From contig NC_015562.1 in NCBI RefSeq assembly GCF_000214415.1, positions 1 to 64,000 on the forward strand: a stretch of DNA of 64,000 nt, given 5' to 3'. The stretch is from Methanotorris igneus Kol 5 (lineage in GTDB: Archaea; AGJL01; Methanococci; Methanococcales; Methanococcaceae). The notes under the pieces are model-generated. The model had not been told where the DNA came from, ran no database searches, and was given only the letters and a program-made list of their open reading frames with translations. Shown here piece after piece: positions 1 to 64,000 of the stretch. Position 1 is the stretch's first letter, and each line of letters opens with the position of its first letter. The translations under genes and the position numbers were made by a program.

Positions 1-254
1 TGAAAAAAATTAATTAACATTCATAAATATTTAAATACGTAATGGAAATTAGGGTTTATTATTTTTATTTAGAGTTAAAATATTGTTTATTAAAATATTT
101 AAATGTTCCATAAATCCAAAGTTATAAATAACCATTGTTACAACTATTATTATTGCAAGATTTACACCCATAATTTAAAAAATTATAAAACTTTATAATT
201 ACCATTATTTAATCTTTTTTGTCATAATCACAAAAATTACACGGGTGAAATCTT

Positions 255-1223
255 ATGGCTGATGACTTAACCAAATTACCCGGTGTTGGACAATCAATCG
301 CAGAGAAATTAATAGAAGCAGGATATATTGATTACATGAAAATTGCAACTGCAACAATTGGGGAACTTTCTGAAATTGATGGTATTAGCGAGAAGGCAGC
401 AGCAAAGATAATCGCAGCGGCGAGAGAATACTGCAACATTGGATTTAAATCAGGAGCAGATTTGTTAAATCAGAGGAAAACTGTTTGGAAACTTTCAACT
501 GGAAGTAAAGAATTGGATAACATACTTGATGGGGGATTGGAAAGTCAGTCAGTCACAGAATTTGCTGGAATGTTCGGTTCTGGAAAAACTCAAATAATGC
601 ATCAAGCATGCGTAAACTTGCAATGTGAAGATAGAATAATTGCTGACGATAGCATAAAAGATGAAATCTTAGAAAAACCTTTAAAGGCAGTTTATATTGA
701 TACTGAGGGGACATTTAGGCCAGAAAGAATTATGCAAATGGCTGAAGCATTGGGTATAGATGGGAAAGATGTTTTAGATAATACATTTGTTGCAAGGGCA
801 TACAACTCAGATATGCAAATGCTCTTTGCAGAAAAAATAGAGGATTTAATAAAAGAAGGGCACAACATAAAGTTAGTTGTTGTAGATTCATTGACAAGTA
901 CCTTTAGAAATGAATACACTGGAAGAGGAAAATTGGCTGAGAGACAGCAAAAACTTGGTAGACACATGGCAACACTCAATAAATTGGCTGATTTATATAA
1001 CTGCGTTGTTATTGTAACAAACCAAGTAGCAGCAAGACCTGATGCGTTCTTTGGATCATCAGAGCAAGCAATTGGTGGACACATTGTTGGACACGCAGCA
1101 ACTTTCAGGATATTCTTAAGGAAGGCAAAAGGAGATAAAAGAGTGGCAAAACTTTACGATTCCCCACACTTACCTGATGCAGAGGCAATGTTTAGAATAA
1201 CTGAGAAAGGAATCCATGATTAA
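255..1223 (+). CDS. radA: DNA repair and recombination protein RadA
   Basis: Archaeal RecA/Rad51-family recombinase of 322 aa that forms ATP-dependent filaments on single-stranded DNA and carries out strand exchange. A helix-hairpin-helix N-terminal domain covers about residues 5-60. Walker A is GMFGSGKT at 105-112 and Walker B is LVVVDSL near 208-214. The length is normal for the family and there is no intein. The start is supported by GGTGAAA at 244-250, 4 nt before the ATG. The upstream 250 nt is very AT-rich with TATA-like stretches near 121-130 and 181-198. Monocistronic by spacing. The family assignment is secure. Confidence 0.97.
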
Positions 1224-1471
1224 TTTATAATAAATGTGTTAAGTAAAATGGATTTTACATTTTTTAAATATTTTTCATTCAATATTATAAAATTTTAAAA
1301 AGATTTTAAAATTATTTTTTATTTTTCTGTTTTTTTGTCTTTTATTTTTATAAATTCATTCTCTGATTTTTGAGTTTATATTTAGTCATAAATTTATTTA
1401 TATTTGAAAATAATTATAACAATTATGTATATGCTTGTGTATGTAAAAATAGCATAAACGCGGTGAGTGAC

Positions 1472-2668
1472 ATGGTAAAAAGACTACTTTTATTATTGCT
1501 TGCTTTATTAGTTCCTACAGTATCTGCGACAAATGTTATATTGGTCAGTGACAACCAAGCAGATTACTTAACTGCAACGAACATCGCTTCATTATTTAAC
1601 GATACAGAAGTTGTTGTAGCACCATGGGGGATTTACAACGAGAGTGTAGTTAATGAGATATTAAAATTAAATCCAGAGCAAGTTATAATCATTGGGGGGC
1701 CAGTAGCTGTTCCTGATGAATATGTTGAAAAATTAGAAAATCTTGGCATTAAAGTCGAGAGAATTGCAGGTAAAGACAGATACGAAACAAACAAAGAAGT
1801 TATAGAGAAATTCAAAGAAAAATTAAAAGAAAAGAAAGTAGTTGTTGTTCATGGAGATGTTGGGTTTTTAGTAAATATTAGTAAAGACACAATTGTTATA
1901 TTGACAAATGGGGTGAACTTAACAGTTGATGTAGATGAATTGGAGCCTAAAGAGGTTGAAGTTGTTGAAGATCCAGTAGCAAATTTAACAGGCATTGCAA
2001 AGAAATTGGAAAACCATGGACTCAAAGTGAAAATTAATGTTGTTCCTGAGCATGCATTGGAAAAAGTCTTGGAGAACAGAATAAAAGAATTAAAAACAAA
2101 AATTAAAGTTTTGAAAAAGCAAGGTGTAGACACTGAGGATTTAGAAGATGAATTGAAAGATCTTGAGGAAATGCTTAAAGAGAAAAATTATGATGACGCG
2201 TATAAGTTGATGTTAGAGATTAAAAACAAGGAAATGGTAAAAATAAAACTTAAATTACATGTTCATGGGAAGGGCAATGAAAAATTAAAATTGGAATTAG
2301 AGGTAAAACATAAGAAGAAGGGTAAAGAAGATGAAGAAGAAATAGAGAATGAGACCGAAGTAGAACATGAATACGAAAATGGAAGCAAATATGAATACAA
2401 ATATGAATACGAATATGGAAATGGAACCAAATACAAGTATGAGCATAAATATGAATATGAAGAAAACAAATATGAAAGTGAAGAAGAACATGAAGTTGAA
2501 ACATCAATCAACAACACATTAGTAAATGAATCCGCAACAATCGATACTACATTAGAGATAGATGATCATGAATTAGAAGAAAGTAATGAAGTGGATACTC
2601 ACAATGATATAGGCAGCAATGAAGTAGAAATTGAACATGAGTCAGAAACTGAAAATGAAATTAAATGA
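1472..2668 (+). CDS. Secreted protein with cell-wall-binding repeat 2 domain and acidic Lys/Glu/Tyr tail
   Basis: Predicted exported protein of 398 aa. The ATG at 1472 is chosen because GGTGAG (1462-1467) precedes it; an upstream TTG at 1370 would add 34 implausible residues. Residues 1-18 are a signal peptide (MVKRLLLLLLALLVPTVSA). Residues of about 19-180 resemble the CWB2 domain (ILVSDNQADYLTATNIAS, VIIIGGPVAVPDEYV, RIAGKDRYETNKEVIEKF). A charged, probably coiled-coil segment follows at about 190-265. The last 130 residues are low complexity, rich in Glu, Lys, Tyr and Asn-Gly-Thr/Ser sequons, with repeated EYKYEYEYGNG-like units. A surface or S-layer-associated role is inference from the family. 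Confidence 0.75.
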   Translation: MVKRLLLLLLALLVPTVSATNVILVSDNQADYLTATNIASLFNDTEVVVAPWGIYNESVVNEILKLNPEQVIIIGGPVAVPDEYVEKLENLGIKVERIAGKDRYETNKEVIEKFKEKLKEKKVVVVHGDVGFLVNISKDTIVILTNGVNLTVDVDELEPKEVEVVEDPVANLTGIAKKLENHGLKVKINVVPEHALEKVLENRIKELKTKIKVLKKQGVDTEDLEDELKDLEEMLKEKNYDDAYKLMLEIKNKEMVKIKLKLHVHGKGNEKLKLELEVKHKKKGKEDEEEIENETEVEHEYENGSKYEYKYEYEYGNGTKYKYEHKYEYEENKYESEEEHEVETSINNTLVNESATIDTTLEIDDHELEESNEVDTHNDIGSNEVEIEHESETENEIK

Positions 2669-2825
2669 TTAATGTGCATATTTCAAATTTACGCACGGCT
2701 ATAATTTACTGATAAGATGGTTCTAATTTCTTAAACTTCATAATACTTATCCTTGATAAAAATTTTTATTTTTTAATTTGTAAGAGTTTTTTTGAGTTAT
2801 TTTTTGATTTTGAGAGTAAATAGGC

Positions 2826-3138
2826 TGTCGCAAATCTCATGTATTTTGAAATTATTTTATACATTTAGATTTATAAATTTGTTGAGATTTTGATTATTTA
2901 AGGTATTAAAATTCTTTTTTATTAATTTTTTCTCAAAATTTTTTCTATTTTTTGATTTTATTTGATTTTTATTTTTTATTTTTGAAAATAAGGGCAATTA
3001 GTGAGTCGCACATCTTTATAAATAAACTGCCATATCATAGATTCGAGATGAAAGTTTTATATAGGAGAACGTAGAATAGATATTTCATGTAAAATAAGAA
3101 AATTTTGAACTGTTAAAATCAGACCATGGTGGGATTTA
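2826..3138 (+). repeat. Dispersed intergenic repeat, copy 1 (possible relict CRISPR leader plus one repeat)
   Basis: This fills most of the gene-free stretch 2669-3230. It shares several blocks, in the same order, with the complement of 17503-17697: GTCGCAAATCTC at the left, TTTAGATTTATAA, then CGCACATCTTTATAAATAAA with CTGCCAT, and TTAAAATCAGACCATGGTGG at the right. TTTATAAAT is a good archaeal TATA box. The right-hand block begins like the CRISPR repeat I recall for M. jannaschii (ATTAAAATCAGACC...). It may be a solitary leader with one decayed repeat. The CRISPR link is inference; the pairwise repeat is visible. Confidence 0.6.
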
Positions 3139-3230
3139 CGTTTGGAATATAAAATTCTTAATTAAATTGGAAATCAAAATATTTAAATTTTTGAATATAC
3201 ATGATTTAAAATAAGTTAAAAATAGTGGTG

Positions 3231-3836
3231 TTAGTATAATGGAGCTGTTTTTCTAATGTCTTTTTCAATTTTTTCCATTTCTTTTGCATAGCTAATGGCA
3301 ATCTTCCTCATAACCTCTTCAATATCAAAAATGCCAATATCCTCCAATCCAATGCCTTCAACATGCTCTGGAATGCCTTTTGAATTAACATTAATCCCCA
3401 AATGAATCTTTGCAGAACTTACCCCTCTTGTTGCTATGCAAACAGATAATTTTTTACCGTTGCAGTATAAATCATCCCCTTCCCTATCTAACTTAACCCC
3501 AAAACTCTCAATGGTATCTTTAGCAATGCAAATTAAAATCCTCTGCCGCAAATAAATCATTTTCAAATCTGGATTGTCAAAATGCTCAACTATGAAGTGT
3601 ATGCAGTCATCTCCCTTAATTGGGATTTTAAACTCTCCCTCTTCTTTAACATCTTTCAAATCTTTCATATTTTCTATTTTGACCTCCATTCCTCCCCTAA
3701 ATGCCACAATACTATCTTTTTGGACATCAAACATATTAAATGCCCACAATGGTTCTATCTCTTTCCCAGTGTATTTTATTCTCCCTTTTGGGAATACAAC
3801 ATTCATAAATCCAACATCTAAAATCTCCGCATGCAT
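3231..3836 (-). CDS. DUF366 family protein
   Basis: Protein of 201 aa that I match to the archaeal DUF366 family by its N-terminal region: VVFPKGRIKYTGKEIEPLW, then DSIVAFRGGMEV near residue 45 and GDDCIHFIVEHFDNPD near 95-110. Function is unknown. The start has GGTGAT 4 nt upstream (ATGGTGATAAAATG), and this Shine-Dalgarno overlaps the stop codon of the radical SAM gene just upstream, so the two are translationally linked. No signal peptide or membrane segment. The linkage suggests a common pathway with the radical SAM enzyme, but which one cannot be told from sequence. Confidence 0.7.
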   Translation of the reverse strand: MHAEILDVGFMNVVFPKGRIKYTGKEIEPLWAFNMFDVQKDSIVAFRGGMEVKIENMKDLKDVKEEGEFKIPIKGDDCIHFIVEHFDNPDLKMIYLRQRILICIAKDTIESFGVKLDREGDDLYCNGKKLSVCIATRGVSSAKIHLGINVNSKGIPEHVEGIGLEDIGIFDIEEVMRKIAISYAKEMEKIEKDIRKTAPLY

Positions 3837-3840
3837 TTTA

Positions 3841-4821
3841 TCACCATGGAAGTGGATGATATTCTCTTTTAATAATTGGAATTTCTGAGAAGCAGTCAGA
3901 TGTTATTCCATTCAAAATAAATCCATCCATTTTCTTTAATTGAACTAAAAGGCAGCCCTTTATTGTAACATTTACATCTGGAGCGTTTTCTTTCATCTTA
4001 TCAACTAACAGCAATAAGTCCTTTATTCTCCCAACATTTTCCAAGCTGGATATTTTTTCAAGTTCTCTCTTATTTTGCTCGTGGACAATAAGTTGATGAA
4101 CCATTATCTCATCAACACCAATATCGTTGAGCTTCTTTGCTAACTCAACCAATTCCTGGTCATTGAAATTTGGGATATAAATGGCTCTAACGATTGTGTG
4201 CAAATGTTTTGCCGACAGTTCAATATTTTTGAGGACTCTTTCAAATGTATCTACGTTTGTTAATTTTTTATGAGTTTCTGGTTTTGATGCATTTAAACTA
4301 ATCATTACCAAATCTAAACCTAAATCCTTAAATTCTTTTATCAGATTCCCATTTAAAAAAACACCATTGGTCTGCAAATCACACCTCAATCCCAAAGATT
4401 TAACATATTCAATACCTTTCTTTACTTTTTCGGGGTATAAAAGTGGCTCTCCGTATTGGCTTATAGTTACGGCTATGCAGTTGTCTAAGTTCCCATAAAT
4501 TCCTGGCTTTATATTTGTTAATTTGGAATAGCAAAAAACGCAGTTGTGGTTGCATTTTTGTGTAATCTCAATTGTAGGGTGATGGTGAGGGTCTTTGTTA
4601 TTCAAATCTAACCCTTCACAACCTATGCAGTGTTTAACAACCTTTAAATTTTTTACAATCTCTTCCAATTTATCACATATCTCACTCCTTAAAATAATCT
4701 TCTCCAAAATTTCACCTTCAACTAAATGTTTGGTCTTTATACTTTTTTCTAAATATTTAATTAAATTTTTTTGTTTGAATAAATTATTGATAGTTGTATT
4801 TATATTGGAACATTTTTCCAA
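3841..4821 (-). CDS. Radical SAM domain protein
   Basis: Radical S-adenosylmethionine enzyme of 326 aa. The [4Fe-4S] ligands are in CNHNCVFCYSK near residue 88, after a conserved DPHHHPTIEITQK lead-in. Further radical SAM features are ISQYGEPLLYPE, the GGE-like SAM-binding region, and DLQTNGVFLN on the following strand. Reaction and substrate are unknown. The most likely start is a TTG at 4821. A TATTTAAG box at about 4844-4852 on the minus strand puts transcription start very near it, so the message may be almost leaderless. First gene of a two-gene operon with the DUF366 gene; divergent from mtxX. Confidence 0.75.
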   Translation of the reverse strand: MEKCSNINTTINNLFKQKNLIKYLEKSIKTKHLVEGEILEKIILRSEICDKLEEIVKNLKVVKHCIGCEGLDLNNKDPHHHPTIEITQKCNHNCVFCYSKLTNIKPGIYGNLDNCIAVTISQYGEPLLYPEKVKKGIEYVKSLGLRCDLQTNGVFLNGNLIKEFKDLGLDLVMISLNASKPETHKKLTNVDTFERVLKNIELSAKHLHTIVRAIYIPNFNDQELVELAKKLNDIGVDEIMVHQLIVHEQNKRELEKISSLENVGRIKDLLLLVDKMKENAPDVNVTIKGCLLVQLKKMDGFILNGITSDCFSEIPIIKREYHPLPW

Positions 4822-4903
4822 AGTTTTATCAATACAGCAACTTAAATACTAAGTAAGAATGTTTTTAAATAAATACTTCAAAATTTTTATGTGTAGTGAT
4901 AGC

Positions 4904-5641
4904 ATGTATGCCATTGGAATTGGTGAAAAGAAGGATGAAGTTTTAAAAGCATACAACAAACTAAGAGAAGAGGGTATCGAAGTTGAGTTAATCAATAATC
5001 CAAAAACTTTGGTCGATAAATTGTTAAATAGGGAAATAGATGGAGCAGTTAGGGGATCTCTTTCATCATCAAAGGTTATTCCTTACCTAAGGGAAAAAGT
5101 TGGTAAATTTTATAGGGCATCAATCTTGAAGAACCCATTTAATGGAGAAATTTTTTTGCTCTCTCCTGTAGGAATCGATGATATAAGGGAAGATAAGGAA
5201 GGAAGAGTTAAGGACAAAATTGAATTGATAAACTATGCAGTTAATTTTTTAAAGAGGAACAATATTGAGCCAAAAATTGCTCTATTATCTGGAGGAAGGT
5301 TATCTGATTATGGAAGGAGCAGAGAAGTTGATAAAACCATTGAAGAATGTGAAGAAATTTTAAGACACTTTAAAAAAACAGATGAAAAACTTGATATAAG
5401 ACATAATGGAATATTGATAGAGGAAGTTTTAAAAAAGGGTTGCAACATAATAATTGCTCCAGATGGAATTAGTGGGAATTTGATGTTTAGGTGTTTAGGA
5501 TTGGTTTGTAATTTGGAAGGGTATGGTGCTATTTTGTTAAGTAAGGAGGAAATAAATTTCTTTGACACAAGTAGAAATGCAACATGGAAAAGATACTACA
5601 ATGCTATAAAATTTATGGAAAAATTAATAAAGATTAAATGA
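4904..5641 (+). CDS. mtxX: Methanogenesis marker protein MtxX (phosphotransacetylase-like)
   Basis: Protein of 245 aa resembling MtxX/methanogenesis marker 4, a methanogen-specific family with a phosphotransacetylase-like fold. Recognised by YAIGIGEKKDEVLKAYNK, GAVRGSLSSSKVIPYLR, IALLSGGRLSDYGRSREVD near 140-160, and IIIAPDGISGNLMFRCLGL near 198-216. I use the ATG at 4904, which has GTGATAG 1-7 nt upstream, rather than 4859. The TATA-like TTTTTAAATAAATAC at 4862-4876 would put transcription start between the two. The biochemical role is not established. Monocistronic and divergent from the radical SAM gene. Confidence 0.75.
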   Translation: MYAIGIGEKKDEVLKAYNKLREEGIEVELINNPKTLVDKLLNREIDGAVRGSLSSSKVIPYLREKVGKFYRASILKNPFNGEIFLLSPVGIDDIREDKEGRVKDKIELINYAVNFLKRNNIEPKIALLSGGRLSDYGRSREVDKTIEECEEILRHFKKTDEKLDIRHNGILIEEVLKKGCNIIIAPDGISGNLMFRCLGLVCNLEGYGAILLSKEEINFFDTSRNATWKRYYNAIKFMEKLIKIK

Positions 5642-5698
5642 TACCTTATATATTGTCTTTTCTGTTCTTTCTTTTTAACTACAATAATGGTGATGTTT

Positions 5699-6490
5699 TT
5701 GTTGATAAAGTTGTACAATCTTTTAAGTAAAATGGGCATTTTAAAAATTTATGAAAAAATCCTTGAAAAAGAGATAGATAGGAGCAGAGTTCCAAAACAC
5801 GTGGGAATTATAATGGATGGAAATAGAAGGACAGCAAAGGAATTAAAAAAACCTGTAACTTATGGGCATTATTTGGGGGCGGAAAAAGTTAGAGAAGTTT
5901 TAAAATGGTGCATTGATTTAGATATTAAGATTGTTACTGTATATGCATTTTCTATGGAAAATTTTAGAAGACCTAAAGAGGAAGTGAAAGCACTAATGGA
6001 ATTATTTAAAAAGAAGTTTATTGAAGTTGCTAAGGATGAAGATATACACAAATATAAAGTTAGAGTTAGGGCTATTGGAAGAATTAATAAGTTACCAAAA
6101 GATGTTCAAGATGCAATAAAATATGCAGAAGAAAAAACAAAAAATTATTCAAATTATTTTCTCAATATTGCGATTGCCTATGGTGGGCAGCAAGAGATTG
6201 TTGATGCGGTAAAGAAAATAGCAAAAAAGATTAAAAACAATGAACTGGATATTGAGGATATAACAGAAGAAACTATTTCAAAACACTTATATACTGCTAA
6301 TCTTCCCTATCCAAATCCAGATTTAATTATTAGAACTTCTGGGGAAGAGAGAATTAGCAATTTTTTAACATGGCAATCTTCTTACTCAGAACTGTATTTT
6401 TGTGAAACATATTGGCCGTTGTTTAGAAAGATTGATTTTTTAAGGGCTATAAGGGATTATCAAAGAAGAGAAAGGAGATTTGGTAGATAG
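5699..6490 (+). CDS. uppS: Polyprenyl diphosphate synthase, cis-type (UppS family)
   Basis: Cis-prenyltransferase that condenses isopentenyl diphosphate onto an allylic primer to make long-chain polyprenyl diphosphate, the precursor of the dolichyl lipid used for archaeal N-glycosylation. Family signatures are HVGIIMDGNRR (catalytic Asp), GHYLGAEKVREVLKWC, YAFSMENFRR, and the C-terminal RTSGEERISNFLTWQSSYSE. The ORF extends to an ATG at 5687, but the Shine-Dalgarno GGTGAT (5689-5694) lies inside that ATG region, so translation probably starts at TTG 5699 or 5702, giving about 263 aa. The prcB-like lipoprotein gene follows after 2 nt, so the two form an operon. Confidence 0.9.
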   Translation: MLIKLYNLLSKMGILKIYEKILEKEIDRSRVPKHVGIIMDGNRRTAKELKKPVTYGHYLGAEKVREVLKWCIDLDIKIVTVYAFSMENFRRPKEEVKALMELFKKKFIEVAKDEDIHKYKVRVRAIGRINKLPKDVQDAIKYAEEKTKNYSNYFLNIAIAYGGQQEIVDAVKKIAKKIKNNELDIEDITEETISKHLYTANLPYPNPDLIIRTSGEERISNFLTWQSSYSELYFCETYWPLFRKIDFLRAIRDYQRRERRFGR

Positions 6491-6492
6491 GG

Positions 6493-6972
6493 ATGATTAT
6501 GAAAAGGTTGTTTGCTTTAGTTTTAGCTATTATTTCAATTTTAACAATACTGCTATGTGGATGCATAGAAAACGAAACTATAGACCAAGATTCAAATTCC
6601 AATTTAAGTGATATGATAAATAATACCAATAAAATTAATCTAAATGAAACCAAAAATTTACAGGAAAACATAACAATCCCTTTTGAAATTATTGAAATGG
6701 GAATGTTTGGAAAAGAAAAAAGTAGAAGATTTATTCACTACATAAAAAACAACAAAACAGTAATTGAAGTTTATTTGGGAGAAAAACCCAACACGGGTTA
6801 TAGTATAAGCATAACAAAAATTATCAAACATAATGATAAACTTATCGTCTATGTGAATGAAAGTTATAGAGAAGGTGTGCATGCGATGGTAATTACCTCT
6901 CCTTATGAAATCGTGGAAGTTAATGGAACTTACGATAATGTTGTTTTTGAATTAATTGGGAAAGATGAATAA
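6493..6972 (+). CDS. Lipoprotein with PrcB-like C-terminal domain
   Basis: Predicted membrane-anchored lipoprotein of 159 aa. The N terminus is a signal peptide ending in a lipobox (ILLCGC, Cys near residue 24). An Asn/Asp/Ser-rich linker follows, then a domain of about 95 residues resembling the PrcB C-terminal domain: VIEVYLGEKPNTGYSISITK at about 96-115 and a final VVFELIGK strand. It begins 2 nt after uppS; ATG 6493 and ATG 6499 are both possible. Role unknown. PrcB-type domains occur in protease complexes and other extracytoplasmic proteins, so a protein-interaction role outside the membrane is a guess. Confidence 0.65.
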   Translation: MIMKRLFALVLAIISILTILLCGCIENETIDQDSNSNLSDMINNTNKINLNETKNLQENITIPFEIIEMGMFGKEKSRRFIHYIKNNKTVIEVYLGEKPNTGYSISITKIIKHNDKLIVYVNESYREGVHAMVITSPYEIVEVNGTYDNVVFELIGKDE

Positions 6973-7120
6973 ATCCTCTTTTTTAAATTTCTTTTTTTAT
7001 TTTTTATTTTAGCAATTAATTGTGGATTTTGAACAAATTTGTGTAATTTGTAAGGAATATGTATTTATAACATTTTTTGTAATATTAAAATCAAATTTAA
7101 AAAATAATGGATGTGGTAAG

Positions 7121-7936
7121 TTGAGGGTTGAGATAATTTTTTTAGGTTCGGGTGGTGGAAGATGGGCAACTATCACACAAACAAAAGCTACTGGAGGGTT
7201 TCGGATTCACACTGAAAAAACAAAACTTCACGTAGATCCTGGTCCTGGGGCATTAGTTAGGATGAGAGAATTAAAAATAACCCCATGGGGGACAAATGCA
7301 TTATTTATCTCCCATTGCCACCCTGACCATTACACCGATGGAGAAGTGATTATAGAGGCAATGACAAGAGGAATGACACAAAAAAATGGTGTAATAATTA
7401 GCAACTTTACAGTATTAGAGGGTTTTGGTGATTTTGAAAACGCAATATCAAAATACCACCAATCAAAGGTCTTGAAAAGATATATCCTATATCCAAAGGA
7501 TTCTGCAAAAGTTTATGATATAGAATTGATTGCAACAAAAACAAAACACGGAGATCCTTATGGTATTGGAGCAAGAATAAAAACTAAGAAAGGAGATATC
7601 GGCTATACTGGAGATACGGAATATATAGATTCATTAGTTGAGGACTTCGATGGTGTTAGAGTTTTTATTGCAAATGTTGTTAGGAAAAAAAATGAACGAA
7701 TAAGGGGGCATCTATGCTCAAATGATGTCATTGATTTAGTAAATTCAATGAACAAAAAGCCAGAGTTAATAATTATGAACCACATGGGAGTTAAGATGAC
7801 TAACCCCATAAAGGAGGCAAATTATATTGCCGAGAATACTGAAACCAACGTAATACCAGCAAAATTAGGTTTAAAAATTGAGCTACTGGAAGAAGGGTAT
7901 TTATCGTACATAATAGGTCAAGAAAAGACAGTTTAA
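7121..7936 (+). CDS. Metallo-beta-lactamase fold hydrolase
   Basis: Predicted metal-dependent hydrolase of 271 aa. The MBL motif is SHCHPDHYTD near residue 66. Also visible are IFLGSGGGRWATITQTKATG at the N terminus, GDIGYTGDTEY (metal-ligand Asp), and NHMGVKM near 225 (late His). The ORF opens at 7022, but a TATA-like TATTTATAAC at 7063-7072 lies downstream of that codon, so I place the start at TTG 7121, next to GGTAAG. The N-terminal GSGGG then sits at the expected position for the family. Substrate unknown. The CRISPR array begins 55 nt after the stop. Confidence 0.7.
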   Translation: MRVEIIFLGSGGGRWATITQTKATGGFRIHTEKTKLHVDPGPGALVRMRELKITPWGTNALFISHCHPDHYTDGEVIIEAMTRGMTQKNGVIISNFTVLEGFGDFENAISKYHQSKVLKRYILYPKDSAKVYDIELIATKTKHGDPYGIGARIKTKKGDIGYTGDTEYIDSLVEDFDGVRVFIANVVRKKNERIRGHLCSNDVIDLVNSMNKKPELIIMNHMGVKMTNPIKEANYIAENTETNVIPAKLGLKIELLEEGYLSYIIGQEKTV

Positions 7937-7991
7937 AAATCAAATTTACTTAAATAAAGAAAAAATTATTCCTTTCCTTTGCAATTCCTCA

Positions 7992-8691
7992 GTTTATATC
8001 CTTGTTTTAATGGATGAGTAATTCAAACACGGAGACAGTGCAAAAAGAGTAATTTTAAGGACAGTGTTTCCATCCTTGTTTTAATGGATGAGTAATTCAA
8101 ACATCTATTGTTTTATACTTATGTTCATGGTCTTTAACCTGTTTCCATCCTTGTTTTAATGGATGAGTAATTCAAACAAGAGATATTCAAAGGAACAAGA
8201 TGGGAAGATTTCAGGTTTCCATCCTTGTTTTAATGGATGAGTAATTCAAACTATTAGAATATCTTCAAGGTATATAATGATAGAAAATTGTTTCCATCCT
8301 TGTTTTAATGGATGAGCAATTCAAACAAGAACTACTAAAACAAAGACTGTTATTAGAAGTTAGTTTCCATCCTTGTTTTAATGGATGAGGTATTCAAACT
8401 AAACTTGTTGAAATGACAACAAATACTACAATTGCGTTTCCATCCTTGTTTTAATGGATGAGGTATTCAAACACGATGGGATATTTTCATCAGAGCCGCT
8501 TTATTTAGGGTTTCCATCCTTGTTTTAATGGATGAGGTATTCAAACGTGGTTAGAGGAAAAATTAAATCCATTCTATGCAAGTTTCCATCCTTGTTTTAA
8601 TGGATGAGGTATTCAAACAAACAAAGTTGAAGAAAGTTATGGATTATTTAGATTGTTTCCATCCTTGTTTTAATGGATGAGGTATTCAAAC
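7992..8691 (-). CRISPR. CRISPR array, 10 repeats of 37 nt and 9 spacers
   Basis: Repeats start at 7992, 8066, 8141, 8215, 8290, 8363, 8436, 8510, 8582 and 8655. Spacers are 35-38 nt. On the plus strand the repeat begins GTTTCCATCCTTG and ends TTCAAAC. Repeat 1 is degenerate (GTTTATATCC), which marks the leader-distal end, so the leader is on the right and transcription is on the minus strand. The transcript repeat then ends in GGATGGAAAC, giving a normal 8-nt 5' handle, and has a CATCC/GGATG stem. Three repeat versions occur in order: repeats 1-4 have GAGTAATTC, repeat 5 GAGCAATTC, repeats 6-10 GAGGTATTC. No cas gene is in the window. Confidence 0.97.
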
Positions 8692-8900
8692 CCTATAACT
8701 TCATCCTTATTTTATACCTAAACTCCTATATAAATCTTTCTTTTTCAACCCGAATTTTCTTACTGTATGATTATCAAACCCTTTATAAAAGTAAGAAAGA
8801 TTGTGCAAATTATTTATAAATCCAATGCACAACCACGCCAATAAATCTCAATAATTAGCAGAGATATTACACAATTTAAAACCAATCCAAACTTAAAACA
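8692..8900 (-). promoter_or_regulatory. Probable CRISPR leader
   Basis: AT-rich, gene-free sequence next to the last repeat. Read on the minus strand it carries TTTATATAGG at about 8730-8739, a TATA box pointing into the array. A second leader-like block, CCCTTTATAAAAGTAAG at 8779-8795, recurs as CCCCTTTATAAAAGCAAG at 9004-9021, so part of the leader may be duplicated about 225 nt further out. The limits are estimates. Confidence 0.65.
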
Positions 8901-9040
8901 TACAAAATAAAACCAAAAAACTAAAATAATTAAAAAACCTCAATTTTAATTTGAAAAAATCAGTAATACTTTTTTCCAATTTTCTAATACCAAAATCCAC
9001 AACCCCCTTTATAAAAGCAAGAAAAGTTAATTAAGAAATT

Positions 9041-9215
9041 TAATACATGATATTAAACTCCCTAAGAGGCATTGCTGAGCGAAGCGAAGCAATGCATCCC
9101 TTTGATGAAACTTTTTAAAAGTTTCAGGTCAGTGCATCCCTTTTGATGAAACTTTTTAAAAGTTTCTTTTAAAGGTTTCTTTTAGAGGTTTCTGATGGAA
9201 CTTTTTTAAAGTTAA
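9041..9215. repeat. Hairpin repeat (GAGCGAAGC / AAACTTTTTAAAAGTTTC family)
   Basis: Begins TAATACATGATATTAAA and continues with a GAGGCATTGCTGAGCGAAGC stem-loop closed by GCAATGCATCCC, followed by AAACTTTTTAAAAGTTTC palindromes repeated several times. The same order of blocks occurs at 29461-29572. Shorter relatives lie at 19564-19623, 24339-24400, 46515-46584 and 53736-53925. No coding potential. Confidence 0.7.
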
Positions 9216-9217
9216 AG

Positions 9218-10660
9218 TTATTTATTTTTGCGTTTATTTGGATTTTTCCATCTCCACAACTCTTTTATCCACTTTTCACCATATCCATGCTTTTCAGCCC
9301 ACTTCCTCAAAAATTTCTCCCATTTCTCCCACAATTCTGGGTATTCTCTTTTAACCTTGTCGATTTCTCCCAATTCCATAGCGGGACATACATAGCATCC
9401 AACCCTATCAAATCCTTTCTCATACATCTTGTTGTATGGAGCGTTGTTTTTAAGTATGTAGAGCCAAACGTGCATAGCGCTCCAGTTGTGAATTGGCATT
9501 GCATTTATTTGTTTTGGAATATGAGGGTTTTTTTGAACTCTTGGTTTTTTTGCTCTGCTAAATGACTCATACTTCCTCAATCCAACAAAAGTTAACGTTC
9601 CATTTGGATAGTGTTTATCAATCAATCTCTTTAAAGGCTTTAGTTTACAAATCTCACTGCACCACCTATAATCTCTCCCAGGAGGCCCATACTCCTCCAA
9701 TTTTTCCCAAAACTCGTTGGATTCCTCTTTTATTAACTTTATACCATAAGTTTTTTGCACAATATCAACATTTTTTATGGTTTCTGGGAACTCCAACCCA
9801 GTATCTGTAAATAAGACATCAAATTCCTCTTTATCAAACGCCTTCAATGCCAACAACAAGACGGTCAAGCTATCTTTTCCACCAGAATATGCAACAGTTA
9901 TAGGCAAGTTTATCCTCTTTGCAGTATTTCTCATGAATCCAACTGAGTTCTCCTCAAATCTTCTTATAACATCCTCATTTGCCTTAACCATATCCTTAAA
10001 CAACTCTCTTAAATTCTTTTCAGAAGTTTTTAATTCATTTGCTTTTCTTGGCTCTTCTGCATGTCTAACCTTTACAACAACACCTTTCTCTGCATTTAGG
10101 ATTTCCTCATAATCCATCTTTGCCCTACCAACTGCTACAACATCTTCATCCTTACCATTCATTTTCTTAAGGATAATAACTTCATCCTCTTTTTTAATGC
10201 CCTCAGAGACATAAGTTACTCCTGGCCTTAAAACAGAGGAACTTCTACCCAAAAGGTAGGGGATAACATCCTCTTTTATAACAACAATTTTCTTATAACC
10301 CCCTGCATTTACTATCCTTCTTGCCCCTTCAAGTCTTGGCATTATCTTCCATCCATTATCGTATTTTAGGACAGCAATAACTTGCCCATCAATAATGATT
10401 TCTTGCATGTCTTCATTTCCTGGAAGTTTATTCATCAAAACAATCCTACCCTTTAAAATATCTTCTTTAGTTCCAAACTGCTCTTTAATTAAATTCTCAA
10501 TAAACTCAATCTCTTTTTCGAATGCCGGTCTCGCACCCCCTGGAGGGGTTAATTTAACCTCAACGGGTTCATTTCCACAGATATTGCAAATCTTATCTAA
10601 AACTGGTAAGTTGCAGTAATGACACCATTTTAAGTGCATTTTCCCCAATATCGTCCTCAT
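9218..10660 (-). CDS. PAPS reductase-like PP-loop protein with zinc ribbon and PUA domain
   Basis: Protein of 480 aa with three parts. An N-terminal zinc ribbon (CHYC...CNIC, residues 13-28) leads, then a PUA-like RNA-binding domain at about 90-200 (YLLGRSSSVLRPGVTYV). The C-terminal half is an adenine-nucleotide alpha-hydrolase/PAPS reductase domain with the PP-loop SGGKDS near 260, WCSEICKLKPL near 333-343 and GCYVCPAMELG near 425. Extra cysteines could hold a cluster or act in sulfur transfer. A PUA domain on a PP-loop enzyme points to RNA (tRNA) thiolation or modification rather than sulfate assimilation; that is inference. A purine-rich GGGGGAT lies upstream of the ATG. Confidence 0.75.
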   Translation of the reverse strand: MRTILGKMHLKWCHYCNLPVLDKICNICGNEPVEVKLTPPGGARPAFEKEIEFIENLIKEQFGTKEDILKGRIVLMNKLPGNEDMQEIIIDGQVIAVLKYDNGWKIMPRLEGARRIVNAGGYKKIVVIKEDVIPYLLGRSSSVLRPGVTYVSEGIKKEDEVIILKKMNGKDEDVVAVGRAKMDYEEILNAEKGVVVKVRHAEEPRKANELKTSEKNLRELFKDMVKANEDVIRRFEENSVGFMRNTAKRINLPITVAYSGGKDSLTVLLLALKAFDKEEFDVLFTDTGLEFPETIKNVDIVQKTYGIKLIKEESNEFWEKLEEYGPPGRDYRWCSEICKLKPLKRLIDKHYPNGTLTFVGLRKYESFSRAKKPRVQKNPHIPKQINAMPIHNWSAMHVWLYILKNNAPYNKMYEKGFDRVGCYVCPAMELGEIDKVKREYPELWEKWEKFLRKWAEKHGYGEKWIKELWRWKNPNKRKNK

Positions 10661-10891
10661 CCTTATCCCCCTTTTTAATCATAAAATTAATTGTTTGCGA
10701 AAATTTTACACTTAAACATATAAAAACTAAACATAACAAACCCAATAGAATTTTAAATAATCGCCATCTACCCCATAATTTGAAATAATATTCATTTTGG
10801 GAGTTGATACCCAAACTTATAACATAAACAACCATAATAAATTAATATCAGTTGAGTTTAAAAACTTAACAATGATAAATTAGGTGATTCT

Positions 10892-11146
10892 ATGGAGTTG
10901 GTTATAAGATTATTTGCAAAATATAGGGAACTTTATGGGGAGAAAATTAAAATAACTATTGATAAAAATGAGCTAACACTAAAAGAATTACTTAATATAT
11001 TGAATGAAAATTCTATAAACATTAAGGATGATTTTTACCAGGGAAAAGCAATAATCTCTGTAAATTGTGATGTTGTGAATTCTGATGATGTTGTTATTAA
11101 GGCATCCGATGAAATCGTTATCTATCCACCAGTTTCTGGAGGATAA
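10892..11146 (+). CDS. moaD: MoaD/ThiS-family small sulfur carrier protein
   Basis: Ubiquitin-like protein of 84 aa ending in the Gly-Gly motif (VIYPPVSGG) that is adenylated and thiocarboxylated to donate sulfur, as in molybdopterin synthesis. Archaeal members can also act as protein modifiers (SAMPs). The N terminus, VIRLFAKYRELYGEKIKI, is typical of MoaD. The start is supported by GGTGAT 4 nt upstream. It lies next to, and divergent from, the PP-loop/PUA gene, whose sulfur-transfer chemistry could use such a carrier; this pairing is inference. Monocistronic. Confidence 0.85.
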   Translation: MELVIRLFAKYRELYGEKIKITIDKNELTLKELLNILNENSINIKDDFYQGKAIISVNCDVVNSDDVVIKASDEIVIYPPVSGG

Positions 11147-11264
11147 ACGAAATATGAAGAAATTATGCAAAAATAAAATAATAATGTAAAAATCATAATA
11201 GAAAAACCACATAACAACAAAAAAGCATAATAATTATAGATGAACTTTAAGGTGGACATTGATT

Positions 11265-12677
11265 TTATTTGAACTTACAAGAGACATCAGTTGGATAACA
11301 TCCACTTACACATGCTAAACATAAATCCTTTCTTCCAATTGCTTTTACTAGTCCCTCAATACTTAAATAACCAAGTGAATCAGCGTTTACATATTTGCAG
11401 ATTTCTTCATCTGTTTTGGATGATGCAATTAATTCTTCTTTTGTAGCCATATCTATACCATAGAAGCATGGGGATATTATCCTTGGAGAACCAATTCTTA
11501 AATGCACTTCTTTTGCTCCTGCCTTTTTTAACATATTCACTATTCTTCTTGATGTTGTTCCCCTAACAATACTATCGTCAACCAAAACTACCTTTTTATC
11601 TTTTAATATGCTCTTTACAGGGTTTAATTTTAATCTAACCGCTAAGTCCCTCTCTTCTTGTGTTGGGAGAATAAAAGTCCTTCCAACATACCTATTTTTT
11701 ATCAATCCTTCATAATAAGGAATGCCTAACTCCTCAGAATACCCAAGTGCAAATGTAATACCTGAATCTGGAACTGGGGAAACAATATCAGCATCACATG
11801 GGTGTTCTTTTGCCAATATTCTTCCAATTTTTCTCCTCACTTCATAGACACTTATTCCATCAATTATTGAATCAGGTCTTGCAAAATAGACGTATTCAAA
11901 CATGCATGTGGAAACACAATTATTATAAATACAATCGTTTACTGGAAGATTTAATTCTGTATTTACCTCCTCACAAGGTTTTTCAATTTCATAACACTTA
12001 ATTTCCCCATCATCAACCATAACAATTTCTCCAGGCTTAATATCTCTAACGAATTCAGCATTAACAGTATCTAATGCACAATTCTCTGATGCAAAGTATA
12101 TGCAATTTTCATCCCTTCCTATACATAGTGGTTTAAAGCCATTTGGGTCCCTAACTGCTATGAGTTTATCGTTGAACATTATCAACAAAGAATAAGCTCC
12201 AATCAACCTCTTTGCTGTGTTCTTTATTGCCTCAATAATATCTTCAGTTTTTAACAATTCTCTAACAAGGAGTTGCGCAATAACCTCTGAATCTGTTGAT
12301 GAAATGAATATATGTCCCATTCTTTCCAATTCTCTCTTTAAAATAGTTGAGTTTACAATATCTCCATTATGTGCTATTGCTATTGGACCAAATGAACTTT
12401 TAACAACAAATGGCTGACAGTTTTCAATTGTGCTATCCCCTGTTGTTGAATATCTAACATGACCAATACCTATATACCCATATAATGATTGGAGTTCGTT
12501 GTTTGTAAAGACCTCTGACACAAGGCCTATACCTTTGTGGTGGTGGAACCCTCTCCCGTCACTTGTAGCAATACCTGCTCCTTCCTGCCCTCTATGTTGT
12601 AAAGCGAATAATCCGTAGTATATCTTTTTTGCAACATTTATCCTTTCGTTAGAATAAACACCAAATATCCCGCACAT
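11265..12677 (-). CDS. purF: Amidophosphoribosyltransferase
   Basis: Glutamine PRPP amidotransferase of 470 aa, first committed step of purine synthesis (PRPP + Gln to phosphoribosylamine). The N terminus [10 protein letters not shown] gives the Cys nucleophile after Met removal, with no propeptide. The glutaminase domain includes [19 protein letters not shown] and IAHNGDIVN. The phosphoribosyltransferase domain has the PRPP loop [18 protein letters not shown]-terminal cysteines ([15 protein letters not shown]) match the [4Fe-4S]-binding type. Start ATG with GTGAT upstream. A shorter-range TATA is likely in the AT-rich 12690-12760. Monocistronic. Confidence 0.96.
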
Positions 12678-12808
12678 GATATCACAATAAATTTTTCTTT
12701 ACATTACATTAAAGTATAAATCAATAGATATAAATAAATTTAGTAAAAATAAAAAACTTTATTTAAATTAAAAATTTTGTTCAAAAGAGAAAAAATAGAT
12801 TTAAAGGT

Positions 12809-12997
12809 TTATTTTAATCTTTGCCCGTTTACTTTTTTCCATTGCCATGAGTATCTTCTTATTCTCTTACTTCTTCCAAATCCACATGCTGCACATACTT
12901 TCTTCCTTATGTGGTATGCTCTTCTTCCGCATCTTCTGCATCTTATATGATAGGAACCTTTGTTTTTCCTACCCTGTGAAGGGGTACCTTTGGACAT
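12809..12997 (-). CDS. rpl37e: Large ribosomal subunit protein L37e
   Basis: Zinc-binding ribosomal protein of 62 aa, nearly all of it typical of the family: [19 protein letters not shown] at the N terminus, [20 protein letters not shown] with the four zinc cysteines, and [15 protein letters not shown]. The start is ATG 12997, since GGTGAG sits 4 nt upstream; the GTG inside that Shine-Dalgarno is not the start. In many archaea this gene follows an Sm-like protein gene, but none is adjacent here. Confidence 0.96.
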
Positions 12998-13006
12998 TTC
13001 TCTCAC

Positions 13007-13572
13007 CGTGTTTATTTTGTTTTGTAATCATTATGTGTTATGCTTTTTATAATTTTTGGATATTTGTAAATGCCGAAAGTTTTGTCACTGACTGTAATGC
13101 TATTTATTAAATTGGATCAAGACACTTAAAATTATGGTTTATCTATTAAATTTTAAAGTAATGCCTCATTTATGTTAAAATTTGTAAGATACCAGTATAA
13201 ATGGTGGAGGTTATATTTAAAATATTCGCTCATTTTTAAAGTTTTTGTTTAAAGTTTTGATACAAATACACTAAACTTTTTTAAATGGAACTTATAAGTA
13301 TAGTCTCGGACATTAATAAGTGGATACTTACTTCATGGAAAATTTTAACGGCAAAACAAAGTTTTGCCGCGAAATATTTTACTTTTTTTCTATTTTAGAT
13401 TTTAAGGAATTGTTGATATTTAATTGTGAAGTGGCAACAACATGCAATACGACTATAAAAACACTACCACATTCCATGAGAGTGAAAAAATTTAATGTTG
13501 GCATTCCATTTCAAATGGAAAATTATAAATTTATCAAAATGCCATAGATTATTTGTGTAAAGGTTGTGCCAT
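13007..13572. other. Gene-free stretch with relict repeat fragments
   Basis: No credible gene. It holds a decayed TTTTGTCACTGACTGTAA (13083-13100), the right terminus of the TATAGTCAGTGACAAAA element family, and a hairpin GGCAAAACAAAGTTTTGCC at about 13350-13368 of the kind found inside the TATAGT elements. A TATAGTCTCGGACATT at 13297 may be a divergent left terminus. An ORF across the hairpin looks non-coding. Confidence 0.45.
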
Positions 13573-13716
13573 AATAGTTGTTTGCGTTAGACATTGGACA
13601 TTATCCTCAATAAATTTAGGGGGTTATTTGATTTATTTTAAAACTTAAATGTAATAATAACAACCGTTTAAAAATTTGTGATATATAATATCCAATAAAT
13701 TTCGCAAATAACTATA
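13573..13716. mobile_element. TATAGT-family MITE
   Basis: Short element with left terminus AATAGTTGTTTGCGTTAGAC and right terminus ATTTCGCAAATAACTATA, about 144 bp, no coding capacity. It ends 11 nt before the Shine-Dalgarno of the CBS protein gene and may carry that gene's promoter. Confidence 0.65.
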
Positions 13717-13738
13717 TTTTGCAATTGGGAGGGATATT

Positions 13739-14575
13739 TTGAAAATAAATAAAATAATCAATGGAAAAGAAATTGTAACCGTATACCCAACAACAACAAT
13801 AAGAAAAACCTTAGTAACTATGAATGAGGAAGGTTTTAGAAGAATACCAGTTGTCGATGCTGGAACAAATAGAGTTGAAGGAATTGTTACTAGTATGGAT
13901 ATTGTGGATTTCATGGGGGGAGGTAGCAAATACAACTTAATAAGAGAAAAACATAACAGAAACTTTATAGCTGCCATTAACGAACCAGTGAGAGAAATTA
14001 TGGAGGAAGATGTCATAACAATTAAAGAAAATGCTGAGATTGATGATATTATAAAGACATTTTTAGAAAAAAATGTTGGTGGAACACCAATAGTAAATAA
14101 TAACAACCAACTCATCTCACTTATTACCGAGAGAGATGTAATTAGAGTATTGAAGGATAAAATTAGCGAGGAAGAAAAAGTTATGGATTATATGACAAAA
14201 AAAGTTATTGCGGCTACTGCAGGAGAGAGATTAAAGGATGTTGCGAGAACAATGTTGAGAAATGGTTTTAGGAGATTGCCAGTAGTTAGTGAGGGTAAAT
14301 TAGTCGGTATTATAACGTCAACAGATTTCATAAAATTACTTGGTAGTGATTGGGCATTTAACCACATGCAAACGGGAAATGTTAGGGAGATAACAAACGT
14401 TAGAATGCAAGATATTATGATTAAGGATGTTATTACAGCGAGAGAAGAACATAGCTTAAAGGATGTTGCTGAAATAATGACAAGCAAAAATATTGGGGCG
14501 TTACCAGTTGTTGAAGATGGGGAATTAGTTGGTATTATAACTGAAAAAGATATTATAAAGTATTTTAGCAATTAA
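13739..14575 (+). CDS. Four-CBS-domain protein
   Basis: Protein of 278 aa made of two Bateman modules and nothing else. The four CBS repeats lie at about 8-60, 80-135, 145-200 and 220-275; each shows a PVVDAG/PIVNN/PVVSEG/PVVEDG turn followed by GIVTSMD, LITERDV, GIITSTDF or GIITEKD. Such stand-alone proteins bind adenosyl ligands (AMP, ATP, SAM or methylthioadenosine) and regulate partners. The start is TTG 13739 behind GGAGGGAT. The partner is unknown. The gene sits immediately right of a MITE. Confidence 0.88.
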   Translation: MKINKIINGKEIVTVYPTTTIRKTLVTMNEEGFRRIPVVDAGTNRVEGIVTSMDIVDFMGGGSKYNLIREKHNRNFIAAINEPVREIMEEDVITIKENAEIDDIIKTFLEKNVGGTPIVNNNNQLISLITERDVIRVLKDKISEEEKVMDYMTKKVIAATAGERLKDVARTMLRNGFRRLPVVSEGKLVGIITSTDFIKLLGSDWAFNHMQTGNVREITNVRMQDIMIKDVITAREEHSLKDVAEIMTSKNIGALPVVEDGELVGIITEKDIIKYFSN

Positions 14576-14647
14576 GAACTAATTGAATTTATTTTTTATT
14601 CTTTTCTTTATTCTCTAACTCTAATTTTATTTATTCTATTATTTGAG

Positions 14648-14700
14648 TATGGTGCATAATTGATACATCTAAATTTACCATAATATCTTTATTGCTAAAT
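14648..14700 (+). repeat. Fragment of GTGGTGTATAATT element
   Basis: ATGGTGCATAATTGATACAT followed by CTAAATTTA and ATATCTTTA matches the left part of the element at 29237-29457. The right end is missing. Confidence 0.5.
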
Positions 14701-14764
14701 TGCCTAATTCATTGAGTTTCGTTTATGGTAAATAATAAATTTATTAATCAAACAAATAAACAGT

Positions 14765-15082
14765 TATAGTTGCTCTATTTGATTTGAAAAAAAATTGGCA
14801 AAACCGAAGGTTTTGCCGTAATACTAAAAATCCCATCAAAATAGGGGTTTCACAAATATATTTAAATTTAGATTAATTATGAAAGAAATTATGGCATTTT
14901 ATCAAATAAATCGCATCAACATACATACGGTAAAACCTTTTTTTGGATTTTACGTATGGTTTTGACTATAGTCAGTGACAAAACTTTCTGAATTAAATAA
15001 GGGATATTTAACTATCTTCCATTAGGTTTCAAACGGCATCCAAAGGATTTTGCCAGATATATTTTTAGCGCACACGACTATA
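14765..15082. mobile_element. Composite TATAGT-family MITE
   Basis: Left terminus TATAGTTGCTCTATTTG, right terminus AGCGCACACGACTATA, 318 bp. It contains a GGCAAAACCGAAGGTTTTGCC hairpin and an ACGGTAAAACC...TACGT hairpin. From 14964 it also carries the left half of a TATAGTCAGTGACAAAA element (compare 40380-40491), truncated near 15027 at CCATTAGG. It is therefore a nested, decayed composite. Its right end overlaps the TATA box of the next gene. Confidence 0.65.
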
Positions 15083-15130
15083 TATTTTTATCTTGTTTTT
15101 ATCTTGATTAAAGATAGAGGAGATGATCCT

Positions 15131-16189
15131 ATGTTACCAAATAAAAAAGCTATAGAAATTATAAGAAAGTATATGGGTTTAGCAATAGACAACAATGTCT
15201 TTGAAAGAGATGATTTCGATGAATTTGGAAGAAAATTAGTAAAGGAATTAATAGACAAAAATTTATTGGTTAAGACAGAGGATGGAACATACACTTTAAA
15301 AGCAGAGGATGAAAATGAACTAATGCATTCAAAAATAGGGGCATTAAAGGAGGCAGTTGAAAAATTTGCCATCCCATCCGACATAAAAGGTAGAAGAAAT
15401 CCAAAGATTTTAGATTTGTGCAGTGGGTTTGGATACAATGCAGTTGCCGCACTACATTTCAACAAAGATGCAGAGATAGATATGGTTGAATTGTGTAGAG
15501 AGGTTTTATTTTTATCACTCTGCCTAAATATTCCATTTAAAGAGCATGAAATTATTAAAGAGGCAATAAAAAACTTTTTTAAAGGGAAAGATGCCGAAAA
15601 CTCAAAAATTAGAATATTTAATGAAGATGCGAGAAAAGCCATAAAAAGATTGGATAAAAAGTATGATATTGTTTTTCATGATGCATTTTCTCCTCAAAGA
15701 GACCCAATTTTATACACTGTTGATTTTTTAAAGGAAATTTACAAAAAAATGAACGATAATGGGGTCTTGATATCTTATTCTTCCTCAATACCATTTAGAA
15801 GTGGATTAGTTGAGGCAGGGTTTGTTATTTCAGAGGGGCCAAGTGTTGGGAGGAAAAGAGGGGCAACAATTGCATACAAAAACCCATCTTTTGACGTTAG
15901 CAGGATTCCTGAAGTAGATGAGAGGGTTATAGCATTATCAACGGTAGGTGTTCCATATAGGGATGAGCATTTAAATGCCACAAAAGAAGAGATTATAAAG
16001 AATAGGGAGATTGAGAGGGAAAAATTTAAAAGAAAGTTGATGGATCTTGGAAAGTATTACTCAACTAAAAAAATTAAAAAGGGAAATATTGACGAAGAAT
16101 TTTTAAAAATCCAAAAAATGGATTTAAACTCTTCTGAAATAATAAAAAGGATGAGAACGCTTTTATTAAACCCTAAAAATAAACTATAA
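15131..16189 (+). CDS. MnmC-like SAM-dependent methyltransferase
   Basis: Class I methyltransferase of 352 aa, related to the methylating (DUF752) half of MnmC. The SAM motif I is ILDLCSGFGYNAVAAL near residue 96-111, followed by the acidic strand DMVELCREV. A later DIVFHDAFSPQRDP near 180 is the hallmark of the MnmC methylase group. The ATG at 15131 has an excellent GGAGATGATC upstream; the extension to 15050 is read-through into a MITE. A tRNA wobble-uridine substrate is likely by family but unproven. The TATA box (CTATATATTTTTATC, 15078-15092) straddles the MITE right end. Confidence 0.78.
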   Translation: MLPNKKAIEIIRKYMGLAIDNNVFERDDFDEFGRKLVKELIDKNLLVKTEDGTYTLKAEDENELMHSKIGALKEAVEKFAIPSDIKGRRNPKILDLCSGFGYNAVAALHFNKDAEIDMVELCREVLFLSLCLNIPFKEHEIIKEAIKNFFKGKDAENSKIRIFNEDARKAIKRLDKKYDIVFHDAFSPQRDPILYTVDFLKEIYKKMNDNGVLISYSSSIPFRSGLVEAGFVISEGPSVGRKRGATIAYKNPSFDVSRIPEVDERVIALSTVGVPYRDEHLNATKEEIIKNREIEREKFKRKLMDLGKYYSTKKIKKGNIDEEFLKIQKMDLNSSEIIKRMRTLLLNPKNKL

Positions 16190-16274
16190 AATGAAAAATA
16201 ATCTACAATGCAAAAACATATATATTAAATCCTAAAATATCATTATTAATCATTAAAAATTTGGCTGGGATAGT

Positions 16275-17396
16275 ATGTATGAAGGAGAAATAGCAATAGG
16301 GCCAGTTCATTCAACAATGCTTGAACCACATAGATTAAGGCTTTTTATTGAGGATGAGGTTGTGAAGGATGCTGAACTAACAATAGGAGTTAACCATAGA
16401 GGTGTAGAGAGATTAATGGAAGGCCTTCCAGTTGAAAAAGCATGTATTTTATGTGAGAAAATCTGCGGGATTTGTTCACACATACATTTATGGAGTGCGG
16501 TGAGAGTTGTTGAGAGAGGATGCAACATAGAGGTTCCAGAGAGGGCAAATTATATCAGGGTTATTGTCGAGGAGTTAGAGAGATTACATTCCCATACATT
16601 GTTATTTGGGCACGCTTTTGAAATTCTTGGACATGAAACAATGGCAATGAGGGCTTTCATGCTTAGAGAGCCGATAATGCAGACGTTCTTTGATATAAGT
16701 GGTAGTAGAGTGCATTATTCATGCCCAATTATTGGAGGGATAAGGCCGAGATGCAATATAAAAGATAGCCAAATCCCAACGATTTTGGAGAGATTAGAAA
16801 AGTTTGAAGAAAAATTAAAAAAGTTAATGGAAAGAACATTAAATGACCCAATGCTCGTTTCGAGGATGAAGGATATTGGTGTTTTGGATAGAAAAACAGC
16901 AGCAAAATATCATGCAGTTGGGCCCACAGCAAGAGGAAGTGGGATAAAAAGTGATATGAGAAAAATGGGATATGTGCCAGAGTATGAGCCATTTGAGTTT
17001 GAAGAGATTTTATTTGATGATGGGGATGTTTTGTCAAGAATTGCTGTGAGATTTTATGAATGCTTTGAAAGTATTAAGATATTAAAACAGGCATTAAAAG
17101 CTCTCCCCCAACTACCAGAGAAAATTTACAATGGAGATTATGAGTTGTATGAATTTAAACCAATAGATTGTTATACTGAAGCACAAAGAGGACAGCAATA
17201 TTACTCTTATGGTTTGGATAGTGAAGGGAGAGTAAGGCATGCAAAGGTTAGAACTCCAACAGCAACAAATTTGGCAGCGATGGAGGAAATTTTGAAGGAT
17301 TATCATGTGACTGATGCAGAGTTAATCATTGCAAGTTGTGACCCCTGCTTTACATGCACAGATAGGCTGATAATAACGAAAGAGTACATCAAATAA
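16275..17396 (+). CDS. ehbN: Energy-converting [NiFe] hydrogenase B large subunit
   Basis: Large subunit of a membrane-bound group 4 [NiFe] hydrogenase, 373 aa. The nickel-iron ligands are in [13 protein letters not shown] near residues 58-70 and [10 protein letters not shown] near the C terminus. There is no C-terminal processing extension, as in group 4 enzymes. I choose EhbN rather than EhaO because it stands alone; eha genes form one large operon while ehb genes are scattered in Methanococcales. Ehb uses the ion gradient to reduce ferredoxin for anabolism. The start has GGGATAG just upstream. Whether it is Ehb or Eha is inference. Confidence 0.8.
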
Positions 17397-17502
17397 GCTA
17401 TATAGAATAAAATAAAAGAAAGAAAATTTTTATTTTTTGATTTTAGTTAATATTGTTGTATTTGAATGTTTTGATTTTTAGTTTAATTAAAAATTTAAAA
17501 AT

Positions 17503-17697
17503 AAATCCCACTATGGTCTGATTTTAACATAAATGGCAGTTTATTTTATTTATAAAGATGTGCAACTTGATAATTACTATTATTTTCCAAAATAAAAAAA
17601 CCAAATTCAAATAAAATAAAAAATAATGGCTAAAATCCCAATTAGGATTATAAATCTAAATTTATTAAATAACTCTAAAACATAGGAGATTTGCGAC
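17503..17697 (-). repeat. Dispersed intergenic repeat, copy 2 (possible relict CRISPR leader plus one repeat)
   Basis: Shares blocks in order with 2826-3138, on the opposite strand: GTCGCAAATCTC, TTTAGATTTATAA, TTGCACATCTTTATAAATAA, CTGCCAT and TTAAAATCAGACCATAGTGG. It is about 115 nt shorter inside. Part of the gene-free region 17397-17969. Confidence 0.6.
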
Positions 17698-17969
17698 TGG
17701 TTATTTATTCTTAAAATTAAAAATAAAGATAAAAAACTATTTAAATTAAAAAATAAAAATTTTCAGCAAGGATAAATAATGGCAAAATCCTATGGATTTT
17801 GCCATTAGAAAATTTAATAATGTTATACTCTAAATATTTTTTGTCTGAGACCATTTCCTTATTCAATTTTAAAAAGTTTGTTCTTGACTATAAATTGTCT
17901 AAAATTGAATAGTAAATATTGAAAGAATATTAAAATATTTAAATAAACAATTAAAGAATTGGTGATAAA
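17698..17969. other. Rest of the ehbN-tfrA gap
   Basis: AT-rich. Contains one solitary hairpin ATGGCAAAATCC...GGATTTTGCCAT at 17779-17803, the same motif as inside the MITEs. TATTTAAATAAACAAT at 17937-17952 is close to the tfrA start codon and is probably its TATA region. Confidence 0.4.
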
Positions 17970-19580
17970 ATGCAGACTGATATTTTAATCATCGGTGGTG
18001 GAGGTGCAGCAGCAAGAGCTGCGATTGAATGTAGAAATAAAAACGTCATAATAGCAGTTAAAGGTCTCTTTGGGAAAAGTGGATGCACAGTTATGGCTGA
18101 AGGAGGTTATAATGCTGTTTTCAACCCAAATGATAGTTTTGAGAAGCATTTTTATGACACTATGAAGGGCGGAGGATTTATAAATAACCCAAAACTCGTG
18201 GAAATCCTTGTAAAAAATGCTCCAAAAGAACTTAAAAATTTAGAGAGGTTTGGATGTATTTTTGATAGAAATGAAGATGGAACTATTGCCCAAAGACCAT
18301 TTGGTGGGCAGAGTTTTAATAGAACATGCTATAGCGGAGATAGAACTGGACATGAAATAATGAGCGGGCTTATGGAGCATATTTGCAAATTGGAAAAAGT
18401 CAAGATTTTAGAAGAGGTTATGGCAATAAAATTAATAGTAAAGGATAATAGATGCTATGGAGCGATATTTTTGGATTTGAAGAGTGGAGAAATTTTCCCA
18501 ATCTATGCAAAAGCCACTATATTAGCAACAGGAGGGGCAGGGCAGTTATACCCAATAACTTCCAACCCAATCCAAAAGACAGGAGATGGTTTTGCAATAG
18601 CATATAATGAAGGAGTTGAGTTAGTTGATATGGAAATGGTCCAATTCCATCCAACTGGAATGGTAGGGAGTGGAATTTTAGTTACTGAAGCAGTTAGGGG
18701 AGAAGGAGGGATACTATACAATAAATTTGGAGAAAGATTCATGGCAAGATATGATAAGGAAAGGATGGAGCTCTCTACAAGGGATGTTGTTGCAAGGGCA
18801 ATATATACTGAGATACAAGAAGGGAGAGGGGTAAACGGTGGAGTTTACTTGGACGTCTCTCATTTAGATGATGAGATTATTGAGGAGAGATTGGAAACAA
18901 TGTTAAGGCAATTTTTGGATGTTGGTATTGATATTAGAAAAGAGCCAATGATAGTTGCTCCAACTGCCCATCATTTTATGGGAGGGGTTAGAATAAATGA
19001 AAAATGCGAATGCAATATAGCTGGTTTGTTTGCATGTGGGGAAGTTACTGGAGGGGTTCATGGGGCAAATAGGTTAGGAGGTAATGCCTTAGCAGATACA
19101 CAGGTTTTTGGAGCAATTGCTGGAAAATCAGCGAGAGAATTTGCTGAGAAACCTTGTAGTTTTGCAGAGGTTAAAGATAAAGTTAAAGAAGATATTGAAA
19201 AACTATGCTCTGAGATACAAAGAGAAAATAGAGCCGGTGAAAATGTTTACGAACTTATTGACAACTTAAGAAACATCATGTGGGACTATGTTTCAATTAT
19301 AAGGGATGAAGAAGGATTAAAAACTGCCATCAAAAAAATAGGTGAATTAAAAAACCAAAATGTTGCCATAAATGGGGATATTGAAGTTCAGAAATATTTT
19401 GAACTCAAAAACATGCTAACTGTTGGAGAAATTGTGGCGAAATGTGCATTAATGAGAAAAGAAAGTAGGGGGGCACATTATAGGATAGATTATCCAGAAA
19501 CAAAAGAAGAATGGAAAGGAAACATTATTATCGATAGAAAAGGAATGAGATTTGAGAAAATAGAGAGTATGCCAAGCTAA
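17970..19580 (+). CDS. tfrA: Fumarate reductase flavoprotein subunit (thiol:fumarate reductase type)
   Basis: FAD-dependent subunit of 536 aa of the succinate dehydrogenase/fumarate reductase family. In methanogens the TfrAB enzyme reduces fumarate with coenzyme M and coenzyme B thiols. The FAD-binding motif is LIIGGGGAAARAAIE at the N terminus. Active-site regions are HPTGMVGSGILVTEAVRGEG near 235-255 and FACGEVTGGVHGANRLGGN near 355-373. The start has GGTGAT 4 nt upstream. TfrB is not adjacent. The last codons (MPS-stop) lie inside a hairpin repeat at 19564-19623, so the natural C terminus may have been replaced. Confidence 0.88.
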   Translation: MQTDILIIGGGGAAARAAIECRNKNVIIAVKGLFGKSGCTVMAEGGYNAVFNPNDSFEKHFYDTMKGGGFINNPKLVEILVKNAPKELKNLERFGCIFDRNEDGTIAQRPFGGQSFNRTCYSGDRTGHEIMSGLMEHICKLEKVKILEEVMAIKLIVKDNRCYGAIFLDLKSGEIFPIYAKATILATGGAGQLYPITSNPIQKTGDGFAIAYNEGVELVDMEMVQFHPTGMVGSGILVTEAVRGEGGILYNKFGERFMARYDKERMELSTRDVVARAIYTEIQEGRGVNGGVYLDVSHLDDEIIEERLETMLRQFLDVGIDIRKEPMIVAPTAHHFMGGVRINEKCECNIAGLFACGEVTGGVHGANRLGGNALADTQVFGAIAGKSAREFAEKPCSFAEVKDKVKEDIEKLCSEIQRENRAGENVYELIDNLRNIMWDYVSIIRDEEGLKTAIKKIGELKNQNVAINGDIEVQKYFELKNMLTVGEIVAKCALMRKESRGAHYRIDYPETKEEWKGNIIIDRKGMRFEKIESMPS

Positions 19581-19623
19581 GCAAGGCATTTTATCCTATT
19601 TGGATACAACTTTTTAAGTTGCT
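19564..19623. repeat. Hairpin repeat at the tfrA 3' end
   Basis: GAGAGTATGCCAAGC / GCAAGGCAT stem followed by CTATTTGGATACAAC and TTTTTAAGTTGC. It matches the block order of the hairpin repeats at 46515-46584 and 29461-29572. The tfrA stop codon falls in the loop region of the first stem. Confidence 0.5.
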
Positions 19624-19695
19624 TGTTGATAAAAAGGTGAAAGGTAAAGATTTATTGAAATAGATAAAAATAAAATATTTTTTATTTATTTTGTT

Positions 19696-20871
19696 TTAAA
19701 TCAAATCCTTGAAGTATTTTATAAGGGAGGGTTTTTTTGTTAAAATCCTCTTAACAAATTTCTTCAAATCAATGTCATCCAAATTATCACCTAACGCCTC
19801 TGCAAGTGCATTTAACTCATCGTCGCTCATTTTTTCCAAAATCTTCCTATATTTTAAGTGACTCATTAAGCATTCATAATGTTTCTCTTTCCATCTTCTC
19901 TCATATTCGGAAAGAACTTTTTCACTCCAATCGTTATTTTTAATTGCCTTTCCTGCAACTTCTCCAGCAATTAAACCGCAGTCCATTGCTAAATAAATGC
20001 CCCCACCAGTTAAAGGGCTTATCTGCCCAGCAGCGTCACCAACAACCAAAATTCCATCATCGTAAGTTTTTTCAATTGGACCCCCAACAGGAGCTCCCCC
20101 AACTTTAAACTCTACTGGAGTTGCATTTTTTAACCTATCTTTTGCTAAACCATTCTCTAAAAATTCATTTAAATAATCAATTGCTTTCTTTTTTGACCCT
20201 CTAACTCCTAAACCTACATTAGCAGTATCCCCTTTTGGAAAAATCCAAAGATACCCTCCTGGGGCTATGTCATTTCCAAAATAGAATTCCATCATGTTCT
20301 TGTCTAATAATTCAACATTGGTCATCTCATATTCAGCACATGAACATATATCCAATGGATTTTTCTTTGCTTTTAAACCAGCATATTCTGCCACATTGCT
20401 CTCTACTCCATCCGCAGCAATAACAATTTTAGTTTTAACCGCATATTCTTCATCTAAATGTTTAACAATAACGTTCCATCCATCTCCTTCTTCTTCTAAA
20501 CCAACAACTCTGCTTTTTATGGCTATTTTTGCACCCTTTTTTGCTGCTCTAATTGCCAAAAACTTATCAAATATCTTTCTTTCAACAACATAACCTGTTG
20601 CTTTTCCCTGTGTTACAGTTACTCTCTTTCCATTTGGTGCAAATAGAAACCCACCTTTTATCTCATTCCTAACAAATTCGGGACTTGGCTTTATTCCAAA
20701 ATCATCTAAACTTGGAATTGCCTCAGCACATCTAACTGGCTCCCCGATTTCTTGGGACTTTTCAATTAAAAGTGTTTTTGCCCCATTCTTTGCTGAAGCA
20801 TAAGCACTCATACTCCCTCCAGGCCCTGCTCCCACAACCACAACATCATAACTATCCATTAATTCCCTCAT
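19696..20871 (-). CDS. Digeranylgeranylglycerophospholipid (geranylgeranyl) reductase
   Basis: FAD enzyme of 391 aa that saturates the geranylgeranyl chains of archaeal ether lipids. The Rossmann motif is [18 protein letters not shown] near residue 8-25. The family YxWxFP motif appears as [11 protein letters not shown] near 205, and [15 protein letters not shown] near 280 binds FAD. The start has GGAGGT 6 nt upstream. The ferredoxin gene just upstream on the same strand is a plausible electron donor: in Methanosarcina a small ferredoxin is needed for full lipid saturation by GGR. Here a MITE separates the two genes. Confidence 0.88.
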
Positions 20872-20994
20872 GAGTATACCTCCAAAATGATGAATAGTTC
20901 ATTTTTAGAATTTTAAGAGATTAAATTTCAAATTAATAATCAAAAACTATTTAGATATTTGTTTCTTTCCTCACTTTAGTTTAGAGGTATAGAT

Positions 20995-21196
20995 TATAGT
21001 TGTGTGCGCTAAGAGTTTAGGTGAAAACTCCTGCGGAGTTTTCGCTGCTCGAAGCTTCGCTTCGATGAACATAACTTCAATAAAATTTATGGGGTATTAA
21101 ACACTTAATTTTAAAATTTAAAAGGGAATAATAACTACTTAAAAAATTAATGGCAAAACCGAAGGTTTTGCCGTATATATTCCGCACACAACTATA
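20995..21196. mobile_element. TATAGT-family MITE between ferredoxin and geranylgeranyl reductase genes
   Basis: Left terminus TATAGTTGTGTGCG, right terminus CCGCACACAACTATA, 202 bp. Contains an AACTCCTGCGGAGTT hairpin, a GAAGCTTCGCTTC hairpin, and GGCAAAACCGAAGGTTTTGCC. It ends exactly at the ferredoxin stop codon (21197-21199 on the minus strand). Confidence 0.8.
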
Positions 21197-21364
21197 TTAT
21201 CCATCTACTAATGCATTTAACGGACATACAATCATGCATAACTTGCAATTTGTGCATTTTTCATTATTTATGATTATTAAGTTCTCAACCAACTCTATTG
21301 CCATTTTGTCACAAACTCCAACACATGCTCCACAATAACCACATCTCTCATAGTTCACTTTCAT
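21197..21364 (-). CDS. Small 2[4Fe-4S] ferredoxin
   Basis: Short gene of 55 codons. The protein begins MKVNYERCGYCGACVGVCD and has a second cluster motif CTNCKLCMIVCPLNAL, so it carries two CxxCxxCxxxC-type [4Fe-4S] sites in a minimal 8Fe ferredoxin. A purine-rich GAGGGAGAGC precedes the ATG. It lies upstream of, and on the same strand as, the geranylgeranyl reductase gene and probably supplies it with electrons. It is enclosed by two MITEs (20995-21196 and 21390-21528), one touching its stop codon and the other 26 nt before its start. Function is inferred from the motifs and context. Confidence 0.85.
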   Translation of the reverse strand: MKVNYERCGYCGACVGVCDKMAIELVENLIIINNEKCTNCKLCMIVCPLNALVDG

Positions 21365-21389
21365 GCTCTCCCTCAAATATTGATATAGT

Positions 21390-21528
21390 TATAGTTGTCT
21401 GCGAATTTTTTATAATTAAGTGTTCCTAACAAATTTTATAATAATATGGGGATTTTTTCTAAATTTCAATGATCGGGAAATTTTAACTAAACTTTAAGTG
21501 TCTATCACACTATACACAAACAACTATA
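21390..21528. mobile_element. TATAGT-family MITE upstream of the ferredoxin gene
   Basis: Left terminus TATAGTTGTCTGCGAA, right terminus ACACAAACAACTATA, 139 bp, no coding capacity and no internal GGCAAAAC hairpin. Confidence 0.75.
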
Positions 21529-21547
21529 TGATTTACCATTCCTATTT

Positions 21548-22393
21548 TTAAAGGTTCTTTTTTAATCCTTCTGGTAACACACTTCTTGGAATTCCATGGT
21601 AAAGCTCCCTTGCAATTTCAACAATATTTACGCATCTATCCCCGAACCTCTCCACATCTTTAAGAAACATTCCAAATTGTATGTAGTAGTTAATATTTTC
21701 CCCTTTTTCTTTTGAAACCTTTTCCATAATTTTTTCGAGTTTTTCGTGTAATTTGTCCTCTAATTCAAAAATCTTTGAATCTCTTTTCTTTGTTTTTAAA
21801 ATATCCATTGCCTCCACGAACATTTCTCTTATTATTAAGTATATTTCATCAATCTCCCTTTGAAGTTCTTTATTTTTAATTTTTAACCCGTTAACGACTT
21901 CCTCAGAGATGTTTGATATATAGTCACCACACCTCTCAATATTTGACGCAATTGAAGATAGGTTCATTGCGTAAGTTGTTGGAAGATACCTCAACGCATC
22001 CATTTTTATCATTATATTTACTTCTTCCTCCATTCTGTTCAATGTGTAATCCTGAATTATAATGTTCTTTGCTGTCTCTATGTCGTTATTTTTTAATGCC
22101 ATGAATGCTTTATCCAAATTTAAAAGGACGTTGTTTCCCATTCTTTCGAAGGTATTCAAAATTTCCTTTAAGATTATGTCAGTGTCAAATTTTATATTCA
22201 ACTTAGATAGCTTTTCTAAATCCACTACATAGGGATGTCTTACAACACCCTCATCAATTAGGGGTTTTAGAAGCTTTGCCACATATCTCCTACTAACACC
22301 TAAGATATTTGCTATCTCGTCTTGTGTTTCTGGTTTATCCTCCATAATAACCTTCAATATTGCTGCCAATGTAGCATCCTTTCCCCTAAGCAT
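21548..22393 (-). CDS. PhoU-like regulator with N-terminal winged helix
   Basis: Protein of 281 aa. Residues 1-55 form a helix-turn-helix (ETQDEIANILGVSRRYVAKL), so it probably binds DNA. The rest consists of two PhoU helical-bundle repeats with the paired signatures IASNIERCGDYISNISE and FLKDVERFGDRCVNIVE, where acidic residues bind metal clusters. PhoU proteins regulate phosphate uptake and metal or phosphate homeostasis. The start is ATG 22393, after GGTGG; the GTG at 22402 is within that site. It follows the fetB-like gene almost without a gap, so it is the second gene of that operon. Confidence 0.85.
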   Translation of the reverse strand: MLRGKDATLAAILKVIMEDKPETQDEIANILGVSRRYVAKLLKPLIDEGVVRHPYVVDLEKLSKLNIKFDTDIILKEILNTFERMGNNVLLNLDKAFMALKNNDIETAKNIIIQDYTLNRMEEEVNIMIKMDALRYLPTTYAMNLSSIASNIERCGDYISNISEEVVNGLKIKNKELQREIDEIYLIIREMFVEAMDILKTKKRDSKIFELEDKLHEKLEKIMEKVSKEKGENINYYIQFGMFLKDVERFGDRCVNIVEIARELYHGIPRSVLPEGLKKNL

Positions 22394-22402
22394 GACTTCC
22401 AC

Positions 22403-23143
22403 CTATACATATTTCATGAATTTTTTGTATATTAAATAGCATGTAATTAATGTGGACAATAATGTCCCTGATAAAATCATCCACATAATAACAATCTGAA
22501 TCTCTGCAGCACGTATCGGATCTGCTCCACTCAAAAGCATCCCTACCATTGCTCCCGGAATAAAAATAAGACCCACTGTTTTAGTTCTATTCATTTGAGG
22601 GATTAACGCAGCTTTTATAGCATTTCTTATAAATGGTTTCATCGCCTGATAATCATTTGCTCCCAATGCCAAATAACCCCATAAAATATCTTTATTTGAC
22701 TTTAAGTCATTTAAAAGCCTCTCTAAACATAAAGTGATTGAATTCATTGAATTGCCTATAACCATACCAACAAGAGGGATTATGTATTGTGGTTTCAACT
22801 CAACAATCCCAGAATAAATCAAAATTAGAAGTGATATTGTTGATGTAAAAAGTAGTGAAAAACATGAGGATAAAAAAATAATACTTCTTTCATTTATATT
22901 AATTTCATTTTTAATCATATATGACGCTATTAATATCATCACAAAAATCATTAAAAACGTGAAAAATAACCCAAGATTAAAAATAATATTAATAATAAAA
23001 CCTAAAATCAAAAGTTGTATTAACGCAGATATGCAAACAATTAAAATTTTCTTTTCCAGTCCAAGTTCTTCTTTATATGCAATAATAATGGACATAATTA
23101 CAAATATAAAAGCAGGGACTATAGTTGATAGAAAAGATATCAT
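22403..23143 (-). CDS. FetB/UPF0014-family membrane permease
   Basis: Integral membrane protein of 246 aa with about seven hydrophobic segments, resembling the UPF0014 (FetB/YbbM) ABC-type permease family: IIPLVGMVIGNSMNSITL near 125-142, LGANDYQAMKPFIRNAIKAA and GLIFIPGAMVGMLLSGADP. E. coli FetAB is involved in iron export. The ATPase partner is not in the window. The start ATG has GAGGTGG 5 nt upstream. Its 5' leader (23180-23236) is nearly identical to the leader of the small membrane gene at 29014. Co-transcribed with the PhoU-like gene. Confidence 0.82.
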   Translation of the reverse strand: MISFLSTIVPAFIFVIMSIIIAYKEELGLEKKILIVCISALIQLLILGFIINIIFNLGLFFTFLMIFVMILIASYMIKNEININERSIIFLSSCFSLLFTSTISLLILIYSGIVELKPQYIIPLVGMVIGNSMNSITLCLERLLNDLKSNKDILWGYLALGANDYQAMKPFIRNAIKAALIPQMNRTKTVGLIFIPGAMVGMLLSGADPIRAAEIQIVIMWMILSGTLLSTLITCYLIYKKFMKYV

Positions 23144-23179
23144 TCATGCCACCTCAAAGGTATCGTTCATGCCGTTTTT

Positions 23180-23236
23180 TATAGGGTGCATTTGTGATTA
23201 CTGGTGACCAACCATGTATTAGAAAACTATATATGC
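23180..23236 (-). promoter_or_regulatory. Conserved promoter and 5' leader shared with 28884-28941
   Basis: Read toward fetB this is ATATATAGTTTTCTAATAC, GGTTGGTCACCAGTAATCAC and AAATGCACCCTATAAAA. The 28884-28941 copy, read toward its own gene, has the same order with few substitutions. TATATA followed about 25 nt later by GGTTGG would put transcription start at the conserved block. Either an operator/promoter or a structured 5' leader. Confidence 0.5.
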
Positions 23237-23277
23237 ATAATTACTAACACTCACATCGGGAAGACCCCACCTCAAAG

Positions 23278-24144
23278 TTATCTCCTTGCGTATTTTATTA
23301 AGCATTTTGCTATTTTTTCATCTGCATTTATTCCAATCTGCCTAAATCCTTTTGTTCCTGGTGCGGAATTAACTTCAATAACATAGTACTCCCCATTTTT
23401 TGGTAGAATATCTACCCCCATTATATAACCATTCATAACTTCAGCACATTTTAAGGCAATCTCTTCAATCTCTTCATTTAATTGCAGTTTCTCAACACAT
23501 CCTTGACTTAAATGAAGATTTGTCCTAAAATCTTTGCTAACTCTCCTATACCCCCCAACAACTTCACCATCAACAACCAAAACCCTAATATCCTTATAAA
23601 CCCCACTTTCCTTAAAATCGATGAACTCTTGAATAAGCTTGCTTTCCCATATAGCATTTTTTGTAAGTTTTTTTAATTCTTCATGGTTTTTTGCCAAATA
23701 TGTTTTTAACCCACATTTAGAAAAGGAATTTTTTAAAACTACTGGGAAATCGATGTTATTTTTTTCCATAAACTTCACGGCATCGTCATAATCCCTTATA
23801 AGTGCTGTCTTTGGGATTGGAATTTTGTTCTTTTCCAAGATTTTTATAGTTTTAAATTTATCTGAAGAGGCATAAACAGTTTTTAGAGGATTTATAAAAA
23901 GATGTCCCTCTGCTTCCAATGCATTTAAAAATTGCCAAGAGTACAGGGTTAGTTTATCCAAATAATCCCCAATTCCACACCTCGTATGTATTAAATCACT
24001 CTCCAAATTAAATCCACTATCCAACAAAAAATTATCATCAGATAGGAGAAATACTTCACATTTTTCCCCGAGTTTTTCTATGGCATTTTTCAATGCTCTA
24101 ATTGTTGAACCGCCCTCTGCACTAATTATGGTTATCTTCACCAT
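23278..24144 (-). CDS. RimK-type ATP-grasp glutamate ligase
   Basis: ATP-grasp amino-acid ligase of about 288 aa. Visible are the ATP-binding VVLKNSFSKCGLKTYLA region near residue 140, LIQEFIDFKESGVYKDIRV, GGYRRVSKDFRTNLHLSQG and the Mg-binding IEVNSAPGTKGFRQIG near the C terminus. In methanogens this family adds glutamate to cofactors (MptN on tetrahydromethanopterin, CofF on F420) or to ribosomal protein. I cannot tell which from sequence alone, so no symbol is given. I place the start at ATG 24144, after GTGAT; the GTG at 24153 overlaps that site. Confidence 0.8.
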   Translation of the reverse strand: MVKITIISAEGGSTIRALKNAIEKLGEKCEVFLLSDDNFLLDSGFNLESDLIHTRCGIGDYLDKLTLYSWQFLNALEAEGHLFINPLKTVYASSDKFKTIKILEKNKIPIPKTALIRDYDDAVKFMEKNNIDFPVVLKNSFSKCGLKTYLAKNHEELKKLTKNAIWESKLIQEFIDFKESGVYKDIRVLVVDGEVVGGYRRVSKDFRTNLHLSQGCVEKLQLNEEIEEIALKCAEVMNGYIMGVDILPKNGEYYVIEVNSAPGTKGFRQIGINADEKIAKCLIKYARR

Positions 24145-24197
24145 AATTATCACAATTAACTTAATAATTAATTAGACATTACCAAGCGTTAGTGAAG

Positions 24198-24338
24198 TAT
24201 AGCTGGTGCGTTAAAATGACTATATCTTCAATAAATTAAGTTTGAGTGGTTTCCAATTAGGATTATGGATATTTATCAAATATCTTAAAAATTAAATTTT
24301 ATTTAAATGATTATTAAAAAATTCGCACAATAACTATA
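24198..24338. mobile_element. Degenerate TATAGT-family MITE
   Basis: Left terminus TATAGCTGGTGCGTTAAAA, right terminus TTCGCACAATAACTATA, 141 bp. Confidence 0.55.
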
Positions 24339-24507
24339 ATGCATCCCGTTTTGGATGCATCGGAGCGAAGCGAAGAGTAATGTCCACGGCAAAAATTAAC
24401 GGCAAAACTTAAGGTTTTGTCATATTATGGTTGCAAGGAAGTTGAATAACCATAGATTATTCAACTAAAGCCACAGGTTTTCATCCGAACCTTTTTTAAA
24501 GTTGCTT
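24339..24507. repeat. Cluster of hairpin repeats downstream of the S2P gene
   Basis: GCATCCCGTTTTGGATGC palindrome with GGAGCGAAGCGAAG, two GGCAAAA hairpins (24386-24425), and a GTTGAATAACC...GGTT-like palindrome. All of these motifs recur inside or beside MITEs elsewhere in the window. No gene. Confidence 0.5.
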
Positions 24508-25623
24508 TTATATGAATGAATAAATCATAGATCCAAATATTATCCACCAAATTAATATGCTTATGGTGTTTAAATTTTTCTCATTTAATATCATCTCCAA
24601 TACATTTGATATATGCTCTACCAATGTCTCTAATGACTTAATTTTCAACTTCAAATCCCTAATAACTCTCGGGAATGCCGCCCATACGTAATAACCATCC
24701 AATGGTAGTGCTGGGAGTAAGTTGAAAAACCCAAGCAATAGATTCATCCAATATGTCCAATAACAGCAATTTAATACAAATGCCAGGTTCTTTGAAGGTT
24801 CAACAACAATGCCTATTTTTCCTTCATTGGAAGTTATTAGATTGAATGTTTTTAGTTCATTTCCTCTTAATACGGTTATAGTTATTTCTTCATTTGGCTT
24901 TAAGTTTTTAGCCATGTTGTAAAAATCTTTTAATGAGTTTATTTTTTCTCCATTTATTGAATAGAGTACATCTCCTTCCTTTAAAACACCCATTGCTGGT
25001 GAGGCATAGGTTTTTGTTATGGTTAGTTCCGTAGGAATGGCATAGAGTTGGGGTGTTATTAAAACCACAGCCAAAAATACAATAATATTTGCCATTGGTC
25101 CTGCTGAGGCAATAGCCCCTCTTATTTTTTTATCTGCATTTTTAAATTCTTCTCCAAGTTCTACAAACGCTCCAAGAGGAATTCCAAGGAGCAACAATAA
25201 CCCAGTACTTTTTATTTGCTGCCTAAATGCGTATGCAACAATTCCATGCGCCAATTCATGCACAGTTACCCCAACAATCAATCCCACAATTCCAGGTATC
25301 CATGGGATTACACTACCAAATAAAAATATTATGGGTTTTGAGGCCTCTTTTGGCAATTCTCCACTCAGCAGTTTTATGGTCGAGTCTATCAGAGAGGAAA
25401 ATGTAAAAAATCCAATAATCACACAAATCGGGATTGATAATATTGCTAATTTTTTCCAAAATTCATAATTTCCAAGTTTTTCTATGGTTCTCATACCGAC
25501 TTTTGTCCTTAATATGCCAAATACTCCGAAATATGTTTTTAAATTTATGCTATCTCTAATTGCATAAAGAAAAATCCAAATTAGCAGTGCTATAACTAAA
25601 ATTATTCTTGATGTGATTTCCAT
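24508..25623 (-). CDS. Site-2 protease-family membrane metalloprotease with PDZ domain
   Basis: Intramembrane zinc protease of 371 aa (M50 family). The zinc motif HELAHGIVAYAF lies near residue 123 inside a membrane segment. The second motif, LPALPLDGYYVW, near 300 supplies the Asp ligand. A PDZ-like domain lies between, at about 195-270 (YASPAMGVLKEGDVLYSING). Hydrophobic segments near the N terminus and the end anchor it. The substrate is unknown; relatives cleave membrane-tethered regulators. The start has GGTGA 5 nt upstream. Monocistronic. Confidence 0.88.
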   Translation of the reverse strand: MEITSRIILVIALLIWIFLYAIRDSINLKTYFGVFGILRTKVGMRTIEKLGNYEFWKKLAILSIPICVIIGFFTFSSLIDSTIKLLSGELPKEASKPIIFLFGSVIPWIPGIVGLIVGVTVHELAHGIVAYAFRQQIKSTGLLLLLGIPLGAFVELGEEFKNADKKIRGAIASAGPMANIIVFLAVVLITPQLYAIPTELTITKTYASPAMGVLKEGDVLYSINGEKINSLKDFYNMAKNLKPNEEITITVLRGNELKTFNLITSNEGKIGIVVEPSKNLAFVLNCCYWTYWMNLLLGFFNLLPALPLDGYYVWAAFPRVIRDLKLKIKSLETLVEHISNVLEMILNEKNLNTISILIWWIIFGSMIYSFI

Positions 25624-25718
25624 TTATTTCACCATGTTCATTATAATAACTAAAAGTATGCAATCAAAATTTTTATTAATAATATTCTAAATAATTAAAG
25701 CGGGACGTTGAACAAAAT

Positions 25719-25987
25719 TATAGTCGTTCTGCGAATGGGTATCATAAATCATTATTCAAATTTTAATTTGAGACTCGTTTAACAAAATTTTTATGTTTTA
25801 AATTTAAATTTGTAGAGGTCATTTATAGTCGTGTGCGTTAGAAATTGGAAATATGCTATTAATAAATTCTTAAAGATTTGTCCCTTGTTTCAAATTTTAA
25901 GGAAGAATAAAGATTATTTAAAAATTCATTAATGCGTAAATACGTTTAAGAAATTTCGCACACGACTATAATTGCAGAACGACTATA
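25719..25987. mobile_element. TATAGT-family MITE (outer element), interrupted by a second MITE
   Basis: Left terminus TATAGTCGTTCTGCGAA, right terminus TTGCAGAACGACTATA. Without the insert it is about 120 bp and aligns with the intact element at 52262-52382, which has the same CAACAAAATTTTAATTT and GTCATTTAATTG blocks. The inner element occupies 25824-25970. Confidence 0.8.
25824..25970. mobile_element. TATAGT-family MITE (inner, nested element)
   Basis: Termini TATAGTCGTGTGCGTTAGA and TTTCGCACACGACTATA, 147 bp. It splits the outer element at GTCATT-TA-ATTG: the TA is present on both sides of the insert, so the target duplication is TA. Confidence 0.85.
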
Positions 25988-26191
25988 TAACCCTCATACA
26001 CCATTTGGATAAAACACTTTTTAAAAGTTTCATTATAAATAATTATGCGATTTTTAATATTTCCACCAAATATACTTCAATAACAATCTTAAATTATAAT
26101 AAAAATTTTGCAGACAACTATAAATAACACATTAATATAATAACAAAAAACTATAATCCATGTTGTTTTGAAAATTTAAATGAGGGATAGG

Positions 26192-28060
26192 ATGAGGATG
26201 CTCCTAATACATTCTGATTACTTAGAGTTTGAGGCAAAACAAAAAACAAAAATTGCAGAAGAAACAGATGTTTTAAAAGGTAAGATGGAGGAGTGTTTAA
26301 CCGCATTTATTGCAGTTGAGAGAGATGATGAGGAGAATCCAGAAGGAGTTGTAAAAGGGGCGGTTGAGGAAATCGAAAAAGTTGCAGGGCAGTTAAAAGT
26401 TAATAATATTGTTGTTTATCCTTATGCCCATTTATCAAGTGACTTGTCGTCCCCAGAAGTTGCTAAGGAAGTGTTAAAAAGCATAGAAGAGGAATTAAAA
26501 AACAAAAATTATAATGTTTTGAGAGCACCATTTGGATGGTATAAGGCATTTAAAGTCAGTTGTAAAGGGCATCCATTAAGTGAGTTGTCAAGGAAAATTG
26601 TTGCTAAGGAGGAGAAAGAAGAAAAAGAAAAAACACCTTCAAAATTCTATCTCTTAAAACCAGATACAAATGAGATAATAGAGTTAAGTGAGGAAAATGT
26701 TGATGTTATTGAAGATGAGGAGTTAAAAGCATTAGCAAAGCATGAATTGGGAATTAAAGAAGAGAACAAGAACAAAGATGAGCCACCACATGTTAAATAC
26801 ATAAGAGAAAAAGAAATCTGCGATTATGAGCCAAGTTCAGATGCAGGACACTTCAGATGGTACCCAAAAGGAAAATTGATTAGAGATTTGTTGGCAGATT
26901 ATGTTTATAACTTAGTTGTAAACATGGGGGCAATGCCAGTAGAAACACCAGTTATGTATGATTTGGGTAATAAAGCAATTAGGGAACATGCTGACAAATT
27001 TGGAGAGAGGCAATACAGATTTAGACAAGGAAATAAGGAGTTAATGTTGAGATTTGCGGCATGCTTTGGGCAATTTATGATGAAAAAGGACATGTATATT
27101 TTGCCAAGGCATTTGCCAATAAAATTGTATGAACTCTCAACATACAGTTTCAGATATGAGCAAAGAGGAGAATTGGTTGGTTTAAAAAGGTTGAGAGCCT
27201 TTACAATGCCAGATATGCATACTGTTTGCTTAGATATGAAGCAGGCGATGGATGAGTTTGAGAGACAATTTTGGATGTGCTTAAAAACAGGAGATGACTT
27301 AAAAACACCATACTCAGTAATATTCAGATTCACAAAGGATTTCTTTGAGGAGAATAAAGACTGGTTCTTTAAGATTGCAAAAGAATACAAGGAAAAATAT
27401 GGCAAAGATGTTTTATTAGAACTCCTTCCAGGAAGAAAACACTATTGGGTTGGAAAGGTAGATATTGCTGTCATAGATAGCTTAGGAAGACCAATAGAAA
27501 ACCCAACAGTCCAAATTGATGTTGAAAGTGCAAAGAGGTTTGGTATAGTTGTCCATGATGGTAATGAGGAGAAATACCCAATAATCCTCCACTGCTCTCC
27601 AACTGGAAGTATTGAGAGGGTTTTATGCGGACTTTTAGAGAGAGCCTATCTAAACTCAGAAGAAGGGAAACCACCAATGTTGCCTGTTTGGTTGTCTCCA
27701 ATCCAAGTTAGAGTAATCCCTGTTGCAGAGAGGCACAATGAATATGCATTAAAAGTTGCTGAAAAGTTGAGAGAAAATAACATAAGGGCTGACTTTGACG
27801 ATAGGGAGGAGAGTGTTGGTAAAAAAATTAGGAATGCTGGAAAGGATTGGGTTCCTTATGTTGTGGTTGTTGGGGATGAGGAAGTTGAAAACAATATGTT
27901 AACTGTAACAATTAGAGAAGAATCCTCACTAAAGAAACCTGTAAAAGAGAAGATGACTGTTGATGAGTTAATTGAGAGGATTAAAAAAGAAACAGAAGGG
28001 TTCCCATACAGACCACTGCCGTTGCCAATAAGATGCTCAATGCAGCCAAAGTTCCATTAA
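26192..28060 (+). CDS. thrS: Threonine--tRNA ligase, archaeal type
   Basis: Class II aminoacyl-tRNA synthetase of 622 aa. The first 140 residues are the archaeal-specific editing domain related to D-Tyr-tRNA deacylase (MLLIHSDYLEFEAK...). The catalytic core has motif 2 in FRYEQRGELVGLKRLRAFTM and motif 3 in GSIERVLCGLLERA; the C-terminal anticodon-binding domain begins near PIQVRVIPVAERHNEY. The start is ATG 26192, with GAGGGAT upstream; ATG 26180 would add four residues not expected in the family. The upstream gap 25624-26179 holds nested MITEs and a solitary right terminus (GCAGACAACTATA, about 26111-26123). Confidence 0.95.
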   Translation: MRMLLIHSDYLEFEAKQKTKIAEETDVLKGKMEECLTAFIAVERDDEENPEGVVKGAVEEIEKVAGQLKVNNIVVYPYAHLSSDLSSPEVAKEVLKSIEEELKNKNYNVLRAPFGWYKAFKVSCKGHPLSELSRKIVAKEEKEEKEKTPSKFYLLKPDTNEIIELSEENVDVIEDEELKALAKHELGIKEENKNKDEPPHVKYIREKEICDYEPSSDAGHFRWYPKGKLIRDLLADYVYNLVVNMGAMPVETPVMYDLGNKAIREHADKFGERQYRFRQGNKELMLRFAACFGQFMMKKDMYILPRHLPIKLYELSTYSFRYEQRGELVGLKRLRAFTMPDMHTVCLDMKQAMDEFERQFWMCLKTGDDLKTPYSVIFRFTKDFFEENKDWFFKIAKEYKEKYGKDVLLELLPGRKHYWVGKVDIAVIDSLGRPIENPTVQIDVESAKRFGIVVHDGNEEKYPIILHCSPTGSIERVLCGLLERAYLNSEEGKPPMLPVWLSPIQVRVIPVAERHNEYALKVAEKLRENNIRADFDDREESVGKKIRNAGKDWVPYVVVVGDEEVENNMLTVTIREESSLKKPVKEKMTVDELIERIKKETEGFPYRPLPLPIRCSMQPKFH

Positions 28061-28262
28061 TCAAAAATAGCTTAATAGTTTATTGAAACTTTGACATAAT
28101 TTTAGCTCATCTATATATTCCGACTGGTAATTAGCTTTGAAAACTTCTCCCACCTACATTTAATATTTCAACACCAGAAAATCCTCATAAGAAGAAATCA
28201 TTTAAAAAACCCATTAGTTAAAAAATTCATGACGAACCTTAATTATTTTTTGGGGGCATACT

Positions 28263-28760
28263 ATGACAGACAGTAAGAAAAATGGTGAAGTATATTTGCA
28301 TGAATTGAACATATCTATGAATTTAACTGCAATTATAATATTATTTTTTTTAGTGTCGTATTATTTGGTATTATGTGGTTTAATCAGGGATTTTGAGTTA
28401 TTGTTTAGGGTTTGTATATACTTATTAAGTATGTTTGCATTAGGAACAGTTATTGGGTATACATATTCTGAAAAAATCATGAATTTAGAAAAGGAGATAC
28501 TAAAAGAAAATATAACTTCGCCGATACCGTCAGACACTAGTAAATTTCAAAAATTTTATATCTTTTCTATTGTTCCAACTATTATAATTTCATTTATGGC
28601 ATTATGGGTATTTCATAGCTATGTATCTATCCTTTCAATTAACACAATTCAGATAATTGTACTTGGTTGTGGATACGGGTTAATGTATTTATTTGGAAAT
28701 TTTTTAGGGTTGGTATTTAAAATTAAATTATTGTTGGCAAAACGTAAATATTATATTTAG
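28263..28760 (+). CDS. Uncharacterised membrane protein
   Basis: Protein of 165 aa with four hydrophobic segments at about 20-42, 48-68, 100-122 and 127-152, and no motif I recognise. The region LIRDFELLFRV...GTVIGYTYSEKIMNLE resembles the smaller protein at 29014 (LIRNVEILRV...GILIGYLTFKILKMNL), so the two are probable paralogues. The start has GGGGG upstream (TTTGGGGGCATACTATG). The upstream gap 28061-28262 shows no other feature. Function unknown. Confidence 0.6.
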   Translation: MTDSKKNGEVYLHELNISMNLTAIIILFFLVSYYLVLCGLIRDFELLFRVCIYLLSMFALGTVIGYTYSEKIMNLEKEILKENITSPIPSDTSKFQKFYIFSIVPTIIISFMALWVFHSYVSILSINTIQIIVLGCGYGLMYLFGNFLGLVFKIKLLLAKRKYYI

Positions 28761-28883
28761 TGATGGAAAAACATGTAATAAGATTTTACTATTATCTTCC
28801 TTTGATTTTCATCTAATATATAACAGTTTCGGAAGGCATCCTATAGAAATTTCAAATTTAAGTTATATGGCTATAGTGTCAAT

Positions 28884-28941
28884 ATATATAATTTTCTAAC
28901 ACATAGTTGGTCACCAGTAATCACAAATGCACCTTATAAAA
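28884..28941 (+). promoter_or_regulatory. Conserved promoter and 5' leader shared with fetB
   Basis: ATATATATAATTTTCTAACA followed by AGTTGGTCACCAGTAATCAC and AAATGCACCTTATAAAA. Nearly identical to the leader of fetB (23180-23236, minus strand) and in the same orientation relative to the gene it precedes. Confidence 0.5.
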
Positions 28942-29013
28942 CATAACAGTTTCAAACGGCAGCAGTTATTGTATAAATTACTTTTTCTGATATATTATTT
29001 TTAGGGGATTAAT

Positions 29014-29253
29014 ATGGAAAAATTGACAGAAAGCCAGATTAATGAGTTAAAATTGTCATTTCTTTTATCTACAGTAGTATGCAGTATTGTAATTAGCATA
29101 GATATATTAACCCTTATACATTTAATCCGTAATGTTGAAATATTAAGGGTTATCTTACATTCTTCAGGCATCGGGATTTTAATTGGGTATTTAACATTTA
29201 AGATTTTAAAAATGAATCTATTTGATTATAATAAAAATGAGTGTGGTGTATAA
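29014..29253 (+). CDS. Small membrane protein, paralogue of the 28263 gene product
   Basis: Protein of 79 aa with two hydrophobic segments at about 14-35 and 43-62. It aligns with the N-terminal half of the protein encoded at 28263-28760. The start has GGGGATTA upstream. The 5' leader at 28884-28941 is shared with fetB. The last codons (GAG TGT GGT GTA TAA) are the left end of a repeat element at 29237-29457, so the original C terminus may have been lost. Function unknown. Confidence 0.55.
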   Translation: MEKLTESQINELKLSFLLSTVVCSIVISIDILTLIHLIRNVEILRVILHSSGIGILIGYLTFKILKMNLFDYNKNECGV

Positions 29254-29457
29254 TTTATACATCTAAATTTATGTCCTAACATCTTTAATCCTTATTAATG
29301 GGTAACCATAGAGGTTTTTAGGTTGTAAATGGAGGTATTTATCTATCAAAGTTATAACTATCTTAACGACATCTATGGGCATTCACCATACGATTTTTAT
29401 CACTTTTTATATCCATTTTTGCCTCATTATATTTAAATTTTTTAATTATGCACCACC
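29237..29457. mobile_element. MITE-like element with GTGGTG termini
   Basis: Left terminus GTGTGGTGTATAATTTATAC, right terminus TTAATTATGCACCAC, 221 bp, imperfect inverted repeats of about 14 bp, no ORF. A fragment of the same family lies at 14648-14700. The left end supplies the stop codon of the small membrane protein gene. Confidence 0.6.
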
Positions 29458-29460
29458 TTC

Positions 29461-29572
29461 TAATACATGATATTAAAAAACTAAGAGGTACCGCTGAGCG
29501 CAGCGAGGCGGTGCATCCCATTTGGATGAAACCTTTTTTAAAGGTCTTTTAAAAGTTTCTTTTGGAATAATA
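29461..29572. repeat. Hairpin repeat (GAGCGCAGCGAGGC family)
   Basis: TAATACATGATATTAAA, then GAGGTACCGCTGAGCGCAGC with GAGGCGGTGCATCCC, then TTTGGATGAAACC and TTTTTTAAAGG palindromes. Same block order as 9041-9215. Confidence 0.7.
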
Positions 29573-29602
29573 ATAGCTTATATGTTTGACGGGAAACGGT
29601 TT

Positions 29603-31579
29603 TTAATTACTCCTAAATCTTTCCATAAACTTTGGGATGAATTTAACTGCCTCATTTAAAGTCATTAATTCATAATTATCCTTTAAATAACCCCTCTCTT
29701 TCATAACTCTCCCAGCCCAATCCCCAAATCTCTTATCTTGTATAACAACAACGCCATAATCAGTTTCTGTCCTTATCAACCTTCCTATCATTTGAATAAC
29801 TGTTCTTGCCATTATGTGGAAAGAAGTCATTAAAAAACCCTTCCAACGTGCATCTTTAACCCCTCTTTTCCTAAACTGCTCTTCTATCATTTTTTGCTCT
29901 TTTTTTATTAATGGAGTTGGTACTGGAAATGGAAGAGAGTCAATGATAACACTCGTCAATGCTTCTCCTGGAATATCAACACCCTCAGCAAACCTCCCAG
30001 TTGCGAGCAGAATTCCCCCATTCTCCTCAAACTTTTCTTTTAATTTCTTTGCCTCCTTTCCGTCCATATTTGGCTCATAACAGTAGATGTTTTTGTTGTT
30101 TATGTTTATTTGGTCTATATTGTTTAGGAGATATTCATAAGCACTACTCAAATCTTCAAAGCTTTTAAATAAAACGAGAGTGTTGCTGTTGCACGCTTCT
30201 ATAATTTTTAGCAAATTTTCATTTGCCTTTTCTCTCTTTTTACTACTTTCCTCCCATTTCATATCTTCTCCATCTTTTAGGGCTATAATTTTCCTCCTAT
30301 CTTTTGGGAATGGAGAAGTTAATATTAGCGTTTCAGCGTCTCGAACCCCTGTTTTTAATGCATGAATCTTTAAATTTCCCAATGTCGCAGAGCAGTGTAT
30401 AACCACCGCATTTCCATACAGTCTCCTTAAATAGGATGAGACAACAATAGGCTCGCATAAAATAGATCCATTATTTTTGTAAACAACAAAATTTTCGTTT
30501 ATACTTTTTAAATTCTCCAAATTATCCAAAAATTCCATTAAATGCATCTCACTTATTCTTTTTTCATTAACAAACTGCAATTCCAATGGAATTAATGCAT
30601 TGTTATCCACTTTGAACTTTAAATCCTTCTTATCCAACTCGACGTTCTCTTCCAATGTATCAATTTTCTCTTTTATGTTTTTTATTTGATAATAACCATC
30701 TAACAAAGTTCCTAAGATTGCAACATCCTCTTTATATCTCCACGATGTAATTCTTCCCAATGTGTGATCAAATATGAGCGAATTTTTGCATTCTTTAATA
30801 TCCGCATGCCTCTCAACATAATCCTCAACAATTTCCCAAAACTTCTCATCATCTGCCCTCTCCAAATGCTTAATTAATCTATAGGGGGCATAGTGATAAA
30901 CCATAAACCTAAGCCGATTCAATGCCACATCTGGATTTATGGTTATAGTGGCAGCGTTTCTTATGCTTCCCTCCAATTTATGGGCTTCATCACAAATTAT
31001 GATGTCTGTTTCCCTCTTTTTGTCAATATCTTCCTTTGCATAATAATAAATGCTATTATTCATAACCACTATATCCGCAAATATGCTCTCAATTTTTGCC
31101 CTTTGGTAATCGCAAGTGCAGAATGGACAATAGTATTTTACTCCATCTAACTCCAATGCAATCTTTTTTGTTCCACAATAACAGATAGGCTTTTTGTTTG
31201 GTCTATATTTGCATCTTTTGTTTAGTTGACAATACAACCTATTTGCTTTATCATTTTTTGATTTGCAAAAGAAATTCCCCTTTCCCATCATATAAGATAC
31301 TTTTAAATTGTGTTTTAAAGAATTTAAATCATCTAATATTCTCTCCTGTTGGTCAATGGTCTCTGTTAAAATCATAACCCTTTTTCCCTTTTCTGCAAAA
31401 TATAATGCAGGGATTAAATAGGATAGTGTCTTTCCCACTCCTGTTGGAGCTTCAACAATCAAATTTTTTCTTTTTGTTATACAATCAAATATTTTCTCCA
31501 TCATCCTTATTTGTTGTGGCCTTATTTTTGGATATGGAAATTTCTCCTTAACAAACTCCCTAAATTCATAAATATCCAT
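29603..31579 (-). CDS. DinG/XPD-like superfamily 2 DNA helicase
   Basis: Helicase of 658 aa. Walker A is EAPTGVGKTLSYL near residue 40-52 and the DEAH box is IIICDEAHKLEGS near 198. Between them are cysteines of the Fe-S cluster domain (CKSKNDKANRLYC, CYCG, CPFCTC), more than the usual four, so part of the region may bind zinc as well. Motif VI is QMIGRLIRTETDYGVVVI near the C terminus. XPD/DinG helicases unwind DNA 5' to 3' in repair. The start has GGTGAG 3 nt upstream. Monocistronic. Confidence 0.88.
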   Translation of the reverse strand: MDIYEFREFVKEKFPYPKIRPQQIRMMEKIFDCITKRKNLIVEAPTGVGKTLSYLIPALYFAEKGKRVMILTETIDQQERILDDLNSLKHNLKVSYMMGKGNFFCKSKNDKANRLYCQLNKRCKYRPNKKPICYCGTKKIALELDGVKYYCPFCTCDYQRAKIESIFADIVVMNNSIYYYAKEDIDKKRETDIIICDEAHKLEGSIRNAATITINPDVALNRLRFMVYHYAPYRLIKHLERADDEKFWEIVEDYVERHADIKECKNSLIFDHTLGRITSWRYKEDVAILGTLLDGYYQIKNIKEKIDTLEENVELDKKDLKFKVDNNALIPLELQFVNEKRISEMHLMEFLDNLENLKSINENFVVYKNNGSILCEPIVVSSYLRRLYGNAVVIHCSATLGNLKIHALKTGVRDAETLILTSPFPKDRRKIIALKDGEDMKWEESSKKREKANENLLKIIEACNSNTLVLFKSFEDLSSAYEYLLNNIDQININNKNIYCYEPNMDGKEAKKLKEKFEENGGILLATGRFAEGVDIPGEALTSVIIDSLPFPVPTPLIKKEQKMIEEQFRKRGVKDARWKGFLMTSFHIMARTVIQMIGRLIRTETDYGVVVIQDKRFGDWAGRVMKERGYLKDNYELMTLNEAVKFIPKFMERFRSN

Positions 31580-31677
31580 AAACTCACCTTAGTTCATCCT
31601 TCAAAAATAAAAGAAAATAAATGAAAATTAAAAAAATTAAATTAAATTTTAAAAAATTCAAAAATAAATTGGGCATT

Positions 31678-32514
31678 TTATATTGTATAATGAGAATTTG
31701 GGTTTAATAACAATTCTTTATCAATAATAGCCTCTCCTTTAAATACATTTTTGTATCTACTAATCCTTTCCCCAATTTCTAAAAGTTTATCTATTTCCTT
31801 TTTAAATGGAAACTTTCTAAAATGTTCCCTCTTATTTAACTCCCCCATAAATCTTATTATTTCTTCTTCATTTTCTTTTCTAATATCTTCTTCCAATTTA
31901 CTCAAATTATCTTTTATCTTATTTATTCTCTCTGAAACATCATAATTTATGAGTTCTTTACACTTTTCAGCAACTTCATTCAAATTTTTGCTTTTGAATA
32001 TATTTCTTCCGAATTCCTCCCTTTCTTCCCAACTAACCCTCCAATTATCATCAATCTTTGTTTTTGAACTATGTTCCATTGCTTCAAAAATAATATCATC
32101 CAATTCATCCAAATAAAGTTCTTCACAATACTCCATCGCCTTTTTTATCATTCTTTTATCACATTTTCCTTTTTTTATTCCTTTGCAGTAGTGCTTTATT
32201 ATTAGCAACAAATCTCCATTCCACTTTACCATGAAACTAAATGGAAAGATTTTGCACATTAGTGGTTTATATTCGTAACCTTTCTCCAAATGAATCTTAC
32301 ATAAATTGTTGTGCAACAAAACACATCCTTCTCCCCCAACCTTCAACCTTTTCTTAAATTTCCCCCTCTCACAATCTTCTATAGCGTAATTATAATCCTT
32401 CAACTTCAAAACATCAAAATAATCCAAGTATATCCTCCAATCTTTACATGAGCAACAGTAAGCGCAATTTATACATTCATATGTTATACCATCAAAGGTT
32501 ATTTCCCACTCCAT
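31678..32514 (-). CDS. YkgJ-type cysteine-cluster protein
   Basis: Protein of 278 aa. The N-terminal 110 residues carry the CxxCxxCC-like cluster of the YkgJ family (CINCAYCCSC, residues 14-23), followed by GCVLLHNNLCKIHL and PLMCKIFPFSF. This pattern is thought to chelate zinc or iron-sulfur. The C-terminal 120 residues are charged and mostly helical, with no match I recognise. The start has GTGAG 4 nt upstream. A MITE begins 16 nt upstream of the start codon, so its right-hand part may carry the promoter. Function unknown. Confidence 0.7.
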   Translation of the reverse strand: MEWEITFDGITYECINCAYCCSCKDWRIYLDYFDVLKLKDYNYAIEDCERGKFKKRLKVGGEGCVLLHNNLCKIHLEKGYEYKPLMCKIFPFSFMVKWNGDLLLIIKHYCKGIKKGKCDKRMIKKAMEYCEELYLDELDDIIFEAMEHSSKTKIDDNWRVSWEEREEFGRNIFKSKNLNEVAEKCKELINYDVSERINKIKDNLSKLEEDIRKENEEEIIRFMGELNKREHFRKFPFKKEIDKLLEIGERISRYKNVFKGEAIIDKELLLNPNSHYTI

Positions 32515-32529
32515 TGTCTCACATCAAAA

Positions 32530-32730
32530 TATAGTTGTATGGCAAAACCAGGGTTTTGCCATTAATTTTTAATCAATGAAAGAAATTTACCAACAGTATA
32601 TTCCAAATTATACGGCAAAACCTAAAGGTTTTGCCAAAAGATATACGGCAAAATCCCTTGGATTTTGCCAAAAGACATACGGCAAAACTTTCAGTTTTGC
32701 CAAAAAACCCTTCTAACGCACACGACTATA
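32530..32730. mobile_element. TATAGT-family MITE with four GGCAAAA hairpins in tandem
   Basis: Left terminus TATAGTTGTATGG, right terminus TAACGCACACGACTATA, 201 bp. Four successive hairpins with different loops: GGCAAAACCAGGGTTTTGCC, GGCAAAACCTAAAGGTTTTGCC-type, GGCAAAATCC...GGATTTTGCC and GGCAAAACTTTCAGTTTTGCC. The last 90 nt are identical to 60677-60767. Confidence 0.8.
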
Positions 32731-32767
32731 AACTTTATGGTGTAATGCAATTTTTAAAACTTATTTC

Positions 32768-33379
32768 TTATTTTTCAGCACGTATAACAACAAAACTTCC
32801 AGTATCATTTTTATCTAATTTTACAGGATTGTATATGATATTTTTAAATTCCAATTCTTTTAACCAATTTAAAACTTCATTTAAAGAATAGAATTTTGCA
32901 TTTTTGTAGAATTTACTTTTTTCTTTTTTAGATTCGTAAAATATCCCCAATGGGCTATTTTTATCAATCATTCCAATAATTACTACTCCATTAGGTTTTA
33001 AAATTCTTTTTATCTCATTAAGTCCCTTAATTGGATCATTTAAGAAGCATAATGTTGTAGTCATTAATACATAGTCAAAGGATCCATCATCAAAAGGAAT
33101 ATTTTCAGCAATACCTTCATATACTTCAATTCCCCTTCTTTTTGCAATCTCAGCCATAGATTTTGATGGTTCTAATCCATACTTAATGCCCAAGGGTTTT
33201 GCAAATCTTCCAGTACCCACCCCAATTTCTAAACCTTTCTTTTTTTCTTTAGGTTTTGGAATAAATTTTTCAATGGCCTCAAGTTCCAATTTATATATTT
33301 CTTCATTCTCATCATACCATTTATCATAGTCCTCTGCATATTTATCGAATGGATTATGATTATTTTTCATATTTTTCAC
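32768..33379 (-). CDS. Class I SAM-dependent methyltransferase
   Basis: Methyltransferase of 203 aa (Methyltransf_11 type). Motif I is GLEIGVGTGRFAKPLG near residue 50-65, with the acidic strand YGLEPSKSMAE and the motif II/III regions IPFDDGSFDYVLMTTTLCFL and EIKRILKPNGVVIIG. The N-terminal FDKYAEDYDKWYDEN pattern is common in UbiE/menaquinone-like and small-molecule methyltransferases. The substrate is unknown. The start ATG has GGTGAA 4 nt upstream. Monocistronic. A solitary MITE left end (TATAGTCGTGTGC, 33420-33432) lies upstream. Confidence 0.8.
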   Translation of the reverse strand: MKNMKNNHNPFDKYAEDYDKWYDENEEIYKLELEAIEKFIPKPKEKKKGLEIGVGTGRFAKPLGIKYGLEPSKSMAEIAKRRGIEVYEGIAENIPFDDGSFDYVLMTTTLCFLNDPIKGLNEIKRILKPNGVVIIGMIDKNSPLGIFYESKKEKSKFYKNAKFYSLNEVLNWLKELEFKNIIYNPVKLDKNDTGSFVVIRAEK

Positions 33380-33607
33380 CTAAAAAATATATACTTTATT
33401 CAAACTAAAAATTAACAATTATAGTCGTGTGCATAATAGGACAATGGCAAAATCCAAAGGATTTTGCCGTAAAATTTCTACTTAAACAACAATCCTACAA
33501 ATTTATAGATAGATAGTAAGTAATTTTTAAAGTTATTGTGTATTAATTTTTAAATAATACTCACTCTTAAAATTTAGATACTATTCAAAACCATATATAG
33601 GGAAATT

Positions 33608-35182
33608 ATGAAGATCTTAATAATAACTGGAAAAATGGCGGAAAAAAAGGTAAAGGAGTTTGTAAGAAAATACGATTTCATAGATGTCCATGTAGCAGAT
33701 ATTTCAATTGCAGCATTTTTAACACCAAATTTAATTATAAAAGAAATAAAAAAGATAGAGAAGGAAAAAAACATCAAATTAAAAGACGTGTATGATTTTG
33801 TTTTGGTTACTGGGTTAATAAGACATGATTTAAAAAAAGTAGAGGAAGAAACAGGAATAAAATGTTTCAAATCTACAAGAGAGGCCTCTGATATTCCAAT
33901 TTTAATAGAAAACTTAAATAACATAAAATTATCAACAATAGAATATGCTGACAATCAATTAATGGAATTTATAAGGAAAAATGCTGAAAAGGAAATTGAA
34001 GAAGTGGAAAAAATGCCTTTAAAACCTCCAAACATAAAAATTGGTAATTTGAAGGTTGGTGATGACTACCCAATGCGAGTTTTAGGGGAAATTGTCCACG
34101 CTCCATGGTTGAGTGATAAAGAATTAGAGAAAAAAATCATCTATTATGTTGAAAGCGGAGCAGATATGATTGATTTAGGGATGATCAGTAATGAGAATCA
34201 TGTAGATGATTTAAAGAGGATCGTAAAAATAGCGAGGGATGTAACCGACAAACCAATAAGCGTTGATACATTAAACACAAAAGAATTAATTGAAGCAATA
34301 AAATTGGATGTAGATATGGTTTTAAGTGTTGATGGAGGAAATATTGATGAACTCTTACCTTATTTAAAAGATAGTGACACAGCGGCAGTGGTTTTACCAA
34401 CAAATTACAGAATAAATTACGTTCCAGAAACCATTGATGATAAAGTTAAATCCTTAGAAAAAAATATTGTGAAGCTTATGGAGCATGATATAAAAGTTGT
34501 TGCAGACCCTATTTTGGAGCCAATAAATAACAGTGGTTGTAACTTCACAGAAAGCGTTATTGCATGTAGAGAATTTAAGAAAAAGCATAAAATCCCATTA
34601 TTCTTTGGAGTGGGAAATGTTTCAGAGTTGTTTGATGTAGATAGCCATGGAGTTAATGCCACACTTGCAGCAATAGGTAGTGAGATAGGAGCAAATATTC
34701 TCTTCACTCCCGAGGCAAGTTCAAAGTGCAAATTTTCAATAAAAGAACTAAAAATTGCATCGAAAATGATGTTTTTAGCTAAGAAAAGAAATTCTCTTCC
34801 AAAAGATTTAGGTTTTAATTTAATAAATTATAAGGACAAGAGGTTCGAAGAAACTACAACCTTTAAGGATTTAAATGTTCCAGTTATATATGCAAAGGAA
34901 GATGAAAAGCAAATTTTGGATGAGGGAAGTTTTAAGATAGAACTTGATAGGGAGAAAAAGGAAATTGTTGCAATTTACTTCAAAAAAAGAGAACCTAAAT
35001 TAATTATTAGAGGAAAGACCCCAAAAGAGATTTATGAAACTGCAATAAGGCTGAATTTAATAAAAAAGTTAGACCATGCTGCATATTTTGGGAGAGAATT
35101 AGCAAAGGCGGAAATTGCACTAAAAATAGGTAAAAAATACAATCAAGATTTTGATGTGTTTTATAATGAATTTTTCAATTGA
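33608..35182 (+). CDS. Dihydropteroate synthase-related protein
   Basis: Protein of 524 aa with a TIM-barrel pterin-binding domain in the middle (about 150-390: GADMIDLGMIS, KPISVDTLNTKEL, DMVLSVDGGN, DPILEP). It has a long N-terminal extension beginning MKILIITGKMAEKKVKEF and a C-terminal region. This layout matches the archaeal 'DHPS-related' family, not classical FolP, which is half the length. A role in tetrahydromethanopterin or another pterin pathway has been suggested from distribution, but I cannot confirm it. The start has AGGGAAATT upstream. Monocistronic. Confidence 0.75.
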   Translation: MKILIITGKMAEKKVKEFVRKYDFIDVHVADISIAAFLTPNLIIKEIKKIEKEKNIKLKDVYDFVLVTGLIRHDLKKVEEETGIKCFKSTREASDIPILIENLNNIKLSTIEYADNQLMEFIRKNAEKEIEEVEKMPLKPPNIKIGNLKVGDDYPMRVLGEIVHAPWLSDKELEKKIIYYVESGADMIDLGMISNENHVDDLKRIVKIARDVTDKPISVDTLNTKELIEAIKLDVDMVLSVDGGNIDELLPYLKDSDTAAVVLPTNYRINYVPETIDDKVKSLEKNIVKLMEHDIKVVADPILEPINNSGCNFTESVIACREFKKKHKIPLFFGVGNVSELFDVDSHGVNATLAAIGSEIGANILFTPEASSKCKFSIKELKIASKMMFLAKKRNSLPKDLGFNLINYKDKRFEETTTFKDLNVPVIYAKEDEKQILDEGSFKIELDREKKEIVAIYFKKREPKLIIRGKTPKEIYETAIRLNLIKKLDHAAYFGRELAKAEIALKIGKKYNQDFDVFYNEFFN

Positions 35183-35571
35183 ATATAAAACGCAACCTTA
35201 GAAACAAATAGCAAAGAATATATAGGGACTAACGACTATTATATTTAGTATTTTTGAAAATAAAATATGAGAGGTAGATACTTCTTGCATATACAAATCT
35301 ACAAATGAAGGATTAAACGGACAATACGAAATAACATCATATATGTAGTTAATTAAAAATCTTCAATGAGATTGGAATTATCACTTTAAGATTTTACGCT
35401 AAATTGTTACTCTTTAAAAAAATTGTTGGTGGTTAAGTAACTGATATAAATTCAACAAATAACTGTATATTTGCTCTTTTTTGGAATCATTGTTAACATA
35501 GCAATTCCCAACTAAACAATTTTTGCATACTTTTACTGTACTATTTTAGAAATACGGTGAGAGGGGATAAC
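35183..35571. other. Gene-free stretch upstream of mdh
   Basis: AT-rich with no gene. A very degenerate pair TATAGGGACTAACG (35220) and CAACAAATAACTGTATA (35453-35469) could be an old TATAGT-family element, but the similarity is weak. Confidence 0.25.
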
Positions 35572-36513
35572 ATGAAAGTTTCAGTAATTGGGGCGTCTGG
35601 AAGAATTGGTTCATCCGTTTCTTTTTTGCTTGCAAAAGAACCTGATATCAAAGACCTTATCATGATTTCAAGAGAAAAATCACTAAACAAACTAAAAGGA
35701 TTGCAAATGGATATATATGATGCATTGGCAGGGTTAAGAAGTGATGCAAATATTGAAGTGCATAGTGATAAAGATTTGTCTGTTGTTGATGGTAGTGACA
35801 TTGTTATCATAACCGCAGGTGTCCCAAGAAAAGAAAACATGTCAAGACTGGATTTAGCAAAAATCAATGCTGAAATTGTTGGAAGATATGCAAGAGAGAT
35901 TGCAAAGATTTGTGATACAAAACTATTCATCATCACAAACCCAGTTGATGTTATGACATATAAGGCATTTATTGAATCAAATTATGATAGAAACATGGTA
36001 TTTGGGCTTGGAACGCACTTGGATTCTTTAAGATTTAAGGTTGCTATTGCAAAGTTCTTTGGAGTGCATATTGACGATGTTAGAACGAGGATTATTGGAG
36101 AGCATGGAGATACAATGGTTCCTCTCTTGAGTGCAACAGGTATTGGTGGAATTCCAATCCAAATGATGCCTAACTTTGAGAAATTCCCATACAAAGAAGT
36201 TATTGATGATGTGAAGAATAAAGGTAGTGAGATCATTAAGTTGAATGGAGGTTCTGAGTTTGGTCCCGCCTCTGCAGTAATCAACATTGTAAATTGTATA
36301 ATTCATGATGAGAAGAGGCTATTAACTCTATCTGCGTATCTCGATGGGGAAATAGATGGCATTAGAGATGTTTGTATTGGTGTGCCAGTTAAAGTTGGAA
36401 GAAATGGAATAGAGGAAGTAGTTCCTATAAAATTGGAGAATGATGAATTGGAAGCCTTTAGACATTCAGTTAAGGTTGTAAAAGAATATTGTGAATTAGT
36501 TAAGAATATATAA
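35572..36513 (+). CDS. mdh: Malate dehydrogenase (LDH/MDH family)
   Basis: NAD(P)-dependent malate dehydrogenase of 313 aa, used in the partial reductive citric acid branch of methanogens. The dinucleotide fold VSVIGASGRIGSSVSFLLA is at the N terminus. Catalytic and substrate residues lie in ITAGVPRKENMSRLDL, FIITNPVDVMTYKA and RIIGEHGDTMVPLLSA (active-site His near 177). The start is ATG 35572 with GAGAGGGGAT upstream; the GTG at 35557 is part of that leader. A hairpin ATGGCAAAACAAGGTTTTGTC follows 2 nt after the stop codon (36514-36534). Confidence 0.93.
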   Translation: MKVSVIGASGRIGSSVSFLLAKEPDIKDLIMISREKSLNKLKGLQMDIYDALAGLRSDANIEVHSDKDLSVVDGSDIVIITAGVPRKENMSRLDLAKINAEIVGRYAREIAKICDTKLFIITNPVDVMTYKAFIESNYDRNMVFGLGTHLDSLRFKVAIAKFFGVHIDDVRTRIIGEHGDTMVPLLSATGIGGIPIQMMPNFEKFPYKEVIDDVKNKGSEIIKLNGGSEFGPASAVINIVNCIIHDEKRLLTLSAYLDGEIDGIRDVCIGVPVKVGRNGIEEVVPIKLENDELEAFRHSVKVVKEYCELVKNI

Positions 36514-36536
36514 TGGCAAAACAAGGTTTTGTCGTA
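36514..36536. repeat. Solitary GGCAAAAC hairpin after mdh
   Basis: ATGGCAAAACAAGGTTTTGT followed by CGT: one hairpin of the type found inside TATAGT elements, without termini. Its position right behind the stop codon could let it act as a terminator or mRNA end stabiliser. Confidence 0.5.
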
Positions 36537-36721
36537 TAATAAACCTATTTTTAATATACTAATTTATACTAATTTATTAATAAATTAGGATACAACTTAA
36601 TTTTAATTAATATTTCCATTCCTATACCAATATTCTGAAACAGACCATGAATTAAACCGAAAAGTTTAAATATTGGAAGAATACCATCTTAAATTGTAAA
36701 AATTTGTTGTGAGGTGATTCT

Positions 36722-36922
36722 ATGGCAGAGCTTCCAGTTGCACCAATGGAAAGAATCTTGAAGAAGGCTGGTGCTGAGAGGGTTAGTAGAGCTGCAGCAG
36801 TTAAGCTTGCTGAGGCTTTAGAGGATATTGCAATGGACATTGCTAAAGAGGCTGTTGCATTAGCAAAGCACGCAAAAAGAAAAACAGTAAAAGTAGAAGA
36901 CATCAAATTAGCTTTAAAATAA
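36722..36922 (+). CDS. Archaeal histone (HMf family)
   Basis: Histone-fold protein of 66 aa that wraps DNA as dimers and longer polymers. The sequence [17 protein letters not shown], then [16 protein letters not shown] and the final [18 protein letters not shown], is typical. The [12 protein letters not shown] loop-helix is the DNA-contacting L2 region. There is no C-terminal tail. GGTGAT lies 4 nt before the ATG, and TTTAAATATTGG at 36665-36676 is the likely TATA region. Monocistronic, as most methanogen histone genes are. Confidence 0.97.
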
Positions 36923-36959
36923 ATTCTTCACCTTTTTTTATTTTTTGCGATTATATGTA

Positions 36960-37091
36960 TTCGCTCATCTTCAAACATCATTACTTATAGCAAACAAGTT
37001 TTACCATTAATAATTTTTATATGCACCAGCCCGCAAAGCCACGATAACAGCACACTATTTATATAGGCAATCCCGAATGAACATGAGCGAA
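36960..37091 (+). mobile_element. CGCTCAT...ATGAGCG element, copy 1
   Basis: 132 bp with inverted termini TTCGCTCATCTTCA and TGAACATGAGCGAA (13 of 14 pair). The interior contains ATGCACCAGCCCGCAAAGCC and TATTTATATAGG. More than 90% identical by eye to 37647-37774 and 42502-42629. It has no ORF and is GC-richer in the middle than the surrounding DNA. Confidence 0.8.
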
Positions 37092-37122
37092 TTATATATT
37101 TTAGGTCGTCATAGGTGGTGAT

Positions 37123-37629
37123 ATGAATAAAACTATATTCTTGATCCTTTGCCTTTTTGGGTCTATTGTATGTATATATGGGGAATCTTATTCAGATACT
37201 GTAAGTGTTAATTCGGGGTGGACAGCAGATCGAATATCATGGACCCATGAGTTACCGAGTAATTACACAAATATTACTTCTTTAACACTTATAATAGAAG
37301 CTTATGATGTGAATTTTAAAAATGTTGTAACAATAAATGATATAACTGTAGGTAATTTAAATAAAACCGGTACTAATCAATGGGGAACAACAACACTAAC
37401 TCTTGATGCAAATACCTTACAACAAATTTCAAATGCTCATCCATCATCATTGAGAGTAACTGTTACCCCTTATTGTGACTGGATAAAAATAAATACATCA
37501 ACTCTCACTATGGAGTATGTAGTTGATAATGGGCAGGGGAATTCTTCTGTAAAAGCTCCAATACCATTATTTTCAATAATATTGTCAATAGTATTTATGT
37601 CTTCAATAATATATAATAAAATAAAATAA
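37123..37629 (+). CDS. Secreted, membrane-anchored protein between two direct repeats
   Basis: Protein of 168 aa that I do not recognise. It has a signal peptide (MNKTIFLILCLFGSIVCIYG), a Ser/Thr/Asn-rich beta-type ectodomain with several N-glycosylation sequons (NYT, NIT, NKT, NTS, NSS), and a C-terminal hydrophobic anchor (PLFSIILSIVFMSSIIY) followed by NKIK. This is the layout of an archaeal surface protein. GGTGGTGAT lies directly upstream of the ATG. The gene and its promoter are enclosed by two copies of the CGCTCAT element in the same orientation, so it could have arrived, or could leave, as a unit. Confidence 0.6.
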   Translation: MNKTIFLILCLFGSIVCIYGESYSDTVSVNSGWTADRISWTHELPSNYTNITSLTLIIEAYDVNFKNVVTINDITVGNLNKTGTNQWGTTTLTLDANTLQQISNAHPSSLRVTVTPYCDWIKINTSTLTMEYVVDNGQGNSSVKAPIPLFSIILSIVFMSSIIYNKIK

Positions 37630-37646
37630 GAGATAAAAATAATAAA

Positions 37647-37774
37647 CGCTCATCTTCAAACATCATTACCCATAGATAACAAGTTTTACCATTGACAATT
37701 TTTTATATGCACCAGCCCACAAAGCCACGATAACAGCACACTATTTATATAGGTAATCTTGAATGAACATGAGC
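37647..37774 (+). mobile_element. CGCTCAT...ATGAGC element, copy 2
   Basis: Same orientation as copy 1, 18 nt after the stop codon of the secreted protein gene. The outermost bases of both termini have decayed (ACGCTCATCTTCA and GAACATGAGCATA). Confidence 0.8.
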
Positions 37775-37892
37775 ATATGTATTAATTTAAATAAATTGTT
37801 TTAACAAATAAAATAAATAACAAAATAAGAGTGAAAACTTCTTTTTTACGGTTTTATTTTTTATTTTGGTTTTTATTTCTTGATTTGTTGAT

Positions 37893-38010
37893 TACAGTTG
37901 TTTGCCAATTTTATACGGCAAAACTTTGTTTTGCCATTTATTTTTTAAAAGAACAATAAATCAACCACAAAATTCCAAATAAAGGTTAAGAAGTAAGGCA
38001 AACAACTATA
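37893..38010 (-). mobile_element. TATAGT-family MITE (GTTTGCC subfamily)
   Basis: Termini TACAGTTGTTTGCC and GGCAAACAACTATA, 118 bp, with a GGCAAAACTTTGTTTTGCC hairpin. Its complement aligns along its whole length with 60777-60898 and 62286-62423. The right terminus forms CTATATTTTTAG, a plausible TATA element for the next gene. Confidence 0.75.
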
Positions 38011-38042
38011 TTTTTAGCCAAATAAGATTAAAAGGGATTGCT

Positions 38043-38825
38043 ATGAAGCTTAAACTTCTCGTTCCGCAGTGGCACTATTCTATGCTTTTAGATGACGAGA
38101 GAGTAGGGATTTTTAAGGAGGCAATTGAGAGGATTGTTAAAGAAGATGATGTTGTTTATGATTTGGGAACGGGTAGTGGGATATTAGCAATGATTGCAGC
38201 AAGAAAGGCAAAAAAAGTTTATGCAGTTGAGTTAGACCCAATAACAGCAACCTATGCAAAAAAGAATGTGAAGAATAATAATTTTGATAACATTGAGGTT
38301 ATAGAGGCAGATGCAATAGAATACAACTTCAAAGAAAAGGCAGATGTTGTTGTTGCTGAGATGTTAGATACTGCTTTAATAACCGAGCCACAAGTTAAAG
38401 TTATAAATTCCATATTAAAGAGAGGTTTGCTAAAGGAAAATGGAAAAATTATTCCCGAAGAGGCTTATAACACCGCACAGATTGTTGAGAGCAGGTTAGG
38501 GCATATCTATTATGATGAGGAAATGGAATCAAGACCAATCTCAGATGAAATTTTATACAGCACAATAAACTTCTATGAAATTAATAAAGAAGATGTATCA
38601 TACACATTAGAATTTGAAGTTTTTGAAAATTGTGAAAATCCTGCTTTAAGATTAGCGACATACACAAAACTAACAGATGGACTTATAGCCGGAAACACAC
38701 CAATGCTAAATCCAATGCTTGCAATCCCCTTAGACAAACCAATAAAAAAAGGAAAAGTTAAGGTTAAGTTATCCTACAAAATGGGTGGAGATTTGGAAAG
38801 CATCAAGGTATCTGTTATCCAATGA
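38043..38825 (+). CDS. SAM-dependent methyltransferase, PRMT-like
   Basis: Protein of 260 aa with a class I methyltransferase core: VVYDLGTGSGILAMIAARKA (motif I, near residue 39-58), VYAVELDPITATYAKKN, and the EAD/VAEMLDT segment (ADVVVAEMLDTALITEP) that resembles the double-E loop of protein arginine methyltransferases. The C-terminal half is mostly beta strands, as in that group. The substrate in archaea is unknown. The start has AGGGATTGCT upstream. Convergent with purD, with adjoining ends. Confidence 0.75.
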   Translation: MKLKLLVPQWHYSMLLDDERVGIFKEAIERIVKEDDVVYDLGTGSGILAMIAARKAKKVYAVELDPITATYAKKNVKNNNFDNIEVIEADAIEYNFKEKADVVVAEMLDTALITEPQVKVINSILKRGLLKENGKIIPEEAYNTAQIVESRLGHIYYDEEMESRPISDEILYSTINFYEINKEDVSYTLEFEVFENCENPALRLATYTKLTDGLIAGNTPMLNPMLAIPLDKPIKKGKVKVKLSYKMGGDLESIKVSVIQ

Positions 38826-40166
38826 TTATTTATTTTCTCTTAATTCTTTCATTCTTTCAATTCTCTTTTTGATTAAATCTAACTTACCTACGTCACTTCT
38901 GTGGAAGACGTCTCCTTTTATGTATTGGATAGCACTTTCAGCAATTTTCTCTGCCTCTTCTATTGTATCTGCAACTCCAACAACTGCAACGCTTCTTGAA
39001 CCTGTCATATACAATTTTCCATCAACCTCATTTACTGATGCGTAGTGCAATATTGCCCCTGTCTCCTTAATCTTCTCTTCATCAACAAATATCTCTTTAT
39101 TTCTTACTGGATTTGTTGGATAACCATTTGGAACAACATACTTACATACAGTTGCCTTATTTTCAAATTTAACATCAATATCTTTCAATTTTTTATTTGC
39201 TATCGCCTCACAAACCTCAACAAAATCATTCTTCAATATTGCTAATATGTTCATTGCCTCAGGATCTCCAAATCTTGCGTTGTATTCAATAATCTTTGGC
39301 CCATCTGCTGTGAGCATGAACTGCCCGTATAAGAATCCTTGATAATCTCCAACCTCTTTTTTGAGGGCTTTTACAGTATCTTCCATAATTTCCTTTGCAT
39401 CTTTTAAATCATTCTCTGTTAAGAACGGGAGTGACAAATCAGGACATGAGTATGAACCCATTCCTCCAGTTATTGGCCCTTCGTCATTTTCATAGGCATG
39501 TGGGTGGTCTTGGACTGCTGGTGTGAATTTTATTGTGTCACCATCAACAAACCCGTGCAATGTGAATTCAACCCCAATCAATCTCTCCTCAATAATTACT
39601 TTTCCTCCACCAATATTCTTCTCGAATACTTCTTTTGCGTATTGTTTTGCTTCTTCATTATCCTTCAACTGTTCTCCAACAACTTTAACTCCTTTTCCTC
39701 CTGTCAATCCAACTGGTTTAACAACAACATCTTTGCCTTGGTTTGTCATCTCATCAATAAATGCTTCTAATTCTTCCCCATACTCCTCAAATGCCTTGTA
39801 TTGCAATGAACCTTTTATGTTGTATTTTTTGAATAAATTTCTCATGAATTCTTTGCTTGTTTCAATTTGAGCAGGGAGTTTTTTTGGTCCTACAGTTGGA
39901 ATGCCCATATCCCACAACAAGTCAGCAACTCCTGCACCTAATGGTGCTTCAGGCCCTATAACTGCCATGTCTGGCTTAACTTCTTCTGCAAATGCCTTCA
40001 CAGCATCTAAATCAGTTTCTTTGTTTAATGATATCTTTTCAGACAATCTTGCTATTCCTGGGTTCTTGTTGTTCATTAATGTGTATAACTTAACATCCGC
40101 ATTCTTTTTTAAAGCATGTGCAATTGCGCTCTCTCTTGCTCCTCCTCCTATCAACAATATTTTCAT
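38826..40166 (-). CDS. purD: Phosphoribosylamine--glycine ligase
   Basis: GAR synthetase of 446 aa, second step of purine synthesis. The N-terminal domain begins [23 protein letters not shown]-grasp features are [18 protein letters not shown] near 137-155, [19 protein letters not shown], and [28 protein letters not shown] near 275-302 with the metal-binding Glu/Asn. [13 protein letters not shown] lies in the C-terminal lobe. GGGTGATGT precedes the ATG. purF lies 26 kb away, so the purine genes are dispersed as is usual in this group. Confidence 0.96.
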
Positions 40167-40379
40167 TACATCACCCGTTCATTTTTTGTGTGCTATCTAT
40201 TTAGGCATAGAATTTTATAAATTTTTAGGTTTTTGTTTAAATTTAATTTTATGAATATGTTTTTAAAAAGATGAAGAATATAAGGAAAAATATAGTATGA
40301 GCCAATCTCACAAAATAACTCAAAATTATAAACATTACAAAAAGAAGGATTACGCTGCAACCTTCGGTTGCAGGGAAGT

Positions 40380-40491
40380 TATAGTCAGTGACAAAACTTT
40401 CTGAATTAAATAAGGAATATTCGACTACCTTCCATTAGGAAGGTAGTCATTTTTACCTTATTAATTTTAATACCTTTTGTCACTGACTATA
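40380..40491. mobile_element. MITE-like element with TATAGTCAGTGACAAAA termini
   Basis: Left TATAGTCAGTGACAAAACTT, right CCTTTTGTCACTGACTATA, 112 bp, with an ACTACCTTCC...GGAAGGTAGT hairpin in the centre. A truncated copy lies inside the composite at 14765-15082 and a right-end relic at 13083. It is preceded by a CTGCAACCTTCGGTTGCAG hairpin (40352-40370) and followed by a solitary TATAGT-family right terminus (TTCGCACACAACCATAT, 40514-40530). Confidence 0.75.
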
Positions 40492-40545
40492 AATAACTAT
40501 ATTATTCAACTATTTCGCACACAACCATATACAAAAAGGGATATT

Positions 40546-41658
40546 ATGAGGATTGGCGTTGTTGTTCATGGACCAGAAATAGTTGATAGTGGATATGCAA
40601 AAAAAATCATTGATTTGTTAAAAAATTTTGGAGATGTCAAGGCAAAACTTGGAGGAACTATGGGAAGAGTTGCAGTTATAGATAACAATTTGCAGGATAT
40701 TATTGATATTTCAGAAAAACTCGTTCCTTCTCAATCCTTAAAAAAATTGGCAGATAATGATATTTTGGTTTTGATGAATTATGGAAAGTCAAAAGAAACT
40801 GGGCATACATTTGGAAGGATTGTTGTTGGAAGAGCAAACATAAGCAAGCCAATAATCCAAATAGAGAGACCAGGGGAGAAAGATGGGACAATAATTGTTT
40901 GGAATAATAACAATAGCGAGGAAGTAAAAAAAATAGTTGATTTCTTATCAAAAACATTAAACTTAAAGGTTGAGAATTGCATAAGTGACGGGTTGAGTGT
41001 TTGGAAGGAGGGAAAGAGATTATTTAGGAAAGTTCATGGTGTTGATAAGGGAGAGGCAATAATGGTAAATGGGATTGTTGTTGGAAGAGCAAAAGGTAAA
41101 GAAGTTGTTATTGTAGCGGAGGATGGAAAGATTGTCGATATTATAAATGGAGAGATGAAGGAGCATGGTGTTGAAAAATTAGGTAGGGTTGATTTGGAAA
41201 AAGCAATTATAAAAACTGGGTTGTTGAGAAGACATCCTACAAATCCAAATGTTAGAGTTTTGGAGAATAAAAGGGGAGATGTTGTCTTTATAAATCATGC
41301 AGGAGAGGATGTATTGGAAAAGATTAAAAATAAAGAAATCTCTGCTGTTATAACCATTGGGGATGACACTACAATGATTTGTGGGGATATTTTAGCGAGG
41401 TTTGGGATTAGGATTATTGGAATTACTGATGGAGATAGGGATGAGATTTTAAAAAGTCCTGTTATTGCAGAAGGTTCGGCAATATTCTTAATTGAGAATA
41501 TGAGGGATGATGATGTTGGTGAATTGTTGATGAAGGAGTTTGAGAAGAGAGAAATTAGAGGAATAACTTTTAATGAATGTTTGAAAATTGTTGAAGGAAT
41601 TTTGAATGAGAATAAAGTTAGATATTCTTTACAAAAAATTGAAAAATGCATTTTGTAG
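40546..41658 (+). CDS. DUF2117-like archaeal protein
   Basis: Protein of 370 aa that I place tentatively in the archaeal DUF2117 family. It has an N-terminal region beginning MRIGVVVHGPEIVDSGYA, then RVAVIDNNLQDIID and RIVVGRANISKPIIQIERPG, and a C-terminal half with ISAVITIGDDTTMICGDILARFGIRIIGITDGD. Function unknown. The start is ATG 40546 with AGGGAT upstream; the in-frame extension to 40477 would be encoded entirely by repeat sequence and is rejected. Convergent with nadE. Confidence 0.6.
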   Translation: MRIGVVVHGPEIVDSGYAKKIIDLLKNFGDVKAKLGGTMGRVAVIDNNLQDIIDISEKLVPSQSLKKLADNDILVLMNYGKSKETGHTFGRIVVGRANISKPIIQIERPGEKDGTIIVWNNNNSEEVKKIVDFLSKTLNLKVENCISDGLSVWKEGKRLFRKVHGVDKGEAIMVNGIVVGRAKGKEVVIVAEDGKIVDIINGEMKEHGVEKLGRVDLEKAIIKTGLLRRHPTNPNVRVLENKRGDVVFINHAGEDVLEKIKNKEISAVITIGDDTTMICGDILARFGIRIIGITDGDRDEILKSPVIAEGSAIFLIENMRDDDVGELLMKEFEKREIRGITFNECLKIVEGILNENKVRYSLQKIEKCIL

Positions 41659-41683
41659 ATATATCTCAATTCAAAAGTTTCAT

Positions 41684-42451
41684 TTAGATTTCTGGTTTTG
41701 GAGGAGGAAGAAGTTTGTGTTTATTTGCTTCAATTCTATGCATAATTTCTTCAATTTTTGATATTGAGACATTTAACTCTTTTGAAATTTCTTCTTTATC
41801 TTTTCCTTCCTCCAATGCCATTAATATCTTATCCAACAACTCATAAGTGATTCCAAGCTCTTCCTCATCTGTCTGTCCTTCCCACAATCCCGCTGATGGT
41901 GGCTTTTCAATGATTTCTTTTGGAATTCCCAAGTATCTTGCCAATCTTCTCACATCAGTTTTGAATAAATTACCTATTGGTAAAATATCACATCCCAAAT
42001 CCCCATACTTTGTTGCATATCCCATATATGCCTCTGATTTATTTCCCGTCCCAACAACAAGCAAGTTGTATTTATTCGCAAAGTAATATAAGATACACAT
42101 TCTTATTCTTGCTTTTAAGTTTGCATCTGCTTTTTTATCAAATTCTCTCGTAGGAACATAACCCCCAGCACCAAATGCCTTCAATATATCGGTTATATCT
42201 GAAATAATATACTTTATGCCAAGTTTTTTTGCTACAAGTTCAGCATGCTCCCTATCTTTTGGGTTTGAGTTTTTTTCTGGCATTATTAAACCTAAAACCT
42301 TATCTTTACCTAATGCTCTAACACACAAATAGGCAGTCAAAGATGAGTCGATACCCCCACTTAAACCTAAAACAACGCCGTTTACTTTTGCCTCTTCAAC
42401 TTTCTCTTTTATAAATGTACAGATTTTGTTTATTATTTCCTCCTCATTCAT
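41684..42451 (-). CDS. nadE: NAD+ synthetase (ammonia-dependent)
   Basis: Enzyme of 255 aa that amidates nicotinate adenine dinucleotide to NAD. The PP-loop is VVLGLSGGIDSSLTAYLC near residue 25-42. Other signatures are LGLIMPEKNSNPKDREHAE, LLVVGTGNKSEAYMGYATKYGD near 128-150, and KPPSAGLWEGQTDEEELG near 183-200. There is no glutaminase domain, so it uses ammonia. GGTGAAATT directly precedes the ATG. Monocistronic. Confidence 0.95.
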   Translation of the reverse strand: MNEEEIINKICTFIKEKVEEAKVNGVVLGLSGGIDSSLTAYLCVRALGKDKVLGLIMPEKNSNPKDREHAELVAKKLGIKYIISDITDILKAFGAGGYVPTREFDKKADANLKARIRMCILYYFANKYNLLVVGTGNKSEAYMGYATKYGDLGCDILPIGNLFKTDVRRLARYLGIPKEIIEKPPSAGLWEGQTDEEELGITYELLDKILMALEEGKDKEEISKELNVSISKIEEIMHRIEANKHKLLPPPKPEI

Positions 42452-42501
42452 AATTTCACCAAATTGTTTTTAATTACTATTTTGATTTTTATATTTAAAT
42501 T

Positions 42502-42629
42502 TTCGCTCATCTTCAAACATCATTACTTATAGCAAACAAGTTTTACCATTGATAATTTTTTATATGCACCAGCCCGCAAAGCCACGATAACAGCATTTAT
42601 ATAGGTAATCTTGAATGAACATGAGCGAA
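42502..42629 (+). mobile_element. CGCTCAT...ATGAGCG element, copy 3
   Basis: 128 bp with termini TTCGCTCATCTTCA and TGAACATGAGCGAA. Lacks a 4-6 bp segment (CACT...) present in copies 1 and 2 before TTTATATAGG. It directly abuts an ORF remnant at 42625-42771. Confidence 0.8.
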
Positions 42630-42771
42630 AAGTTTAAGTGGAATATCAATAGCATTAGAAAATCTTAATGAAATGCAGGAAAAATTTAACAAAGATTTAA
42701 GTGAACTTTTAATTCAGTTATCCACTGAATTTTCTAAGGAACAAGAAAAAATTAATCCAAATATGATTTAA
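42625..42771 (+). pseudogene. C-terminal remnant of an unidentified gene cut by a repeat
   Basis: An open frame with no proper start runs from the end of the CGCTCAT element to a TAA at 42769-42771. It reads ALENLNEMQEKFNKDLSELL and continues QLSTEFSKEQEKINPNMI, an amphipathic, probably coiled-coil segment with natural-looking composition. No Shine-Dalgarno precedes any Met in it. The likeliest reading is the 3' end of a gene whose 5' part was lost when the element arrived. It overlaps the end of the convergent PurM-like gene by 4 nt. Confidence 0.4.
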
Positions 42772-43646
42772 AATTTATATGGGAAGTTTTTTATCAATTC
42801 TTTCATTTTTTCTTCATCAATATATTCTTTATTACCAATTGTTAAACCCAGCTCTTTTTTTATTTTCCCAAATGTCACTGCAGGGCATCTATTTTGTAGT
42901 GCAATATCTAAGACATCTTTAACGTCCTCTTTATTAACAGAAATTATATAAGTCCCCAAGTATCTCGTTGCTCTTGGGTATGGAATGGAAAAAATTTCAA
43001 CCCCTTTTCTTGCTTTAACGAGCATCTCCAACAAATTACACAACCAACCTCCCCTTGAAGCATCTTTACACGCATGCACATCAATATTTTTAACAATCTC
43101 AAGATACGTATCAAATTTATTCTTCGCCTTATAAATCCTCTCTCCAATGTCCCCTTCAACAGGATGTCCAAGCATTATTAAAACATCATCTTCCTTTGCG
43201 TTTCCATCCTTAACAACTTTATCAGTTATCAACTCCCCAAAAACAGCAACGCAGATGCATGATTTTAACTCCTTAACTGTCTGAGTGTTCCCCCCAATTA
43301 TTGGAATATCCAACCCAATAGATTGCTTTTTTAGCCCATCAACTGCTATTTTTATCTCTTCTTCATTCTCCGCTTGGATTGCGTTTAATGCAAATTTTGG
43401 CTTTGCCCCCATTGCCACAACATCACATGCAGTGTGTATTAGAGCTGTTTTAGAGCCCAATTTTAGTGGATAGGGCCCCTCCATGTTTATAACGCTCTTT
43501 CCAACAACTACGGCATCATCTCCCGCTCTAATTCCACTTATTAAATTTGGGATTTTGTCATCCATGTTCCAAAATTCTCTTCTTGGATAGTTGGTTTCCA
43601 TCATGTGTCCTATTGCATATTTTATCTCAAATTCGATATTTTCCAT
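42768..43646 (-). CDS. AIR synthase-related (PurM/SelD superfamily) protein
   Basis: Protein of 292 aa of the PurM/HypE/SelD/ThiL superfamily. The N-terminal half has ISGIRAGDDAVVVGKSVIN, TALIHTACDVVAMGAKPKFA and IPIIGGNTQTVKELKSC; the C-terminal half has VHACKDASRGGWLCNLLEML and PRATRYLGTYIISV. ATP-dependent chemistry on a small molecule or carbamoyl-like group is expected of the superfamily, but the specific member is not identifiable. It is not the window's SelD, which lies at 50737-51783. The start has GTGATACC upstream. Possibly a methanogen marker protein. Confidence 0.65.
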   Translation of the reverse strand: MENIEFEIKYAIGHMMETNYPRREFWNMDDKIPNLISGIRAGDDAVVVGKSVINMEGPYPLKLGSKTALIHTACDVVAMGAKPKFALNAIQAENEEEIKIAVDGLKKQSIGLDIPIIGGNTQTVKELKSCICVAVFGELITDKVVKDGNAKEDDVLIMLGHPVEGDIGERIYKAKNKFDTYLEIVKNIDVHACKDASRGGWLCNLLEMLVKARKGVEIFSIPYPRATRYLGTYIISVNKEDVKDVLDIALQNRCPAVTFGKIKKELGLTIGNKEYIDEEKMKELIKNFPYKF

Positions 43647-43766
43647 GGTATCACGCCTACAAAAATAAAATGGAATATAATGATAAATTAAAATTAAAAA
43701 TAAAAATACTTAAAAAGCGAGTGAACAGTAAATAAAATAAAAATTAAAAATAATTGAATAAATTCA

Positions 43767-45053
43767 CTAAAATTTTATGTATTCAAATGCGTCTCCGCCA
43801 TCAAATGAATAATGAACTGTTGAGTATTCTCTTGCAAATTCTTTAACATCTTCTCTGACTTTTTCAGGTTTTTCTTTATCAATTGCAATTCTCTTCATGA
43901 ACTCAGCAATCTCTTCCATTTCACTTTCTTTCATTCCCAATCTTGTGCATTCTTGTGTTCCCAACCTTATACCACTTGGATCATCTGATTTATTGACATC
44001 ATCCCATGGAAGGAGGTTTTTGTTCAATATGATGTTTGCATCTTCATACATTTTTGCCAATTCACTTGCAGAGAAAGGAATATCCTTTGAACCTGCTATA
44101 TCTAAAACAACTTGGTGGCTCTCAGTGAATCCCTTATCCTCACACAAAACATTAAATCCTCTCTCATACAATGCCTGTGCTAATGCCTTAGCGTTTTTAA
44201 TTACCTGCTTTGCGTATGCTTCTCCAAATTCTTTTGCCTCTGCCAATGCTATTGCTAAACCTGCTTTGTGGTGGAGGTGGTGATTGCTAACAACTCCTGG
44301 AAATACTTTCTCATCAATTTTTTCAGCATATTCTTTTTTAGTTAATATAATTCCTCCTTGAGGACCGAAGAATGTCTTATGGGTACTTCCCATTAAGTAA
44401 TCTGCTCCTTCTCTTAATGGGTCTTGGAACTGTTTCCCTGCAATCAATCCCAATACGTGAGCCCCATCATAAGCAACAGTAGCTCCAATCTCTTTTGCAG
44501 CATCAACTGCCTCTTTAACTGGATGTGGGAAGAGGAACAAACTACCTCCAAATAATATTAATCTTGGCTTATGTTCATAAATTTCCTTTATCATCTTATC
44601 GACATCAATGTTCATCTCCTTCTCATCAAATGGATGTGGAACTATTTTTAATCCCCTAATACCAGCAGCACTAACTTTCCAGTGGCTTATATGTCCACCG
44701 TTAGGAACATCCATTGCCATTAATGTATCTCCTGGTTTTGTCTCAGCGAAAAATACAGCAAGGTTTGCAACAACTCCACTTGTTGGTTGGACATTTGCGT
44801 GTTCAGCATTAAACACATCCTTTGCTAACTCTATTGCCAATTCTTCAACCATATCGATGTATTTACATCCTTGATACAACCTCTTTCCTGGCAAACCTTC
44901 TGCATATCTATGAGCGAAGTCACTTGCACACGCCTCTCTAACAGCCCTACTTGCAATATTTTCACTTGCAATCAACTTTATGCTTTCCCTCATCCAGTTG
45001 TGGTGTTTCATTAAAACATCTCTTACATAACCTGGAACTTCTGATGGGTTCAT
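43767..45053 (-). CDS. glyA: Serine hydroxymethyltransferase
   Basis: PLP enzyme of 428 aa that interconverts serine and glycine with a pterin carrier, tetrahydromethanopterin in methanogens. Signatures are [17 protein letters not shown] near the N terminus, [41 protein letters not shown] (PLP Asp/His) and [16 protein letters not shown] with the PLP lysine. The start is ATG 45053 ([10 protein letters not shown]): GAGGAGG sits 6 nt upstream of it, which leaves no room for the ATGs at 45059 and 45068. Monocistronic. Confidence 0.95.
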
Positions 45054-45313
45054 ATCCATCCTCCTCATTTAATTTTAAGATTTGGATAATTCAATTTTTC
45101 TAAATTAGTAAATTAGGTATTAATAGTTGTTTGCGGAATTTTGCATGTATTTCAACAAATAGAATTTTTTTGAAAGATGTCGAAGTTATGGTTAAAATTT
45201 CTAATGCCTAATTCAGATCTTAATTTCATTGATGGTTGTAGTCATCTATAATGTAAACGACATATAAATAGTGGAGAGTGTTATTAAATAACAGGGATGA
45301 AGTATAAAAATTT

Positions 45314-46333
45314 TTGGTGTTGGTCATGAAAAAGATTTGTGTAATAGAAGGAGACGGAATAGGAAAAGAGGTTGTTCCAGCAGCGATTAAGGTTTTGGAT
45401 GAAGTTGGAGATTTTGAATATATCTATGCTGAGGCAGGATTGGAGTGTTTAAAAAAATATGGTGATGCCATTCCAGATGAAACCATAGAAAAAGCGAAAG
45501 AATGTGATGCAGTATTGTTTGGAGCCATAACTTCACCAAAACCAACCGAATATAAAGGAAAGTATAGAAGTCCAATATTAACATTGAGAAAAGAGCTAAA
45601 TCTATACGCAAATGTAAGGCCAATTAATGATTTTAAAAATATTGATTTGGTTATTATAAGGGAAAATACCGAGGATGTTTATGTTGGGAGAGAGTATTAT
45701 GATGAAGAGAAAGAAATTGCCATTGCAGAGAGGGTTATTTCAAAAAAGGGAAGCGAGAGAATAATAAAATTTGCGTTTGAATATGCAATAAACAACAATA
45801 GAAAAAAGGTCTCCTGCATACATAAGGCAAATGTTTTAAGAATTACTGATGGGCTTTTTTTAAGGATTTTTAATGAAATTGGAGAAAAATATAAAGATAA
45901 GATAGATTACGATGATTACTTAGTTGATGCAACTGCAATGTATTTAGTAAAGAGCCCAGAGATGTTTGACGTTATTGTGACAACCAACTTGTTTGGAGAT
46001 ATCTTATCTGATGAGGCATCTGCATTGATTGGAGGCTTAGGATTAGCTCCATCAGCAAACATTGGGGATGAATATGGATTATTTGAGCCAGTTCATGGTT
46101 CTGCCCCAGATATTGCAGGGAAAGGAATAGCAAATCCAATCGCCACTATCCTAAGTGCTGCAATGATGCTTGATTACTTTGGAATGAAAGAGAAAGGGAA
46201 TAAAATAAGGAACGCTGTTAAGAGGGTTTTAGAAAAAGGGAAAGTAACCCCTGATTTGGGAGGGAACTTAAAGACCAGCGAGGTTGTTGATGAGATTATT
46301 AAGGAATTGAGGGGTTATAGTCGTGTGCGTTAG
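45314..46333 (+). CDS. aksF: Homoisocitrate-type dehydrogenase (AksF) with repeat-altered C terminus
   Basis: Isocitrate/isopropylmalate dehydrogenase family, 339 aa or slightly less. AksF oxidises homoisocitrate and longer homologues on the way to 2-oxosuberate and coenzyme B. I prefer AksF to LeuB because of GAITSPKPTEYKGKYRSPIL in the substrate loop. Other motifs are IRENTEDVYVGRE, CIHKANVLRITDG and EPVHGSAPDIAGKGIANP. The ATG at 45326 (MKKICVIEGDG) is probably the true start, after a GGTGTTGGT-like site. The last five residues (YSRVR) and the TAG stop come from a MITE; the original 3' end is displaced to 46585-46614. Confidence 0.8.
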   Translation: MVLVMKKICVIEGDGIGKEVVPAAIKVLDEVGDFEYIYAEAGLECLKKYGDAIPDETIEKAKECDAVLFGAITSPKPTEYKGKYRSPILTLRKELNLYANVRPINDFKNIDLVIIRENTEDVYVGREYYDEEKEIAIAERVISKKGSERIIKFAFEYAINNNRKKVSCIHKANVLRITDGLFLRIFNEIGEKYKDKIDYDDYLVDATAMYLVKSPEMFDVIVTTNLFGDILSDEASALIGGLGLAPSANIGDEYGLFEPVHGSAPDIAGKGIANPIATILSAAMMLDYFGMKEKGNKIRNAVKRVLEKGKVTPDLGGNLKTSEVVDEIIKELRGYSRVR

Positions 46334-46514
46334 AGTTTGGGATATGCTGTTGATAAATTCTTAAAGATTTATGCCTTATTTCAAATTTTAAGAAAGAATA
46401 AAGACCATTTGAAAATTCATTAATGTATATATAAGTTTAAAAATCCACTGCAACCTTCGGTTGCAGGGAAGTTGAATAATCGTAGATTATTCAACTATTC
46501 CGCACACGACTATA
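46316..46514. mobile_element. TATAGT-family MITE inserted at the aksF 3' end
   Basis: Termini TATAGTCGTGTGCGTTAG and TTCCGCACACGACTATA, 199 bp. Carries CTGCAACCTTCGGTTGCAG and GTTGAATAATC...GATTATTCAAC hairpins. Its left terminus is read in frame by aksF and gives the stop codon. Confidence 0.85.
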
Positions 46515-46584
46515 ATTTCTCTGAGAGGATACCGAGTGAATCGAGTATCTATTTCGTTTGGATGCAACCTTTTTAAAAGGTTGC
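46515..46584. repeat. Hairpin repeat (GGATACCGAGTGAATCGAG family)
   Basis: GAGGATACCGAGTGAATCGA with GTATCTATTTCG, then GGATGCAACC and TTTTTAAAAGGTTGC. Flanked by two copies of the aksF 3' end (46289-46314 and 46585-46610). Confidence 0.65.
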
Positions 46585-46614
46585 GATGAGATTATTAAAG
46601 AACTTAGGGATTAA
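46585..46614 (+). pseudogene. Displaced 3' end of aksF
   Basis: Ten codons, GATGAGATTATTAAAGAAC and following, encode DEIIKELRD and a TAA stop. They duplicate 46289-46314 of aksF (23 of 26 positions agree by eye). The stop overlaps the stop of the convergent P-type ATPase gene by 3-4 nt, as expected if this was the original gene end. Confidence 0.7.
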
Positions 46615-49238
46615 TTTTTATTTCTCATGAATAATTTTATTACCTCCATAAACACAAACGCTGAAAACGCTCCTGTCAAACAAATAATCCATTCTTTTAA
46701 ATTGAGAGGTGTAAATTCAAAAATCCTCTGCAAAAATGGGAAATATATAACGCATAAAGTTGTTAGAGCAATAACAACCACTGCCAATATTAGCAATTTA
46801 TTTGCAAAAATACCAATTTTGAATATTGATTCATCTAACGATCTGAAGTTGAATGTATTAAATATTACCATGCCCACTATGGTAGCAAAAACCATAGTCC
46901 TCGCTTTCTCTATGCTAATTGTTGGGTTTGAAATAACAAACACCAAAAAAGCCACTGTTGCCATAAATAATGCCAAACTAAGAACTAAAAAAGAATTTCT
47001 TTTAGTTAATATTCCCTGCCCTACTTTTCTTGGAGGTTTGTTCATAATTTCTTTCCTTGCAGGGTCCAAACCTAATGCTATTGCAGGCATCTCCTCATCA
47101 AATGTATTTATAAACAAAATTTGCAATGGCAATAGTGGCAAGAATTCAAATCCAAGCAAGATTATCCCCAAACTTATGAGAATTACCTCTGTAAAGTTCC
47201 TTGAGATTAAGTAGCAGGTGAATTTTTCTATATTTTCATATATTGCCCTACCATTTTTAATTGCCTCAACTATGGTGGTAAAGTTATCATCCTGCAAAAT
47301 CATATCACTTGCTTCCCTCGCCACATCAGTCCCCTTAACTCCCATCGCTATGCCAATATCCGCATTTTTTAATGCAGGGGCATCATTAACCCCATCCCCA
47401 GTCATTGCCACTATATGCCCTTTCTTTTTTAATGCATTAACAATCCTCAACTTTTGCTCTGGAACTACTCTTGCATACACAATAATATCTTCAACAATAC
47501 TCTCAAGTTCATCGTTATTCAACTTGTTTAATTCACTTCCAGTTACAACACCATCCTCTAAAAATTTTTTAAGTTTTTCATTCTTTATTTTCGTTTTTAT
47601 TTTTTTATTTTCCTCAAATAATCCAATTTTCTTTGCTATTGCCTTTGCTGTCTCCTCATTATCCCCAGTAACCATAATAACTTTTATCCCACCTTTTTTA
47701 CATGCCTCTATTGCCTCCTTTACTCCCTCCCTTGGTGGGTCTATCATAGCAACTAAACCTAAAAAAATCAAATCCTCTTCAATATTTTTGGGCGTTATTT
47801 CAGATGCCTTTTTATATGCAACACCAAGGACACGAAAAGCAGAACGTGCAAAATCTTTATTTATTTTTAGTATTCTTGCCTTTTCATCTCCATCAAGTTC
47901 CTCTATCTTATCTTTTTTCTTTATGAATTTGCATTTTTTCAAAATAACCTCTGGAGCCCCTTTTGAGAAAATTAAAAACTCATCCCCTTTTTTATGTATG
48001 GTGGTCATCATTTTTCTTTCAGATGTAAAGATAACCTCTCCCACTCTTGGATATTCTTTCTCTAAATCCTCTTTCCACAAATTTGCCTTTGTTGCTACAA
48101 CAATTAATGCCCCTTCTGTCGGGTCTCCAATAATGTCCCATTCGCCCCCCTTTTCCTCAAGAATAGCATTGTTGCACAAAGCTATTGATTTTAATAACAA
48201 AATTAAATTTTCTTCATTATGTGCATCAATTTCCCTACCATTATTAAAAAACTTCCCCTTTGGCTCATAGCCTACTCCAGTTACATCGAAAATTTTGTCA
48301 TCAACAAAAATCCTCCCAACTGTCATCTCATTTTTTGTTATTGTTCCTGTTTTGTCCGCGCAGATTACTGTTACTGAGCCAAGAGTTTCAACTGCAAGCA
48401 ATTTTCTTATTATGGCGTTTTGTTTTGCCATGCGATGCATGCCAAGGGATAATGTTAAAGTTAAAGCCAACGGCAATCCCTCAGGAACGGCAGCAACTGC
48501 CAATGCTAAGGCAACCATCAATATCTCCGCTATTGGAACTCCCTTAAAAACCCCAAAAATAAATATAATTATGCAAGCAATTAAAGCAATTAATGCCAAT
48601 ATCTTCCCTAACTTTGTTATTTTTGTTTGTAAAGGAGTTTTTTCTTCCACTTCTTGAATCATTCCTGCAATTCTTCCTAATTTTGTCTGCATACCTGTTG
48701 CTACAACAAGGGCTTTACATTTCCCGTGGACAATTTGTGTTCCTGCAAAAATTAAAGCTCCCTTTTTCTTTTTTATGGCTTTACTCTCACCAGTTAAAAT
48801 CGCCTCATCAACCTTTAAATTAATTGCCTCAATAACTTTTGCGTCTGCAGGGATTTTGTCCCCTATTTCTAAAATTAGCAAATCTCCTGGGACAATTTCC
48901 TTACTAAGTATTTTTCTTATCTTACCTTCCCTTATAACTTTGGCTGTTGGCTGAACGATTTTTTTCAATGATTCCATGGCTTTTTCTGCTTTATACTCTT
49001 GAATAAAACCTAAAATTATAATAAAAAATAGAATAAAAATAATAACCCAAAAATTAAGCATCTCACCAATAAAAGCGGATATAACAGATGCCGCAAAGAG
49101 AATCCAAACTAATATATTGGCAAATTGCCCTAATAAAATTTTAATCCATGTAACTTTTTTCTTTTCTTTAAGTTCATTATAACCATATTTCTCTATTCTT
49201 TTTTCTACTTCCTGATTTGATAAACCCAAATTCATCAT
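46611..49238 (-). CDS. P2-type cation-transporting ATPase
   Basis: P-type ATPase of about 875 aa. The phosphorylation motif is VICADKTGTITKNEMT near residue 320. The actuator loop is AILTGESKAI, the hinge is MTGDGVNDAPALKNADIGIA, and the M4 segment has VAAVPEGLPLALTLTLSLG, the PEGLP signature of calcium and sodium/potassium type pumps. About ten membrane segments, in the usual 2+2+6 layout. Calcium export is the best guess; P-type manganese or proton pumping cannot be excluded. GTGATATTG precedes the ATG at 49238, and 49235 is also possible. Convergent with aksF. Confidence 0.9.
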   Translation of the reverse strand: MMNLGLSNQEVEKRIEKYGYNELKEKKKVTWIKILLGQFANILVWILFAASVISAFIGEMLNFWVIIFILFFIIILGFIQEYKAEKAMESLKKIVQPTAKVIREGKIRKILSKEIVPGDLLILEIGDKIPADAKVIEAINLKVDEAILTGESKAIKKKKGALIFAGTQIVHGKCKALVVATGMQTKLGRIAGMIQEVEEKTPLQTKITKLGKILALIALIACIIIFIFGVFKGVPIAEILMVALALAVAAVPEGLPLALTLTLSLGMHRMAKQNAIIRKLLAVETLGSVTVICADKTGTITKNEMTVGRIFVDDKIFDVTGVGYEPKGKFFNNGREIDAHNEENLILLLKSIALCNNAILEEKGGEWDIIGDPTEGALIVVATKANLWKEDLEKEYPRVGEVIFTSERKMMTTIHKKGDEFLIFSKGAPEVILKKCKFIKKKDKIEELDGDEKARILKINKDFARSAFRVLGVAYKKASEITPKNIEEDLIFLGLVAMIDPPREGVKEAIEACKKGGIKVIMVTGDNEETAKAIAKKIGLFEENKKIKTKIKNEKLKKFLEDGVVTGSELNKLNNDELESIVEDIIVYARVVPEQKLRIVNALKKKGHIVAMTGDGVNDAPALKNADIGIAMGVKGTDVAREASDMILQDDNFTTIVEAIKNGRAIYENIEKFTCYLISRNFTEVILISLGIILLGFEFLPLLPLQILFINTFDEEMPAIALGLDPARKEIMNKPPRKVGQGILTKRNSFLVLSLALFMATVAFLVFVISNPTISIEKARTMVFATIVGMVIFNTFNFRSLDESIFKIGIFANKLLILAVVVIALTTLCVIYFPFLQRIFEFTPLNLKEWIICLTGAFSAFVFMEVIKLFMRNKN

Positions 49239-49267
49239 CAATATCACTGCAAAAAGATACTAAGACA

Positions 49268-49555
49268 TATGATCGTGTACGGAATAGTTGAATAACTACG
49301 GTTATTCAACTTCCCTGCAACCGAAGGTTGCAGTGGATTTTTAAATTTTGTTTATACATCAATAAATTTCGAATGATAGTTATTCTTCCTTAAAACTTGA
49401 AATAATTAATAATCTTACAAAATTTATTGTAGTTATATCCATCGAAGCGAAGCTTCGAGCAGTGAAACCGAAGGTCTCACCTAATCGAACCGAAGCTTCG
49501 AGCAGTGAAAACCCCGCAGGAGTTTTCACCTAAAATTCTAACGCACTCGAGTATA
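49268..49555. mobile_element. Degenerate composite TATAGT-family MITE
   Basis: Left terminus TATGATCGTGTACGGAATAG, right terminus TAACGCACTCGAGTATA, 288 bp. Interior hairpins: GTTGAATAACTACGGTTATT, CTGCAACCGAAGGTTGCAG, GAAGCGAAGCTTCG, CGAACCGAAGCTTCGAGC and AACCCCGCAGGAGTT. This fills the gene-free gap between the ATPase and hypB genes. Confidence 0.65.
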
Positions 49556-49577
49556 ATAAACATTATGTCTATTTTTG

Positions 49578-50252
49578 TTATTTATTTTCTTTGACCTCTT
49601 TTATTGCACTTTCTATAAAATCAACAACCTTATCTAAACCTTCTCCAGTTTTTAAAGATGTTAATATAACCTCTAAGTCCCCATTTATTTTTTTGGCGTC
49701 TTCTTTCATTTTCTCTGCATCTGCCCCAACAGCATCAGCCAAATCTACCTTATTAATGATTGCTAAGTCAGCGGTTTTGAAAATAAGTGGGTGTTTTTCG
49801 ACAGTATCATCCCCCTCTGTTACACTAACAACGATAATCCTCTTATGTGTTCCCAAATCAAAATCCGCTGGGCAGATTAAATTACCAACATTTTCAATAA
49901 ACAAAACGTCTATTTCATCCAAATTCAAATCTTGGAGGGCATGACTTACCAAATGAGCATCTAAGTGGCATTCTTTTCCAGTGTTAAGAGGAATAACTTT
50001 AACTCCATGCCTCTCCATTCTTTCAGCATCAAATTTTGCTATAACATCTCCAGCAATGCAAGCAATTTTGTATTTATCTTTTAATTTATCAATTAAATAC
50101 TCTATAAGGGCTGTTTTTCCACTACCAATTGCTCCCATAAAGTCAAATGCTACAACACCATGTTCATTTAATTTTTTCCTATTCTTATCTGCCAACTTTT
50201 TATTTGCTTTTATAATATCTTTCCCTATACTCAAAACACCAACAAGATGCAT
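49578..50252 (-). CDS. hypB: Hydrogenase maturation GTPase HypB
   Basis: Nickel-insertion GTPase of 224 aa for [NiFe] hydrogenases such as the Ehb enzyme whose large subunit is also in this window. The P-loop is FDFMGAIGSGKTALIEYL near 34-51. Metal-site residues lie in GKECHLDAHLVSHAL and FIENVGNLICPADFDLG. The GTP specificity motif is INKVDLAD near 160. There is no N-terminal His-rich nickel-storage stretch. The start is ATG 50252 (MHLVGVLSIG) with GGTGA 4 nt upstream; the longer ORF to 50273 is not supported. Confidence 0.95.
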   Translation of the reverse strand: MHLVGVLSIGKDIIKANKKLADKNRKKLNEHGVVAFDFMGAIGSGKTALIEYLIDKLKDKYKIACIAGDVIAKFDAERMERHGVKVIPLNTGKECHLDAHLVSHALQDLNLDEIDVLFIENVGNLICPADFDLGTHKRIIVVSVTEGDDTVEKHPLIFKTADLAIINKVDLADAVGADAEKMKEDAKKINGDLEVILTSLKTGEGLDKVVDFIESAIKEVKENK

Positions 50253-50323
50253 ATTTTCACCATTAATTGGCAATTTTTAGATATCCATAACCTTTAAAAA
50301 AGTTGTATCCAAACAGAGTAGAA

Positions 50324-50590
50324 TATAGTCGTTCTACAAAATACGGCACTATTTACAATTTCGAACCGAAGGTTCGAGCAGTGTCCACTGCAACCTATGG
50401 TTGCAGGGAAGTTGAATAACGTAGTTATTCAACTAAATCTTTGATTTCGCCTAATCGAACCGTAAGGTTCGAGCAGCGAAAACTCCGCAGGAGTTTTCGC
50501 CTAATAAAATTTCAATTTTGAGTAAGTTTAACAAAACTCCAATTTAAATTAGAGTTATGTTAACTGTCATTTAATTGTAGAACGACTATA
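50324..50590. mobile_element. Composite TATAGT-family MITE (TTCTACAAA subfamily)
   Basis: Termini TATAGTCGTTCTACAAA and TTGTAGAACGACTATA, 267 bp. The right 100 nt match the compact element at 52262-52382 (ATTTAAATTAGAGTTATG, GTCATTTAATTG). The left part holds additional hairpins: GAACCGAAGGTTC, CTGCAACCTATGGTTGCAG, GTTGAATAACGTAG and AAACTCCGCAGGAGTTTT. Confidence 0.75.
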
Positions 50591-50646
50591 TTTCACTTCA
50601 TTTAACATTTTTCGTGATTAATTTATCGTTTATTTTATCCTTAAAT

Positions 50647-50679
50647 GGATGCACCTCCCAAAATGGGTTCGGTGCATCC
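50647..50679 (-). promoter_or_regulatory. Archaeal SECIS element in the selD 3'UTR
   Basis: Read on the minus strand: a 9-bp stem GGATGCACC / GGTGCATCC, then the unpaired GAA on the 5' side and a single A on the 3' side, then a 3-bp CCC/GGG stem and an ATTTT loop. This is the archaeal SECIS architecture (GAA..A internal loop above a long stem and below a short GC stem). It lies 57 nt after the selD stop codon, where archaeal SECIS elements are found. Confidence 0.92.
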
Positions 50680-50719
50680 TCCCATGTGTCATTCTCTGCT
50701 TTAATTATTTTTATTCTTT

Positions 50720-50741
50720 AACTTCCCAGCACCGATTTAGA
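50720..50741 (+). repeat. 22-bp inverted repeat, copy at the selD stop codon
   Basis: The plus-strand sequence AACTTCCCAGCACCGATTTA plus GA is the exact reverse complement of 51704-51725. On the selD message this segment spans the UAA stop codon. Confidence 0.97.
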
Positions 50742-51783
50742 TCTCAACAATTTCGGGGTTCTTTAAGCATGCTTTTCCTTCTCTGTCCTTTGCTATAACT
50801 TTACCAACCTCAAACGCATAGCATCCATTTTTTGTTAGTTCATCAATGAGTTCCTCCTTATATTCCTCTTTTACTGAAATTAGTAGTCCTCCTGCCGTTT
50901 CTGCTCCACAACCTTCCAATAATGGATGGCCAAACATTCTGCTAAGCTCTGGTGTTTTTTTGATTGTTGGAAGTTTATTTATCTCAATTATAACCCTGCT
51001 GTTCCTTGCAACTTCATTTGCATGCCCCAAAATACCAAAGCCAGTGATGTCTGTTAAAGCATTTGCAATCTTTTCCCCCACCTTCTTCTCAGCATTTCTT
51101 AAAGATACCAGAGCAGTTCTGTTTGATGTTGTCATTAGTTCTATTGCCTTGTTTATGATGTATTCTTCTTCCTCCTCACTTACACCGAGCATGTCCTTGA
51201 ATTCCTTTGGAACCCTTGATAATGCCATTGCCGTTTGTGTACCTAATGGTTTTGTTAATATTAATGTGTCTCCCACTTTTGCCCCTGCATTTGTTAAAAC
51301 ATCCTCTTCTCTCCCTACACCAGTCACTGCCCCTCCTATTAATGGCCATGGATTCATTATTGTGTGCCCACCGATTATTGAAGTGTCATTTTCCCTGCAA
51401 AAGTCCTGAAATCCTCTTAGCATTTCTTTTGCAGCATCTATTGGTAAATTCTCTGGAATTCCTAAAATTACCAAAACACCAACAATATCTAAAAGTCCCA
51501 TTGCGTAGATGTCGCTTGTTGAATTGCACGCTGCTATTTTTCCCTGCAGATAGGGGTCATCAACGATTGGTGTAAAGACATCAACGGTCTTTGCTATAAC
51601 TAAGCCGTTCCTTTTAACCACTGCTGCGTCATCACCCAAGCCGACAATGATATCTTTTGATTTTGTTATCTCTTCATTGCTTACTATTCCTTTTACAAGG
51701 TTTTCTAAATCGGTGCTGGGAAGTTTGCATGCTCAACCATGAAGTTTTACCATCTCAGTTAATCTTACTTTTTTCTCTTCCAT
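50737..51783 (-). CDS. selD: Selenophosphate synthetase with selenocysteine (in-frame UGA)
   Basis: Selenide, water dikinase of 348 residues, which makes selenophosphate for selenocysteine. A normal reading stops at TGA 51733-51735, but the frame continues upstream as MEEKKVRLTEMVKLHG-U-ACKLPSTDLE, the conserved SelD active-site region with Sec in place of Cys at residue 17. The start is ATG 51783 with GGTGG upstream. Later motifs are VGLGDDAAVV, IAACNSTSDIYAMGLLDI, SIIGGHTIMNPWP and ALTDITGFGILGHANE. A SECIS follows in the 3'UTR. A prediction that ignores UGA recoding would start at 51639 and lose the N terminus. Confidence 0.95.
51704..51725 (-). repeat. 22-bp inverted repeat, copy just after the selD Sec codon
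   Basis: On the selD message this segment starts 8 nt after the UGA and encodes part of KLPSTDLE. It is perfectly complementary to 50720-50741. Mismatches on both sides (A opposite A) limit the pairing to exactly 22 bp. Confidence 0.97.
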
Positions 51784-51892
51784 ATAACCACCATAATACT
51801 TTTTGATTATAAATTATTAATAATTCTTATTATTACTTATATTTATTATATTTAAATATTTGGCTAACCAGTATAACAAACTTCCGCTACAA

Positions 51893-52071
51893 TATAGTCG
51901 TGTGCGAAATATATTACGGCAAAACCTTTAGGTTTTGCCATTAATTTTTTAACTTATTTGTGCATTAATGAATTTTAAATAATCATTATCCTTCATTAAA
52001 ATTTAGGATGGTTATATAATCCTTAAAAATTTATCGACAGCATATCCCAAACTCTAACGCACACGACTATA
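51893..52071. mobile_element. TATAGT-family MITE
   Basis: Termini TATAGTCGTGTGCGAAATA and CTAACGCACACGACTATA, 179 bp, with a GGCAAAACC...GGTTTTGCC hairpin. Part of the gene-free region between selD and the aminotransferase gene (51784-52596). Confidence 0.85.
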
Positions 52072-52261
52072 AGTTTGAAGGCAACTATAATAAATATATA
52101 TGTTTTTGTGCATTAAAATGATAACCAATTTTGTGAAATTCCATAAAAAGTTTTAATGATTTTTAAGTTATAATATTAAGTATAATATATTGTTTATTAA
52201 AAATTTGGATTGTATATAACTGTAGGTTTTCATTGCTCAAAACCTTTGATTTTGATTCCAT

Positions 52262-52382
52262 TATAGTCGTTCTACAAAATACAGCATCGCCCAATCTCAA
52301 AATTTCAATTTTAGGTAATTCAACAAAATTTTAATTTAAATTAGAGTTATGCTAACTGTCATTTAATTGTAGAACGACTATA
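52262..52382. mobile_element. TATAGT-family MITE, compact intact copy (TTCTACAAA subfamily)
   Basis: Termini TATAGTCGTTCTACAAA and TTGTAGAACGACTATA, 121 bp, no internal hairpin cluster. It serves as the uninterrupted reference for the nested element at 25719-25987 and for the right part of 50324-50590. A further solitary right terminus (GCAAACGACTATA) ends near 52514. Confidence 0.85.
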
Positions 52383-52596
52383 CTCACCTTGCTTCACTCA
52401 GCGATAATAAAATTTTGAAGTTAGGTTGTGATAAATTTTTTAAATAAGCACAATTTTTCCTTTAATTTTAATTAAGTTTTAAGTTTTTAACAATATATAA
52501 TGCAAACGACTATACTTTTTAGGAATACTATAAATAATCGTTAAATATCGTTAGATAATCGTTTATTTGTAATTTTATTATTTATAGGTGATAGGC

Positions 52597-53724
52597 ATGA
52601 TATCTGATAGGTGCAAAAACATAAAACCTTCGGCAATAAGAGAGATTTTTAACATGGCAAACGAAACCTCCATAAATTTAGGGATTGGGGAGCCGGATTT
52701 TGATACTCCAAAGCATATAGTTGAGGCAGCAAAAAAAGCCCTTGATGAAGGAAGAACTCACTACACACCAAACAACGGCATTCTCAAGTTAAGAGAGGCG
52801 ATATGTGAAAAACTAAAGAAAGATAATAACTTAGATGTTAATCCAAACAATGTTATTGTAACATGCGGGGCTTCTGAGGCATTAATGCTATCAATAATGG
52901 CTTTGGTAAATAAGGGAGATGAGGTCTTAATCCCAAATCCTGGATTTGTCTCTTATTTTTCATTAACTGAGTTGTGTGAAGGGAAGATTAAATCAGTAGA
53001 TTTAGATGAAAACTTTAACATAGATGTTGATGAATTAAATGAGAAAATCAGCAACAAAACAAAATGTATAATTTTAAACTCACCTTCAAATCCAACTGGA
53101 AAAGTTTTAGATAAAGACATTATTAAGGGTATATGCGAAATAGCAGAAGATAAGGGCATTATAATCATTTCAGATGAAATATATGAAAAGATAATATATG
53201 ATAAGAAGCATTATTCTCCTATGCAATTCACCGATAACTGCATTTTGATAAATGGGTTCTCAAAGGCCTATGCTATGACTGGTTGGAGAATTGGCTATCT
53301 TGCTGTTAGTGAAAGTTTAAATAAAAAATACAATCTAATAGAGAACATGATAAAAATTCACCAATATGGTTTTGCTTGTGCTACATCCTTTGCCCAATAT
53401 GGTGCATTGGCAGCATTGAAAGGAGACCAGAAATGTGTTGAAGATATGGTTAAGGAATTTAAAAGAAGGAGAGATTTAATAGTTAATGGATTAAAGAAGT
53501 TCTTTAAGGTCTATAAACCTGAAGGAGCATTTTATGTATTTCCAGATGTTTCAGAATATGGGGATGGTGTTGAAGTAGCAAAGAAGTTAATCGAAAATGG
53601 AATTTTATGCGTTCCTGGAATAGCGTTTGGAGAAAATGGGAAAAATTATGTAAGGTTTTCCTATGCAACAAAATATGAGGATATAGAGAAGGCATTACAA
53701 ATTATGGATTCTGTGTTTGGATAA
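52597..53724 (+). CDS. Aspartate aminotransferase-type class I aminotransferase
   Basis: PLP-dependent aminotransferase of 375 aa, fold type I. It closely resembles, as I recall it, the M. jannaschii enzyme annotated as aspartate aminotransferase. Signatures are INLGIGEPDFDTPKHI, CGASEALMLSIMAL, LNSPSNPTGKVLD, IISDEIYEKIIY and INGFSKAYAMTGWRIGY, whose lysine binds PLP (near residue 232). The start is ATG 52597 with GGTGAT 4 nt upstream; the GTG at 52588 is within that site. The 3' flank is a hairpin repeat split by a MITE. Confidence 0.9.
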   Translation: MISDRCKNIKPSAIREIFNMANETSINLGIGEPDFDTPKHIVEAAKKALDEGRTHYTPNNGILKLREAICEKLKKDNNLDVNPNNVIVTCGASEALMLSIMALVNKGDEVLIPNPGFVSYFSLTELCEGKIKSVDLDENFNIDVDELNEKISNKTKCIILNSPSNPTGKVLDKDIIKGICEIAEDKGIIIISDEIYEKIIYDKKHYSPMQFTDNCILINGFSKAYAMTGWRIGYLAVSESLNKKYNLIENMIKIHQYGFACATSFAQYGALAALKGDQKCVEDMVKEFKRRRDLIVNGLKKFFKVYKPEGAFYVFPDVSEYGDGVEVAKKLIENGILCVPGIAFGENGKNYVRFSYATKYEDIEKALQIMDSVFG

Positions 53725-53735
53725 ATCTAATCTGA

Positions 53736-53925
53736 GATGATGCTGAGCAAAGCGAAGTATGGTTGTGTGCGTTTAAAAGCGGTCATTACATTATAATAAA
53801 ATTTTAATTCATGGTTAAACACTAATTTAAAATTAATTATTGGTTTAAATATATCATTAAAAAATTCGCACACAACCATATCCTATCCCTTTTGGATGCA
53901 ACCTTTTTAAAGGTTGCATTGAGAG
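53736..53925. repeat. Hairpin repeat interrupted by a MITE
   Basis: Left half GATGATGCTGAGCAAAGCGA (53736-53757), right half TCCTATCCCTTTTGGATGCA followed by ACCTTTTTAAAGGTTGCAT (53881-53920). The TATAGT-family element at 53758-53880 separates them at a TA. Confidence 0.65.
53758..53880. mobile_element. TATAGT-family MITE nested in a hairpin repeat
   Basis: Termini TATGGTTGTGTGCG and TTCGCACACAACCATA, 123 bp. The inserted element is bracketed by TA on both sides. Confidence 0.8.
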
Positions 53926-53963
53926 GGGATTACAAATTATAGAAAAGGTTTTCGAGGGATAAC

Positions 53964-54410
53964 ATGATAGTTAAAATAAAGGCAAAGGTAAAACCAACAG
54001 AGGATAAAGGGAAGGTAAAAAGGGCAATATTAAAAATATTCCCAAAGGCAGAATTAGAATTTAATGAGGAATATAATTATTGGGAAGGGGAAACAAAGAA
54101 TGTTGATAGATTTAAAGAACTCTTAAGAAGTCAGGCAATTTTAGATGCTGCAAGGGTGGTATTGGAAAAGGGGATTGTCGGGGATTATACAAAATTTTTC
54201 ATAAATAAGCAAGCGGCATATGTGGGGAGTTTGAATTTTGATAGGGATGTCCATGGAGGAATTGAGGTAAAGATAATAGCAGAGGAGAATGAGGACTTAA
54301 TGAAAATTATAAAAGATATTGCCCCAAGAACTAAAAATGGAGTTATAATAAATGAAGATGAAGAAATGGAAGAAAATGAAGAAGAAACTAAAGAAGAGGC
54401 AAACAACTAA
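53964..54410 (+). CDS. UPF0201 family protein
   Basis: Archaeal protein of 148 aa (COG1931/UPF0201). The first 125 residues show the family pattern: VKIKAKVKPTEDKGKVKRAI, then FPKAELEFNE, RFKELLRSQAILDAARVVL and DREVHGGIEV-like FDRDVHGGIEVKII. The last 25 are an acidic tail (EDEEMEENEEETKEE). Function is unknown; the fold resembles ribosome- or RNA-associated small domains, which is only suggestive. GAGGGAT precedes the ATG. The OB-fold gene follows after 24 nt, so the two are probably co-transcribed. Confidence 0.8.
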   Translation: MIVKIKAKVKPTEDKGKVKRAILKIFPKAELEFNEEYNYWEGETKNVDRFKELLRSQAILDAARVVLEKGIVGDYTKFFINKQAAYVGSLNFDRDVHGGIEVKIIAEENEDLMKIIKDIAPRTKNGVIINEDEEMEENEEETKEEANN

Positions 54411-54434
54411 TTTTTTATTTTTAATGGTGAAATT

Positions 54435-55124
54435 ATGAGATACGTTGCCTACAAAATACGTCCAGAAGAATTTTTAAAAAATGAAATTAAAAATAATGCG
54501 CTAATTTTAGAGGGACACAAAATTCATAGAGTTAGAATTTTGGGAGAAGTAAAAAACATAAACATAATGAAAATCATCTCTTTTGAAGTTGATGGGGTTT
54601 TGGTTAGATATTTTGGGGATAAAGATTTGGATATTAAAGAGGGAGACCTCGTAGATGTGATTGGTAGGGTTAGGGAGCATGAGGGGACAAAATACATAGC
54701 GTTGGAGATTGTTAAAAAGAGGAATGATGATAAAGAAAAATGGAGAGAATTGAGGAATTTAGAGATAGAAAAAACGAGAAAATATCTAAAATATAAAGAA
54801 AAAGACGAAAAAGAGGAAATTGAAGATGAATTAGAAGATGAATTATTTGGTACTGAAAATGTTGATGAAACCTCTGAAGATAAAGATGTTGAAGAGGAAA
54901 TTTTAGAAAGTATATATGGAGATACTGAAAATGAAGAAGTTATTAAAAATGAAGGTATTAAAGATAAAATATTAGAATTAATTAGAGAAAATGAAGGCAT
55001 CTCTCTTGATGAAATTTGTGATATGTTGAATATGGACGAAGATGAGGTTTACGAAATCATTCAAGAATTAATTGATGAGGGTGAAATTTACGAGCCATCT
55101 CCAAACAAATTCAAAATATTGTAA
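54435..55124 (+). CDS. OB-fold nucleic-acid-binding protein with C-terminal winged helix
   Basis: Protein of 229 aa. Residues of about 25-95 form an OB fold (RVRILGEVKNINIMKIISFE, YFGDKDLDIKEGDLVDVIG), followed by an acidic linker (EEIEDELEDELFGTEN, and more) and a C-terminal winged helix (ILELIRENEGISLDEICDML...). This order matches archaeal RPA-associated or RPA32-like proteins (COG3390-like), so a role in single-stranded DNA metabolism is likely but inferred. GGTGAAATT precedes the ATG. Second gene of an operon with UPF0201. Confidence 0.7.
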   Translation: MRYVAYKIRPEEFLKNEIKNNALILEGHKIHRVRILGEVKNINIMKIISFEVDGVLVRYFGDKDLDIKEGDLVDVIGRVREHEGTKYIALEIVKKRNDDKEKWRELRNLEIEKTRKYLKYKEKDEKEEIEDELEDELFGTENVDETSEDKDVEEEILESIYGDTENEEVIKNEGIKDKILELIRENEGISLDEICDMLNMDEDEVYEIIQELIDEGEIYEPSPNKFKIL

Positions 55125-55231
55125 AAATCGTAAAAATAAAAGTAAATGTTAAAAATATATTAATAGTTATTCTACCAATTTCTGTGCTATTCCAATACCC
55201 TTTTCACAAGTTTAAGTTTCGCCATAATGAT

Positions 55232-55402
55232 ATTTTTGGGGTCTGTCCAATATGGGTATTGGTGAGTAAATACCCATATTGGACTTGGGCGTCATCAGCC
55301 ACACAAGGGTGTCTCTGCCCCTGTCGTGGACATAAAAACCTAACGGTTTTTAAGTTCTCGTCGCTTCGCTCCGAGATGACCCCGAGCTCCACCCATCTAT
55401 CT
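55232..55402 (-). ncRNA. Candidate structured small RNA
   Basis: This is the only clearly GC-rich non-coding stretch in the window. A minus-strand TATA box (TATATTTATATA, 55422-55433) would start transcription near 55400. The RNA has a closing GGGGUC/GACCCC pairing (55378-55383 with 55238-55243), a hairpin of 16 perfect base pairs with an 8-nt loop (55245-55260 with 55269-55284), an AAAAACC/GGTTTTT hairpin with a GTTA loop, a CTCG/CGAG stem around GAGCGAAGCGA, and ACAC/GTGT. In AT-rich hyperthermophiles GC-rich intergenic islands are usually structured RNAs. It is not a tRNA, and I see no SRP or RNase P signature. Confidence 0.5.
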
Positions 55403-55499
55403 TTTTATCTTTATAAAGTCCTATATAAATATATCGAAAACTCATAAACACACATATCATCACAAATACTCACAAAAAACTAAACAGTTTCAAACGGGA

Positions 55500-55759
55500 A
55501 CGTTAGGAGAATGACTATAATTGCAAAGTCATGCTATCTTGTATAAAAATTATAGTCGCTCTACAATTATAGTCATGTGCAGAAGACATACGGCAAAACC
55601 TAAAGGTTTTGCCGTTAATTTAATGAAGAAGTAAGGCAAACAACCATAAACTACCTTAAAATTGAAATTTTATTAGGCGAAAACTCCTGCGGAATTTTCG
55701 CTGCTCGAACCTTCGGTTCGAAGTTGTAAATAGTGCCGTAATAATCTAAGGTGAAATAC
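55500..55759. repeat. Jumble of TATAGT-family ends and hairpins
   Basis: Partial termini TATAGTCGCTCTACAATTAT, TATAGTCATGTGCAGAAG and GGCAAACAACCATAA, a GGCAAAACC...GGTTTTGCC hairpin, AAACTCCTGCGGAATTTT and GAACCTTCGGTTCGAA. No complete element can be delimited. The stretch ends at the Shine-Dalgarno of the next gene. Confidence 0.5.
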
Positions 55760-56050
55760 ATGAAACTTTGTGTAGATGGGGTTTTTTATAGCAGAGAGCC
55801 ATTAAATTTTAAAAAAATTTTGGAAGGGATTGTTGAGATTTTAGGTGAGGATGTCAAAGTTTTATCATTGGAGTTTCCAGAGATTGCTGCAATTGTTGGG
55901 GATACATACTATTATAGATGTGGGTTTATGTTGGATAAAGAATTGGAAGAAGAGATTCCAGAAGATGAACTTAAAAAAATAAAGGAAAAGATAAAAAAAC
56001 TATTTCCAGAGGATACTATTATTTATACATTAAACTGTGAGATACTATGA
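55760..56050 (+). CDS. Small uncharacterised protein
   Basis: Protein of 96 aa beginning MKLCVDGVFYSREPLNFKK. It has alternating strands and helices, with an acidic helical segment (LEEEIPEDELKKIKEKIKKL), and two central tyrosines (TYYYRCGFML). No family recognised. GGTGAAATAC lies before ATG 55760; the GTG at 55751 is inside that site. Its stop overlaps the start of the methyltransferase gene (ATGA-type overlap of 4 nt), so the two are translationally coupled with pheA downstream. Confidence 0.6.
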   Translation: MKLCVDGVFYSREPLNFKKILEGIVEILGEDVKVLSLEFPEIAAIVGDTYYYRCGFMLDKELEEEIPEDELKKIKEKIKKLFPEDTIIYTLNCEIL

Positions 56051-56736
56051 AGGTAAAGGATTTTTATGAAAACTGGGAAATAGGCTGTATCCCAAAATAT
56101 GCCAAATTACTCATGAATTTTGAAGAAGAACTTATTTTTGATATAATCTCTAATTTAGATGAATTTAATAGAATAAAAAATAAAAAAGAGGCTCTAATTT
56201 TAGATTGTGGTTGTGGATTTGGCTCTTTCTATAATTTAACAAAGGATTTAAATACAATTTATTTGGACATCTCATTTAATCTACTAAAAAAATTTAACAT
56301 AAAGACCAATAAAATTTGTGGAGACATATTAAATCTGCCTTTTAAAGATAATTCCTTTGACTTAATTTTGTGCATAAATGTTTTAGAGCATGTTGATTAT
56401 AAAAAGGCTTTAAGTGAAATGAGGAGGGTTTTAAAAAAGGAAGGAACGTGCATTATTGTAGTGGTTAATAAAAATTCTATAATAAATGAGGAATTGTTTA
56501 CAGATTGGAAGATATATCATCAACCTTTAGATATTAAGGACTTTGAAAGCATAGAGGGATTTTATATAGCATACTGGAAAACCTTCTACTTTGTACATCC
56601 AATTTTTAAGATATTCCCTACAAAGATATTGGGGAAGTTTTTGAAATTTTTTAAAAAAGTTGATAACAAATTAGCAAACACAAAAATGTTTAAAAACAAG
56701 GGGCAATTTTTGATTTGTGTTTTGAAGGTGAGATGA
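56047..56736 (+). CDS. SAM-dependent methyltransferase
   Basis: Class I methyltransferase of 229 aa. Motif I is LILDCGCGFGSFYNLT near residue 50-65, followed by IYLDISFNLLKK, then LPFKDNSFDLILCINVLEHV near 98-117 and EMRRVLKKEGTCIIVV. The C-terminal 70 residues are rich in aromatic and basic residues (KTFYFVHPIFKIFPTKILGK). Substrate unknown. It overlaps the genes on both sides by a few nucleotides, so the three are one operon. A link to aromatic amino acid synthesis is not implied. Confidence 0.75.
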   Translation: MKVKDFYENWEIGCIPKYAKLLMNFEEELIFDIISNLDEFNRIKNKKEALILDCGCGFGSFYNLTKDLNTIYLDISFNLLKKFNIKTNKICGDILNLPFKDNSFDLILCINVLEHVDYKKALSEMRRVLKKEGTCIIVVVNKNSIINEELFTDWKIYHQPLDIKDFESIEGFYIAYWKTFYFVHPIFKIFPTKILGKFLKFFKKVDNKLANTKMFKNKGQFLICVLKVR

Positions 56737-57548
56737 TGCTTTATTATTTGGGGCCAAGAGGTTCATTTACAGAAAAAGCAGGGAAAATATTTTCGAAATT
56801 AATATCTTTACCTTTACAACCATGTTCCACTATCTATGAGATCTTTGAGAATGTGGATAAAAATAACGCCTACGGTGTAGTTCCATCAGAAAACTCCATA
56901 GAGGGTTCTGTAACGTTAACACAGGACTTGCTTTTGGAATATGATGTAAAGATATTTGGGGAAATTGATATCGACATAAGCCACAATTTGGTTGGATATG
57001 ATAAGGATAAGATTGAAATTATTCTTTCCCATCCACAGGCGTTGGCACAATGCAGAAAATACATAAAAGAGCATGGATGGAAAACAAAAGCTGTCTCAAG
57101 TACTGCAAAAGCTGCTGAAATTGTTGCTAAAGAGAAAGATGAGAGGTTGGGGGCTATTGCCTCAATGGAAGCGGCAAAATTATATGGTCTAAAAATTTTA
57201 GATGAGGACATTCAGGACTATAAAAACAATAAGACGAGATTTATTTTAATAGGAAAAGAAACGCCAAATTTTAATGCAGAACCTATTGCATACAAAACAA
57301 CCATAATAATTGAGTTGAAAGAAGACAAACCCGGGGCATTATATCACATATTGAAGGAATTCGCAGAGAGAGACATAAATTTAACACGAATAGAGTCAAG
57401 ACCATCTAAAAAAAGGTTAGGAACGTATGTCTTTTATATTGACTTTGAAAGTTATGAGGATGAAGAGGGGTTGTTTAAAAGTTTAAATAAAAATGTGGCA
57501 TATATGAAATATTTGGGAACATATCCAGTGTTTGGAATCGAACAATAA
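56736..57548 (+). CDS. pheA: Prephenate dehydratase
   Basis: Enzyme of 270 aa converting prephenate to phenylpyruvate in phenylalanine synthesis. The N-terminal dehydratase domain has LGPRGSFTEKAGKIF, GVVPSENSIEGSVTLT, HPQALAQCRKYI and NNKTRFILIG with the catalytic Thr-Arg-Phe. The C-terminal ACT domain (TTIIIELKEDKPGALYHIL near 195-214, LTRIESRPSK) binds phenylalanine for feedback control. There is no chorismate mutase part. The start is taken at ATG 56736, 4 nt after GGTGAG; ATG 56733 abuts it. Last gene of the three-gene operon. Confidence 0.93.
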   Translation: MLYYLGPRGSFTEKAGKIFSKLISLPLQPCSTIYEIFENVDKNNAYGVVPSENSIEGSVTLTQDLLLEYDVKIFGEIDIDISHNLVGYDKDKIEIILSHPQALAQCRKYIKEHGWKTKAVSSTAKAAEIVAKEKDERLGAIASMEAAKLYGLKILDEDIQDYKNNKTRFILIGKETPNFNAEPIAYKTTIIIELKEDKPGALYHILKEFAERDINLTRIESRPSKKRLGTYVFYIDFESYEDEEGLFKSLNKNVAYMKYLGTYPVFGIEQ

Positions 57549-57655
57549 TTCCAAATTGTTGTAATAATGTGAATTTAATATTAATTTAAGAATCAAAGTA
57601 TTTCAATAATGCTCAAAATTTAAAGTTATAATTAAAGTTATAATTGATGTATTAA

Positions 57656-58165
57656 TTAGCCATCCAAATAACATCTTTGCTTTACCTTTCTGTGGTAGTA
57701 GTTAATTAGCCCCCCAGCTTCTAAGATTTCTCTTTCTATGCCTTTTGGTGTTTCGCAGTTTAGGGTGATTTTATCGTTTATTATAATCTTCTCATTTTCC
57801 AAGTCAACTTCAATAACGTCCCCATCTTTAACGTGTTTGGTAATGCCCTTACAAACTATTGGAATTAACCCAATGTTTATTGCATTCCTGTAAAAGATTC
57901 TTGCAAAACTCTCTGCTATAACTGCTTTTATTCCGCAATATTTTATTGCTATTGGCGCCTGCTCCCTACTCGAACCACAACCAAAATTCTCCCCAGCAAC
58001 AATAACATCCCCCTCTTTAACCTTCTTCGGAAAATCCTCATCAATCCCAGCCATACAGTGAGATGCTAACTCATGACCATCCATTGTTTTTAGATATGGT
58101 CCTGGAATGATTGCGTCAGTATCAACATCATTCCCAAAAACATGTGCTTTTCCTCTGATGTACAT
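57656..58165 (-). CDS. hacB: Homoaconitase small subunit (HacB-like)
   Basis: Small (swivel) subunit of 169 aa of a LeuD/HacB-type hydro-lyase. The substrate loop reads [22 protein letters not shown] resembles the YLRTT of methanogen homoaconitase rather than the YLVYT-like loop of isopropylmalate isomerase. Also [20 protein letters not shown] and [14 protein letters not shown] infer the coenzyme B (2-oxosuberate) pathway, shared with aksF. The start is ATG 58165, with GGGGGTAAT upstream and a TATA box (TTTATATAA) at about 58208-58216; the ORF to 58228 includes the promoter. Confidence 0.78.
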
Positions 58166-58395
58166 ATTACCCCCAATTAATGTTTTATGTTTCTGTATGA
58201 TTAATTTTTTATATAAATATTTCGGCAAAAGGTTGCAGTTTTCTTATATTACTATTTATATTTACGATAGAACCTCAATGGATTCTACGACTTTTTGTAA
58301 ACTATGTTAACTTAAATTTAATAAATTTAATAAAATAGAAAATTATATATAAATCTTTCGGCATAAGGTAATATGCTTCCGTGTGGGGTGATGTT

Positions 58396-59019
58396 ATGAT
58401 TAAACTTTTGTATGAAGGAGAGCTTGTAAGGGAAAATGGTGTAATAAAGAAAGCATCTTCATCAGTAACACTAATCCAAACAAAAAACCATAATATAATT
58501 GTAGATACATCAACAAGGGATAAGAGGGAGTTAATTATTGAAGAGTTAAAAAAACTAAACTTGGAACCTAAAGACATTGATGTTATTATAAATACACACA
58601 GACACTACGACCACATAGAAAACAACGACTTATTCAAAAACGCAGTAATATACGCTTCACCACAAGAATGTGTGAAAGAATGTAGAGGATGTGCAATATA
58701 TTCAACAACTGATGAAGTACATGATTTTGAGCCGATTGAAAAATTTGATGACGATGAAGTAATTATAATAAAAACCCCTGGCCACACATGGGGAAGCATA
58801 TCTGTGGTTTATGAGGACTATGTTGTTGCTGGAGATGCAGTCCCTTTAAAAGGAAATATCTTAGGCAATATGCCTCCAGCAGTTAGAGTTGACAATAGAG
58901 CAGCAAAGGGAAGTTTGAGAAGGATAAAATTGCTAAGAAAGAATATCATAACTGGGCATGATGGAATCGTCTATGTGAATGAAATTCCTTCAGATAATGC
59001 AAATGGTGAGTTATTCTAA
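58396..59019 (+). CDS. Metallo-beta-lactamase fold protein
   Basis: Hydrolase-like protein of 207 aa. The metal-binding motif is NTHRHYDHIENN near residue 70. It is followed by CVKECRGCAIY with three Cys, IIKTPGHTWGSISVVYED (second His), VVAGDAVPLKG (Asp) and NIITGHDGIVY (last His). The start is ATG 58396, with GGGGTGATG upstream. TTATATATAAATC at 58341-58353 is a likely TATA box. The end overlaps the convergent herA gene by 9 nt. Substrate unknown. Confidence 0.75.
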   Translation: MIKLLYEGELVRENGVIKKASSSVTLIQTKNHNIIVDTSTRDKRELIIEELKKLNLEPKDIDVIINTHRHYDHIENNDLFKNAVIYASPQECVKECRGCAIYSTTDEVHDFEPIEKFDDDEVIIIKTPGHTWGSISVVYEDYVVAGDAVPLKGNILGNMPPAVRVDNRAAKGSLRRIKLLRKNIITGHDGIVYVNEIPSDNANGELF

Positions 59020-60522
59020 ACCTCCAGACGTATCATAATAAAATTCTTTCTCTTCTTTGGTTATTTTTATACTTTTTTCCATCTTTTCTTTCCAGAATTT
59101 TATGAAGTCGATATCCTCCCCTCCATAGTGTCCATTGAACTTATTTATTTTCACAATTGCAGGTATTTTTATGCATGGGCCTATAATTATTGCCTCTCCA
59201 ATGTTCAAACTTGTTAGTTGCTTAATTAAATCCTCACTTAGATTTTCTGAGGCATGTTGAACATGCTTTTGGTCATTTGGCTCAATTAACTTTGAGATTA
59301 TTAAGTTACTGCATTGAGATAACGCTTCAGCATCCAATGTCTTTGGTCTTTGGGATACTAAGCAAAGCCCTACCCCAAACTTTCTCCCTTCTCTTGCTAT
59401 TCTTGATATATAATGCTTTGCCCTTGTTTTTCTATTTTGTGGGACTATTAGGTGGGCCTCTTCAAAAATTAAGAATATTGGTTTTGCCCCATCCCTCCCA
59501 TTTTCAAGGATGGCTCTTTTTCTGTCGTTTAGGATTTCTTTTGTAAAGTAGGAAACAATAATATCAACACTGTTCTCATCCAAACTTTCAAGTGGAAGGA
59601 TGTTTATGTGATGCTCTTTTATTTCATTTATTGGATTGTAGTGGATTTTTATTAAATCTTTCTTAAATTGGAGCAAATCCTCCAATCTAAAAATTGCTGT
59701 CTGGATGCTATCTTTGTCTTTCTTATAGTTATCATCTTCCATAAATTTTTCTAATTCTCCAATTATTGCATTTATGTAGTCCTCTGCAGAGTTGAAATCC
59801 TTTTCTTGATATTGCTCTTTTATGTTTTTTATTGCCTTTCTTATGTAAGGCCTCTGCTTTGTTGCCTGTGCATCAACACCAGCCAAATCTGCCAAATCAC
59901 TATCAGAAATATGGAAGATGTTAATTTTTGGCTCAATTACATGTTTTCTTAATGGGAAATTATATGATTCTATATTCCTATACTCCCCATGCATGTCAAA
60001 GACCAAAATAGTTGCTCCAATTTTATTTAACTCCTCCATTAAAACAGCAACAGTATTTGATTTCCCCATCCCAGTCATTGCCAATATTGCCAAATGCCTT
60101 GAGCAGAGTTTATTTACATCTAAAGAAACTTCAATATCTCTTGTAGCTAATTTTCCAATGGTTATATGGCTATTTGAGAAGATGTTTTTTAGTGTTTCAT
60201 TGTCTGCTTTATATATTGGTGTTCCTGGTTTTGGTGGAATTTTTGGTATTTTTAATTCTTTAATATCTCCCAAAACCTTAATTTTCCCAATTATGTAGTA
60301 AGAGCTTTCATCATCAAATTCTCTAATCTTTTCTAAATCTTCTATGCTTAAAATTTCACTTAAAACCATATTTCCTTGGATTGTGCTCTCTACCATCCCT
60401 AAAACATCTATTCCATCATAACTAATCATTACATAATCTCCGACTTCTGGTGGATGCTTCGCTAAAAATGTTAGTTCATCTGTTCTTGTCTCCCCTATTG
60501 TATACCCAATAATCTTTTCCAT
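59011..60522 (-). CDS. herA: DNA double-strand-break-processing helicase HerA
   Basis: Hexameric FtsK/HerA ATPase of 503 aa that works with NurA, Mre11 and Rad50 in end resection. An N-terminal HAS barrel (YTIGETRTDELTFLAKHPP) leads. Walker A is LAMTGMGKSNTVAVLMEE near 148-165. Walker B is IFLIFEEAHLIVPQ near 345-358. The arginine-finger/sensor region is CLVSQRPKTLDAEALSQCSN. The start is ATG 60522, with GTGGTAG upstream. nurA, mre11 and rad50 are not in the window. Confidence 0.9.
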   Translation of the reverse strand: MEKIIGYTIGETRTDELTFLAKHPPEVGDYVMISYDGIDVLGMVESTIQGNMVLSEILSIEDLEKIREFDDESSYYIIGKIKVLGDIKELKIPKIPPKPGTPIYKADNETLKNIFSNSHITIGKLATRDIEVSLDVNKLCSRHLAILAMTGMGKSNTVAVLMEELNKIGATILVFDMHGEYRNIESYNFPLRKHVIEPKINIFHISDSDLADLAGVDAQATKQRPYIRKAIKNIKEQYQEKDFNSAEDYINAIIGELEKFMEDDNYKKDKDSIQTAIFRLEDLLQFKKDLIKIHYNPINEIKEHHINILPLESLDENSVDIIVSYFTKEILNDRKRAILENGRDGAKPIFLIFEEAHLIVPQNRKTRAKHYISRIAREGRKFGVGLCLVSQRPKTLDAEALSQCSNLIISKLIEPNDQKHVQHASENLSEDLIKQLTSLNIGEAIIIGPCIKIPAIVKINKFNGHYGGEDIDFIKFWKEKMEKSIKITKEEKEFYYDTSGGLE

Positions 60523-60661
60523 GACTACCACTAACGTTTTTTTAGAGATTATTTGTTTTGGTTATAAAAAGTTTTATTTAAATATAATTTATGGATTTAA
60601 TTATACAAATTTTTAATTCTAACAAATTTAGGCCATCTTCAAAAATTTACGCAGATTATAG

Positions 60662-60767
60662 CATAGTCGTTCTGCAAATATACGGCAAAATCCCTTGGAT
60701 TTTGCCAAAAGACATACGGCAAAACTTTCAGTTTTGCCAAAAAACCCTTCTAACGCACACGACTATA
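60662..60767. mobile_element. Hybrid TATAGT-family MITE
   Basis: Left terminus CATAGTCGTTCTGCAAA belongs to the TTCTGC subfamily and right terminus CTAACGCACACGACTATA to the GTGTGCG subfamily. The right 90 nt are identical to the end of 32530-32730. Two hairpins. Confidence 0.75.
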
Positions 60768-60776
60768 AATGTCATT

Positions 60777-60898
60777 TATAGTTGTTTGCCTTACTAATGA
60801 ACGAAATCTCCATTAAATTATAGGGGATGATTAACCTTTATTTGGAATATTAAATGGCAAAACAAAGTTTTGCCGTATAAAATTGGCAAACAACTATA
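60777..60898 (+). mobile_element. TATAGT-family MITE (GTTTGCC subfamily)
   Basis: Termini TATAGTTGTTTGCC and GGCAAACAACTATA, 122 bp, with a GGCAAAACAAAGTTTTGCC hairpin. It begins 9 nt after the previous element. Together with a solitary right end (GCAAACGACTATA, about 60992-61004) it fills the gap between herA and the AK6 gene. Confidence 0.8.
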
Positions 60899-61068
60899 AC
60901 TTACTTAAAATTTAAAGTTACTAATGTTAAACAAATCCCAAATAAATTTAAGATAAATGATTTATGACACTCTTATAACTATTTATAAACGCAAACGACT
61001 ATAGTAGACTAAAAATTTCAAAATGTTATTAAAAACCTCATAGTTGTTATTTATGTTTTGTTATTATG

Positions 61069-61596
61069 CTATTTAAATTGTTCCAACAAATAAAAATACT
61101 TTTCAGTCCAATCTACGATACCTTTTCTTATCTTTTTATTTTTTATGGCATCAATAATTTCATCTACAATATCTTCAACGTCTCTACCAGTCGTATCTAT
61201 TTCATAAACCATTCCTTCACTTTCAGCCAAACAAACATCCAAAATCTCTGCTTCAACATTTTCCATAACTTTCTTCTGCTTATATCCCCTCTCTTCCAAC
61301 CTCTTTTTAACGGTTTCCGGATTACATCTCAAAACTACAATATAATCCGCATCTAAAAGATGACTAACATGTCCATCAAGTATTATATTATCTAAACCAT
61401 CGAGAAACTCTCTAAGTTTATCAAAGTCAATTACATAAGAATCCATTTCCTCATCCTTCTCAGAATATAGCTTATGTTTTTTCACAACTTCGGTTATGTC
61501 AATATGCTTGAATCCCAATTTTTCCGCAAGTTTTTTTGATATTGTTGTTTTTCCAACTCCAGGGGTCCCTGTTATAGCAATTTTAATATTTCTCAC
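61069..61596 (-). CDS. Adenylate kinase-like NTPase, AK6/Fap7 family
   Basis: P-loop NTPase of about 175 aa. The N terminus carries IAITGTPGVGKTTISKKLAE; NIILDGHVSHLLDADYIVVL and RLEERGYKQKKVMENVEAEI are typical of the AK6/Fap7 group, which acts in small ribosomal subunit maturation and has adenylate kinase activity. The start is uncertain. GTG 61596 would give MRNIKIAITG, but that GTG lies inside a perfect GGTGAG, which is spaced for initiation at the ATT at 61585-61587. Second gene of an operon with sepF. Confidence 0.82.
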   Translation of the reverse strand: MRNIKIAITGTPGVGKTTISKKLAEKLGFKHIDITEVVKKHKLYSEKDEEMDSYVIDFDKLREFLDGLDNIILDGHVSHLLDADYIVVLRCNPETVKKRLEERGYKQKKVMENVEAEILDVCLAESEGMVYEIDTTGRDVEDIVDEIIDAIKNKKIRKGIVDWTEKYFYLLEQFK

Positions 61597-61607
61597 CTTC
61601 TATTTGT

Positions 61608-62090
61608 TTATTCCTCATCTCTTTCATTTATTTCAATAGTTTGTGGTGAGTATCTATCAATATTAACATTGTCTTTAACTGCAAGGATAACATACTCTCC
61701 TACTCTACCCAACTTATAACCCAATGTCTCCAAATACTTTTTAAAATCAAGGAAATCTTTAATAACTCCTTCCACTGGAATTTCTTCAAGGTTAACTATA
61801 ACAATATCATGCTCTATCATTTCTCTAACATTTATAAAGTCCTCAGGAGTTTTAATTCTGATGGTCAGTATTTTTGGAGGTATTTTTATTACTTTTTCTA
61901 TTACTTTCTCTTCTATTTTTTCCCTATCTTCCTCTTTTTCTTTTTCTTCTGTTAGAGGTATCTGCTCTGAACCGACAATCTCATATGCAGGAGCGTCTTC
62001 TCCAATAATTACATACTCTTCTTCTTTTATTGGTATTTGTTGTGGGAGTTCTTTATTTCCAACAAATATTCTTTTTATTTTTCTAAGCAT
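61608..62090 (-). CDS. sepF: SepF-like cell division protein
   Basis: Archaeal SepF of 160 aa, the FtsZ membrane anchor. The amphipathic, membrane-binding N terminus reads MLRKIKRIFVG. A charged linker (EEKEKEEDREKIEEKV) leads to the SepF core at about 75-150: ILTIRIKTPEDFINVREMIE, DIVIVNLEEIPVEGVIKDFL and GRVGEYVILAV. The start is ATG 62090 with GGGAGGG upstream; the longer ORF to 62105 is not needed. Followed after 11 nt by the AK6 gene. Confidence 0.88.
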   Translation of the reverse strand: MLRKIKRIFVGNKELPQQIPIKEEEYVIIGEDAPAYEIVGSEQIPLTEEKEKEEDREKIEEKVIEKVIKIPPKILTIRIKTPEDFINVREMIEHDIVIVNLEEIPVEGVIKDFLDFKKYLETLGYKLGRVGEYVILAVKDNVNIDRYSPQTIEINERDEE

Positions 62091-62285
62091 AATTTTCCCT
62101 CCCATGTAACCATCTTAACAATATAAACATTTACAATAACTTTTGCCATCCCCTTATTTTAAACTTTTGGATATTGTTAAAAGTTTAAATAAATCATCAG
62201 GCGAACAAAAATCATAGAAAAGTTTAACATAAGGGCAGTAACATAATAGCTTGCATTATAACTGACTAAAAACTTCAATAAAATG

Positions 62286-62423
62286 TATAGTTGTCTGCCT
62301 TACTTCTTCATTAAATTATAAGGTATGATTGACCTTTATTTGGAATTTTATAATTGATTTATCATCCTTTTAAAAAATAAATGGCAAAACAAAGTTTTGC
62401 CGTATAAATTCGTAATGACTGTA
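62286..62423 (+). mobile_element. TATAGT-family MITE (GTTTGCC subfamily, right end decayed)
   Basis: Left terminus TATAGTTGTCTGCCTTAC; aligns through its length with 60777-60898 and the complement of 37893-38010. The right end is changed to TAATGACTGTA. It ends within 10 nt of the stop codon of the EamA-like gene. Confidence 0.7.
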
Positions 62424-62429
62424 GTGCCG

Positions 62430-62846
62430 TTATTCCACTACAAGGGAAACGCCTATAAATATCAATATAGCCCCAATCCAAACTTTAACAGATGGCATCT
62501 TACCCAAAATAAGTGTTGATAACATTATTGTCACAAATGGGTATATACTTGATATAACAACAACCTTTGATGGAGAGGACATTGATAAACCCTTATAGAA
62601 AAAATACTGTCCAGTAATACCAGCAATTAACGATACCAAAGTTAAATAAATAAGAACCCTATAGTCAATCTTCATTGTCATTATCTTTCCAGTTGAAGCA
62701 AATATTAGAGAAATTATTATAAAGTCCATTAATGATTTAATAAATATAGCTGTTGATGAGTCAGTTAATTCTAAGGCTTTTTTCTCAATTATTGGACATA
62801 GGCCCCAACATAACGCAGCTAACAATGCAAAAAATTCACCTTTCAT
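62430..62846 (-). CDS. EamA-domain membrane protein (DMT superfamily, single repeat)
   Basis: Membrane protein of 138 aa with four or five hydrophobic segments forming a single EamA unit: MKGEFFALLAALCWGLCPII, then SSTAIFIKSLMDFIIISLI, LVSLIAGITGQYFFYKGLS and VWIGAILIFIGVSLVVE. Most DMT transporters have two such units, so this one probably dimerises. Transport substrate unknown. The start is ATG 62846 with GGGTGAT 4 nt upstream; the longer ORF to 62876 lacks support. Confidence 0.78.
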   Translation of the reverse strand: MKGEFFALLAALCWGLCPIIEKKALELTDSSTAIFIKSLMDFIIISLIFASTGKIMTMKIDYRVLIYLTLVSLIAGITGQYFFYKGLSMSSPSKVVVISSIYPFVTIMLSTLILGKMPSVKVWIGAILIFIGVSLVVE

Positions 62847-62994
62847 TTTATCACCCATTAGTCGAAAAAATAACAATAAAAAATAAATAATGACAATACT
62901 TCAATAATAAATTATCAATTTAATTTTTATCGATTATTATATTTCAGCCAATTAGAATTATGTAATGGACTAAATAACAACAAGGAGGGAAATG

Positions 62995-64000
62995 ATGTTC
63001 CTAACTTTAGACGATTTTGATCTTGATGGAAAAACTGTTTTGTTGAGAGTGGATATAAACAGCCCAATAGATTTGAACACAGGCGTTGTTTTAGATGATA
63101 CAAGAATTAGGGCATGTAAAGAAACAATTGAAGAACTCTGCAATAAAAATGCGAGGGTAGTTATTCTTGCTCACCAAAGTAGGCCAGGAAAAAAGGACTT
63201 TACAACCTTAGAAATGCATGCAGAAAAACTCTCTGAGGTTTTGGATAGAGAAGTTAGATACATAGATGACATATTTGGTTCTTATGCAAGGAACGCTATA
63301 AAGAATATGAAAGATGGGGAAATAATACTACTTGAGAATGTAAGGTTCCTTGCAGAGGAAGTTTTGAAAGATTGGAAAAAATGGAAGGACATAACTCCAA
63401 AAAAGCAAGCAGAGACACATTTAGTAAAGAAATTATATCCATTGTGTGATTATTTTGTAAACGATGCGTTTGCAGCTGCACATAGAGCACAACCATCTTT
63501 AGTAGGATTTGCATATTATTTACCAATGATTGCTGGAAGAATTATGGAAAAAGAATTGAGTATTTTAGGAAAAGTATTAAAAAATCCTGAAAGACCTTGT
63601 ATCTTTGTTTTGGGTGGAGCCAAAGCAGATGACAGTATAAAAGTAATGAAAAATGTTTTAAAAAATGGATCAGCAGATAAGGTATTAACAACAGGAATTG
63701 TGGCAAACATCTTCTTAATAGCAAAGGGCTACAAACTGGGTGTAAATGAGAAGATTATTGAGGATATGGGATTAAAAGACCAAATAGGTATTGCAAAGGA
63801 ATTGTTGGATAAGTATGAGGACAAAATTATAACTCCAATAGATGCGGCTCTAAATATTGATGGAGAGAGGAAAGAAATTGATTTAGATATGGATATTGAA
63901 GTAGAATATCCAATCCACGATATTGGAGAAAAGACGATTGAATTATACAATGAGATTATTAAAGATGCAAAAACAATAGTTGCCAATGGGCCAGCAGGAG
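62995..64000 (+). CDS. pgk: Phosphoglycerate kinase (5' part, cut by window end)
   Basis: The first 335 codons of phosphoglycerate kinase, which transfers phosphate between 1,3-bisphosphoglycerate and ADP. The N-terminal domain has [45 protein letters not shown] and [20 protein letters not shown]; the nucleotide domain starts with [19 protein letters not shown], and the frame is still open at ANGPAG. GGAGGG at 62984-62989 supports ATG 62995; ATG 62992 is also possible. The 3' end lies beyond the window. Confidence 0.95.

Follow-up and report, generated by a model that had tools for sequence, protein, structure and literature searches.

Nested MITEs with TA target-site duplication in Methanotorris igneus Kol 5, apparently left by a lost IS630-type transposon

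Described systems and the elements of Methanotorris igneus

RUP of Streptococcus pneumoniae is a 107-bp non-coding element present in about 108 copies, with a TA target and IS630-like ends, and it is often inserted within or close to other mobile elements (PMC2229807). The elements described here were studied in the first 64,000 bases (the window, bases 1-64000) of the single 1,854,197-bp contig of the thermophilic, methanogenic archaeon Methanotorris igneus Kol 5. They resemble the RUP/IS630-Spn1 system in being non-coding, in their TA target and IS630-like ends, and in their insertion into mobile elements, but differ in being archaeal and in having no IS630 partner detectable in the host; unlike RUP, they also comprise several subfamilies that coexist and are nested within one another, and only 6-8 of their terminal bases equal those of known IS630 elements. 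With ISY100 and other IS630/Tc1-mariner elements they share insertion at TA with duplication of the TA and an occasional one-base loss at one side, whereas ISY100 is autonomous and the present elements are non-coding (PMC2170065). Archaeal MITE-like elements without an autonomous partner are likewise short, multi-copy orphans with inverted repeats (PMC3852290). The Sulfolobus elements SM1-SM4 are also short and multi-copy and carry inverted repeats; however, Sulfolobus solfataricus MITEs number 25 to 44 copies per family, compared with 285 sites for one terminus pattern alone in M. igneus (PMC10969869). The system is therefore of a known kind, notable for its copy number, nesting and missing helper, while the repeated use of the same internal TA and the presence or absence of hairpin cassettes between near-identical MITEs are new. 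A literature search found no paper mentioning both Methanotorris igneus and MITE.

In the reading favored here, with a probability of about 0.88, both elements of a nested pair at 25719-25987 are MITEs once moved by a now-undetectable IS630 of the TATAGT-ended clade. Elements with the terminal inverted repeats (TIRs) TAGTCG...CGACTA would have been cut and pasted into TA by an IS630/Tc1-mariner-type DDE transposase, with duplication of the TA, and the inner GTGTGCG element would have inserted after the outer TTCTGC element, at its most favorable TA (ATT-TA-ATT). The autonomous helper would have been an archaeal IS630 acting in trans on AT-rich palindromic TA sites, and would have been lost after the amplification of the MITEs, a fragment of one such IS630 surviving in the sister species.

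Anatomy of the nested pair

At 25719-25987, one short non-coding mobile element has landed inside another. The outer MITE, of the TTCT[GA]C family, is 269 bp long and has TATAGTCGTTCTGC TIRs, with ends reading TATAGTCGTTCTGC...GCAGAACGACTATA; within it lies a 147-bp MITE of the GTGTGCG family (25824-25970; TATAGTCGTGTGCG...CGCACACGACTATA) that has about 40 relatives genome-wide, the best at 93% identity. The open reading frame list contains no frame of at least 100 aa in the interval. The two TA copies occupy 25824-25825 (GTCATT|TA) and 25969-25970 (TA|ATTG), and the filled site reads GTCATT-TA-[TAGTCG...CGACTA]-TA-ATTG, compared with GTCATT-TA-ATTG in the free copies of the outer family.

The initial annotation had described a GTGTGCG element inside a TTCTGC-ended element, and its coordinates, termini and nesting proved exact to the base; the TA target-site duplication that it proposed is likewise borne out, as a filled site contains, relative to an empty one, the insert and one additional TA. 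Its intact counterpart, the 121-bp free copy at 52262-52382 (hotspot TA at 52364-52365), does show the empty site, GTCATTTAATTG, but represents a close sibling subfamily (TTCTAC, not TTCTGC). The same GTCATTTAATTG is found in the copy at 50324-50590, where the hotspot is empty and about 146 bp of hairpin cassettes are inserted elsewhere, and, with minor variants, in about 20 further free copies. In line with its statement that the window lacks a transposase gene, neither of the two DDE families searched (PF13358 and PF01609) maps there.

Family size and distribution

Inverted terminal-repeat pairs with at least 13/14 identity occur nine times in the 64-kb window and not once in 40 first-order shuffles, so the pairs in the window are not attributable to chance. 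Sampled DNA of the host yielded 86 non-redundant pairs (TIR identity at least 12/14), mostly CGTGTGCG (32), CGTTCTAC (12), TGTTTGCC (11) and TGTGTGCG (11), enclosing elements of 92-376 bp, typically 110-300 bp. Exact ATAGTYGTNTGC termini number 285 in the 1.85-Mb genome (149 + 136), against 0 + 0 for the same pattern reversed; the pattern TATAGTYG alone is too short for copy counts (524 versus 281 in the reversed control). The outer TTCT[GA]C family accounts for 60 ends at three mismatches or fewer (control, 2), and the MITE families together exceed 100 copies by a wide margin. Short, dispersed, multi-copy, bounded by TIRs and devoid of a transposase gene, these elements show features by which MITEs are recognized.

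Further members of the GTGTGCG family lie at 51893-52071 (179 bp) and 46316-46514 (199 bp), the latter overlapping the 3' end of the ORF at 45314-46333. This isopropylmalate dehydrogenase-like ORF terminates, stop codon included, within the left end of the MITE (46316-46333). A GTGTGCG-type element at 20995-21196 (202 bp) and a TTTGCG-type element at 13573-13716 (144 bp) both correspond to orthologous places in the sister genome that contain no element. TTTGCC-type (60777-60898, 122 bp) and TCTGCG-type (21390-21528, 139 bp) MITEs are also present, as is a perfect-ended TATAGTCAGTGACA element of 112 bp (40380-40491) inside a GTGTGCG-family hairpin region.

Elsewhere, ATAGTYGTNTGC termini number 53 in the sister genome (the only other genome of the genus compared), 10 in one genome from another genus of the family, and 0 to 9 in the remaining genomes of the order; amplification seems to have occurred mainly within this genus. 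Plasmids searched with the MITE gave no match. In viral contigs, 91 stretches match a terminal pattern, and these matches are probably due to chance because no inverted pair was found among the 80 loci kept.

Target-site duplication and target preference

For the empty-site analysis, the flanks of each element were joined with 0-4 bases of TATA retained, and gapless matches were sought in the host's own DNA and that of the sister genome. Gapless empty sites were obtained for 0, 5, 9, 6 and 1 elements when 0, 1, 2, 3 and 4 bases, respectively, were kept. The comparison with empty sites that the initial annotation had proposed thus fits best when one TA is kept, and in six of the nine elements of this class the empty copies have wholly or mostly TA, the rest having TG, CA or TT. 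Clear TA cases include the inner element at GTCATT-TA-ATTG of the outer element at 25719-25987, a TTTGCC element within a GTGTGCG element that has an intact relative in the sister genome, and one insertion into a hairpin region, with 95% identical flanks. The empty copies that deviate, by TG, CA or TT or by a one-base difference at the site, count against the favored reading. At one insertion, in a 163-bp repeat, a single T is missing from one side, and some products of the ISY100 transposase in vitro also lack one base at one side (PMC2170065). Intergenic regions of the sister genome that are orthologous to those around the elements at 20995, 13573 and 25719 contain none of the three and are too diverged at the base level for the duplication to be read, which is why the empty sites used are mostly paralogous. 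Nested copies provide clean empty sites, and target choice can be read from them by sequence alone.

The consensus of the insertion sites of 86 elements is the palindrome AAT-TA-ATT. Relative to a background of all TAs in the window, flanking positions 1, 2 and 3 deviate with chi2 values of 22.6, 46.6 and 37.3 (3 df), and position 4 shows no deviation (1.0).

It could be supposed that a Y1 transposase moved these repeats, as REP-like or IS200/IS605-type palindromes, with the TA forming part of the element; their termini are indeed inverted repeats, and hairpin cassettes occur in many copies. IS200/IS605 elements, however, make no target duplication. Here the TA is duplicated (2 bp), exactly one TA is retained at most gapless junctions, as in IS630/Tc1-mariner insertions, and the ends are shared with elements encoding a DDE_3 transposase, all of which makes a Y1-based origin very improbable.

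Repeated use of one internal TA

A second outer-family copy, at 864829-865165, has been hit by a GTGTGCG element at an internal TA identical in position to the one used in the copy at 25719-25987. Because the two inner elements are opposite in orientation, with the GTGTGCGTTAGAAATTGG end coming first at 25824 and last at 865148, the two nested copies are best read as independent insertions. In the free copy at 52262-52382, the hotspot ATT|TA|ATT is the top-scoring internal TA, and only 2% of the TAs in the window score as high, on a scoring matrix to which the few hotspot insertions themselves contribute slightly. Both composites could instead descend from one insertion event, the composite at 25719 having been copied as a unit; they share the internal position, and inner as well as outer parts are strongly diverged in both. 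This explanation is unlikely, given the opposite orientations and given that repeated use of so high-scoring a TA is to be expected. The nesting site is thus best read as a target hotspot used at least twice, and the target preference appears sufficient to explain its repeated use. A third case is the outer-family end at 55551-55653, which has a GTGTGC-type insert at the same TA; as its far junction is rearranged, it constitutes partial evidence. At 300994, an element is inserted in an outer-family copy at a different internal TA.

The probable IS630 link and the missing helper

No IS630-type DDE_3 domain (PF13358) was found in the host genome by profile search, and a search of that genome with an IS630 transposase protein from the order returned nothing at E values up to 10. 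Because no transposase of the family was detected in the host, the elements are classified as IS630 derivatives, not as autonomous members. At the threshold used, PF13358 is confined to two other genomes of the order, whose IS630 elements have TATAGTCAAGCACATAATT and TATAGTGTTTTTC termini, matched by inverted right ends. Pfam confirmed DDE_3 in the IS630 elements of the order and detected an HTH domain in one of them. In the elements at L051:901-2015 and L052:885-2039, the helix-turn-helix and DDE parts apparently occupy separate frames; this could resemble IS630 members with a programmed frameshift, or could be due to decay.

TATAGT stands at both ends, at the expected distance, in 24 of the 43 IS630 relatives, mostly archaeal, examined in a genome collection. 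The sister genome retains, at a contig edge, an IS630 transposase fragment of 52 aa that is 75% identical to the L052 transposase and has the end TATAGTTGAATTTC, as well as an element of about 90 bp that is bounded by TATAGTTG on either side, still contains the final 20 transposase codons and resembles a MITE formed through an internal deletion. Agreement between the MITE ends and known IS630 ends, including the sister TATAGTTG, extends over the outer 6-8 bases only, and a full-length IS630 ending in TATAGTYGTNTGC was not encountered. The proposal of an IS630/Tc1-mariner type transposase acting on non-autonomous elements is supported, since TATAGT ends are common to the IS630/DDE_3 elements of the order; the accompanying suggestion that a DDE transposase with matching ends be sought was answered in part, by TATAGT-ended IS630 elements in the order and an IS630 remnant with TATAGTTG ends in the sister genome, but by none detected in the host. 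We infer that the helper belonged to this IS630 clade and acted in trans, and that the MITE population is now immobile or extinct. TATAGT, as a terminal signature of an archaeal IS630 clade, is useful for finding the helpers of other orphan archaeal MITEs.

Of the two DDE families searched in the host, DDE_Tnp_1 is represented by two insertion sequences. A 1.0-kb IS (PF01609) exists in 16 copies of equal score and ORF length (G000:C1, for example 315945-316298 and 15 more places, loci L248-L261). Eight aligned copies share the end sequences GAGGTTGTCGAAAAAT and are flanked by a ~9-bp target duplication; the uniformity of the copies and their ends indicates that this IS was probably active recently. 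The second, encoding 339 aa, has three copies with TAGGACTTTCGCAA ends, one of which (L075:1-1500, genome ~663.2-664.5 kb) interrupts a GTGTGC-type MITE and so adds a further level of nesting. Recent activity of the 16-copy IS, in a host without a detectable IS630 transposase, might suggest that the MITEs are moved by such a still-active DDE transposase and that their IS630 likeness is coincidental. Both ISs were rejected as movers, being poor candidates because their ends are unrelated to those of the MITEs: neither GAGGTTGTCGAAAAAT, with its ~9-bp duplication, nor TAGGACTTTCGCAA matches TATAGT or a 2-bp TA duplication, and this alternative is hardly credible.

Aligned GTGTGCG copies have a median pairwise identity of 80%, compared with the eight aligned 1.0-kb IS copies that have the same ends, a divergence consistent with an old MITE population. 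The population is apparently dead, left by a lost IS630-type transposon; in this archaeal genome, a DNA transposon would have died out while its non-autonomous passengers persist as a common intergenic feature.

Hairpin cassettes and other repeats

Near-identical MITEs differ in whether they carry hairpin cassettes of 33-51 nt, which sit at fixed positions and show no clear target duplication; examples in the window lie at 46448-46500 and 50361-50469. The MITEs at L072:11904-12047 (144 bp) and L073:8047-8241 (195 bp) differ by a 51-nt palindromic insert alone, and those at L078:14106-14252 and L081:10493-10706 are 97% identical over aligned bases and differ by two hairpins of 33-35 nt. Cassettes of the GGCAAAA type number 52 in 330 kb of host DNA and 0 in 353 kb from the sister genome, and the cassettes appear to be specific to this species. 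It is tentatively proposed, as one possibility that is rather doubtful, that they form another class of mobile units, of very small size, hosted by MITEs, entering and leaving at fixed positions; they may move by themselves, be lost by slippage or spread by gene conversion. If they are mobile, IS630-type MITEs of an archaeon would harbor a nested REP-like system.

An Rfam search of the window returned CRISPR repeats only, in an array of nine repeats at 8066-8691 on the minus strand (family CRISPR-DR7). The GC-rich 163-bp repeat (55271-55433, minus strand), which had no Rfam match at gathering scores, occurs as about 13 full copies in the genome, with related sequences in other Methanococcales, and is possibly a structured RNA or another mobile unit. 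In three of its copies a MITE is inserted, each time at the same position.

Follow-up and report, generated by a model that had tools for sequence, protein, structure and literature searches.

The window analysed here (64,000 nt, positions 1 to 64,000 of contig NC_015562.1) derives from Methanotorris igneus Kol 5, whose assembly consists of a single contig of 1,854,197 bp. On its reverse strand it carries selD, a selenoprotein gene in its own right, whose message combines a Sec UGA close to the start of the reading frame, a SECIS beyond the stop codon, and two mutually complementary stretches that lie next to one and the other. The features are, in window coordinates:

50737..51783, reverse strand: selD, selenophosphate synthetase (a selenoprotein), 348 aa, Sec near codon 17, TAA included
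51733..51735, reverse strand: Sec UGA, read from the sequence (51735-51733 in message order)
51704..51725, reverse strand: 5' arm of the putative helix (UGA+8 to UGA+29), encoding KLPSTDLE
50720..50741, reverse strand: 3' arm of the putative helix, spanning the stop codon of M. igneus selD and covarying with the 5' arm
50737..50739, reverse strand: TAA stop of selD, read from the sequence and lying within the 3' arm in M. igneus
50680..50719, reverse strand: linker of 40 nt that joins the 3' arm to the SECIS
50647..50679, reverse strand: SECIS, found by motif search (9-bp basal stem, GAA/A kink-turn-like bulge, GC-rich apical stem)

The assignment to selD is based on a frame with a single in-frame UGA inside the conserved motif HG-U-ACKLP; TGA occupies the same motif position in all 35 selD loci that were read, and the homologues within Methanococcales show identities of 66-89%. 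The SECIS stem (GGATGCACC-GAA-CCCATTTTGGG-A-GGTGCATCC, 50679-50647) starts 57 nt past the stop, exactly where the first-pass annotation of this DNA had put it, and fulfils the eaSECIS criteria (GGATGCACC GAA CCC..GGG A GGTGCATCC, 3' UTR), so that it can be regarded as a standard member of this class, to which the helix is an extra element located outside the SECIS. A strict SECIS pattern matches three sites in the entire M. igneus genome, the one of selD among them, while an Rfam search of the sequence returned nothing relevant. In three of the other loci (L012, L024 and L030) the bulge of the selD SECIS apparently reads AAA or CAA in place of GAA; according to the accessible part of Peiter et al. 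2025 (RNA Biol, PMC11881835), such bulge variants are functional, if weaker, in reporters.

The surroundings of selD also contain repeated elements. The octamer CGACTATA is found in 20 copies between 13450 and 61003 of the window (0.4 expected), often in facing pairs, with five copies upstream of selD (51893-52514) and two downstream (50324-50590); it looks like a repeated intergenic element or a promoter-associated motif. Furthermore, a palindromic hairpin, GAAAAC(C/T)CCGCAGGAGTTTTC, has four copies (21023, 49507, 50478 and 55679; one with one mismatch) where none is expected, and two of them flank the gene just downstream of selD.

The two arms (51725-51704 and 50741-50720) pair at 22/22 positions and are separated by 962 nt, which agrees with the perfect complementarity, and with all the coordinates, given by the first-pass annotation. 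Its further statement that a chance match is negligible was borne out on several levels, the recurrence in relatives (below) included: within the 64-kb window only the two arms themselves match the 22-mer with at most 3 mismatches, while 0.01 matches are expected by chance. When the contiguous helix between the 130 nt preceding the SECIS and the 32-nt stretch following a given codon was scored, the true UGA of selD reached 54, as compared to a maximum of 20.5 at 288 other selD codons. For 144 ORFs of the same genomes, taken as controls and scored for their best helix against the stop-proximal region, the median was 24.5 and the 95% quantile 29.5, and the score of M. igneus selD was exceeded a single time, by an hdrA selenoprotein gene that the filter had missed. 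With the three hdrA selenoprotein genes of the control set (L162, L171 and L167) discounted, the best genuine non-selenoprotein control stands at 41.5, versus 44-54 for selD of the hyperthermophile group (in other selenoprotein genes the scores go up to 66 for fwdB and 71.5 for hdrA). This top-scoring control is a vhuA pairing in L160 (a sister species of M. igneus), in which, on the reverse strand, a 19-bp complementarity links the vhuA coding sequence with the stretch just before vhuU (from 849 nt upstream to 122 nt downstream of the vhuA stop).

In partition-function folding of the naked whole message (ribosomes and proteins were left out), the selD helix was predicted with a mean pair probability of 0.97, 0.95 and 0.77 at 37, 65 and 85 °C, respectively, and the helices of fwdB, the second fwdB-like gene and hdrA (see below) with 0.91-0.99 at all three temperatures. 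As the 5' arm begins just past the UGA and the 3' arm ends just before the SECIS, pairing would loop out the coding region of ~1 kb. This would bring the UGA and the SECIS together at one end of the helix, leaving 7 + 40 = 47 unpaired nt between them in place of the ~1,050 nt that separate them in the unpaired message. The earlier suggestion that the SECIS is brought within a few tens of nucleotides of the codon it serves thus holds by helix geometry, with formation of the helix in the cell being inferred.

The alignment of related selD loci that the first-pass annotation had proposed was carried out on Methanococcales genomes and a few outside this order (the genus labels of the relatives being inferred from kinship and from the literature), and revealed a pairing that is both conserved and compensatory. 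When the best helix between message segments separated by 200 nt or more was sought without bias, 15 of 15 selD loci (13 of Methanocaldococcus type and 2 of Methanotorris) yielded one and the same pair of sites as their best long-range helix. Within this group the helix measures 17-22 bp, the 5' arm begins at UGA+7 to UGA+11, and the 3' arm, always 5' of the SECIS, is located within stop-2 to stop+44 and in several species spans the stop codon. In 10 selD loci of two sister genera, the 5' arm (UGA+10..+22) pairs over 10-13 bp with codons inside the gene (stop-52..-37, mostly the block encoding GVGK/GIGK), and the SECIS mostly starts 2-16 nt past the stop. The distance from 3' arm to SECIS is kept at 41-52 nt in 8 of these 10 loci (86 nt in L024 and L027; the SECIS position of L024 was assumed for this count), which indicates that the 3' arm tracks the SECIS and not the stop codon. 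The helices of the sister genera score 25-35 and could not be set apart by score alone; the support for them, drawn from sequence comparison, is their common position and their covariation. No helix was detected in the selD loci of mesophilic Methanococcus (7/7), nor in those of L066 (probably Methanopyrus), L035 (Bathyarchaeota) and L067.

Covariation was assessed over a core of 13 pairs in 25 selD sequences. In register, 95.9% of the cells of this core can pair, as compared to 33-49% when the partner is slid by 1-3 columns, and two-sided changes affect 6 of the 13 pairs (22 cells); the covariation score amounts to 0.380, against 0.162 +/- 0.024 after shuffling, and was not reached in any of 500 shuffles. 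When the 15 loci with the arm in the 3' UTR are considered alone, 7 of 20 pairs (23 cells) carry two-sided changes. At the Leu wobble position, UGA+12, the loci carry U, G or C, and the base facing it from ~1 kb away changes in step to A, C or G; the within-gene arm of the sister genera itself covaries (ACC/GGU, GCC/GGC, and AAU/AUU with V to I). Mapping onto a tree inferred from the remainder of selD showed that, for almost all core columns, a change in the 5' arm has its counterpart in the 3' arm, those at UGA+12, +17, +18 and +19 being equally frequent in both arms; the event at UGA+17 divides groups of loci that use different 3'-arm sites, and should therefore be read as a relocation and not as a simple double change. 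Codon choice follows the presence of the helix: the Pro of the 5' arm is encoded by CCC in all 25 helix-bearing selD genes and by CCA in all 7 helix-free genes of Methanococcus, although only 3.7% of Pro codons in one helix-bearing group and 9.7% in the other are CCC. The helix would explain the use of rare codons around Sec codons.

The SECIS and Sec codons were also located in further genes of 14 genomes, and the layout seen in selD recurs in several of them, with helices whose sequences are unrelated. In hdrA, UGA+26..+64 pairs over 20-29 bp with the stretch preceding the SECIS, 1.46-1.57 kb away; in fwdB the helix lies at UGA+22..+49 (14-26 bp), in a second fwdB-like gene it comprises 17-19 bp, and in vhuD it follows the second UGA (UGA+46..+61, 15-16 bp), no good partner being found for the first UGA in the Methanocaldococcus loci tested. 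For hesB a helix occurs only in some cases (two genes, 14-15 bp). M. igneus by itself harbours helices in selD (22 bp), fwdB (25), hdrA (25), the fwdB-like gene (17) and vhuD (15), and the same method recovered the published helix of fdhA1, including that of M. igneus fdhA (16 bp, SECIS in the 5' UTR). Across 47 genes, the median distance between UGA and SECIS decreases from 1,027 nt (raw) to 45 nt (effective, range 20-102). The only geometric trait common to all these genes is that the helix starts less than ~50 nt past the UGA and usually ends less than ~45 nt before the SECIS. There is no helix in vhuU, in which just 66-78 nt separate the SECIS from the UGA to begin with.

A helix was likewise missing from hdrA in four genomes and from fwdB in two, and in these genes a search for a SECIS up to 200 nt from the stop came out empty; partners in the 5' UTR were likewise sought for them and not found. 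In L163, L164, L166 and L167, hdrA has no SECIS or helix of its own detectable close to the stop, and the next SECIS follows vhuD, ~490-570 nt past the hdrA stop, so that hdrA and vhuD may share one SECIS. With regard to pairing on the far side of the SECIS (the two-sided design of fdhA1), a partner for selD was sought and not consistently found. In hdrA of L159, UGGCCCCUA and UGGGGGCUA make up a short candidate pairing; in L159 and L160 the post-SECIS UGGGGGCUA can also pair with UGA+5..+13, and both flanks may serve to fix the hdrA SECIS of these genomes in place, in the manner reported for fdhA1. In fwdB, an additional short helix next to the UGA (CACGGGC/GCCCGTG) was noticed in L159, L160 and L169; it is absent from the Methanocaldococcus sequences and is for this reason not claimed.

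Taken together, these comparisons make a pairing at the RNA level that is under selection well supported, and we hold it likely that the inverted repeat of selD is a long-range helix of the mRNA which repositions the 3'-UTR SECIS beside the Sec UGA. The long-range fold suggested by the first-pass annotation is, on the evidence of the sequences, supported, and extends to other selenoprotein mRNAs. In such an arrangement, a factor bound to the SECIS, together with SelB and Sec-tRNA, would be delivered to the ribosome standing at the UGA; the ribosome that reads through would melt the 5' arm, and the pairing could be restored for its successor. What has been computed is the potential to pair, together with its conservation and covariation, the constant placement of the arms relative to UGA and SECIS, the recurrence across genes and the absence where the SECIS is near; the formation of the helix in cells and an increased recoding of the UGA are inferred, there being no probing data. 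By inference too, the benefit for recoding may be greatest at high temperature. On a broader scale, and with a confidence slightly below that for selD, we think it probable that most mRNAs with a distant SECIS in thermophilic Methanococcales make use of a gene-specific helix (giving UGA-SECIS distances of ~25-80 nt), and that proximity has been selected for recoding in the heat.

Downstream structures placed a few nucleotides beyond the codon being read are known to act on paused ribosomes (as stimulators of frameshifting and readthrough), and the selD helix, starting 7-11 nt past the UGA, has the spacing at which they are effective. It could be argued that the helix is merely a roadblock which slows the ribosome and disfavours termination, comparable to the SRE stem-loop of the selenoprotein N mRNA, the closeness of the SECIS being a by-product. 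We view this as improbable, given that such an effect needs a constant short spacing, which selD has and the other genes do not, their helices starting at UGA+21 to UGA+46, too distant from the UGA. Moreover, a local hairpin would suffice for this purpose, without any need of a 3' strand located 1-1.5 kb away beside the SECIS, and in the sister genera this strand shifts with the SECIS.

The pairing might also serve the stability of the mRNA, or a feedback on selD, rather than recoding, for instance by protecting the message or by exposing it to a double-strand-specific RNase, an exposure that would depend on the number of ribosomes passing the UGA. That the 3' arm covers the stop codon in several species fits with such a role, as does the approximately three-fold reduction of reporter mRNA by complementary flanks (PMC11881835, accessible part). 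We nonetheless give it little credence, as a layout that is found in hdrA, fwdB, vhuD and fdhA and is absent from vhuU points to the geometry between UGA and SECIS and not to the regulation of selD.

A third possibility, that the repeat arose at the DNA level (by template switch or inverted duplication) and that its arms have been kept alike by gene conversion without any function of the RNA, could draw on the fact that the changes in the selD core are all two-sided and devoid of G-U intermediates; strong Watson-Crick pairs are, however, expected anyway at 65-90 °C, and G-U pairs are present in the helices of fwdB and vhuD. It would also require that at least five unrelated genes each acquired an inverted copy of their post-UGA sequence beside the SECIS, whereas the partner in the 10 sister-genus loci is a resident functional codon block and not a copy, and it conflicts with a rare-codon fixation that tracks the helix, so that we judge it very improbable. 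The first-pass annotation had listed a template switch, an invertible segment and an assembly artefact as alternatives, all of which are rejected on the grounds of independent genomes, covariation and the relocated 3' arm within the coding sequence of the sister genera. An artefact or a chance match, for which nothing in favour was found, can practically be dismissed, as the helix recurs in 25 selD loci from separate assemblies (some of them complete chromosomes) and the hyperthermophile-group selD scores exceed those of all non-selenoprotein controls.

The closest precedent for the repositioning helix is fdhA1, a single gene with its SECIS in the 5' UTR, for which 'SECIS repositioning' was proposed by Peiter et al. 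2025: in the accessible part of this work, SECIS flanks of 7 and 10 nt are described as complementary to the ORF, which would place the SECIS 43 nt past the UGA, and their pairing as conserved in Methanococcales and longer with growth temperature (PMC11881835). A trend of this type is also seen in selD, from 17-22 bp in Methanocaldococcus/Methanotorris through 10-13 bp in the sister genera to none in Methanococcus. As far as the available portion of the same paper goes, adding the flanks to a 5'-UTR SECIS did not significantly change raw reporter activity while mRNA fell ~three-fold, which translates into ~two-fold activity per mRNA; in this portion such flanks are attributed to no gene other than fdhA, and genes with a 3'-UTR SECIS go unmentioned in this respect. 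Like fdhA1, selD pairs a flank of its SECIS (over 22 bp) with the ORF tens of nucleotides 3' of the UGA. Unlike fdhA1, in which both flanks pair, its SECIS lies in the 3' UTR and the main helix uses the 5' flank only; the helices of 3'-UTR genes, moreover, loop out the whole coding region, reach up to 29 bp and occur in at least four further gene families. Given the 3'-UTR SECIS and the lack of a consistent post-SECIS pairing, we consider the selD helix a variant of the fdhA1 type and not a member of it.

A second parallel is offered by the PRTE-DRTE interaction of tombusviruses (Cimino et al. 2011, PMC3234231), in which a long-range pairing is needed for readthrough, as established with compensatory mutants. 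In both cases the sequence just 3' of a recoded stop pairs with a distant element (3'-terminal and kilobases away in the virus), but the viral system consists of a 6-nt pairing in the bulge of a stem-loop of a viral genome, with no SECIS or SelB, and the pairing of selD is backed by natural compensatory changes, with its bearing on readthrough inferred. The SRE (e.g. that of the selenoprotein N mRNA) is a local stem-loop a few nucleotides 3' of the Sec UGA that stimulates recoding. The selD structure resembles it in position; it does not meet the SRE criterion, its partner strand being located 962 nt downstream, beside the SECIS. The minimal SECIS, as published, does not comprise a helix of this kind and works without it in reporters of M. 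maripaludis (PMC9622424; accessible part of PMC11881835). No other report of such helices was encountered in the open-access literature (subscription papers were outside the search), and a term search of a 2026 review turned up no mention of SECIS repositioning. A principle known from a single gene (fdhA1) therefore appears to be a common architecture of messages with a 3'-UTR SECIS in thermophilic Methanococcales.

In reporters of the mesophile M. maripaludis, a SECIS in the 3' UTR remains functional at distances of 520-679 nt from the UGA, and no distance constraint was found (PMC9622424, in which the group behind PMC11881835 had earlier argued that the UGA-SECIS distance is unconstrained). 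As no pairing is known there, the helix is not strictly needed in this organism. A selected proximity of UGA and SECIS, if true, would contrast with the prevailing opinion that in archaea, as in eukaryotes, any distance is tolerated, and we suggest that the apparent freedom from a distance limit observed in a mesophile does not extend to thermophiles. From a practical point of view, a UGA-proximal stretch that is complementary to the flank of a SECIS constitutes a strong new signal for finding and validating archaeal selenoprotein genes. It is not settled how, in archaea, a SECIS in an untranslated region signals to a ribosome paused at a faraway UGA, no SECIS-binding factor being known for them (as stated in the accessible part of PMC11881835), and the helix would represent a physical solution that is encoded in the sequence and used, with independent sequences, by several gene families.
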